Assembly (NCBI GenBank): GCA_903970435.1
Contig: CAJCIS010000048.1
Span: 1-36,490, forward strand
DNA: 36,490 nucleotides
Direction: 5' to 3'
Source of the DNA: Acidobacteriota bacterium
Lineage (GTDB): Bacteria > Pseudomonadota > Alphaproteobacteria > Acetobacterales > Acetobacteraceae
The notes beneath the pieces were generated by a model. That model saw nothing but the letters and a program-made list of their open reading frames with translations. It ran no database searches and was not told the origin of the DNA. The position numbers were made by a program, and so were the translations under genes. Positions 1 to 36,490 of the stretch are shown here, piece by piece. How positions within the stretch are numbered: position 1 is the first letter of the stretch; each line of letters opens with the position of its first letter.

Positions 1-311
1 AGGCGGTGCTGGCGCAGGCCTATGCGGCCACGGCGCGCGGCGGCGTGACGGTGGCCACCGGTCTGCCGCATCCCTCGAAACAATTTTCCGTGCCGGCGGT
101 GAGCCTGGTGGCGGAGGAGCGCACGGTGCGCGGCAGCTACATGGGCTCCTCGGTGCCGCTGCGCGATATTCCGCGCTATGTGGCGTTGTACAGGGCTGGA
201 CGGCTGCCGGTGGATCGGCTGCTGACGCACAAATTGACGCTGGACGATATCAATGAGGGATTTGATCGGCTGGCGGAGGGGCGTGCGGTGAGGCAGGTTG
301 TTGTGATGTAG
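1..311 (+). CDS. Zinc-type alcohol dehydrogenase (MDR family), C-terminal part, cut by window edge
   Basis: About 102 C-terminal residues are present; the frame is open to the left edge, so the start lies outside. The segment reads like the end of the Rossmann domain and the C-terminal strand/helix region of zinc-dependent medium-chain dehydrogenases: a VTVATGLPHP strand-turn, a LVAEERTVRGSYMG stretch, and a closing block with LTLDDINEGFDRLAEG and RQVVVM, which is the usual end of class III-like alcohol dehydrogenases. The zinc ligands and the nucleotide-binding glycine motif would lie upstream and cannot be checked. Such enzymes oxidise alcohols or thiol adducts with NAD(P). The stop codon is followed at once by a dispersed hairpin repeat (312-360), and the next gene converges from the right. 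Substrate unknown. Confidence 0.8.
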   Translation, partial: AVLAQAYAATARGGVTVATGLPHPSKQFSVPAVSLVAEERTVRGSYMGSSVPLRDIPRYVALYRAGRLPVDRLLTHKLTLDDINEGFDRLAEGRAVRQVVVM

Positions 312-360
312 GAAGGAAGTCGTTCTTTTTTGAAAAAAAGAACCAAAAAACTTTTGCTTG
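312..360 (+). repeat. Dispersed hairpin repeat, copy 1
   Basis: It starts directly after the dehydrogenase stop with a purine-rich GAAGGAAG box, then a hairpin (GTTCTTTTT, TGAA loop, AAAAAGAAC) and a second small stem, CAAAA/TTTTG. It lies between two convergent genes, as expected for a bidirectional terminator. Same family as the copies listed further along the window. Confidence 0.85.
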
Positions 361-381
361 TGCGAGCGATATTTTAGCTCC

Positions 382-3327
382 TTATGCCATCATATGCTTG
401 ATCCGAACCGCCAACGTTTCCATTACGAACGGCTTTGTCAACACCTGCATCCCAGGCTCGAGATGTCCGGTGCCGACAAACGCCGTTTCCGCATAACCTG
501 TAATGAACAGGATCCGCAGGCCCGGCGTTGTCTGCCGCGCCCGGTCGGCAAGCTGGCGGCCGTTGAGGCCGCCGGGCAGGCCGACATCGGTCACCAGCAA
601 ATCGACCGGCGTGCCGCGTTCCAGAATCCTGAGTGCGGCGGCGCCATCTTCGGCTTCCATGGCGGTATGGCCCAAATCCTCGAGCACGTCGCGGACCAGC
701 ATGCGCACCGTTGCCTCGTCGTCCACCACCAGAACGGTCGCATTGCGCCCGCCGCGCGGCGCATTCTCCGCCGCTGCGTCCGTTTCGGGTGCGAGTGCCG
801 TGCCGGCATGACGCGGCAGATAGATGCAGACGCAGGTGCCCTCCCCCACCACCGAGCCTATGCGCACCGTGCCGCCGGACTGGTGGGCGAAGCCGTGCAC
901 CATGGACAGGCCGAGGCCGGTGCCGGAGCCGAGCGGTTTGGTGGTGAAGAACGGATCGAAGGCGCGGCGAACGATTTCCGCCGGCATGCCGGTGCCGGTG
1001 TCGGTAACACTGAGCGCGAGATAATGTCCCGGACCCAAATCGATCGCGGCCGCCGCGCGCGCGTCCAGGTCGCGGTTCGCCGCCGCGATCGTCAATTGGC
1101 CGCCGTCCGGCATGGCGTCGCGCGCATTGATGCACAAATTCAGCAGCGCATTCTCGAGCTGATGCGGGTCGACCAGCGTGGTCCACAAGCCGGACTCCAG
1201 CGCCACATCGATCTGCAATTGCGGCCCTACCGTGCGGCGGACGAATTCCTCCATGCCGAGCACCAGTTTGCCGATGTCGGTCGGCTTGGGGTCGAGCGTC
1301 TGGCGGCGCGAAAAGGCGAGCAATCGTTGCGTGAGCGCGGCGGCACGGCGGGCCGCTTCCTGGGACGCGTCGATGTAGCGCTGCATATCCGTGAAACGGC
1401 CCTGGTTGAGCCGCCGCTGCAACAATTCGAGGCCGCCGGTGACGCCCGTCAGCAGGTTGTTGAAATCGTGCGCCAGGCCGCCGGTGAGCTGGCCCACGGC
1501 CTCCATCTTCTGGGCCTGCAGCAGCCTTTCCTCGGCCACGATCTGATCGGTGACGTCGCGGCCGTAACCGTACAGACGGCCGCCTTCCGGCACCGTCGTC
1601 CAGACGATGCAACGGCTTTCGCCTGATTTGGTCAGCAAATTGAGCTTGTAGTCGATGACCGGCCGGCTGGCGAACAGAAGTTCCATGCCGGCCATGCCGC
1701 CGGATCGGTCGGACGCCGCCACGAATTCCATGACGCCGCGGCCGAGCGTTTCGCCCGGCGTCCATCCGAGCACCTGGGTCCAGGCCGGATTGACTTCCAG
1801 CAGGGTGCCATCGGACCCCGCCACCACCATCAGCACGGGCGCCAGCCGCCAGGTTCGGTCCAGTTGCCGCGTGCGTTGCGCGACCTGTTCCTCGAGCGCG
1901 GCATTGAGCTGGCGCAGCGCCTCTTCGGCCCGGGCGCGCTCCAGGGCGTCCCAGACGCGACTGGCGACATCCTCGATGAGGGCGACATCCTCCGGGCACC
2001 AGGCGTGGGGATGGCGATGGTTGACGAACAGGCTCGCCCGGAACCGGCCATCGCGCACCAGCGGCACCGACACGAATGCGCGGGTTTCGATCGCCACCCA
2101 GATGGCCTGGTCGTCGTCCGGGTTCGCGGTGACGTCGTTGACCACCACGGTTTGCCCGCGGCGGTGCAAATCGATGCGATGGACGCCGAACAGAGCGACA
2201 TCGAAGGTGCCCTGCAACGGCCGCACGCCGTCGACATGGCAGGTTTCCAGCAGAATCGTCTGGCCGTCCGGCAGCACCTGGCCGTAGCCGACGCGGCAGG
2301 CGGCGAAATGCAGGCCCAGCGCGCCGACCGCCAGTTCCACGATGGCGCGGGGCTCGCTCGCGTGGCGCATGCGATCCATCAGATCGAGCAGGAATGACTG
2401 GCGGATGGCGGCGCGTTTGCGCGCGGTGATGTCGATGGCGGTGCCGATGGCGCGGCGGCAGACGCCGTCGTGGAACAGGCCGCGGCCTTTCGCGGCGACC
2501 CATCGGATGACGCCGTCCTCGCGGCCCACCGTGCGATATTCCACATCGTAGGTGGCGCGGCTTGCCGGATCGATCGCGGAGGCGAACGCCGACGATGTTG
2601 CGTCGAAATCGTCCGGGTGCAGGCCGGCGTAGAAATCGGCCATGCTGCACGGCACGTTCGGGCTGATGCCGAACATGGCCTTGGTGCGGTCCGACCAGGT
2701 GAGCACGTCGGTGGTGAGGTCGAGGTCCCAGGTGCCGACCTCGGCCGCGTCGGCTGCGAGGCGGAGCGACTCCTCGCTGAGTTCCAGACGCATTTCGGCG
2801 GCGCGCCGCTCGGTAATGTCGAACGAAATGCCGGCCAGCCGCAGCGGCGATCCGTCGGCCGCGCGCGCGACCTGTGCACGCACCTGCAACCACCCGATGG
2901 TTCCGTCGCGCCGGCGCACGCGATATTCGAGGTCATATTCCGCCTCGCCGGCCATGGCGGCCTGCAGGGCCGCGTGCCGGCGCGCGCGGTCGTCGGGATG
3001 GACGGCCTGTTCGAGGTCGTCCCAGGTGAGCGGCCAGTCCGCGTCGAAGCCGAAATTTACCTTGAAGCGGCCGGAGACCCGGAGGACGCCGGATTTGAGG
3101 TCGAGTTCCCAAATTCCCATGCGGCCTGCCTCGGCGGCGAAAGCGAGGTGCGCCGCATCGGCATCGGCGTCGATTTGAAAGGATTGTGTTTCGATCGACC
3201 GGTAGGTGTAATTTGCCGCGGCGGCCGCCGGAATATCGTTCGCCGGATTATCGTGCCCCGGATTATCGTGCCCCGGATTATCTTGCCCCTGGAGGCTCGA
3301 TGGGCCGTCAAGTAGGTCGCCAGCCAC
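382..3327 (-). CDS. PAS/GAF hybrid sensor histidine kinase with C-terminal receiver domain
   Basis: 981 residues. Domains in order: two PAS/PAC modules (about 61-178 and 184-305, each ending in a DIT-type PAC motif), a GAF-like domain (about 312-462), a short coiled coil, a third PAS (about 491-597), HisKA with phospho-acceptor His620 in GGLAHDFNN, HATPase (about 716-838; Asn730 in LLNLCINARDAM, the DTGTGM loop, TGLGLSM), and a receiver domain with acidic pair Asp869/Asp870, phospho-acceptor Asp914 and Lys965. No transmembrane helix is visible, so it is probably cytoplasmic. A partner regulator is not adjacent. The extreme N-terminus contains a four-unit 5-residue repeat (NPGHD type) coded by 15-bp tandem repeats, so the true start could be a later Met; the conserved part begins near residue 55. 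Signal unknown. A paralogue with nearly the same kinase-receiver half lies at the right edge. Confidence 0.93.
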   Translation of the reverse strand: MAGDLLDGPSSLQGQDNPGHDNPGHDNPANDIPAAAAANYTYRSIETQSFQIDADADAAHLAFAAEAGRMGIWELDLKSGVLRVSGRFKVNFGFDADWPLTWDDLEQAVHPDDRARRHAALQAAMAGEAEYDLEYRVRRRDGTIGWLQVRAQVARAADGSPLRLAGISFDITERRAAEMRLELSEESLRLAADAAEVGTWDLDLTTDVLTWSDRTKAMFGISPNVPCSMADFYAGLHPDDFDATSSAFASAIDPASRATYDVEYRTVGREDGVIRWVAAKGRGLFHDGVCRRAIGTAIDITARKRAAIRQSFLLDLMDRMRHASEPRAIVELAVGALGLHFAACRVGYGQVLPDGQTILLETCHVDGVRPLQGTFDVALFGVHRIDLHRRGQTVVVNDVTANPDDDQAIWVAIETRAFVSVPLVRDGRFRASLFVNHRHPHAWCPEDVALIEDVASRVWDALERARAEEALRQLNAALEEQVAQRTRQLDRTWRLAPVLMVVAGSDGTLLEVNPAWTQVLGWTPGETLGRGVMEFVAASDRSGGMAGMELLFASRPVIDYKLNLLTKSGESRCIVWTTVPEGGRLYGYGRDVTDQIVAEERLLQAQKMEAVGQLTGGLAHDFNNLLTGVTGGLELLQRRLNQGRFTDMQRYIDASQEAARRAAALTQRLLAFSRRQTLDPKPTDIGKLVLGMEEFVRRTVGPQLQIDVALESGLWTTLVDPHQLENALLNLCINARDAMPDGGQLTIAAANRDLDARAAAAIDLGPGHYLALSVTDTGTGMPAEIVRRAFDPFFTTKPLGSGTGLGLSMVHGFAHQSGGTVRIGSVVGEGTCVCIYLPRHAGTALAPETDAAAENAPRGGRNATVLVVDDEATVRMLVRDVLEDLGHTAMEAEDGAAALRILERGTPVDLLVTDVGLPGGLNGRQLADRARQTTPGLRILFITGYAETAFVGTGHLEPGMQVLTKPFVMETLAVRIKHMMA
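3228..3287. repeat. 15-bp tandem repeat in the 5' end of the hybrid kinase gene
   Basis: Four consecutive 15-bp units begin at 3228, 3243, 3258 and 3273. The units at 3243 and 3258 are identical (CCGGATTATCGTGCC), the one at 3273 has one change, and the one at 3228 is degenerate. On the minus strand they encode the NPGHD/NPAND pentapeptides near the N-terminus. Because the unit is a multiple of three, copy-number change would keep the reading frame. Confidence 0.9.
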
Positions 3328-3706
3328 GAATCTGCCTCCGGCCGCTCGCTCTGCCTTGATGCGCCCCGCATCGAAGCGCCCTGCCTGGCCATTTTTGGCG
3401 CAGGCATCGCTTGAATATGCTCACATTGCCGCGATCTGCCAGGCAAAACCATCCACCCAGGCAAAGATTCGGCAGGCTTTGCGACAGCGGCGCGGCCAAG
3501 CCATACCACCGGCTTGATGAATGACTGATGAGGAAAGGCCAGGGTTTTCTCCAAGATGTCTTGTGTCGCGCATGCGTGCTTCGCACGACGGGGGTCGAGG
3601 GGGCAAAGCCCCTCGCCTTGCTTGGGACAAGGGCACCCGTGGCGAGATTAAGTTCAGCTTAAGTTCTTCTTGCGGGGTAACTTAAGTTCAACTAAAGTCG
3701 ACCTCC
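3328..3706. other. Intergenic region between the hybrid kinase and cysD
   Basis: No convincing gene was found in this divergent 379-bp gap. It should hold the promoters for both flanking genes. A G/C hairpin without a T tract lies at 3596-3615 (CGAGGGG, 6-nt loop, CCCCTCG). The last 60 bp turn A/T-rich and contain the phased TTAAGTTC array described separately. Confidence 0.6.
3645..3701 (+). promoter_or_regulatory. Phased TTAAGTTC repeat array, probable operator of the cys operon
   Basis: Four related 8-mers lie just before the HTH-CysD start: TTAAGTTC at 3648, 3659 and 3682, and the weaker TAAAGTCG at 3693. Start-to-start spacings are 11, 23 and 11 bp, close to one, two and one helical turns. 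The site at 3679-3688 is a perfect palindrome (AACTTAAGTT). The first pair also fits the CtrA box TTAA-N7-TTAA exactly, and the second pair fits with one mismatch. Either the HTH domain encoded just downstream or CtrA could bind here. That the array is an operator is inferred from its arrangement and position. Confidence 0.55.
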
Positions 3707-4834
3707 ATGGCCGATCTTAAACTGCTTTTTCGTCAATCGGGTGTCAGACAGCGCGATATCGCCGTGGCTGTGGGGCGCAGCGAGGCGGCGGTCAGCCAGT
3801 GGGTGGGGGGTGAGCGCGACATTCCCGCCGACCTGGTGCCGCAGATCGAGGCACTGACCGGCATTGCGCGCCACCGGCTGCGGCCGGATTTGTGGGGAAA
3901 GACTATGGATGCCATTGCCAACGCCGTGCGCCAAATGCCCGACCTGACCCATTTGCAGCGACTGGAAGCGGAAAGCATCCATATTCTGCGGGAAGTGGCG
4001 GCCGAGGCCGAAAAGCCGGTCATGCTGTATTCCGTGGGCAAGGACAGCGCGGTGATGCTGCACCTGGCGCTGAAGGCCTTCGCGCCGGGGCGGCCGCCGT
4101 TTCCGTTGCTGCATGTCAACACCACGTGGAAATTCCGCGAAATGATCGCGTTCCGCGACCGCATGGTGCGCGAGAAGGGCCTGAACCTGATCGAGTGGAT
4201 CAACCGGGACGGCCTGGCCCGCGGCATGAACCCGTTCGACCATGGCGGCGCCTACACCGATGTGATGAAGACCGAGGCATTGAAGGCCGCGCTCGACCAT
4301 TACGGGTTCGATGCGGCGTTCGGCGGTGCGCGGCGCGACGAGGAGAAGAGCCGCGCCAAGGAGCGGATTTTTTCGTTCCGGTCCGACCAGCATCGCTGGG
4401 ATCCCAAGCGCCAGCGGCCGGAATTGTGGCGGCTGTACAATGCGCGCAAGAACAAGGGTGAAAGCATCCGCGCGTTTCCGCTCAGCAACTGGACCGAACT
4501 GGATATCTGGCAATACATACATCTGGAGAACATCCCGATCGTGCCGCTGTATTTTTCGGCCGAGCGGCCGGTGGTGACGTATAACGGGCTGACCATCATG
4601 GTGGATGACGACCGGATGCGCATTCCGGACGGCCAGACGCCGCGGATGGAAAAGATACGGTTCCGCACCCTGGGCTGCTATCCGCTGACCGGTGCCACGC
4701 ACAGCGAGGCGACGACGCTGCCGCAAATCATTCAGGAAATGCTGCTGACCACCACGTCCGAACGCCAGGGCCGCGCCATCGATCACGACCAGGCGGCGAG
4801 CATGGAAAAGAAGAAGCAGGAGGGATATTTCTGA
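3707..4834 (+). CDS. cysD: Sulfate adenylyltransferase small subunit CysD with N-terminal helix-turn-helix domain
   Basis: 375 residues. Residues 67-375 are a full CysD: the N-type ATP pyrophosphatase loop SVGKDS (109-114), a [13 protein letters not shown] block, the [15 protein letters not shown] segment and the typical KKKQEGYF end. With CysN it makes adenylyl sulfate from ATP and sulfate. Residues 1-65 are an extra Cro/YdaS-like HTH ([20 protein letters not shown], then a [10 protein letters not shown] helix and RPDLWG), not normally part of CysD. The fusion is in frame with no stop. Met67 (3905) has its own Shine-Dalgarno-like GGGGAAAG at 3894-3901, so a plain CysD could also be made by internal initiation. 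The first ATG has no clear Shine-Dalgarno. Asn138 replaces the Asp I expect in HVDTxWKF. The stop overlaps the start of cysNC (TGATG). Confidence 0.93.
3894..3907 (+). promoter_or_regulatory. Possible internal ribosome binding site and start codon of plain CysD
   Basis: GGGGAAAG at 3894-3901 is followed three bases later by an in-frame ATG at 3905. This ATG matches where ordinary CysD proteins begin (MDAIANAV). It decides whether the HTH domain is always fused to CysD or whether two products are made. Confidence 0.5.
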
Positions 4835-6740
4835 TGGCCCATGTCAGCGACCTGATCGCCACGGATATCGACGCCTACCTCAAGCAGCATGAGCGCAAGA
4901 GCCTGCTGCGCTTCATCACCTGCGGCAGCGTCGATGACGGCAAATCGACCCTGATCGGGCGGCTGCTGTACGACAGCAAAATGATTTTCGAGGATCAGCT
5001 GGCGGCGCTTGAAGCCGATTCGAAGAAGATGGGCACGCAGGGCCAGAACATCGATTTCGCGCTGCTGGTGGACGGGCTGGCCGCCGAGCGCGAGCAGGGC
5101 ATTACGATCGACGTCGCGTATCGTTTCTTTTCCACTGACCAGCGCAAATTCATCGTCGCCGATACGCCCGGCCACGAGCAATATACCCGCAACATGATCA
5201 CCGGCGCGTCCACCGCCGACCTCGCGATCATTCTGATCGATGCGCGGCGCGGCGTGCTGACGCAGACCAAGCGGCATAGTTTTCTGGTGTCGCTCATCGG
5301 CATCAAGCAGGTGGTGCTGGCGATCAACAAGATGGACCTGGTGAATTACAGCAAGGACGTGTTCGACCGCATCCTCGGCGACTACACCAGCTTCGCGGCA
5401 CAGCTCGATATCGAGAAGATCGTGCCGATTCCGATTTCCGCGCTGGCGGGCGACAATATCACCGAGGCGAGCGGCAATACGCCGTGGTATCGCGGGCCGA
5501 CCTTGATGCATCACCTCGAAACGGTGGAGGTGGCGCAGCGCACGCTGGAGGCGCCGTTCCGCCTGCCGGTGCAATGGGTGAACCGGCCGAACCTGGATTT
5601 CCGCGGCTTTTCCGGCGTGATTGCCGGCGGCACGGTGCATCCGGGCGACCTGGTGAAAATCATGCCGTCCGGGCGGTCGAGCCGGGTCGCGCGGGTGCTG
5701 ATCGATGGCGATCTGCCTTATGCCACCGCGGGACAATCCATTACGCTGACCCTGGAAGACGAGGTGGATTGCTCGCGCGGCGATGTGATCTGCGGCGCCG
5801 AGGAGCCGGCCGAGGTGTCCGACCAGTTCGAAACGACCATCGTGTGGATGAGCGACCAGGCGATGCTGCCGGGGCGGCCTTATCTGCTGAAGATTGCCAC
5901 CAAGACGGTGTCGGCCAGCGTGACCGCGCTGAAGCACAAGGTGAACGTCAATACGCTGGAACAGGTGCCGGGGCGCGAGCTCGAGTTGAACGAAATCGGC
6001 GTGTGCAACATCAGCCTCGACCAGCCGGTGGCGTTCGATGCGTATGAGCAGAACCGCGATACCGGCGGCTTCATCCTGATCGACCGGCTCAGCAATGAAA
6101 CCGTGGGCGCCGGGCTGATCCATTTTGCCCTGCGGCGGGCGCAGAATATCCATTGGCAGGCGCTGGACCTGACCCCCGCGGCACGGGCGTCGCAGAAGGG
6201 CCAGAAGGCGGTGGTGCTGTGGTTCACCGGCCTTTCGGGCGCCGGCAAATCGACCATTGCGAACCTGGTGGAAAAGCGGCTGTTCGCGCTGGGGCGTCAC
6301 AGTTACATGCTGGACGGCGACAATGTGCGGCACGGGCTGAACCGCGACCTGGGGTTCACCGACACCGACCGGGTGGAAAACATCAGGCGGGTGGCCGAGG
6401 TTTCCAAGCTGATGGCCGATGCGGGGCTGATCGTTCTGGTGAGTTTCATCTCGCCGTTCCGCAGCGAACGGCAATTGGCGCGGGAAATGTTGCCGGAGGG
6501 CGCGTTCCTGGAAGTGTTCATCGACACGCCGCTGGCGGAAGCCGAGAAACGCGACCCCAAGGGTTTGTACAAGAAGGCGCGGCGCGGCGAAATCAAGCAT
6601 TTCACCGGCATCGACAGCCCGTACGAGGCGCCGGAGGATCCCGAGCTGCATATCGATACGACCGCGCTGTCGAGCGAGGCGGCGGCCGAGGCGATCGTGG
6701 CCAAGCTGCAGGAACGCGGCGTGCTGCTCGGCAGCGTGCG

Positions 6741-6744
<4 letters not shown>
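4834..6744 (+). CDS. cysNC: Bifunctional sulfate adenylyltransferase GTPase subunit / APS kinase (CysNC)
   Basis: 636 residues. The N-terminal two thirds is the CysN GTPase: P-loop GSVDDGKS (31-38), the switch region with [14 protein letters not shown] (110-114) and NKMD (165-168), followed by EF-Tu-like beta-barrel domains. The C-terminal part is APS kinase (CysC): P-loop GLSGAGKS (466-473), [15 protein letters not shown] (494-508), FISPFRS (538-544) and the [10 protein letters not shown] segment. CysN couples GTP hydrolysis to APS synthesis by CysD; CysC phosphorylates APS to PAPS. The ATG overlaps the cysD stop, and the cysNC stop overlaps the cysQ start, so the three are translationally linked. 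All motifs look intact. Confidence 0.97.
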
Positions 6745-7517
<773 letters not shown>

Positions 7518-7534
7518 TACGTGCCGCCAGGGCG

Positions 7535-7604
7535 CATAAGTCAGGGATTGCAATAAGAGCAAAAGTCTTTTGGTTCTTTTCTTCAGAGAAGAACAACTTC
7601 CTTC
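7535..7604 (-). repeat. Dispersed hairpin repeat, copy 2
   Basis: It lies between the convergent cysQ and molybdenum hydroxylase genes, in forward orientation relative to the minus-strand gene and starting next to its stop. The core is 7561-7594. It belongs to the subfamily in which the hairpin closes with C-G next to the loop. The conserved tail (GCAATCCC...ACTTAT, read on the minus strand) is present at 7535-7560. Confidence 0.85.
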
Positions 7605-7605
7605 C

Positions 7606-9939
7606 TCACATCAGCTTATCGAGCGTCAACGGCAGATCCCGTACCCGTTTGCCCGTGGCGTTAAAGACGGCGTTGGCCACCGCGGCGCCGGTGCCGGTAA
7701 TGCCGATTTCGCCAATGCCATGCGCGCCCATCGGCGCGTGCGGATCGGGAATGTCGGTCCAGATCACGTCGATCTCCGGCACGTCCATATGTACAGGTAT
7801 GTGGTATTCGGCGAGGCTGGGGTTCATCACGCGGCCCTTGCGCTCGTCGAATTGGGTTTCCTCCATCAGCGCCAAACCCAGGCCCATGATGATGCCGCCG
7901 CGGAACTGGCTCGCCGCGGTCTTCGGGTTGAGGATGCGTCCGCAGTCGAAGGAGCCGAGAAAGCGGCTGATCCGCGTCTCGCCGGTCATGGCGTTGACCC
8001 GCGCCTCGCAGAACATGGCGCCGTGCGAGTGCATCGACCAATGCTGCGTTTCCAGGGGCGGCGGCGCGGCGGCTTCCACCACCAGCGCGTCGCGGCGCGC
8101 CCGGGCGAGAATCGACACGTAACTTTCGTGCCGGTCCGGCTCGCCGCGCTTGGCGAGGCCGCCGTCCAGGCCTTCGACCTCATCGGCGCCGAGCCCGGCG
8201 AGCGGGGAATCATTGCCGGCAAGCTTGAGGAGTTCAACCGTCAGCGCGTGATGCGCCGCCATGACGGACGCGCCGATCGAGGCGGTTTGCTGCGAGCCGC
8301 CGGCCAGCACGACGCCGGGCATGATCGAATCGCCGTAGCCGAAGCTCACCTGCGCCATCGAAAGGCCCAGCCGCTCGGCAGCGACCTGGGTTTGCGCGGT
8401 GGCGGTGCCCATGCCCATCTCATGGGCTGCAACCTCCACGCGGACGCTTCCGTCCTTGGTCAGCTTCATGCGCGCCGCCCCGCCGGGCATGCGGTAATAG
8501 GGGTAGGTCGCGGTGGCGCAGCCCATGCCGACCCGCCACGCGCCGTCGCGTACGGCACCCGGCGCAGGGTTGCGCCGGGCCCACCCGAACCGCGCGGCGC
8601 CGGCGCGCCAGGCCTCCACGATGTGGCGCGACGAGAAGGGCAAACCCTCGATCGGGTCCTTTGCCGGCTCGTTACGAATGCGCAGTTCGATCGGGTCCAT
8701 GCCGAGCCTGGCGGCCAGTTCGTCGACGGCGCATTCCAGCGCGAAGGTCCCCACGGCCTCGCCGGGCGCGCGCATGAACGTGTTGGCGAGCATGTCCATG
8801 TACACCGCTTCCACCTCCAGCTTGAAGCTGTCGGCGGCGTAGGCCCCCCGCGTCGGCAGAATGAACGGTTCCGGCATGGCGTTATGCCGGGTCATGACGA
8901 TCGTGCCGGTGTGGATGATGGAGGTGAAGCGGCCGTCCGCCTCGGCGCCGATCGCCACGCGCTGCTCGGTGAGGGTGCGGCCGCCGACGATCCGGAACAC
9001 ACCCTCGCGCGAGAGGGCGATGCGGACCGGGCGGCCGGCGAGCCTGGCCGCCGCCGCGCCCAGCACCTGATGCTGCCACAGCGTCTTGGCGCCGAAGCCG
9101 CCGCCGACATAGGGCGAGGTGACCCGCACCTGCCTTTCGTCCAGCCCGAACACGCTGGCGAGCGACCAGGCCATATGCGACACGGCCTGCGCGGCGTCCT
9201 GCACGATCAGTTCGTCGCCATGCCAGGCGATCGTCGCCGCGTGGGGTTCGATCGCGTTGTGATTATGGCGCGGCGTTGTGTAGGTTGCGTCGATGGCGAC
9301 GGGGGCCGCCGCCAGCGCCGCTTCGGCATCGCCCACCGTGGTTTTCAGCGGCTGGCCCTGGAACATGCCGATGTCGGCGCCCTGCGCGCGGGCGCCGGCG
9401 AGGGTGGTGACGGCTGGTTCCTGCGCGTAGGTGACGCCGATGAGGGATTTGGCGTGGTCGGCCTGTTCCTGGCTTTCGGCCAGCACGACGGCGATCGGCT
9501 GGCCGTTCCAGTGGATCCTATCGTCCTGCAGGATCGGCAGGTTGTCGCCGCCGGCGGCTTTTTCGGCCGTCATGAACAACGGCATGTTGTTCATCCGCGG
9601 CGCGTTCCGGTGCGTCATGACCAGAACGACGCCGGCGGCGGCCTCGGCGGCGCCGGTGTCGAGCGTGGCGATGCGGCCCTTGGGCACGGTGCTGAAGGCC
9701 ACGGCCGCGTAAACCATGCCGTCCAGCGGGAATTCGGCTGCGAACTTCGCGCGGCCCTGCACCTTGAGGGGACCGTCGATGCGCGAAATGGGCGCGCCGA
9801 TCAGGCCGTGCTTGCTGCGGATCAAAGGATCGGGCTTGCCGCCCGGCACCCACGCGTCCGGTGCCAGCTCGACGGCCTTCTTCATCACGGCCTGGGCCGC
9901 GCCCTGCGCGGCCGCCTTGGCGTTGTCCAGAATGCTCAT
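7606..9939 (-). CDS. Xanthine dehydrogenase-family molybdopterin-binding large subunit
   Basis: 777 residues, starting at the ATG that overlaps the stop of the FAD-subunit gene. It is the molybdenum cofactor subunit of an aldehyde-oxidase/xanthine-dehydrogenase type enzyme. Recognisable blocks are [19 protein letters not shown] at the start, [59 protein letters not shown], and near the end [12 protein letters not shown], where Glu744 is the expected catalytic glutamate. With the two small subunits it would hydroxylate an aldehyde or N-heterocycle using water as oxygen donor. No signal peptide is seen, so it is probably cytoplasmic. The closest type I recognise is the PaoABC/YagTSR aldehyde oxidoreductase group, because of the iron-sulfur insertion in the FAD subunit. 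Substrate unknown; no XdhC-type maturation gene is next to it. Confidence 0.93.
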
Positions 9940-10922
9940 GCGGCAACGCCTGCCAGGTCGCCGAGAACGGCGGTGATGGTGCGTTTGGCGAGTTCCACCT
10001 TGAACCCGTTGTCGCGGAGCGGCGCGGCGTCGGCGAGCTCCGATTCGGCGGCGGCGCGGAACGCTTGCACGGTGGCCGGACCACCGCGCAGCGCGTCCTC
10101 CGCCTTGCGGGCGCGCCACGGCTTGGGCGCGACGCCGCCCAGCGCCAGCCGGACCTCCCGGACCGTGCCCGAGTCTGCCTCCAGCACCGCCGCCACCGAG
10201 ACGAGAGCGAACGCATAGCTCGCCCGGTCGCGCACCTTGCGGTAGGTGGACCGTGCGCCCGCCGGCAGCGCCGGCAGCTCCACGGCGGTGATCAGCTCGC
10301 CGGGTTCCAGCGCCGTTTCCAGGTCGGGACGGGTGCCGGGCAGGCGATGCAGCCCGGTCAGCTTCAGGCGCCGCGTACCCGCGGGCCCTTGGAGGTGGAC
10401 GGTGGCGTCGAGCGCGGCGAGGGCGACGCACATGTCGGAGGGGTGCGTGGCCACGCAATCGGCGGAAGCGCCGAGGATGGCGTGGATGCGGTTGAAGCCG
10501 TCCAGCGCGTCGCAGCCCTGGCCGGGGCTGCGCTTGTTACAGCGCGACCCCTCGTCGTCGTAGAAATAGGCGCAGCGGGTGCGTTGCAGGATATTGCCGC
10601 CCACCGTCGCCATGTTGCGGATCTGCGCGGAGGCCCCGGCCAGGATGGCGCGGGCGAGCACCGGGTAATGGCTGCGCACCGCGCGGTGTTCGGCCAGCGC
10701 CGCATTGCGCGTGGCCGCGCCGATCAGCAGGCTGCCATCCTCGCGTTCCTCGATGGTGGCGGGCAGGCCCGCGACGTCCACCAGGGCGGACGGCCGCTCG
10801 ATGGTTTCGCGCAGCAGATCGACCAGGTTGGTGCCGCCGCCGAGATATTTCGCGCCGCCGAAGGCGCCGAGCCGCACGGCATCCGCGGCATCGCCGGCAC
10901 GCGTATAGCTGAACGGGGTCAT
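9936..10922 (-). CDS. Molybdenum hydroxylase FAD subunit with extra Fe-S cluster segment
   Basis: 328 residues. FAD-binding motifs of the CoxM/PaoB family are present: YLGGGTNL (26-33) and ATVGGNIL (105-112). Directly after the second lies an insertion with Cys117, Cys128 and Cys137, followed by Cys156. This resembles the insertion that carries an additional [4Fe-4S] cluster in PaoB (YagS) and in 4-hydroxybenzoyl-CoA reductase. The subunit would pass electrons between the 2Fe-2S centres and an external acceptor. The gene overlaps both neighbours by four bases, so the three subunits should be made in a fixed ratio. Confidence 0.92.
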
Positions 10923-11425
10923 AGGGCGGCCCCCGCGTAGGTCTGGGTGATGGCGGCGATGATTCCGTTATGCGCGCCGCACCGGCACAGATTGCCGCTC
11001 ATGCGTTCGCGGGCCTCCTCGCCGGTAAACCTGACGGTGGCGGCGCCGAGATCGGTGGTGACCGCGCTGGGCGCACCGCGCGCCAGTTCGGCTGCCATGC
11101 CGACGGCCGAGCAAATCTGGCCGGGCGTGCAGTAGCCGCACTGGAAGCCGTCATGCTCGATGAACGCAAGCTGCAACGGGTGCATGCCGTCCTGGCCGGC
11201 CAGGCCCTCGATGGTGGTGATGCTGCGCCCCTCGAACTGCACGGCGAGCGCCAGGCAGGACAGGATGCGCTCGCCATCCGCCAGCACGGTGCAGGCGCCG
11301 CAGGCGCCCTGGTTGCAGCCTTTCTTGGTGCCGGTGAGGTGCAGCGTCTCGCGCAGCAGGTCCAGCAGCGACACGCGCGGGTCCGCGGGGGCGCGGGTTT
11401 CGGTTCCGTTGATCCGTATCGCCAT
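10919..11425 (-). CDS. Molybdenum hydroxylase 2Fe-2S subunit
   Basis: 168 residues, first gene of the three-subunit operon. The plant-type ferredoxin domain has Cys37, Cys42, Cys45 and Cys57 ([10 protein letters not shown] then C). The all-helical domain has Cys96, Cys99, Cys147 and Cys149 (CGYCTPG and CRCG). These bind two [2Fe-2S] clusters that carry electrons from the molybdenum site. It starts directly at the ferredoxin domain (MAIRINGTE), without the Tat signal found on the periplasmic PaoA of E. coli, so the complex is predicted to be cytoplasmic. A terminator upstream (11483-11512) separates it from the fts operon. Confidence 0.94.
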
Positions 11426-11482
11426 GGTCGGGTCCTTTGGTGCCTCGTCTTCAACACGAGGGATTGTTTGGGGTTGCTCCGG

Positions 11483-11512
11483 AAAAAGGCCAGGGGGTCT
11501 GCCCGTGGCCTT
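11483..11512 (-). terminator. Rho-independent terminator of the ftsE-ftsX-ydcF operon
   Basis: Read on the minus strand, four bases after the YdcF-type stop: AAGGCCA (11512-11506), a GGG/CCC inner stem with one mismatch, a CAGA loop, then TGGCCTT running into five T residues (11487-11483). A strong stem followed by a T tract is the classic form. Confidence 0.85.
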
Positions 11513-11515
11513 CCC

Positions 11516-12115
11516 CTACCCATGCAAACGGGTCAGCCCCACCTGCGCCGCCAGCCACTTGGTATATTCATCCGCCAGCAGCCGCAGCGTTCCCAGCCGC
11601 CTCACCTCCCGCAGCGCCGGCGGCATCACCGGCACCGGATAGAATGTCACATCCGGCACATCGCGGCCGAGCTCCGTCAGGGCGCGCTGCATGTGATAGC
11701 CGGCGGTCACGACGATCAGGGAATGCAGCCCGTTTTCGCGCACCCAGTCGGCCGTCTCCGCGGCGTTGCCCGCGGTGTCCGTCGCCTCCCGGCCCAATGT
11801 CACGCGGTCGCGCAACCCGGCCGGATCGACCCCGGTGCCGCGAAACAGCTTGTCCAGTTCGGCCCCCGGACCCACCCCGGAAATCAGCAGCAGCCGCCCC
11901 CGCCCGCCGCGCAGAAGCAGGATCGCAGTGGCAATCCGGTCCGCCCCCCCGGTCAACACCACAATGCCGTCCGCCACCGGCGGCATCGGCGGCGCGCGCA
12001 CCGCGTCGTCGGCGAACCACACGAATCCGGCGAACCAGAACGCCGCCAGAAACGCGGTCACCGCCGCGAACCGCCGCCCCACGCCGCCTTGGGCGCCCGG
12101 AAAAATCCGCCTCAT
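11516..12115 (-). CDS. YdcF/ElyC-type DUF218 membrane-anchored protein
   Basis: 199 residues, starting at the ATG that overlaps the ftsX stop. One transmembrane helix is near the N-terminus (about 15-35), followed by a DUF218 domain with the typical IVVLTGGADRI, LLLISGVG, ATDTAGNAAETADWV and SLIVVTAGYHMQRA blocks. Family members include ElyC and SanA, tied to cell envelope integrity, but no reaction is established. It forms one unit with ftsE and ftsX and is followed by a strong terminator, so a role in envelope or septum work is plausible by association. The same frame is open further upstream inside ftsX, but similarity starts here. Confidence 0.88.
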   Translation of the reverse strand: MRRIFPGAQGGVGRRFAAVTAFLAAFWFAGFVWFADDAVRAPPMPPVADGIVVLTGGADRIATAILLLRGGRGRLLLISGVGPGAELDKLFRGTGVDPAGLRDRVTLGREATDTAGNAAETADWVRENGLHSLIVVTAGYHMQRALTELGRDVPDVTFYPVPVMPPALREVRRLGTLRLLADEYTKWLAAQVGLTRLHG

Positions 12116-13053
12116 GGCAGCCGCCTGAGCCAGCCGCGCACGGTCAGTTGCGCCGTGCTCCACCCGATCGCGCCCGCCGCCAGGGGAAGGGCGGCCAGCG
12201 CCGCCCAAAGAAACGCGGGCAATGCCGTAAGCAGCGCTTCCGGGGAGCCGGGCACCGCCGCGTCGGCCTGAAACGGCGCCGACAGTTGCGCCAGCCCGAT
12301 CAGCATCGGCACGACAAGAATAACGCCGAGCAGGCTGCCGCCAAACGCCAGGGCGGAAATGCGCGCCGAAAACGGACCGGCAATGGCGCGATCGGTGGCG
12401 CCCAGCCCGTGCACGATTTCGATCGCGTCGCGCCGTGCCGCCAGGCCCGCCCGCGTCGCCAGGCCCACCACCGCGGCCGCGATGAACGCCACCATGACCA
12501 GCGCCAATGCGGCGCACGCCTGCAGGCTGGCCGCAAGACGGGTGAGCCGCGACAGCCACACCCCATTGCGCTCCACCAGCGTGCCGGGCGCGGCCGCCGC
12601 CAACAGGGCATCAAGCCCCGCCGCCGGCTTGGTGGTGGGCAACGACTCCGTCATCCGCACCTCGAACACCGCCGGCAGCTTGAGCGACAATGCGGCCATG
12701 TCCACCCCCAGCCATGGTTTCAGCAGCGCGCCGACCTCCGCGTCGGTCAGCCTGCGGGCGCCGGATACGCCCAGGCCACCGCTTGCCTGCAACGCGCCCA
12801 ACGACCGCGCCACCAGGGCGGCCCTTGTGCCGCCGCCCGGCGCCGCCTCGGACGGGTCCGGCACCTGCACCGTGACCAGCGTGGCCGCGCCGGCGCGCCA
12901 ATGCCGCGCCAGGCCGGCCGCGGCAATGGCGCCCGCCAACGTCAATGCCGCCAGGAAGGTCATGGCCGTCACCAACAGCGGCAAAAGCCGGTCCGACAAG
13001 GCACGGCGCAAGCCGAGATCGTCCGCCCGCGCCGGCCGCAGCGAGCGGGCCAT
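12112..13053 (-). CDS. ftsX: Cell division protein FtsX
   Basis: 313 residues. It is an ABC-type integral membrane protein with one N-terminal helix (about 24-46), a periplasmic domain of about 120 residues, and three C-terminal helices, the usual FtsX topology. It starts immediately after the ftsE stop and overlaps the next gene by four bases. FtsX pairs with the ATPase FtsE; in other bacteria the complex controls peptidoglycan hydrolase activation at the septum. Sequence is divergent, as is common for FtsX, and the call leans on topology, length and position after ftsE. Confidence 0.88.
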   Translation of the reverse strand: MARSLRPARADDLGLRRALSDRLLPLLVTAMTFLAALTLAGAIAAAGLARHWRAGAATLVTVQVPDPSEAAPGGGTRAALVARSLGALQASGGLGVSGARRLTDAEVGALLKPWLGVDMAALSLKLPAVFEVRMTESLPTTKPAAGLDALLAAAAPGTLVERNGVWLSRLTRLAASLQACAALALVMVAFIAAAVVGLATRAGLAARRDAIEIVHGLGATDRAIAGPFSARISALAFGGSLLGVILVVPMLIGLAQLSAPFQADAAVPGSPEALLTALPAFLWAALAALPLAAGAIGWSTAQLTVRGWLRRLP

Positions 13054-13857
13054 TCAGACGTCACTCCAATCCGAGCGAAGCGCGGCGGTGCCCGTATCGG
13101 CGGCGGCGTCCATGTCGGTGCCATCCTGCATCAGCCGGCCATCCGCCAGCACCAGCGCGCGGCCGGGGTAGCGTTGCACCAGCGCCTGGCTGTGCGTCGC
13201 CACCACCACGGTGGTGCCCAGCCGGTTCAACTCTATCAGCAACTGCATCAGCCGCGTGGCCTGAACGTCGTCGAGGTTGCCGGTCGGCTCGTCGGCAAGC
13301 AGCAGCATGGGGCGCGCGATGACCGCGCGCGCAATCGCCACCCGCTGCTGTTCGCCGCCGGAAAGCTCGGCAGGCCGGGCGTCGCGCCGGCGGGTCAGAC
13401 TGACGAAGCGCAGCATTTCCTCCACATCGGCGCGCACCTGGCCCTCCGGCCGGCCCGCCAACCGCACCGGCAGCGCCACATTGTCGAACGCCGACAGATG
13501 CGGCAGCAGGCGGAAATCCTGGAAGATCGTGCCGATGCGGCGGCGCAGCGGCGGCAGGTCGCGGCGCTTGCACCTTTCGATCGCGGTGCCCAGCACCTCC
13601 AGCCGGCCGGAGCTGGGGCGCAGCGCCAGCATGAGCAGGCGCAGCAAACTGGTCTTGCCGGCGCCGGACGGCCCCAGGAGCCAGCGGAAGCCGCCGCCGG
13701 GAATGAAGAAACTCAAATCGTGCAGCACCTGGCCGTGCGGGCCTTGGGCGCCCGGGACTTGGGCGCCAATGCCTTGGACGTGAGGGCCTTGGACGCGAGA
13801 GCCTTGGAACCCATCCGCCCTGCCATATCGCAGTCCCACGCGTTCCAGCCTGACCAT
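13054..13857 (-). CDS. ftsE: Cell division ATP-binding protein FtsE with a repeat-derived insertion
   Basis: 267 residues, about 30-40 longer than usual for FtsE. Walker A GPSGAGKT (62-69), signature LSGGEQQR (165-172) and Walker B LLLADEP (185-191) are intact, so it should be an active ATPase. The extra length is between the first strand ([12 protein letters not shown]) and the strand before Walker A ([12 protein letters not shown]): residues 16-43 are a degenerate pentapeptide repeat rich in Gln, Gly and Pro, coded by a 15-bp tandem repeat at 13741-13815. This is a surface-loop position in ABC ATPases. It abuts ftsX with no gap. A short C-terminal tail (about 20 residues) is also present. 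Confidence 0.94.
13741..13815. repeat. 15-bp tandem repeat (minisatellite) inside ftsE
   Basis: Five consecutive 15-bp units start at 13741, 13756, 13771, 13786 and 13801. All begin with GCCTTGG or GACTTGG, and the two at 13771 and 13786 begin identically (GCCTTGGACG). The period preserves the reading frame and adds a Q-G/V-P-rich pentapeptide loop to FtsE. Confidence 0.9.
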
Positions 13858-13958
13858 GCAGCGCGACTCGTTGACCTGTCCCCTGTTTGTGCCGCTCCAA
13901 GCGGCCCATTGCCAAGCCGGGGCTTGATTTGCAGGATGCCGCCGCCGAAGGACCGTAT

Positions 13959-14567
13959 ATGAAAATCGTCTGCCCCTCTTGCGAAGCCAATTACGAGGTG
14001 CCGGAACCCGTCGTGGCCGGCCGCCGTCCGGTCCGCTGCGCCCGGTGCGGCAATGACTGGGTGCCGGGCGACATACCGGCGCCCGCGCCCGCGCCGGCGG
14101 CCGCGGCGCCCGCGCCGGAACCCGTGGCGAGCCGGGATCCCCCGGCCGACGCGCCGGCGGCGCCCGTGGCGGCCGTCGAGGCACAAGTCGCCCCCATCGA
14201 GCCGCCGGCGCCGGCTGCCGAGGATGATGCCGGCGCCGCGCCCGTCTTCGACACCATGCCCCCACCGCCGGCACGCGCGCCGCCGCCGGCACGTGCTGTC
14301 GCAGTGCCGCCGGCCGCGGCGGCGGCGGCGGCGGATACGCGGCCCGGCTTGCGCGCCGGCGTGCCGACGCCCGCCGCACCCCGCCCTGACATCCTCCGCG
14401 CGGCGCCGCCTCCCGCGCCGCGGCAGCCGGTGCTCGCCTGGGTATTCAGCATCGTGGTCATCTTGGGCGCGATGGGCGCGGGCATCCTGTTCCGCGCGCC
14501 GGTGATGAAGGCTTGGCCGCCGAGCACGCGGTTATATGCCGCGCTGGGGCTTTACGAGGGCCGTTAG
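13959..14567 (+). CDS. Zinc-ribbon (MJ0042-type) membrane protein
   Basis: 202 residues from MKIVCPSC. The N-terminal zinc ribbon has Cys5, Cys8, Cys27 and Cys30 (CPSCEANYEVP and CARCGNDW), typical of the MJ0042/zinc_ribbon_5 family. Then comes a long Pro/Ala-rich linker (about 38-150) and one hydrophobic helix (about 165-187, WVFSIVVILGAMGAGILF) with a short tail, so it is probably anchored in the inner membrane with the ribbon in the cytoplasm. It is divergent from ftsE; the shared 100-bp gap likely holds both promoters. An upstream in-frame start (13887) exists, but the ribbon begins at this ATG. Function unknown. Confidence 0.85.
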   Translation: MKIVCPSCEANYEVPEPVVAGRRPVRCARCGNDWVPGDIPAPAPAPAAAAPAPEPVASRDPPADAPAAPVAAVEAQVAPIEPPAPAAEDDAGAAPVFDTMPPPPARAPPPARAVAVPPAAAAAAADTRPGLRAGVPTPAAPRPDILRAAPPPAPRQPVLAWVFSIVVILGAMGAGILFRAPVMKAWPPSTRLYAALGLYEGR

Positions 14568-14716
14568 CAGAAAAGAAAGTAGTTCTTTTTTGAAAAAAAG
14601 AACCAAAAAACTTTTGCTCTTGATGCAATCCCGTATTTATCGGCCATGTCCGAACCGATGTGCCGGCGCACGAGCAAAATTGTTTTTTTCAACAAAGACC
14701 TGCTTCCTTGCACCGA
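14568..14716. repeat. Dispersed hairpin repeat, copy 3, in a convergent gap
   Basis: The core hairpin begins at 14582, after a purine-rich box next to the zinc-ribbon stop. The conserved tail (TCTTGATGCAATCCC, then TTTATCGG) runs to about 14643. The rest of the gap holds a weak second A/T hairpin near 14673-14690. Both flanking genes end here. Confidence 0.8.
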
Positions 14717-17248
14717 TCAAAATTTCAGGGATGCGTTGAGACCCACGGTAAGCGGGCGCAAGGTGAAGCCTTGCGTGTTCGGAATGAACTGGCCGAGATA
14801 TTCCAGCCCGTAGCCCGGCACGGCGGACCCCTGAATATCAGGCCGCTGGATGATCTTGTTGTTGTTGGTGAGATTCTTGCCGAACAGCTCGAACGACCAA
14901 CGCCCGTAATCGAGGCCCAGCGACGCGTCCAGCGTAATGTAGGAGGGCCGCCGGTAGTCCGGGTTCGCCAGCAACCCGGTAGCCGCATCCGGCCCTTCCA
15001 CGCTGCCGTCGCTCTGCCCGACCCAGGGGATGTCCACCCGGAAATAGCCGCTGGTCGTGTCGTTGAGGTTGAAATTCTGTCTGGCATCGAAGTCGAAATT
15101 ATATTGCGGCGTGCCCGGCACGAGCTCGCCGGGATAGGTGCCATCCAGCCGCGTGTTGCCGATGAACACGCCGTTGTCCAGGGTTGCGTGGATCCAGCTT
15201 CCGGACAGGCCGGCGGTGAGAGAATCGGTAATGCTGCCGCGGGTTTCGAATTCGAACCCGTAGCTCGTGGCATTGCCGGCGTTGGTCTCGAAATCCAGGC
15301 CGCTGCTGACCAGGGGGATGTCCTGGGCGATGGAGTTCCACAAAATGTAGAAGAAGTCAGCCGTCACCAGCAGCCGTCCGTCGAGCCACCGCGCCTTGTC
15401 GCCGATTTCGAAGTTCCACAATTTGTCCGGGCCGTAGGATAAGGGCGCGGAATTCAGGCCCAGATTCTTCAGGTCGAATGACGGTGTGCCGAATGAACCG
15501 GCCTCCGACGGAATATAGGCGATGGCGCGGTTCTCGCTGCCCAGGCGGAAACCCTTGGAGATGTTGATATAGGCCGTATTGACCGGCGTGATATCCCAGC
15601 CGAGCGCGAATTTCGGCGTGAACGCATAGAAATGCCCAACCGCCGTCTTCAGGCCGGGAAAGCCGTAATCGTAGAAATTCTCCTCGTCCGAATTGGTGCC
15701 GTCGCGCGCGAAGGAATAGCGCGCACCGGCGGTGATGCGCACGTTCGGCGCGGGGTAGTAGGTCGCCTCGCCGAACACCGCATATTGCGCGGTGTCGTAT
15801 TCCTCCAGCCCGTGATAGACGAAATTGCCGTTGAACGCGCCGGGGAACGTGCCGGCAATGATGGTGGGATCGGTGCCGCTGACGCCGTAATTGGCAAATG
15901 TCTGGTTCAGGTTCTGCACCGTCTCGTTGTCGGTGAACGTGCTGTGCTCATCGACGTAATACAGGCCGGCGATCCAGGTGAACGGCATTTCGCCGGGCAC
16001 GTAGGGCTTGGAGACCAGCCGGATTTCCTCCGACCATTGCCGCACCGTATTGTCGTAATAGGTGTAGCTGGGCAGCTTGGTGAGGGCTGCTTCCAGCCCG
16101 GCGGGATCGTTGTCCACCGGGTTGCCGGCGCTGTCCGAGCAGCCCAGGAAATCGCAGGTATAGAGCCCGATATTGTCATAGATCGTGCTGTCGAGCGTGC
16201 GCTGGAAATGCCGCTCGTAATTGCTGGTAATGGCGTAAAGATTGGCGAACCCGAGATCGGCGTTGAAGGTGATGCTCGGCACCAGCACGCTGTCGTGCCC
16301 CGGTTCGGCAACCACTTTGGGCGTCTGGTCGTTCGGCAATGCCAGATATTCGGCGTCCACGTCGCGCGCGATGGCCTTCTGCCAATAGATTTGCGGCGTG
16401 ATGGTCAGCCAGTCGTTCGGTTTCAGCAGCAAGGTTGCGCGGGCATCGTCGAAGCCGTTGGAATTGATGTTGGCCTTGATGGTCTGCCCGTTGGCCGGAT
16501 TGATGTTATTGATGTAGCCGCTGTCGCCGCCGGTTTCGCCGGCCAGGCGCAATGCCGCCTTGTCCTCGGCGATGGGGATATTCACCACCCCCTGTTCGTC
16601 CCAGTTCAATCCGCCATGGTAGGTGCCGGACAATTCGGTCGAGAGCGTGCCCTCCAACTTGTCCATGACGGGCGGGTTGCTGATGTAGCGCAGCGTGCCG
16701 CCGAGCGCACTGGCGCCGTACAGCGTCGCCTGCGGCCCGCGCAGCACCTCGATGCGGGAGATGTCCAGGAAGCGCGGCTCGGTGGTGCCCTCGGTGTAGA
16801 TGTTGCGCGTGGTGAGCGAGACGTCGTCGAGATAGATGGCAACGGTCGCCTGGCCGGCCTGGCTGGAAATGCCGCGGATTTCGAGCGTGGACAGGCCTTC
16901 GCCGGCCTGGCTGGAAAATGACAGGTTCGGCACCGCGCGGGTGAGGTCGGCAAAACTGGTGATGTGATCCGCCTTGATCATCCGGCCGCTGAGCACGCTG
17001 ACGCTGACCGGCACCTTGCGCACATTCTCGGTGCGCTTCTGGGAGGTCACCGTGATCTCCTCGATCTTGGGCCTGGCCGGCGCGCTGCGGGCGGAAGGCG
17101 CGGTCAGATCGGTTTGCGCATCGGCGGTCGACACGGCGAGAAGCGAGGCGCCGCCGGCCAGGAGGGCGGCGAGGGAAGGGTGCTTTTTCTTGCCCATGAT
17201 TGCGGTTGCCGGTTCCTTCATTATCGGTTGCTGCGGATTTGTGATCAT
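14717..17248 (-). CDS. TonB-dependent outer-membrane receptor
   Basis: About 843 residues if started at 17248; starts at Met10 (17221) or Met18 (17197) are equally possible, and the last gives the neatest signal peptide (MGKKK, hydrophobic AALLAGGASLLAVS, cleavage after ADA). Then come a TonB box (EEITVTSQKR), a plug domain with LEIRGISSQ, YLDDV and RIEVLRGPQATLYGASALGGTLRYI, and a long beta-barrel ending in Phe (ASLKF), as outer-membrane barrels do. It imports an unknown ligand with energy from TonB/ExbBD, none of which is in the window. It is divergent from the glutamine synthetase-like gene, so a shared regulatory region and an amine-related ligand are possible but not shown. Confidence 0.92.
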   Translation of the reverse strand: MITNPQQPIMKEPATAIMGKKKHPSLAALLAGGASLLAVSTADAQTDLTAPSARSAPARPKIEEITVTSQKRTENVRKVPVSVSVLSGRMIKADHITSFADLTRAVPNLSFSSQAGEGLSTLEIRGISSQAGQATVAIYLDDVSLTTRNIYTEGTTEPRFLDISRIEVLRGPQATLYGASALGGTLRYISNPPVMDKLEGTLSTELSGTYHGGLNWDEQGVVNIPIAEDKAALRLAGETGGDSGYINNINPANGQTIKANINSNGFDDARATLLLKPNDWLTITPQIYWQKAIARDVDAEYLALPNDQTPKVVAEPGHDSVLVPSITFNADLGFANLYAITSNYERHFQRTLDSTIYDNIGLYTCDFLGCSDSAGNPVDNDPAGLEAALTKLPSYTYYDNTVRQWSEEIRLVSKPYVPGEMPFTWIAGLYYVDEHSTFTDNETVQNLNQTFANYGVSGTDPTIIAGTFPGAFNGNFVYHGLEEYDTAQYAVFGEATYYPAPNVRITAGARYSFARDGTNSDEENFYDYGFPGLKTAVGHFYAFTPKFALGWDITPVNTAYINISKGFRLGSENRAIAYIPSEAGSFGTPSFDLKNLGLNSAPLSYGPDKLWNFEIGDKARWLDGRLLVTADFFYILWNSIAQDIPLVSSGLDFETNAGNATSYGFEFETRGSITDSLTAGLSGSWIHATLDNGVFIGNTRLDGTYPGELVPGTPQYNFDFDARQNFNLNDTTSGYFRVDIPWVGQSDGSVEGPDAATGLLANPDYRRPSYITLDASLGLDYGRWSFELFGKNLTNNNKIIQRPDIQGSAVPGYGLEYLGQFIPNTQGFTLRPLTVGLNASLKF

Positions 17249-17394
17249 AAATCTACAGTTGCGGTATGATGCAAGCGCCGGGCCGGGTTTTGGACGCGGC
17301 GCCGCCATCGGCAACGTCCGGTGTTGCCCGCAAACCTCACAGGGCCTTCTCCGTGGCCTTTCCAAAACGGACCGCACCCGGCAGGTTCGGCATT

Positions 17395-18696
17395 ATGGAC
17401 GCAGCCCATCCCGCCCGGCACGCGCCGATCGATTTGCCGCCCGGCAGCCGATTCGTCGACGCCTTCATCATCGACATCAACGGCATGCCGCGCGGCAAAC
17501 GGCTGGCCGCGGCCGAATGGCGCGGCGCCGATTCGCCCATTGCCTTTTCCGCCAGTTCGCTGGTGCTGGACGCGCGGGGCCACGCGCAGGGTCCGCTCGG
17601 GATCGGCACCGAGGACGGCGACCCGGATGGCTTCGGCACGCCGGTGCCCGGCCGCATTGTTCCGGTGCCCTGGTCGCAGGCGGCGGCGCAAAGCCTGCTA
17701 TCGATGCGCACAGAAACCGGGCCTTTGTGGTTCGATTGCAGGCAGATTCTGGCCAATGTGGTCGCACGCTGCCACGCGGACGGCCTGTTCCCCGTGGTGG
17801 CCTGCGAGCTGGAGTTCTATCTCGTCAGCCAGTCGCCGGATGGCACACCCGCGCCGCCCGGCAGCCCCGCCGGTTACCGCCCCGCCGGCGCCGGCCATCT
17901 CTGCCCGCAGGCCGTCGAGGCGTTCGCGCCCTTGCTGCACGATTTGCACGCGGCGCTCGCGGCCCAGGGCATCGAGGCCGGCACGATGGTTTCGGAATAT
18001 GGGCCCGGACAGTTCGAGGTGAATTTGCGGCACGGGCCCGATCCGTTGCGCGCGGCCGACGACGCCGTGCTGCTGCGCCGCGCGGCCCAGGGCGTCGCCG
18101 CACGCCATGGTCTGCGCGCCAGTTTCATGGCCAAACCTTACGCCGCGCATCCCGGCAACGGCTTGCACGTCCATGTCAGCCTGGTGGACGAGGATGGCGC
18201 AAACCGTTTCGGGGCGGCCGGCGGCCAGACATTGCTGGAACAGGCCGTCGGCGGCATGCAGGCGCTGCACGCCGAGAGCATGGCGCTGTTCGCCCCCAGT
18301 TTCTCCGCCTACCGCCGCATGCGGGGCGGCGCCTTCGTGGCGGCCAGCGGCACGTGGGGCGAAAACAGCCGCGCGGTGGCGTTCCGCATTCCCCCTGGCG
18401 GGGCCGCGAACCGCCGGATCGAGCATCGCGTCGCGTGCGCGGACGCCAGCCCGCATCTGGTGATGGCCGCGATATTGGCCGGGCTCCACCACGGCGTGAC
18501 GGCGGGTTTGACGCCCGGCACGCCGGTGCGTGCGCCGACCAACCTGTTTGCCGCGTTGGACGCGTTGGTGGATGGCAAGGTTTTGCCTGGCTATTTTCCA
18601 GGCCGTCTGGTGGAATTATTTGCCGCCCTGAAGCGTTCCGAAACGAGTGACCTCTTGCAAGATCCCTCGCCGCAAGAATATTCCTTCTACTTATAA
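17395..18696 (+). CDS. Glutamine synthetase-family ligase (GlnA3/PuuA-like)
   Basis: 433 residues from the ATG at 17395; the frame is open to 17266, but similarity starts with the FVDAFIIDINGMPRGKR strand. Catalytic-domain motifs of the glutamine synthetase fold are present: Glu138/Glu140 (ELEFYL), Glu201/Glu208 (EYGPGQFEVN), KPYAAHPGNGLHVHVSL, WGENSRAVAFRIP and RIEHR (Glu343). This branch includes gamma-glutamylpolyamine synthetases (PuuA, GlnA3), which join glutamate to an amine for breakdown. An APC permease follows at once, and a spermidine dehydrogenase-like gene is nearby, supporting polyamine or amine use over nitrogen assimilation. A hairpin repeat starts directly after the stop. Confidence 0.87.
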   Translation: MDAAHPARHAPIDLPPGSRFVDAFIIDINGMPRGKRLAAAEWRGADSPIAFSASSLVLDARGHAQGPLGIGTEDGDPDGFGTPVPGRIVPVPWSQAAAQSLLSMRTETGPLWFDCRQILANVVARCHADGLFPVVACELEFYLVSQSPDGTPAPPGSPAGYRPAGAGHLCPQAVEAFAPLLHDLHAALAAQGIEAGTMVSEYGPGQFEVNLRHGPDPLRAADDAVLLRRAAQGVAARHGLRASFMAKPYAAHPGNGLHVHVSLVDEDGANRFGAAGGQTLLEQAVGGMQALHAESMALFAPSFSAYRRMRGGAFVAASGTWGENSRAVAFRIPPGGAANRRIEHRVACADASPHLVMAAILAGLHHGVTAGLTPGTPVRAPTNLFAALDALVDGKVLPGYFPGRLVELFAALKRSETSDLLQDPSPQEYSFYL

Positions 18697-18742
18697 GCAA
18701 AAGTTTTTTGGTTCTTTTTTTCAAAAAAGAACTCCTTTTTCT
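18697..18742 (-). repeat. Dispersed hairpin repeat, copy 4
   Basis: It fills the 61-bp gap between the ligase and permease genes, in reverse orientation relative to them, beginning with GCAAAAG right after the stop and ending at 18732. If it terminates transcription only partly, it would set the ratio of ligase to permease. Confidence 0.85.
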
Positions 18743-18757
18743 TGTTCGAGAGTTTGC

Positions 18758-20212
18758 ATGCAGGAAGACGCCGACACCGCCCAGCTTCGCGCGCTAGGCT
18801 ATACCGCGAAATTCGACCGCTCGATGAGCGTTTGGGAAAATTTTGCCCTGGGATTTACCTATTTATCGCCGGTCGTCGGCGTTTATTCCGTCTTCGATGT
18901 CGGCATGACGCAAGGCGGCCCGCCGATGCTGTGGTCGTACTTTCTCGCGGCGATTGGCCAGTTCATCGTGTGCCTGACGTTCTGCGAGGTCGTGTCGCAA
19001 TTTCCGATTTCCGGCGGCCTCTATCCGTGGGCGCGCCGCCTGGTGGGCAAGCGGTGGGCGTGGATGGCCGGGTGGATTTACGGCTGGGCCCTGTTCGCCA
19101 CCATCGCCGCGGTGGCGACCGGGGCCGGACCGTTTCTGGCAACGTTGCTGGGGTTCGATGCGACGCCCGGCATGACAAGTTCGATTGCATTGGCGCTGGT
19201 TCTGCTCTCGACCTTGCTGAACCTGGCCGGGACGCGGTTGCTGGCGCGGGTGGCGCTGTTCGGTTTCGTCTGTGAAATCGTCGGCGCCATCGTGGTGGGT
19301 TCCTATCTGCTGCTGTTTGCGCGGCATCAGCCAATTTCCGTCGTGTTCGACACGTTCGGCCTGGGGCATGGCGGATCGTACTGGCCGGCCTTTCTGGCTG
19401 CCGCCGTCACCGGGTTATTCACCTGTTACGGATTTGAGGCCTGTGGCGACGTGGCGGAGGAAACGCCCAACCCCGGTGTCAGCATACCGCGCGCCATGCG
19501 GGGCACGATCTATGTCGGCATGGCGGCCGCCGCGTTCGTGTGCCTGGCGTTGATTCTGGCGCAGCCGGATATCGGCAAGATCGTCTCCGGCCAGATCACC
19601 GACCCGGTGGAACGCCTGCTGCTCACCACATTCGGCCCGCTCGGGGCCAAACTCGTTGTGGCGGTGGTGATGGTATCATTCATCTCCTGCATCCTGAGCC
19701 TGCAAGCCGCCGCGAGCCGCCTGGTGTTCGCCTATTCGCGTGACGACATGATGCTGGCCAGTTTCTACTTCGCGAAGATTTCGCCGGCGACCCATGTGCC
19801 GATTCGCGCCCTGGTTCTATCCGGCATCGTGGCAGGCTTGATCGTTTGCCTGGGGCTGTTCTTCGCCGATGCGCTGACCGCCATCGTCACCTCGGCCATC
19901 GTTGCGATCTATGCCGCGTTCCAGATGATCGTGATCGGCGCGCTGGCCGCCCGCCTGCGCGGCTGGCGCCCCTCCGGCGCCTTCACGCTCGGGCGCTGGG
20001 GTGCGGGCGTGAATATCGTTGGGATCGTGTATGGTGTGTGCGCGATCGTGGATATGCTGTGGCCACGAACGCCCGACTCGCCCTGGTATGTAAATTACAG
20101 CCTGAGCGTTTCGGTGGCGGCGATGGTGGGGGCGGGTGCGGTTTATATGGTGCTGGGGCGGCCCTATGATCGTGGCGGGGCGCCGGCGGGGGATGCCTGG
20201 ACGATCCGGTAA
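18758..20212 (+). CDS. APC-superfamily amino acid/amine permease
   Basis: 484 residues from the ATG at 18758 (MQEDADTAQLRALGY). About twelve hydrophobic segments are visible, with hallmarks of the APC superfamily: an N-terminal ENFALGFTYLSPVVGVYSVF helix, a SQFPISGGLYPWARRLVGKRWAW segment, CYGFEACGDVAEETPNPGVSIPRAM, and SRDDMMLASFYFAKISPATHVPIRAL. This is close to the amino-acid/GABA/choline-type branch. Substrate cannot be read from sequence; the upstream glutamine synthetase-like ligase suggests a polyamine or amino acid. The frame is open upstream across the hairpin repeat, but that part is repeat-coded. Confidence 0.9.
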   Translation: MQEDADTAQLRALGYTAKFDRSMSVWENFALGFTYLSPVVGVYSVFDVGMTQGGPPMLWSYFLAAIGQFIVCLTFCEVVSQFPISGGLYPWARRLVGKRWAWMAGWIYGWALFATIAAVATGAGPFLATLLGFDATPGMTSSIALALVLLSTLLNLAGTRLLARVALFGFVCEIVGAIVVGSYLLLFARHQPISVVFDTFGLGHGGSYWPAFLAAAVTGLFTCYGFEACGDVAEETPNPGVSIPRAMRGTIYVGMAAAAFVCLALILAQPDIGKIVSGQITDPVERLLLTTFGPLGAKLVVAVVMVSFISCILSLQAAASRLVFAYSRDDMMLASFYFAKISPATHVPIRALVLSGIVAGLIVCLGLFFADALTAIVTSAIVAIYAAFQMIVIGALAARLRGWRPSGAFTLGRWGAGVNIVGIVYGVCAIVDMLWPRTPDSPWYVNYSLSVSVAAMVGAGAVYMVLGRPYDRGGAPAGDAWTIR

Positions 20213-20340
20213 GCCAGGCAAAGCGTGTTATTCAGAAGCTTTCAGGATTTTTGAGGGTCCGGCGAAGGATTCCTGGGCGGCTTCTGTGCAGTATCTGTTT
20301 TGAAGCCCGGGCGGCTTCCAAGTCAACTCAGGAGATCGCG

Positions 20341-20409
20341 ATGTTTATGAACCAGCGCACCACTCAATCCACCTGCATAGCCTTTGTTTTTGTGGGCCGA
20401 TTCACCTGA
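20341..20409 (+). CDS. Possible small ORF of 22 residues
   Basis: An ATG follows a good Shine-Dalgarno (CAGGAG, about 6-nt spacing) and reads MFMNQRTTQSTCIAFVFVGRF plus Thr before TGA. The stop lies inside the 5' arm of a perfect hairpin (CCTGACGC / GCGTCAGG, 20405-20431). No gene follows on this strand, so a leader-peptide role is not supported; it may be a small protein or chance. No family recognised. Confidence 0.25.
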   Translation: MFMNQRTTQSTCIAFVFVGRFT

Positions 20410-20431
20410 CGCTCGGGTCGTGCGCGTCAGG
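20405..20431 (+). terminator. G/C hairpin, possible terminator
   Basis: Perfect 8-bp stem CCTGACGC (20405-20412) and GCGTCAGG (20424-20431) with an 11-nt loop. No T tract follows. It may end transcription from the permease side or from the small ORF. Confidence 0.4.
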
Positions 20432-20463
20432 ATCGGACCACGGGAGCACGCCCACCCAAACAG

Positions 20464-20505
20464 ACAAAAGTTTTTGCTTCTTTTTTCAAAAAGAAGCCTT
20501 CCTTC
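20464..20505 (-). repeat. Dispersed hairpin repeat, copy 5 (GC-ended variant)
   Basis: Variant whose hairpin ends in GC rather than GT: GCTTCTTTTT / AAAAAGAAGC at 20476-20497. The outer pair is changed on both arms, so pairing is kept. It is in forward orientation relative to the minus-strand ferredoxin gene, 56 bp past its stop. Confidence 0.8.
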
Positions 20506-20560
20506 GTGGCTCCCGCCCACGCCCCTACATTTCACTTCCGCCTTCCATCACCCGTTTCAA

Positions 20561-20770
20561 TCATTGCGAAGAGGCCTCGCTGAGGGAAATCGCTTGCGCC
20601 GGGCACTGGCTGACCGCGCGGCGCATGGCATCCTCGTCTTCCGGTTTCACCTCGCTGACACGCACGACGGCGTAGCCGTCATCGTGCAGTTCGAATATTT
20701 CGGGGGCGATCCCCAGGCAAATCCCAAAACCGGCGCATATTCGCGAGTTGACATGTACTTTCATGGTCAA
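20561..20770 (-). CDS. Single-cluster ferredoxin, probably [3Fe-4S], P450 partner
   Basis: 69 residues: Cys12, Cys18 and Cys56 in CAGFGIC...CP. The position normally occupied by a fourth cysteine is not Cys, which is typical of [3Fe-4S] ferredoxins that serve bacterial cytochromes P450. The C-terminal CPAQAI motif and acidic helix region fit. It overlaps the upstream P450 gene by four bases, so the two should be co-translated and act together. A ferredoxin reductase is not in the window. Confidence 0.93.
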   Translation of the reverse strand: MTMKVHVNSRICAGFGICLGIAPEIFELHDDGYAVVRVSEVKPEDEDAMRRAVSQCPAQAISLSEASSQ

Positions 20771-22071
20771 CCGGCCGCCACCGGGTCGAACTCCAGGTTG
20801 ATGTGCGTGAGGCCGCGCAGGATGAAGGTTGGCAGATAGCTATAGCGTCGCGCGCCGGCCGGCCCGTGGACTTTCTCCGAAATACGAATGTTGCTGGTGC
20901 GGTCGAACATGCGGTTGAGGCTGACGACGGTCTCCGCCCGCGCCAGGGGGGCACCGGGGCAAGCATGGCGCCCGGCGCCGAATGCCAGATGCAACCGCGC
21001 GTTCGACCGCCCGAGCTGAAACTCCGCGGGGTTTTCGAATTTGCGGGCATCGCGGTTGGCGGCGCCGTTGGCGATAAACAGGAAGGTTCCGGCCGCGATA
21101 TCAACGCCACCGACGCGGGTTGGTTGTTTCGCCAATCGGAAGTCGCCCTTGACCGGGCCTTCTGTGCGCAGACATTCCTCGACAAAATTGGGGATAAGCG
21201 TGCGATCTTCGCGAAGACGAAGCTGGATGTCGGGGCGCTCGGCGATAAATTGGAACGCGTAGCTGAGCAGCCGCACCGTCGTTTCCTGCCCGGCGGCGAA
21301 CATGTTGGCGGCGATCCGGGCGACATCGATCGGCTCGGGCACCGAGCCGTCAGGGAATGTGGCTTTCGCAAGTCCCGTAAGGATATCCCCCGCGGGATTG
21401 CGCCGGCGGTCCTCGATATAGGCCGAGAAGGTGTCGTACAGAAACGTCAGCGGCGAATGGTCGACTTGCCCGCTCACCCCGCCGACCCCGGGCCCCTCCT
21501 GCTCCTGCCGTATGAGGTTGCGGCGGAATTTTATCCGATCTTCGGCAGGCACGCCCAGCAGGTCCGAGACGACGAGTACAGCGAAGGGCTGGGCGAATGC
21601 GCCCATCAACTCGCATTCGCCTTTGGAAATGAAACTGTCGATCTGCTGATCGGCCAATCGCCACATGAACGCCTCATTTTCCTTGAGGCGCCTGGGGGTG
21701 ATCAGCGACATCAGCAACGACCGGTGGGCGCTGTGGGCAGGTGGATCCATCGTCGGCAGTTGATCGTGGAATGGCGTCTTGTCGCGGTAGGTTTCAATCA
21801 GCCCCGAAATGTCCTCGCTTTCGTGTCCCTCGAGGGGAATCGGGCAGCCGGCAAATGGTCCGGTGGTCGACATGCAGGAGGAAAAGCGAACAGGATCGTT
21901 GTAGACCTCGAGGGCTTCGGCGTAGCCCGTTACCATGACGATGCCCTGATGCGGCTCCCGCACGACCGGAGACTGCTCTCTCAGGTAATCAAAGTAGGGG
22001 TATGGATCGTTGACGAACCGGTCGCTGCGGAAGAAATCGTGCGCGTCAAACTCATGGACATTATCGTTCAT
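20767..22071 (-). CDS. Cytochrome P450
   Basis: 434 residues, a soluble bacterial type with no membrane anchor. I-helix AAGQETT (259-265) supplies the oxygen-activation Thr pair, ExxR is Glu299-Arg302, and the heme-binding loop is FGAGRHACPG (364-373) with ligand Cys371. The partner ferredoxin gene follows with a four-base overlap. It is a monooxygenase of unknown substrate; neither terpene nor fatty-acid genes lie nearby. It is placed between the permease and the spermidine dehydrogenase-like gene, but a shared pathway is not evident from sequence. A hairpin repeat copy separates it from the upstream flavoprotein gene. Confidence 0.95.
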   Translation of the reverse strand: MNDNVHEFDAHDFFRSDRFVNDPYPYFDYLREQSPVVREPHQGIVMVTGYAEALEVYNDPVRFSSCMSTTGPFAGCPIPLEGHESEDISGLIETYRDKTPFHDQLPTMDPPAHSAHRSLLMSLITPRRLKENEAFMWRLADQQIDSFISKGECELMGAFAQPFAVLVVSDLLGVPAEDRIKFRRNLIRQEQEGPGVGGVSGQVDHSPLTFLYDTFSAYIEDRRRNPAGDILTGLAKATFPDGSVPEPIDVARIAANMFAAGQETTVRLLSYAFQFIAERPDIQLRLREDRTLIPNFVEECLRTEGPVKGDFRLAKQPTRVGGVDIAAGTFLFIANGAANRDARKFENPAEFQLGRSNARLHLAFGAGRHACPGAPLARAETVVSLNRMFDRTSNIRISEKVHGPAGARRYSYLPTFILRGLTHINLEFDPVAAG

Positions 22072-22101
22072 ATTGGCTCCTTATCGTTCCCCGCGCAAAC
22101 G

Positions 22102-22142
22102 GACAAAGGTTCTTGCTTCTCTTTTCAAAAAGAAGCCTTGCT
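22102..22142 (-). repeat. Dispersed hairpin repeat, copy 6 (GC-ended variant)
   Basis: Starts three bases past the stop of the flavoprotein gene (minus strand) and lies before the P450 gene. GC-ended variant like copy 5, with a few extra substitutions. Confidence 0.75.
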
Positions 22143-22145
22143 CCC

Positions 22146-24080
22146 TTACGCGCTCAGCAAATCATTCACCGCCCGATAAGCCTGATCAATGGCCACGCTG
22201 GTATAGGCCCCCGCCCCCGAATCCGAATTCGCAATCGCAATCCGCCCGAACCGCGCCCGCCCGATTTCGTTTGGCGCCTGTCCCGGCGCCCAGTCCGGAT
22301 CGAATAGCGAGTTGTATTCGTAGGCATACCCATGCGGCCACCGGTTTACCGTAATGGCGGTGATATCGTGCGCCGGATCAAAGCCCCCCGGGCCCAGCGC
22401 GCGGCCCAATTGGTCGCGGATGTTGCGCTCGAACGTTTCGAACGACGTGGCCAACAGTTCCGCGCGGCCGGCGCGGTTTTGCGCGCGCTCGTCGAGGCCG
22501 GGTTGGCATGGGGTGCGCACCATGAATAGCAGAACAGGGTCGTCCGGGCCGGCGACGCTGCGATAACCGCCGATATTGGTGACTGGATTGAGCCGCATCG
22601 AAACCCAGTAGCCGGCCGGCGAATACATGGCCGACACGCCGAGTTTCTTGAACGCGCGCCAATTTCGTAGCGCGACGCTGGTATAAACCAGGGGTGTTTT
22701 CACCAGATAATGCAGCGCCTCCTTCTGTGGCGCCGGCAAGGTCGGGCACAGATACGGTATCATCATGTTCCAGCACGCCAGGACGCACTGCCCGGCGCTG
22801 ACCTGATGGAGTTGGCCGAACCGCGTGTAGACGATGTCGGCGCCCTGGGACTGCTCCGCCGTCCCCGTATTGCGCACGCCCACCACGATGCTGGAAAGCC
22901 GGATGCGCACCGGATTGCCGGGGCGATCCAACTGCGTGTAATCGGCGGGCGCGGTCACGATATCCGCGGCGCTGTGGCCGGGAAGCACGCCGGGCACGAG
23001 GTCGCGCACCAGCAGGCGGGCGATCGTTGCATTCCCGTCGGGGAAGTGAAACTTGTAGGAGCCGCCATCGGCGTAGCCGCCGCCGGTGTAGCCCATGCGC
23101 GGCGCGCGGCCTGGTTTGAGGTGCAGATCGTCGAAGCCGGGGAAGCCGAATCCCCACGCGTCCAGCGCCGGCACGGCATCGATGCCGACGCCCCATTCGT
23201 CATGCGTGAATTGCTGGAATACCGTCAGCACGCCGGGGTCCACGCCCAGCACCTGCAACATGTATTGGCCGTAGCTGATGCGCGACAATTTGTCCTTCTT
23301 CTGCGCATCGGTCAGCCCGGGCATGGCTGCGCCCTTGCCACCGAAAACGCGGGCCACGTCCTGCTTCACCTTGTCGCTCAGCGGCGCCGCTTTCAGCAAT
23401 TCATCGACGGGCTTCTTGCCGAGGCCCACCACCAGACGATCGCTGCCGAATGCCTCGCGCTGGAAGAAAATGCCGGTCCCCATGCCGTGGGAGGGGTAGA
23501 AATCGTCATTGGTGCAGGTTGCTTGCAATGCCAGCGGATCGATGCCCAGCGTGCGGATCAAACCGTCCGCCACCTTGCTGTAGGGATAGGGCGAGTCGAT
23601 TTCCAAGGTGCCGCCATTCATCAGGCTGAGGCGCTGGCCGAACAGGTATTCGTTGCGCTTGGCATGGCCGCCGAAATCGTCGTGGTTCTCCAGGATCAGG
23701 ATGCGGGCGCCGGGCTTTTGCTGGCGGAAGAAATAGGCGGCGGAAAGTCCGCTGATGCCGCCGCCGACGACCACCAGGTCATACGCCTCGCGCGGCGCAG
23801 GTGTTTTGCCGGCCGCCGCCCAGAAATCGCCATCGCGCAAACTGTGCGCCGCTTCGAACGAACCCGGATGGCTGCCGCGCAAACCGTTCAGCCGCGGCGG
23901 ATAATATCCAGCTGTGTCCTGCGGCGCCACGTGCGCGGCCGAGCCCCAGGCGGGCGCGAAGCCGCCCAGGCCCGCCGCCATCGCCGCCGCGCCAAGCAAC
24001 GTGCCCCCCAGAAAATCGCGCCGCTCGATCGGGCGGTCCATGCCCAAATCGTGATCCCGAGGGGATTTCCTGTCCGCCAT
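22146..24080 (-). CDS. Spermidine dehydrogenase-like FAD/NAD(P)-binding flavoprotein with Tat signal
   Basis: 644 residues. The N-terminus has a twin-arginine motif (Arg20-Arg21, ERRDFLGG) and a hydrophobic stretch ending near AWGSA, so it is probably exported folded to the periplasm. Next is the PPRLNGLRGSHPGSFEAAHSLRDG block that I associate with the SpdH spermidine dehydrogenase family, then the Rossmann FAD motif VVVGGGISG (106-111) and an acidic strand end (ILILENHDDFGGHAKRN). The length (about 620-650) fits. SpdH-type enzymes cleave spermidine oxidatively. The glutamine synthetase-like ligase and permease nearby fit amine catabolism. A start at the Met just before DRPIERR (Met14) is also possible. 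Substrate specificity is inferred from family only. Confidence 0.85.
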   Translation of the reverse strand: MADRKSPRDHDLGMDRPIERRDFLGGTLLGAAAMAAGLGGFAPAWGSAAHVAPQDTAGYYPPRLNGLRGSHPGSFEAAHSLRDGDFWAAAGKTPAPREAYDLVVVGGGISGLSAAYFFRQQKPGARILILENHDDFGGHAKRNEYLFGQRLSLMNGGTLEIDSPYPYSKVADGLIRTLGIDPLALQATCTNDDFYPSHGMGTGIFFQREAFGSDRLVVGLGKKPVDELLKAAPLSDKVKQDVARVFGGKGAAMPGLTDAQKKDKLSRISYGQYMLQVLGVDPGVLTVFQQFTHDEWGVGIDAVPALDAWGFGFPGFDDLHLKPGRAPRMGYTGGGYADGGSYKFHFPDGNATIARLLVRDLVPGVLPGHSAADIVTAPADYTQLDRPGNPVRIRLSSIVVGVRNTGTAEQSQGADIVYTRFGQLHQVSAGQCVLACWNMMIPYLCPTLPAPQKEALHYLVKTPLVYTSVALRNWRAFKKLGVSAMYSPAGYWVSMRLNPVTNIGGYRSVAGPDDPVLLFMVRTPCQPGLDERAQNRAGRAELLATSFETFERNIRDQLGRALGPGGFDPAHDITAITVNRWPHGYAYEYNSLFDPDWAPGQAPNEIGRARFGRIAIANSDSGAGAYTSVAIDQAYRAVNDLLSA

Positions 24081-24236
24081 AACGCCCGCACCGCCTGTTA
24101 CCCGCCATCGCAGGGTAGCAAACGGCATTCGACCGCGGCAAGTCCGCGCTGTCCCGGCGCGTCCGAAGCTGACTCGCCGCGCGCGAAATGAGTCGCTTGA
24201 TTTTGCAACGTCGCGCGCGCGTGGTATCGCCCCGCC

Positions 24237-24995
24237 ATGCCTCTCGACGCCCGCGCGCCCGCCCTGCGCCCATGCCCCGGCGTGCGCATCGAGGGCCTGT
24301 CGCTGCACTTTGGTGCGCAGCCGTTGTTCGACGGTCTCAGCTTCGATCTGCAAGCCGGCCGGCTCACCGCGCTGCTTGGCGAAAGCGGCGTGGGCAAAAC
24401 CACCCTGTTGCGCGTGGTGGCCGGGCTGGAGGCGCCGGAACGCGGCCGCGTGGCGGCCAGCGACGCGCAGCCGCTCGCCGGGCGCGTCGCGTTCATGGGC
24501 CAGCAGGACCTGCTGCTGCCATGGCTTTCGGCGTTGGGGAACGTTACGTTGGGCGCCCGCCTGCGCGGCGAGCGGCCGGATCGCGATCGGGCGCTGTCGC
24601 TGTTGGGCCGCGTGGGACTGGCGGATCGCGCGGACGCGTCGCCGGAGGCGCTCTCCGGGGGCATGCGTCAGCGCGTCGCATTGGCGCGCACCTTGTACGA
24701 GGACCGGCCGATCGTCCTGATGGACGAACCATTTTCCGCGCTGGACAGTTTGACCCGCGCGCGCATTCAGGCGCTGGCGGCCGAGCTTCTGGCCGGCCGC
24801 ACGGTGTTGCTGATTACGCATGATCCTTGGGAGGCATGCCGGCTGGCCGATGTGCTGCTGGTGCTGCAAGGCAATCCGGCCACGCTGAGCGCGCCCCTTG
24901 TTGTCGGCGGTGCCACGCCACGCGCGGTGGATGACGCAAATGTGCTGACGACACAAGGGAAGTTGCTGAAGCAGCTGATCGGGGAAGAGAAATGA
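24237..24995 (+). CDS. thiZ: ABC transporter ATP-binding protein, thiamine-precursor type (ThiZ-like)
   Basis: 252 residues. Walker A GESGVGKT (48-55), signature LSGGMRQR (139-146), Walker B IVLMDEP (159-165) and switch His in LITHDP. This is the nitrate/sulfonate/taurine/HMP-type ATPase family. It overlaps the permease gene by four bases (ATGA). The HMP/thiamine assignment comes from the TPP riboswitch and the THI5-like binding protein in the same cluster, not from the ATPase itself. The 156-bp gap upstream is shared with the divergent flavoprotein gene; no TPP riboswitch is seen there. Confidence 0.85.
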   Translation: MPLDARAPALRPCPGVRIEGLSLHFGAQPLFDGLSFDLQAGRLTALLGESGVGKTTLLRVVAGLEAPERGRVAASDAQPLAGRVAFMGQQDLLLPWLSALGNVTLGARLRGERPDRDRALSLLGRVGLADRADASPEALSGGMRQRVALARTLYEDRPIVLMDEPFSALDSLTRARIQALAAELLAGRTVLLITHDPWEACRLADVLLVLQGNPATLSAPLVVGGATPRAVDDANVLTTQGKLLKQLIGEEK

Positions 24996-25741
24996 AAGCG
25001 GCTGGGGGCGTTCTGCGTCCCTGCCTGACCTGCCTGGGCCTGGTTGCCATCTGGTGGGCCGCGCAGGCAATATTACAGCTGCCGCCCTACCTGCTTCCCG
25101 GCCCGCCGGAAATGGGACGAGCCCTTTGGGACAACCGCGGCACATTGGCCGGCGGGACGCTCACGACATTTACCGAAACGTTGCTCGGCCTCGTGATCGG
25201 CACTGCGTTGGGCGCGATTTCGGCGCTGCTGATGGTCGCCTCCGGCCATTTGCAGCGGTGGCTGCTGCCGGTGCTGCTGCTGAGCCAGGCAGTGCCCGTT
25301 TTTGCCTTGGCGCCGCTGCTGGTGCTTTGGTTCGGCTTCGGCATTGCCAGCAAAGTTGTCATGGCGGTGCTGGTCATTTTCTTTCCCGTCATGTCCGCCA
25401 CGTTCGATGGTTTGCGCCGCGTGCCGGCGGGCTGGCTGGACCTGGCCCACACGATGAATGCGGCGCCGTGGCGAACGCTGGTTTTCGTGCGGCTGCCGGC
25501 GGCGTTGCCGTCGTTCGGGTCCGGCCTGCGCGTGGCCGCCGTGTTCGCGCCGATTGGCGCGGTGATCGGCGAGTGGGTCGGCGCGTCCTCCGGCCTGGGT
25601 TATATCATGTTGAACGCGAACGCGCGGGTGCGAACCGATTTGATGTTCGCCGCCCTGGTTGTTTTGAGTCTAATGACCATTACGTTATGGTGGGCGGTAG
25701 ATCGCAGTGTGCGCCGTCTGCTGTATTGGAGCGCGCCCTGA
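24992..25741 (+). CDS. thiX: ABC transporter permease, thiamine-precursor type (ThiX-like)
   Basis: 249 residues with about six hydrophobic helices. The cytoplasmic EAA-like loop (DLAHTMNAAPWRTLVFVRLPAALPSFGSGLRVA) that contacts the ATPase is clear, and the end has the ERNA-like GEWVGASSGLGYIMLNANA segment typical of SsuC/TauC/ThiX permeases. It is translationally coupled to the ATPase gene. The partner binding protein is most likely the THI5-like product encoded at 29747. Another substrate of this family (for example sulfonates) cannot be excluded from this gene alone. Confidence 0.85.
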   Translation: MKAAGGVLRPCLTCLGLVAIWWAAQAILQLPPYLLPGPPEMGRALWDNRGTLAGGTLTTFTETLLGLVIGTALGAISALLMVASGHLQRWLLPVLLLSQAVPVFALAPLLVLWFGFGIASKVVMAVLVIFFPVMSATFDGLRRVPAGWLDLAHTMNAAPWRTLVFVRLPAALPSFGSGLRVAAVFAPIGAVIGEWVGASSGLGYIMLNANARVRTDLMFAALVVLSLMTITLWWAVDRSVRRLLYWSAP

Positions 25742-25746
25742 TATGA

Positions 25747-25794
25747 TAAAAGTTTTTTGGTTCCTTTTTTCAAAAACGAACTACGTCCTTCCTT
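25747..25794 (-). repeat. Dispersed hairpin repeat, copy 7 (degenerate)
   Basis: Core at 25748-25781, between the permease stop and the kinase start. The hairpin stem has substitutions (GTTCC... and ...CGAAC) that introduce one mismatch, so this copy is weaker than the others. Confidence 0.75.
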
Positions 25795-25813
25795 TGGTCA
25801 AGCCTGCCACAGC

Positions 25814-26896
25814 ATGACACCAAATGACTGGCCGCCGCTCAACCTTGACGAACTGGCCCCGGTCATCGCCAAGTATCCGGATCTCTCGCCGCCGCGCGCC
25901 GTCATTTGGCAAAGCCCCCGGCCGTTCGCGGCCAGCGGCATTGTGGTATGCGGGGGCGCCGAAATATTCGTCAAGCGTCACCACCGCTCCGTTCGCACCG
26001 GGCTCGAGCTCACGGAAGAGCATGCTTTTATGAAACATCTGCACGCCGCCGGCGTGCCGGTGCCGCAGGTGATAAGCCGCCCCGACGGCGGCGGTGCAAG
26101 CGAATACGGTGACTATACCTATGAACTTCACCGCAAGTCGGCCGGCCGCGATTTGTATAGAAACGAAGTGAGCTGGACACCGATCGGCGGCCCGCACCAT
26201 GCCGCGGCGGCCGGCCGCGCGCTGGGCGCGCTGCATCGCGCCGCTTCCGGCTACGCGGCACCGCCGCGCCGCGCCGAATTGCTGGTTGCCGATTGCCGCC
26301 TCACGACCGCGCCCGATCTGCTGCAAGCCATTGCCGCGCGGGCCGCCGAACAACCCGCGCTGGCCGCGGCGCTCACCAACCGCCCGTGGCGGAACGATGT
26401 CGAACGCGCGTTGCTGCCCTGGCACGCAACGCTTCTGCCGCACCTGCCGGCGCTGACTCCATTATGGACGCACAACGACTTTCACGCCTCCAACCTGTTC
26501 TGGAATGCCGACGGCAGCGTCGCCACCATTCTCGATTTCGGCCTCGCCAACCGCACCAGCGCGGTGTTCGATCTGGCAACCGCCATCGAGCGCAACGCCA
26601 TCGCCTGGCTCGACCTTGCTGATGGCACCACGGACATCGGCCACGTCGAACTCGCGCGTGCGCTCATCGCGGGTTATTGCGACGCCTATGATCTAACACC
26701 GGAACAGATGTGTGTGCTACCGCATCTGCTGCCCCTGGTGCATGTTGAATTCGCCCTATCGGAGCTCGCCTATTTCCACGGCGTTACCCGATCCGCCAGC
26801 AACGCCGAGCTGGCCTACACGGCGTTCCTACTCGGCCACGCAAACTGGTTTTCCATGCCTGAAGGACAGGACTTTCTCGGTTCGATCACACGCTAA
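25814..26896 (+). CDS. APH/choline-kinase-fold phosphotransferase in the thiamine uptake cluster
   Basis: 360 residues from the ATG at 25814. Kinase-fold motifs are present: a lysine in EIFVKRH (Lys54, ATP binding), the catalytic loop HNDFHASN (220-227) and the metal-binding DFG (241-243). This is the small-molecule kinase group that includes aminoglycoside, choline and thiamine kinases and RdoA-like enzymes. Its place between thiX and the riboswitch-controlled TonB receptor suggests that it phosphorylates an imported compound, perhaps thiamine or a precursor such as hydroxymethylpyrimidine, trapping it in the cell. This is inference: the sequence does not show the substrate, and I do not recognise it as ThiK. 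The frame extends upstream over the hairpin repeat, which is not coding. Confidence 0.82.
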   Translation: MTPNDWPPLNLDELAPVIAKYPDLSPPRAVIWQSPRPFAASGIVVCGGAEIFVKRHHRSVRTGLELTEEHAFMKHLHAAGVPVPQVISRPDGGGASEYGDYTYELHRKSAGRDLYRNEVSWTPIGGPHHAAAAGRALGALHRAASGYAAPPRRAELLVADCRLTTAPDLLQAIAARAAEQPALAAALTNRPWRNDVERALLPWHATLLPHLPALTPLWTHNDFHASNLFWNADGSVATILDFGLANRTSAVFDLATAIERNAIAWLDLADGTTDIGHVELARALIAGYCDAYDLTPEQMCVLPHLLPLVHVEFALSELAYFHGVTRSASNAELAYTAFLLGHANWFSMPEGQDFLGSITR

Positions 26897-26964
26897 ATCT
26901 TCTTCTTTCGCCGTGCACCAGGGCTTCACAATCTCTCCGCCATAGACCCGACTGACGGCGCCTG

Positions 26965-26970
26965 TTGACA
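26965..26970 (+). promoter_or_regulatory. Possible -35 box before the TPP riboswitch
   Basis: A perfect TTGACA lies 28 bp before the 5' strand of riboswitch stem P1, in the right place for a promoter of the receptor transcript. No good -10 match was seen at the usual distance. Confidence 0.35.
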
Positions 26971-26992
26971 ATAGCCAAGGCGATCTGCCAAC

Positions 26993-27145
26993 CTCCAGCC
27001 ATCCAAGGGGAGCCCTGAAAAGGGCTGAGACACCGTTGGCCCTGTCCCGAAAGGTGCAGCGCAGCACGGAAACCCTGCCGAAGCGATCCGTCATCACGGG
27101 CGCTCGGGGAACCTGATCCGGGTCGTACCGGCGGAGGGACTGGAG
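26993..27145 (+). ncRNA. TPP riboswitch (THI element)
   Basis: Conserved parts of the thiamine pyrophosphate aptamer are present in order: GGGGAGCCCTGAAAAGGGCT with the P3 hairpin (GCCCT/AGGGC), the pyrimidine-binding CTGAGA (27025-27030), and the pyrophosphate-side CCTGATC (27112-27118) followed by CGGGTCGTACCGGCGGAGGGA. Outer stem P1 closes with CTCCAG (26993-26998) and CTGGAG (27140-27145), with further pairing inside. Between CTGAGA and CCTGATC there are about 80 bases, much longer than in compact members, so an extra stem is likely there. TPP binding should lower expression of the TonB receptor gene that follows, and perhaps of the binding-protein gene behind it. Confidence 0.93.
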
Positions 27146-27200
27146 TGGGAGACGTCGTCCGTCCGCGATCCTGCTGTCCCGCCGTGCTTTATGGGTGGGA
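27130..27200 (+). promoter_or_regulatory. Predicted riboswitch expression platform (Shine-Dalgarno sequestering hairpin)
   Basis: TCCCGCC (27177-27183) can pair with GGTGGGA (27194-27200), which overlaps the Shine-Dalgarno-like GGGTGGGAGG of the receptor gene. The same GTCCCGCC can alternatively pair with GGCGGAGGGAC (27130-27140), the 3' part of the aptamer. These exclusive pairings suggest translational control: with TPP the aptamer holds 27130-27140 and the site is masked. No T tract is seen, so transcription termination is less likely. Pairings were found by eye. Confidence 0.5.
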
Positions 27201-27219
27201 GGCGTCGATTTTGCTGAAT

Positions 27220-29586
27220 ATGAAATGGAGACCAGCACGCGGCACGGTGGCTTGCCTCGTCGCCGCCTTCATGGCGCCGCCCGTAGCCACGCTCGCACAA
27301 ACGGTTCCGCCGCCGCCGGAAAAGCAAACCCCCGAAAAAGTGATCGTGCGCGCGCCATTACGATCCGCCACAGGCGTCACCGGAACCGCCCCCGGCGGCG
27401 GCCTCATTTCCGAGGAGACCGTTCCGAAATCGCAAAGCACTGTCTCGGTGGATTTCATCGCCAAGCAGGTGCCCATCGCCAATAGCTTCAGCCTGCTGCA
27501 ACTCGCGCCCGGCGCCAACAGCGCCACCGCCGACCCGTACGGCCTCAGCCCCAATGTCAACATCACGTTACGCGGCCTTAACGGCGACGAAGTGGCCTAC
27601 CTTCTCGAAGGCGCGCCGCTGAACGACATCGGCTATTATTCCGGTTATCCCAGCCAGTGGGTGGACAGCGAGAATATCAAAACGATCGCCCTCGCGCAGG
27701 GCACCTCGGATCTCGACACACCCACCATCAACGCCACCGGCGGCCTGATCAACATCCAGTTGCGTGATCCCAGCCCCACGCCAGGTGGCCTGCTTGCCGC
27801 CAATTACGGTTCCTACAATTTGGTGCGCGGCTTTGCGCGCATCGATACCGGCCTGATCGGCGGCACCGGTGTCAGCGGATTTGTATCGTTCAGCCAAACC
27901 CAGGCCGACAACGACCGCGGCCCGGGCACCAACCACCGCCAGCACATCGACTACAAATTCACCAAGGATTTCGCCGACGGCAGCCACATTGCCGTCGTCG
28001 GATCCTACCACGACGCCATTCTGAGCAGCTATCCGCTGGTTTCTCTCGCCAACTGGAACGAATATGGCAAGGGCGGCCCCAATGTTTACGATTCGAGCTT
28101 CCATCCCGGCGACACCTATTACTGGAAACTCTACCAGCAACCCTGGCGTGACGTGCAAATCAGCGCACCCGCCCACATCGTTCTGACCGACGCACTCAGC
28201 CTCGATACCACCCCCTATTTCGAGCACGGCTTCGGCAACACGCCCTATGGCGATATCCTTTACAACACCGGCCAGGCGCAAGGCACGCAGCCGATCCCGT
28301 TCCTCAATCTGCCCAATGCGCAAAATGGCCAGGCGCTCGTCATGGGCGACTATATCGGCAATCAGTATCGTGCCGGTATCGTTTCAAAAATCACGGCGGA
28401 CTTCGGACCCAACACGCTGGTCGCCGGCTGGTGGTACGACTATGCGGACGATTACGACCCGGAACCTTTCACCCAGGTAAGCCCCGCCGGCGAACCTGCC
28501 AGCGTGTGGGGATTTCCCTTCACCATCAAAACCCCCAGCGGCACCAATTTCTCCACCCAGGAAGCCCACACCATCGAACAGGCGAACGTCTTGTTTCTGG
28601 CCGACACGCTCAGCCTGCTCGACAACACCCTGCAAGTCGATGCGGGCCTGAAATACGCCATGGTCAACCGCAACGGCACCAACGGCCTGCCCGGCCCGCA
28701 ATACAAGGTGGGCCTGAACAGCAGCGAAATGCTGCCGCGCGCCGCCATCCGCTACAAGCTGACACAAACGCAACAGCTATTCGCCAGCGTCTCCACCAAC
28801 TTCCGCTCGCCGGTGGAATATGTCCTGTATAACAGCTACGACGGCTTCGGCAATCTGTACAGCAAGGGCACAAACCAGGCCGACGAATACGCCATCTCCG
28901 AAGAACTCGGCTACCGCTACCAGGGCAAGGCTCTCGACGCCGCCATCACCTTCTTCAACTACAATTTCACCAATCGCCAGGTCGCCACCACCATCGACGA
29001 AGGCGGCGCGCTGATCGGCTCCAACATCAACGCCGGCGGCCAAACCTCCCGCGGCGTGGACGCCGAGCTGGGCCTGCGCCCTGTCCAGCACTGGCGCCCC
29101 TACATCTCCGCCGAATATCTGCACGCCACCATCGACAACGATTTCGCCACCGCGGCGACCAACCAGGCCGGCCAGGCAACGACCGACTATCTCCCCACCC
29201 AGGGCAAAATCGCCGTCCGCAGCCCCGCTTTCCAGGGCGCCATCGCACTCGATTACGACAACGGCACGTATTTCGGGAATATCGCGGTGAAATACGTCAG
29301 CAGCCAATACGCCACCTTCATGGACGACGAAAAAATCCCAGGCCACACCCAGGCCGACGCCACGCTCGGCTTTCGCCTGCCCGACATCGGCGCCGTGCAC
29401 CACCCCGAAGCCCGGCTGAATTTCATCAACCTCACCGACGCCAAATTCCTCTCCGGCGTCGCCACCGTCACCCCCAACGCGCTTGACACGGTGGGCCGCA
29501 ATGGCGGCACCGTCGCCGGCAGTTCGCCCAGCTTCTATATAGGCCCCGGATTTGCCGCCGTGCTCACGCTGGTCGCCGGCTTTTGA
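27220..29586 (+). CDS. TonB-dependent receptor for thiamine or a thiamine precursor
   Basis: 788 residues from the ATG at 27220; a TTG at 27211 sits at better distance from GGGAGG (27196-27201) and could be the real start. The signal peptide is MKWRPARGTVACLVAAFMAPPVATLAQ, cleaved near ALAQ-type residues (quoted here in two parts by position 1-20 and 21-27). Then come a TonB box (EKVIVRAP), a plug with NITLRGLNGDEVAYLLEGAPLND, and a long beta-barrel ending in Phe (LVAGF). The TPP riboswitch directly upstream identifies the ligand as thiamine-related, by established logic of riboswitch control. It works with an inner-membrane ABC system, here very likely ThiXYZ in the same cluster. Different in sequence from the receptor at 14717-17248. 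Confidence 0.93.
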   Translation: MKWRPARGTVACLVAAFMAPPVATLAQTVPPPPEKQTPEKVIVRAPLRSATGVTGTAPGGGLISEETVPKSQSTVSVDFIAKQVPIANSFSLLQLAPGANSATADPYGLSPNVNITLRGLNGDEVAYLLEGAPLNDIGYYSGYPSQWVDSENIKTIALAQGTSDLDTPTINATGGLINIQLRDPSPTPGGLLAANYGSYNLVRGFARIDTGLIGGTGVSGFVSFSQTQADNDRGPGTNHRQHIDYKFTKDFADGSHIAVVGSYHDAILSSYPLVSLANWNEYGKGGPNVYDSSFHPGDTYYWKLYQQPWRDVQISAPAHIVLTDALSLDTTPYFEHGFGNTPYGDILYNTGQAQGTQPIPFLNLPNAQNGQALVMGDYIGNQYRAGIVSKITADFGPNTLVAGWWYDYADDYDPEPFTQVSPAGEPASVWGFPFTIKTPSGTNFSTQEAHTIEQANVLFLADTLSLLDNTLQVDAGLKYAMVNRNGTNGLPGPQYKVGLNSSEMLPRAAIRYKLTQTQQLFASVSTNFRSPVEYVLYNSYDGFGNLYSKGTNQADEYAISEELGYRYQGKALDAAITFFNYNFTNRQVATTIDEGGALIGSNINAGGQTSRGVDAELGLRPVQHWRPYISAEYLHATIDNDFATAATNQAGQATTDYLPTQGKIAVRSPAFQGAIALDYDNGTYFGNIAVKYVSSQYATFMDDEKIPGHTQADATLGFRLPDIGAVHHPEARLNFINLTDAKFLSGVATVTPNALDTVGRNGGTVAGSSPSFYIGPGFAAVLTLVAGF

Positions 29587-29665
29587 AAGGAAAAGGAAGA
29601 ATGTTCTTTTCTGAAGAAAAGAACCAAAAGACTTTTGCTCTTGGCGCAATCCCCGACTTATCGGT
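29587..29665 (+). repeat. Dispersed hairpin repeat, copy 8, left arm of a perfect inverted pair
   Basis: It follows the receptor stop with a purine-rich box, then the core at 29603-29636 and the conserved tail (CTCTTG..GCAATCCCC, then GACTTATCGG). Hairpin closing pair is C-G. The core is an exact reverse complement of the core at 29699-29732. Confidence 0.9.
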
Positions 29666-29698
29666 GTTGGCTCCCACCGTTCGTGCAGCCGAACAGAT

Positions 29699-29746
29699 AA
29701 AAGTCTTTTGGTTCTTTTCTTCAGAAAAGAACGACTTTCTTTGCTC
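29699..29746 (-). repeat. Dispersed hairpin repeat, copy 9, right arm of the inverted pair
   Basis: Core 29699-29732, reverse orientation, ending 14 bp before the start codon of the binding-protein gene. The trailing CTTTCTTTGCTC is the pyrimidine side of the purine box seen in other copies. Perfect complement to copy 8 over 34 bp, with 62 bp between. Confidence 0.9.
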
Positions 29747-30682
29747 ATGCCACTAACCCGCCGCCGCCTGGGCCTGCTCGCCGCCGCCGCCGCCGCCGCC
29801 GCGCCGGATCGCCTCACAATCCTGCTCGACTGGTTCATCAATCCCAATCACGCCCCCATCTTGGTTGCGCAACAAACCGGCGCCTTCGCCCGCCAGAACC
29901 TCGCCGTCGAGCTGATCGCCCCCGCCGACACCAGCATGCCGCCCAAACTCGTCGCCGCCGGCCACGCCGATATCGGCCTGACCGACCAGCCGCACTTCCA
30001 CGAACAAATCGCCGGCGGCCTGCCTCTGCTGCGCATCGGCGCCCTCATCGACCGCCCGCTCGCCACCCTGGTCGCGCTGCGCCGCAACGGCATTACCTCC
30101 ATCGCCTCGCTCCGCGGCAAACGCATCGGCCACGGCCCCGGCGACGCCGAACGCGCCATGGTCGGCGCCATGCTGGCCCGCGGCGGCGTTGCCCTGGCCG
30201 ACGTTGAGATGATCGATGTCGGCGAACAACTCACCGTGGCCCTCCTGATCGGCCAGGTCGACGCCGTTACCGTCTACCGCAACTTCGAATTGCTCGAACT
30301 GCGCAGCACCGGCGCCGAGCCGATCGCTTTCGACTATGAAACCAACGGCGTCCCCTGGTTCGAGGAACTCATCTTCGTCACCGCCACGCGGCGCGCCGCC
30401 GACCCCCGCCTGCCCCGCTTCCTCACCGCCGTGCACGAAGGCGCCGCGCGCCTCCGCACCGACCCCGAAGCCGCCTGGCAACTTTGCGCCACCGCCCAAC
30501 GCGACCTGCAAACACCCCTGAACCACGCCGCCTGGCGCGCCACCGTGCCCTACTTCGCCGCCGATCCGTTCGCGCTTGACACCGCCCGCTACGCCGCTTT
30601 TGCCGCGTTTCTGGCGCGGAGCGGCATCATCCCGGGGGCGCCGGCGGTCGGCAGCTATACGCGGGTGCTGCGGGCGGGGTGA
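29747..30682 (+). CDS. thiY: THI5/NMT1-like periplasmic binding protein (ThiY-like)
   Basis: 311 residues from the ATG at 29747. The N-terminus MPLTRRRLGLLAAAAAAAAP is a signal sequence with a twin-arginine look. The mature part opens with the THI5/NMT1-family strand ILLDWFINPNHAPILVAQQTG, then LTDQPHFHEQIAGG, SIASLRGKRIGHGPG and a YRNFELLEL hinge, all expected for the ThiY/SsuA group of substrate-binding proteins. It likely binds hydroxymethylpyrimidine or a related precursor and delivers it to the permease and ATPase encoded at 24237-25741. It stands after the riboswitch-controlled receptor gene, so it may share that control if transcription passes the inverted hairpin pair. Confidence 0.87.
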   Translation: MPLTRRRLGLLAAAAAAAAPDRLTILLDWFINPNHAPILVAQQTGAFARQNLAVELIAPADTSMPPKLVAAGHADIGLTDQPHFHEQIAGGLPLLRIGALIDRPLATLVALRRNGITSIASLRGKRIGHGPGDAERAMVGAMLARGGVALADVEMIDVGEQLTVALLIGQVDAVTVYRNFELLELRSTGAEPIAFDYETNGVPWFEELIFVTATRRAADPRLPRFLTAVHEGAARLRTDPEAAWQLCATAQRDLQTPLNHAAWRATVPYFAADPFALDTARYAAFAAFLARSGIIPGAPAVGSYTRVLRAG

Positions 30683-30683
30683 G

Positions 30684-30737
30684 GTAAGGACAAAAAGTAG
30701 TTCTTTTTTGAAAAAAAGAACCAAAAAACTTTTGTCT
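30684..30737 (+). repeat. Dispersed hairpin repeat, copy 10
   Basis: Directly after the binding-protein stop, with core 30700-30734. It lies between that gene and the tRNA gene, and probably ends the thiamine transcript. Confidence 0.85.
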
Positions 30738-30787
30738 GTGGGGGTGGGTGGCGTATCGCCGTCGCCGGTGCTAATCCGCCGGCACGT

Positions 30788-30864
30788 CGGAGCGTAGCGC
30801 AGTCTGGTAGCGCATCAGTCTGGGGGACTGGGGGTCGTGGGTTCGAATCCCGCCGCTCCGACCA
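30788..30864 (+). tRNA. tRNA-Pro (anticodon GGG)
   Basis: 77 bases including an encoded CCA. The acceptor stem CGGAGCG (30788-30794) pairs with CGCTCCG (30854-30860). The D arm has GCGC/GCGC, the anticodon stem TCAGT/ACTGG encloses loop CTGGGGG with anticodon GGG at 30822-30824, and the T arm has GTTCGAATC. The discriminator base is A. GGG reads CCC/CCT proline codons. The 3' end lies two bases from the end of the convergent sulfotransferase gene. Confidence 0.96.
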
Positions 30865-30866
30865 TT

Positions 30867-32921
30867 TTAAGCAGCCCCTAAGCCGCCAAGCGCTTCCTTC
30901 AGCGGCCCGAGCCATGGTTCGAAATTGCGCCACTGCTCCAGCGCCTCGCGAAAGATCGGGCGGCGGACCTGTTCGGCGCTGGGCGTTACGACGGCGCGGT
31001 CGGTTTCCCAAAAGCGCAGGCAGCCTTCTTCGAAGGGCAGGCCGCAATAATCCAGCAGACGGCGGATTTCCGTTTCGGTATCCTCGACCAGGCGTTCATA
31101 CTGCACGAAATGAACGCGCCCCGGCAGAACTTCGTGGTAGTGCTCCATCATGCCGACATAGCCGGTGTAGTAACGGCCGATTTCGCCGAGATCATAGGAA
31201 AACGCGGCGTCGGTGGGCAGCAACTGCTTGAACATGGCGAAGCCGGCGGCCATCGGCGCGCGGCGTATGTCGATGATTTTCGCGTGCGGCAGGATCAGGT
31301 GGATCAGGCCGATATCGAGCCAGTTCCACGGCCGCTTGTCGATGAAATAGGGCCGCCCGGTTTGCCGCCACACGCCGGCGTTCTTGATGAAGCGCGCACC
31401 CAGCGCCGCCAATTCGTCCGGCGTCAGGTCCAGCACGCATTCCGGATAGGCCGTGGGCGTCACGATGCACCGGCTGAGCGTAAGTTCGCGGATGATGTCG
31501 CCCATCACCGGCAATTCGCGGGTGCCCTCGACCAGGCTGTGGCTGGCGAGAATTTGTTCCAGCAGCGTGGAGCCTGCGCGCGGCATGCCGACAACGAAAA
31601 TCGGCGTATCCGCGGCCGCCGGATCGGGTTTGTTTCCCGGTTTCTCCCCCGCGCGTGCGGCAAAAGTCTCTGCGGTAAACACCGCGCGGAGCCGGCGCAC
31701 GCGTTCCGCCGAGGCCTCCGGATCGTGGGCTTTCGAGGTATTGGCGACTTCCGCGCGAAACGCCCGCGCGCCGTCTTCGTAGGCGGCGAAGCTGCCGGCA
31801 AAATCCGCCCTGCGTTCCAGCGCGTGGCCGAGCGCATACGCCATGTGCCATCGGCCGGAATGATCGAGCGCGGTGCCGGCGAGATGCACGCGCATCGCCG
31901 CCACGTCCTCGTCGGTCAGATACGCTCCTTTCAGGTCCGCAAGCCCCCAGTAGGCGTCGCCATACGCCGGCGCCAGGGCGAGGCTTCTACGGTAGGCCTT
32001 CAGGCTCTCATCGCGGCGGCCGAGGAAGCGCAACGTGTTGCCGTAGGAGCGCCATGCCACCGCATTGCCCGGCTCGTCCTTGATGATCATTTCGAACAGA
32101 TCGATCGCTTCGTCGTACTTGCCGATCTGCACGAGGCAATCGACCAGGATCAGGCGATACTCCCGGTTATGCGGGTTGGCCGCGCGCAGCCGCTCGGCTT
32201 CGGCGGCCGCCTGCACATAGTTGCGCCGATCTTTCAGAAGGTTGGCGTAGTCATACCGCGCACGGGTGTAGCCCGGCGACAGATCCAGCGCGCGCTCCAG
32301 CAGCTTTTGCGCCGTAATGACGTCGTCGGCACGCCATTCGTACAGCGCCAGCAGCCGCATGGCGACGACATCGGTGGGGTCGCGGAACAGGCGATTGCGC
32401 AACAGCGTCATCTCGCGGCCCTCCGGCACATCGGCAAGTACTTCGCGCAGCTTGCGCTCGGCCTTGTCGATTTTCGCCGGCGAACGTTCGCCAGCCGCCT
32501 TCGGCCACGCCTTGCCGTCATCGTTGCCGATTCGATCGGCGGCTGCGACCGCCTCGGCCGCCGCCCGATCCTCGCCGGCCAACCGCAGCAACTCCGCCAG
32601 TTTGCGCCACGCGCGGGCGTGGCCGGGCGCCGATGACGTCGCCTCGCGGAGGCGCTCCAGCGCCGATCGGTGAAAGCCCATCGCGGCGCTGGTCAAACCC
32701 AGTTCATAAAGTTCCGCGGGCGTGTGGGTGCGGGCTCTCCGCGGCGGCTCCTCCTTCTCCGCCGTCGCTGCGGCGGGGCGCGGCGGCGGTGGGAGCGCAT
32801 CCAGGCGCACCGGCGATGCGGGAAAAAGGGCAGGGCGAACCGCGGGCGGCATGCGCACCGCGCTTCCGGCGAGGGTGAGTTCAGGCCCGGCTTGCAGAAG
32901 GGGTCGTCGCAGGTCTCGCAC
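30867..32921 (-). CDS. TPR-repeat sulfotransferase
   Basis: 684 residues; a start at Met24 (32852) is also plausible. The N-terminal half (about 67-390) is a series of TPR helices (for example AKLLERALDLSPGY-like and GNTLRFLGRRDESLKAYRRSLALAP). The C-terminal half (about 438-684) is a sulfotransferase domain with the 5'-phosphosulfate-binding loop VGMPRAGSTLLEQIL (444-458) and a 3'-phosphate-binding region near IDIRRAPMAAGFAMFKQLL. Enzymes of this family transfer sulfate from PAPS to an unknown acceptor, often a protein, lipid or glycan, with the TPR part holding a partner. The cysD-cysNC-cysQ operon in the window could supply PAPS and clear PAP. The acceptor cannot be told from sequence. Its stop abuts the tRNA-Pro gene from the other side. 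Confidence 0.9.
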   Translation of the reverse strand: MRDLRRPLLQAGPELTLAGSAVRMPPAVRPALFPASPVRLDALPPPPRPAAATAEKEEPPRRARTHTPAELYELGLTSAAMGFHRSALERLREATSSAPGHARAWRKLAELLRLAGEDRAAAEAVAAADRIGNDDGKAWPKAAGERSPAKIDKAERKLREVLADVPEGREMTLLRNRLFRDPTDVVAMRLLALYEWRADDVITAQKLLERALDLSPGYTRARYDYANLLKDRRNYVQAAAEAERLRAANPHNREYRLILVDCLVQIGKYDEAIDLFEMIIKDEPGNAVAWRSYGNTLRFLGRRDESLKAYRRSLALAPAYGDAYWGLADLKGAYLTDEDVAAMRVHLAGTALDHSGRWHMAYALGHALERRADFAGSFAAYEDGARAFRAEVANTSKAHDPEASAERVRRLRAVFTAETFAARAGEKPGNKPDPAAADTPIFVVGMPRAGSTLLEQILASHSLVEGTRELPVMGDIIRELTLSRCIVTPTAYPECVLDLTPDELAALGARFIKNAGVWRQTGRPYFIDKRPWNWLDIGLIHLILPHAKIIDIRRAPMAAGFAMFKQLLPTDAAFSYDLGEIGRYYTGYVGMMEHYHEVLPGRVHFVQYERLVEDTETEIRRLLDYCGLPFEEGCLRFWETDRAVVTPSAEQVRRPIFREALEQWRNFEPWLGPLKEALGGLGAA

Positions 32922-33144
32922 GTTCCGGTTCGTCTTTCATGGCATCGCCCCGAGCAATACCGCCCCGTTGGCGCTTTGACCACCGGCAAAGCGCGCGTCC
33001 CCTATTCTTCGCAAAAGCCGTCTTTCGCGGAAAAGGCGTTCGTCCTTGGCAGGAAAAGACCGGCGACACGGGCCGCCGGCCTTCCCGCAAGCAGAAACCG
33101 AACTTGCATCCCCGGCTGGCGCCGCGAATGCAGGCGGCTGCCCG

Positions 33145-33669
33145 CTATTGGGTAATGGCGATGTCGATGGTCGCCACCAGCTTCAGATTGTATCCCTGCC
33201 ATTTCTTCGCAACGAGATCTCCCTGCACCACGTCCTCGTCTCCCACCGCTTTCTTGGTCTCCAGCGTGTAATCGATATCCTGGAACGTGAAAGTAACGCC
33301 TGTGCAGCCTCCGATCGAGCCGGTGCTCGTACCGGTTCCGACTTTCGCATACATCGTCTTTTTCGGCAGGCCGGTCCATTTCTCTGTGGGCGGCTCACCG
33401 CAGGTGGACGAATTGTACCAGGTGTCGCCAAGAAGCAGGATCTTCTCCTTATAGTAGCTGCCCGTAGAAATATCCGCGCTGAACGTCTCGGTCACCGTGT
33501 AGTTCGTGTATTTCGGGTCACGGACGGGGCTCTTAACGTGCGCGGTCACTGGCATACCCTTGGCGGAAATCGCCAGGTGGATGTTCGGCGCCCGCTCCGC
33601 CGCCAGAGCCGGCGCCGCAAGCACGCTACACATGGCCACACTCGCAAGAAGAGTTGTTCGTAAAGTCAT
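33145..33669 (-). CDS. Small exported protein, unknown function
   Basis: 174 residues. A clear signal peptide (MTLRTTLLASVAMCSVLAAP, cleaved near ALAA-E25), then a mostly beta-type mature chain of about 150 residues with two cysteines (Cys90 and Cys122) that may form a disulfide. No family recognised. The start is supported by AGGGGA a few bases upstream. The neighbour on the same strand is 318 bp upstream, so it is probably transcribed alone. Likely periplasmic. Confidence 0.75.
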   Translation of the reverse strand: MTLRTTLLASVAMCSVLAAPALAAERAPNIHLAISAKGMPVTAHVKSPVRDPKYTNYTVTETFSADISTGSYYKEKILLLGDTWYNSSTCGEPPTEKWTGLPKKTMYAKVGTGTSTGSIGGCTGVTFTFQDIDYTLETKKAVGDEDVVQGDLVAKKWQGYNLKLVATIDIAITQ

Positions 33670-33987
33670 ATTGTGTCCCCTAAAGCATCGGGGGGCCATT
33701 CGATAACACGGCGCCATGCTTCAGAGCCGCGCGGTTTCACCCTGTGCCCCAGGGAGTGTAACCTGGACGTCATGGTTAACATGCGGTCACAAACAGGCAA
33801 CGGGAAAGAGTTCGATTTTGCAAAAAAATGTTGGCGCGCGGCACAGCGAGGGCCGCGGGCTTCATTGTTTCCTGGTGGCGCCACAAAATAGGGCAGGCCG
33901 GCATCAAATTTTGGAAACGACGGCGCGGGTCACGATTCGATGTGCTTCAATTTCCAGCGGCCGCCGTAGCCGCAACAGCCGAAGTCG
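33670..33987. other. Intergenic region between two small exported-protein genes
   Basis: 318 bp, upstream of the gene ending at 33145 (minus strand). It contains a short inverted repeat CCCTG-TGCCC-CAGGG (33740-33754) and, on the minus strand, TTAACCAT (33772-33779), which resembles a CtrA half-site. Neither is strong enough to call. No gene seen. Confidence 0.5.
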
Positions 33988-34584
33988 TTACTTACCCTCG
34001 TCGATGAGCCAGTTAATGGTGACTTTTCCATCCTGGGTTGTCTTCATTCTGGCCTTCACCTTCACGTGGGCGGCCGGCATGGCCGCATGATAGGCGCCAA
34101 TAATAGCCTGCGCGGCGGCCCGGAGCCGACTGTCGGGGAGGGCGTCGCCAGGTTTCAGGCCGGTCGCCGTTTCCAGGGCGGCGCCAGAAATTGTTTTGTC
34201 ACCCTCGAAATTTTGTGACGCAACACGCCGCGTCGCCTCGCCCGGCGCGGCATCGTTGCTCTTGAAGTCGAACAAGACCCACACGCGCCCGTTCTTCTCG
34301 GCCATGGTGGTGAACAATTGGCCGTCGATGTGCCGGGCTTTCAGGTCGACGCCGAGGGCCTTGGTGTCGGCCACGATATCGGCCTCGGTAACGCGGGCGC
34401 CTTCCTTATCCTTGAGTCGTGCCACCAACGCGTCCGGATCGACCCCTTTGACGCCACTCAGCCGGAACCCGTTCAATATATAGGTTCGCGGCGCTGCCGG
34501 AGGCGCGACGGGTGTCCCGGTGGCGACCCCGGCCGCGCATGAAGCCGCCAGCATGGCGGCCAGCCGTTTTCCCGATATCGTCAC
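33988..34584 (-). CDS. Exported protein with a POTRA-like domain
   Basis: 198 residues from a GTG start at 34584, chosen because GGGAGG lies a few bases upstream. The signal region (MTISGKRLAAMLAASCAAG) has a weak lipobox-like AASC, so it may be a lipoprotein. The mature chain has a POTRA-like pattern: YILNGFRLSGVKGVDPDAL, an ARLKDKEGARVTEADIVADTKAL helix pair, then strands with RHIDGQLFTTMAEKNGRVWVLFDF; a second, partial unit may follow (LKPGDALPDSRLRAAAQAII). POTRA domains occur in BamA/TamA, FhaC and FtsQ proteins. Here no beta-barrel follows, so it is a stand-alone periplasmic module of unknown role. Confidence 0.7.
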   Translation of the reverse strand: MTISGKRLAAMLAASCAAGVATGTPVAPPAAPRTYILNGFRLSGVKGVDPDALVARLKDKEGARVTEADIVADTKALGVDLKARHIDGQLFTTMAEKNGRVWVLFDFKSNDAAPGEATRRVASQNFEGDKTISGAALETATGLKPGDALPDSRLRAAAQAIIGAYHAAMPAAHVKVKARMKTTQDGKVTINWLIDEGK

Positions 34585-34649
34585 GTCCCCTCCCAAACGC
34601 CGCCGCGCCTCATTGCCAACCCCGATGTGCCGCGCTGCCACGGAAAAGT

Positions 34650-34686
34650 GCAAAAGTTTTTTGGTTCTTTTTTTCAAAAAAGAATT
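34650..34686 (-). repeat. Dispersed hairpin repeat, copy 11
   Basis: Core 34651-34685 in the divergent gap between the POTRA-like gene and the small exported-protein gene. The last arm reads AGAAT instead of AGAAC, breaking one pair. This is the only copy located in a divergent promoter region. Confidence 0.75.
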
Positions 34687-34808
34687 GCTTGGCCTGAAAT
34701 GAGCCGGCGGCCCATTGCACGACTGCGCGCACCGCCCTAGACCGAGGGAGTCGTCCGGCGGAACCATACGCGGACGCCGTCACACTCTATGTCCGGGAAA
34801 AGACAAAA

Positions 34809-35222
34809 ATGAAAACCTCAATCCAGAAAGCCTCGCTCGCCGCCGTCACGTTCATGCTGCTCGCAGGCTCGGCCAATGCGGCCAAACTGTGCAAGCTGAC
34901 CGGCAGTTACAGCGACGATTATGACTCGACAACATCGATCAAGGGCAAGAAAGGCACGATTCTCAATACCCTCATTTGCCCCACGGAATATACGTTCAAG
35001 ATTTCCGACGAGACCCAGACGGGCTTCAATGTCGCCGGCAAGAACAAGACGAAGTCCTGCGGCACCTTCAACGCCTCACTCACATTCATGGGCAGTTGTA
35101 ACGTGTTCGGCGGCACCGTGAATATCGACGGCACGCCTTATTCGGACACGTTCACCAAGGAAGGCGCGCCGGCACATCGGCAGCCGGCGATTCCCACGGG
35201 CCTCACCAAGGGCATGCAGTAA
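34809..35222 (+). CDS. Small cysteine-containing exported protein, unknown function
   Basis: 137 residues. Signal peptide MKTSIQKASLAAVTFMLLAG with cleavage near ANA-A25. The mature chain of about 112 residues has four cysteines (Cys28, Cys57, Cys84, Cys97), enough for two disulfides, and a beta-rich, Thr/Gly/Ser-rich sequence. A purine-rich GGGAAAAG lies upstream of the ATG. No family recognised. A strong hairpin follows the stop. It shares size, signal peptide and beta-like composition with the product at 33145, but I see no clear homology. Confidence 0.75.
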   Translation: MKTSIQKASLAAVTFMLLAGSANAAKLCKLTGSYSDDYDSTTSIKGKKGTILNTLICPTEYTFKISDETQTGFNVAGKNKTKSCGTFNASLTFMGSCNVFGGTVNIDGTPYSDTFTKEGAPAHRQPAIPTGLTKGMQ

Positions 35223-35231
35223 GGCTCCCGG

Positions 35232-35258
35232 GGGCGGCCTGGACGCACCAGGCCGCCC
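35232..35258 (+). terminator. Strong G/C hairpin after the small exported-protein gene
   Basis: Perfect 11-bp stem GGGCGGCCTGG (35232-35242) and CCAGGCCGCCC (35248-35258) with loop ACGCA, starting 9 bases after the stop. No T tract follows, so termination would be atypical or Rho-assisted, or the hairpin protects the mRNA 3' end. Confidence 0.6.
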
Positions 35259-35274
35259 TACCGCTGGTCGTGAC

Positions 35275-35320
35275 ATGAAGGAAGGCGTTCTTTTTTTCAA
35301 AAAAGAACTGCTTCCTTTTG
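35275..35320. repeat. Dispersed hairpin repeat, copy 12 (hairpin only)
   Basis: Purine box GAAGGAAGG, then hairpin at 35287-35308 with a TTCA-type loop. The second small stem (CAAAA/TTTTG) is missing. It sits between convergent genes. Confidence 0.75.
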
Positions 35321-35346
35321 TCTTTGCTTCCTAATGCGGGCTGCCA

Positions 35347-36490
35347 TTACCCCTGCGCCAGAATACTCCTGATCCGGCTCGCCAATTCCTCCAGCGCGAA
35401 CGGCTTGGTCATCACATGCATCCCCGGCGTCAGATGCCCGCCTCTCACTACGGCGTTTTCCGCGTAGCCCGTAATGAACAGCACGCGCAGCCCCGGCCGC
35501 AGCGCCATGCCGGCATCCGCCAGTTGCCGCCCGTTCATGCCGCCGGGCAACCCGACGTCGGTCACCAGCAGATCGATGCGCGCCGCGGATTCCAGAACAG
35601 CCAGCCCCGATCTGCCATCTTCCGCTTCGATGGCAATGTAGCCGAGTTCCTCCAGCACCTCCACGGCCAGCATTCTCACCGCGGGCTCATCATCCACCAC
35701 CAGCACCGTTTCGCCCCCTTCGGCCCGCGCCACATCCGCCGGCGCGGCGGATGTTTCGTTTTCCGCCGCCGCGTCGAGATTGCGCGGGAAATACAGGCAC
35801 ACCATCGTGCCATGACCCAGCTCGGAATAAATCCGCGCCTGCCCGCCCGACTGGCGCACAAAGCCATACACCATGCTCAGGCCCAGCCCGGTCCCCTCGC
35901 CCAGCGGCTTGGTGGTGAAGAACGGGTCGAACGCCCGCGAAACGACATCCGGGGTCATGCCGCCCCCCGTATCGCTGACGCACAGCGACACATATTGCCC
36001 CGCCGGCAAATCGCGCGCCCGCGCCGCGCGCTGATCGAGCCATCGGTTTGCCGTCTCGATCGTCAGCCGGCCGCCATCCGGCATGGCATCGCGCGCATTG
36101 ATGCACAGATTGAGCAGCGCGTTTTCAAGCTGGTTCGAATCAACCGTAATGCTCCACAAGCCGGCGGCCGCCACGAACTCCATGTCGATCGCCGGGCCCA
36201 CGGTGCGGCGAATCAGCTCGGCCATATCGGAAACAAGCCTGTTCGCATCACAGGGTTTGGGGTCGAGCGTCTGTCGCCGCGAAAACGCCAGCAGCCGGTG
36301 CGTCAGCGCCGAGGCCCGCCGGGCTGCGCCGTTCGCAGCATGCAGATACCGGTCCAGATCGCCGAGCCTGCCCTGCGCCAGGCGCACCTGCAACCGCTCC
36401 AGACTGCCCGAAATGGCCGTCAGCAAATTGTTGAAATCGTGCGCCAGGCCCCCGGTCAACTGGCCGACCGCCTCCATTTTCTGCGCCAGA
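35347..36490 (-). CDS. Hybrid sensor histidine kinase, C-terminal part, cut by window edge
   Basis: About 380 residues are visible and the frame stays open to the right edge (codons for L-A-Q-K precede the first visible Met), so the start and sensory domains lie outside. Visible parts: HisKA with the phospho-acceptor His in GGLAHDFNNLLT, HATPase with LLNLCINARDAMPDGG, DTGGGM and TGLGLSMV, and a receiver domain with LVVDDE, LLVTDVGLPGG and MTKPF. The kinase and receiver halves match those of the product at 382-3327 almost block by block, including RQTLDPKP and NGRQLAD, so the two are paralogues. Signal and partner unknown. Confidence 0.92.
   Translation of the reverse strand, partial: LAQKMEAVGQLTGGLAHDFNNLLTAISGSLERLQVRLAQGRLGDLDRYLHAANGAARRASALTHRLLAFSRRQTLDPKPCDANRLVSDMAELIRRTVGPAIDMEFVAAAGLWSITVDSNQLENALLNLCINARDAMPDGGRLTIETANRWLDQRAARARDLPAGQYVSLCVSDTGGGMTPDVVSRAFDPFFTTKPLGEGTGLGLSMVYGFVRQSGGQARIYSELGHGTMVCLYFPRNLDAAAENETSAAPADVARAEGGETVLVVDDEPAVRMLAVEVLEELGYIAIEAEDGRSGLAVLESAARIDLLVTDVGLPGGMNGRQLADAGMALRPGLRVLFITGYAENAVVRGGHLTPGMHVMTKPFALEELASRIRSILAQG

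Follow-up and report, generated by a model that had tools for sequence, protein, structure and literature searches.

Salvage of thiamine by way of thiamine monophosphate (TMP) needs a thiamine kinase, a step that often has no assigned gene outside ThiK-bearing bacteria. Known ThiXYZ transporters feed pyrimidine salvage through TenA, ThiD and ThiE, and the ThiY/NMT1 binding-protein transporter family serves formyl-aminopyrimidine uptake in Bacillus. A thiamine uptake operon, OMthi-PnuT-Tnr3, has been described in Bacteroidetes; PnuT carries thiamine in Bacteroides, where a strain unable to make the vitamin grew less well on scarce thiamine once the transporters were deleted (PMC5613172). Here, we describe an APH-fold protein encoded beside uptake genes in an Acetobacteraceae genome that is probably a thiamine kinase (ATP + thiamine to TMP + ADP) and that, as its sequence suggests, would belong to an APH subfamily distinct from ThiK.

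The window, that is, the whole stretch of 36,490 nucleotides that was analysed, is contig C48 of genome G000, a 4.29 Mb assembly of 293 contigs that is 94% complete. The kinase gene (25814–26896, +) is preceded by genes for a ThiZ/SsuB-like ABC transporter ATPase (24237–24995, +; Pfam ABC_tran, 99.8 bits) and a ThiX/SsuC-like permease (24992–25741, +; Pfam BPD_transp_1, 100.6 bits), which overlap each other by 4 bases; the order ATPase-permease-kinase is repeated in genomes G049, G128 and G001. On the 3′ side of the kinase, a TPP riboswitch aptamer with an extended P3 arm (26996–27157, +; RF00059) occupies the leader of a gene for a TonB-dependent outer-membrane receptor (27211–29586, +; Pfam TonB barrel, 102.8 bits, plus plug). 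This receptor, with an uncertain start codon (TTG 27211 or ATG 27220), is probably a thiamine receptor. It is followed by an NMT1/THI5-like, ThiY-like periplasmic binding protein (29708–30682, +; PF09084, 178.7 bits), the presumed partner of the window ABC genes. The listed start of the NMT1/THI5-like gene lies inside a dispersed repeat, and the true start is probably further downstream.

The repeat is a 32-base element, AAAGTTTTTTGGTTCTTTTTTTCAAAAAAGAA, with eight window copies at up to 3 mismatches where none is expected by chance (323–354, 14583–14614, 18700–18731, 25749–25780, 29604–29635, 29700–29731, 30701–30732 and 34653–34684). The copies are mostly intergenic; one separates the permease and kinase genes, and two, oppositely oriented, lie in the gap between the TonB and NMT1 genes. 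The element gives many open reading frames false upstream starts (MVLFF..., MVPFF...) and produces a spurious MIR2118 match. Elsewhere in the window, a twin-arginine-signal FAD/NAD(P)-binding oxidoreductase gene (22146–24041, −) is divergent from the ABC ATPase gene and adjoins a cytochrome P450, and two hybrid sensor-kinase/receiver genes, much alike in their C-terminal parts, lie near the window ends (374–3327, − and 35347–36489, −).

The kinase gene is an intact open frame of 360 amino acids running from the ATG at 25814 to the stop codon at 26896. Its product scores 93.2 bits against Pfam APH (PF01636; gathering score 23.2, E = 2.7e-26), placing it within the superfamily, and possesses the ATP-binding Lys, the helix Glu, the HxDxxxxN catalytic loop and the metal-binding Asp. 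This APH catalytic set (K54, E69, H220-x-D222-x4-N227 and D241-F242), together with many aromatic residues, is invariant in 22 kinase homologues, and the invariance of the catalytic residues marks the gene as real and conserved. The genomes compared here are taken to be Acetobacteraceae from gene content, such as PqqC, and overall resemblance. In a set of 150 from the family, clear orthologues are well separated (33–56% identity, E ≤ 4e-31) from other APH proteins (E ≥ 8e-10); the window kinase thus appears to constitute an APH subfamily of its own. No relatives were found in the viral contigs searched.

An AlphaFold2 model of the kinase (pLDDT 92.1) has as its nearest folds homoserine kinase 2 (Z 26.3), the N-acetylhexosamine kinase NahK (26.0) and amicoumacin kinase (24.3). 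This shared fold, and the public annotation of homologues, where present, as ‘phosphotransferase’ or ‘aminoglycoside phosphotransferase family protein’, would suit an unrelated APH function, such as antibiotic resistance or a homoserine, choline or sugar kinase, encoded merely beside transport genes. We regard this as distinctly improbable, given a linkage to TonB and PnuC genes that is kept over alpha-, beta- and gammaproteobacteria while gene orders differ, and given the separate presence of a true homoserine kinase (401 bits) in the kinase-bearing genomes. Homoserine kinase is the best NCBIfam match of the window kinase, though far below cut-off, and homoserine kinase 2 was rejected as its identity (TIGR00938, 50.4 bits versus 271; NF003558, 34.2 versus 255.9). 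ThiK was likewise rejected as its family: TIGR02721 and NF007620 were both unmatched within E 0.001 and the hhalign probability was 1%, with E. coli ThiK, as a control, scoring 338 and 554 bits on the two models. The preliminary description, made from the letters of the window, had placed an APH-fold kinase between a ThiX-like permease and a riboswitch, in line with transport genes, and had seen no obvious match to ThiK. The first claim stands on the PF01636 score of 93 bits, the same-strand ATPase and permease genes and the RF00059 match on the 3′ side; the second holds by profile.

Members of the kinase family occur in Acetobacteraceae, Xanthomonadales and sphingomonads as well as in Burkholderia, Pseudomonas and Acinetobacter. 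Scanning genome contigs with only two sequence patterns returned 433 related loci, and neighbourhoods were taken from the 80 top-scoring. In 76 of these best 80 of 433 loci, a TonB receptor gene and a PnuC gene lie near the kinase gene on the same strand; the contigs of the other four end close by. These locus counts are not independent, because Xanthomonadales dominate. A phylum-wide sample contained the kinase in 14 of 398 genomes, two of them from the window's own family, and all 12 outside that family carried TonB and PnuC genes beside it. Within Acetobacteraceae (23 loci), a window-type TonB gene is directly 5′ of the kinase gene in 18, often abutting or overlapping it, and a PnuC-family gene is directly 3′ in 20. 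A connection between the kinase and thiamine uptake had been proposed from the window, with a neighbourhood survey of homologues as the check; that survey, with TonB and PnuC in 76/80 loci and TPP riboswitches alongside, bears it out.

The order of genes varies: kinase-riboswitch-TonB-PnuC in Xanthomonadales, riboswitch-TonB-kinase-PnuC in sphingomonads and part of Acetobacteraceae, TonB-PnuC-kinase in Burkholderia, NMT1-kinase-rhodanese-TonB-PnuC in Pseudomonas, and kinase-TonB-PnuC on Acinetobacter plasmids. That the module has been put together repeatedly, with its genes arranged differently, points to function and not to common ancestry of one neighbourhood. In G049, G128 and G001, as in the window genome G000, ABC genes stand beside the kinase gene instead of a PnuC gene, and a genome-wide search detected no PnuC in any of the four; PnuC is absent from exactly those genomes that have ABC genes beside the kinase. 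In the window lineage, a ThiXYZ-like ABC transporter would therefore seem to take the place of PnuC, so that the importer changes while the kinase stays.

Public annotation calls the adjacent transporter ‘nicotinamide riboside transporter PnuC’, and the neighbour scores above cut-off against PF04973 (156.6 bits at L034 and 179.3 bits at L069) and against TIGR01528 (59 and 76 bits, cut-off 42.45), a model that may not separate PnuC from PnuT. If the annotation is taken at face value, as the above-cut-off NCBIfam call would allow and as a nicotinamidase gene near the Sphingomonas locus might hint, the kinase would be a nicotinamide riboside kinase acting on nicotinamide riboside imported by its neighbour. 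We consider this very improbable: the adjacent regulatory RNA is a TPP aptamer in three orders, the window lineage carries no PnuC, and TIGR01528 may not tell PnuC from PnuT. From the TPP riboswitch and kinase context, the PnuC-type neighbour is probably the thiamine transporter PnuT.

The window riboswitch matches RF00059 at all model positions 1–105, with a long P3 insert (43.0 bits, E = 4.7e-6). Its score is below the Rfam gathering score of 54.3 bits; the aptamer is missed at that threshold and emerged from an E-value scan of the locus. We assign it on the full-length aptamer match, the significant E-value and recurrence at the same place in relatives, as the sisters G049 (51.1 bits) and G128 (50.5 bits) each have a TPP riboswitch in the matching position with respect to the kinase gene. 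Single-strand folding of the leader was not informative (z −0.52). The aptamer heads the TonB-receptor/NMT1-protein unit, and since it lies 3′ of the kinase gene and ahead of the TonB gene, the kinase is not controlled by it in the window genome; Rfam scans of the window and locus returned no riboswitch upstream of the ATPase gene.

Across the best 80 of 433 loci, the pattern scan placed a TPP riboswitch directly 3′ of the kinase gene in 67; the 13 others are nine Pseudomonas loci, two from Burkholderiaceae and two on contigs ending nearby. Rfam confirmed the riboswitch in every pattern-scan-positive locus tested, and one stands beside the kinase gene in most Xanthomonadales and in two sphingomonads (Sphingomonas and Novosphingobium). 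Among Acetobacteraceae, 9 of 24 genomes carry it beside the kinase locus (G000, G049, G128, G136, G118, G066, G101, G070 and G032). In six Acetobacteraceae genomes, as in Sphingomonas and Novosphingobium, it heads the TonB-kinase-PnuC operon. In most of the remaining Acetobacteraceae, the riboswitch detected is near thiC; most larger genomes with full thiamine synthesis have none beside the kinase operon. No TPP riboswitch was found at the Rfam gathering threshold in the Pseudomonas, Burkholderia and Acinetobacter kinase loci. Both observations weigh against the thiamine kinase reading.

Several loci depart from these arrangements. In Pseudomonas marginalis (L069, 3584–12363), genes for an NMT1/THI5-like protein, the kinase, a rhodanese, a TonB receptor and PnuC are joined by a luciferase-like monooxygenase and an M20 peptidase. 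Extended clusters of this kind recur in L164–L166 and L169. Those loci that were tested gave no TPP riboswitch by Rfam, and the Pseudomonas cluster may serve another thiamine-related compound. The kinase-TonB-PnuC arrangement also occurs on mobilizable Acinetobacter plasmids (L159, 5947–9970; L160, 5947–9974), with a GntR regulator gene upstream at a varying distance, and reads as a mobile vitamin-uptake module. In G126 (L053, 5936–9240), which keeps ThiC, ThiD, ThiE and ThiG, the TonB receptor and kinase genes are each split over several frames, which would suit decay of the uptake operon in a genome with intact synthesis, or a misassembly. In the thiamine auxotroph G136 (L041, 9282–11631), the TonB gene beside the kinase gene is in two frames (556 and 118 amino acids), owing to a frameshift, sequencing error or divergence. 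A tree of 41 kinase sequences groups those of the window, G049 and G001 with Xanthomonadales (support 91/94), the placement of G001 inside the Xanthomonadales cluster being weak, and groups most Acetobacteraceae kinases together and with Burkholderia (support 100/97); this topology would fit both horizontal transfer and loss of old paralogues.

To narrow down the substrate, we turn to the thiamine genes of the kinase-bearing genomes, where absences come from whole-genome profile searches and depend on profile sensitivity. In these searches, ThiC was not found in G000, G049, G128, G136, G001, G032 and G070; ThiD and full-length ThiG were not found in G000, G049, G128, G136, G070 and G032; and ThiE above or near cut-off was not found in G000, G136, G070 and G032. 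The ThiE profile matched G000 weakly (42.5 bits against a cut-off of 145.1), and ThiG matches were short (<35 bits over ~100 of 247 positions); these were rejected as ThiE and ThiG. PF03070 (TENA) hits in G000, G136, G070 and G032 are PqqC (331–376 bits, cut-off 240), and TenA or pyrimidine salvage was rejected as their meaning. These same four genomes thus have the kinase and ThiL without ThiC, ThiD, ThiE, ThiG, true TenA or thiamine pyrophosphokinase. Three of them (G136, G070 and G032) are 99–100% complete; for G000, 94% complete and in 293 contigs, some absences could be gaps.

Two lines of reasoning follow from the four reduced genomes: i) because they can neither make nor join the thiamine halves, imported thiamine is their only plausible source of TPP, and ii) because they keep ThiL, which needs TMP, a thiamine-to-TMP kinase is required, for which the window-type kinase is the obvious candidate. 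The APH-family complement of G032 consists of the window-type kinase and homoserine kinase alone; G070 adds a UbiB-type protein to these two, and G136 has a homoserine-kinase-like protein as its third. By this pathway argument, thiamine itself, not a precursor, is likely the substrate of the kinase. The label ‘thiamine-precursor’ cluster given in the preliminary description is not supported, as ThiL is kept while ThiC, ThiD, ThiE, ThiG and true TenA are missing in the window genome and in three near-complete relatives. Of its proposal that the kinase traps imported thiamine or a derivative, the part naming a thiamine-related compound remains the best explanation, and the part naming a pyrimidine or thiazole derivative is not supported, since such a product would have no route to TPP in these genomes.

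A point against the thiamine reading is that the ABC-type sister G049 keeps ThiE and is missing ThiC, ThiD and ThiG. Phosphorylation of a precursor of thiamine or of one of its breakdown products (HMP, aminomethyl-pyrimidine or hydroxyethylthiazole), imported by a ThiXYZ/ThiY-type transporter, would accord with the ABC genes and the NMT1 binding protein of ThiY type at the window locus and with the gene content of G001, which is missing ThiC and keeps ThiD, ThiE and ThiG, as expected of a pyrimidine salvager. This possibility is nevertheless unlikely, as phosphorylating a precursor would lead nowhere in the four kinase-bearing genomes without ThiD, ThiE, ThiG and true TenA, and as PnuC, not the ABC system, is paired with the kinase in most relatives, Bacteroides PnuT being a carrier of thiamine (PMC5613172).

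Profile searches detected no thiamine pyrophosphokinase in any of 28 genomes, with 7 of 14 control genomes positive. The absence of another such enzyme could be read as a sign that the kinase converts thiamine straight to TPP, or phosphorylates TMP; the chance of this is slight in the extreme, given that a ThiL search was positive in 32 of 32 genomes and that APH-fold enzymes transfer the gamma-phosphate.

Taken together, a model for a thiamine-scavenging module emerges, with the kinase probably an unannotated, non-ThiK thiamine kinase as judged from genomics. The TonB receptor would take thiamine across the outer membrane. Passage of the inner membrane would fall, in the window lineage, to the ThiXYZ-like ABC transporter, to which the window binding protein may deliver thiamine, and in most other lineages to a PnuC/PnuT-type transporter. 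The kinase would then phosphorylate cytoplasmic thiamine to TMP, trapping it, and ThiL would convert TMP to TPP; rising TPP would shut off the TonB gene, and the kinase gene where it is in the same operon. More broadly, it is reasonably likely that this second, non-orthologous thiamine kinase subfamily of alpha-, beta- and gammaproteobacteria is the constant part of the riboswitch-linked module, around which the receptor (at least two TonB types) and importer (PnuT or ThiXYZ-like ABC) are exchanged.

If so, the family would fill the thiamine-to-TMP gap in many Pseudomonadota without ThiK or thiamine pyrophosphokinase, including auxotrophic Acetobacteraceae, for which auxotrophy predictions would become more reliable. 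Annotations would change from ‘phosphotransferase’ to thiamine kinase and from ‘nicotinamide riboside transporter PnuC’ to probable thiamine transporter PnuT. Literature on an APH kinase with PnuT, TonB or a riboswitch, searched outside older subscription sources and RegPrecise, yielded papers on the Bacteroides system and on thiamine in general, and nothing else. Thiamine transporters are listed in a 2013 survey of RNA regulons, whose main text mentions neither a kinase nor PnuT; the kinase may have been predicted in silico elsewhere in the literature.

Relative to described systems, the closest solved fold is Agrobacterium homoserine kinase 2 (ThrB_alt, 2ppq; Z 26.3, rmsd 4.3 over 307 residues), from which the window kinase differs in sharing 17% identity and in a profile score of 50 bits against a cut-off of 271. 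The window resembles ThiXYZ-type ABC transporters with ThiY in encoding an ATPase and a permease together with an NMT1 binding protein, whereas the pyrimidine salvage path (TenA, ThiD and ThiE) was not found in its genome. The Bacteroidetes OMthi-PnuT-Tnr3 operon likewise combines a TPP-riboswitch-associated TonB receptor, a Pnu-type inner-membrane transporter and a kinase using imported thiamine (PMC5613172), but Tnr3 forms thiamine pyrophosphate, while the window-type APH-fold kinase would need ThiL, and the window lineage has an ABC transporter in place of PnuT. E. coli ThiK (YcfN) belongs to the same APH/choline-kinase superfamily and performs the thiamine-to-TMP reaction predicted here, followed by ThiL; it is a shorter protein (274 versus 360 amino acids), and E. 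coli thiK has no thiamine transport neighbours, whereas the window-type kinase is encoded beside uptake genes.
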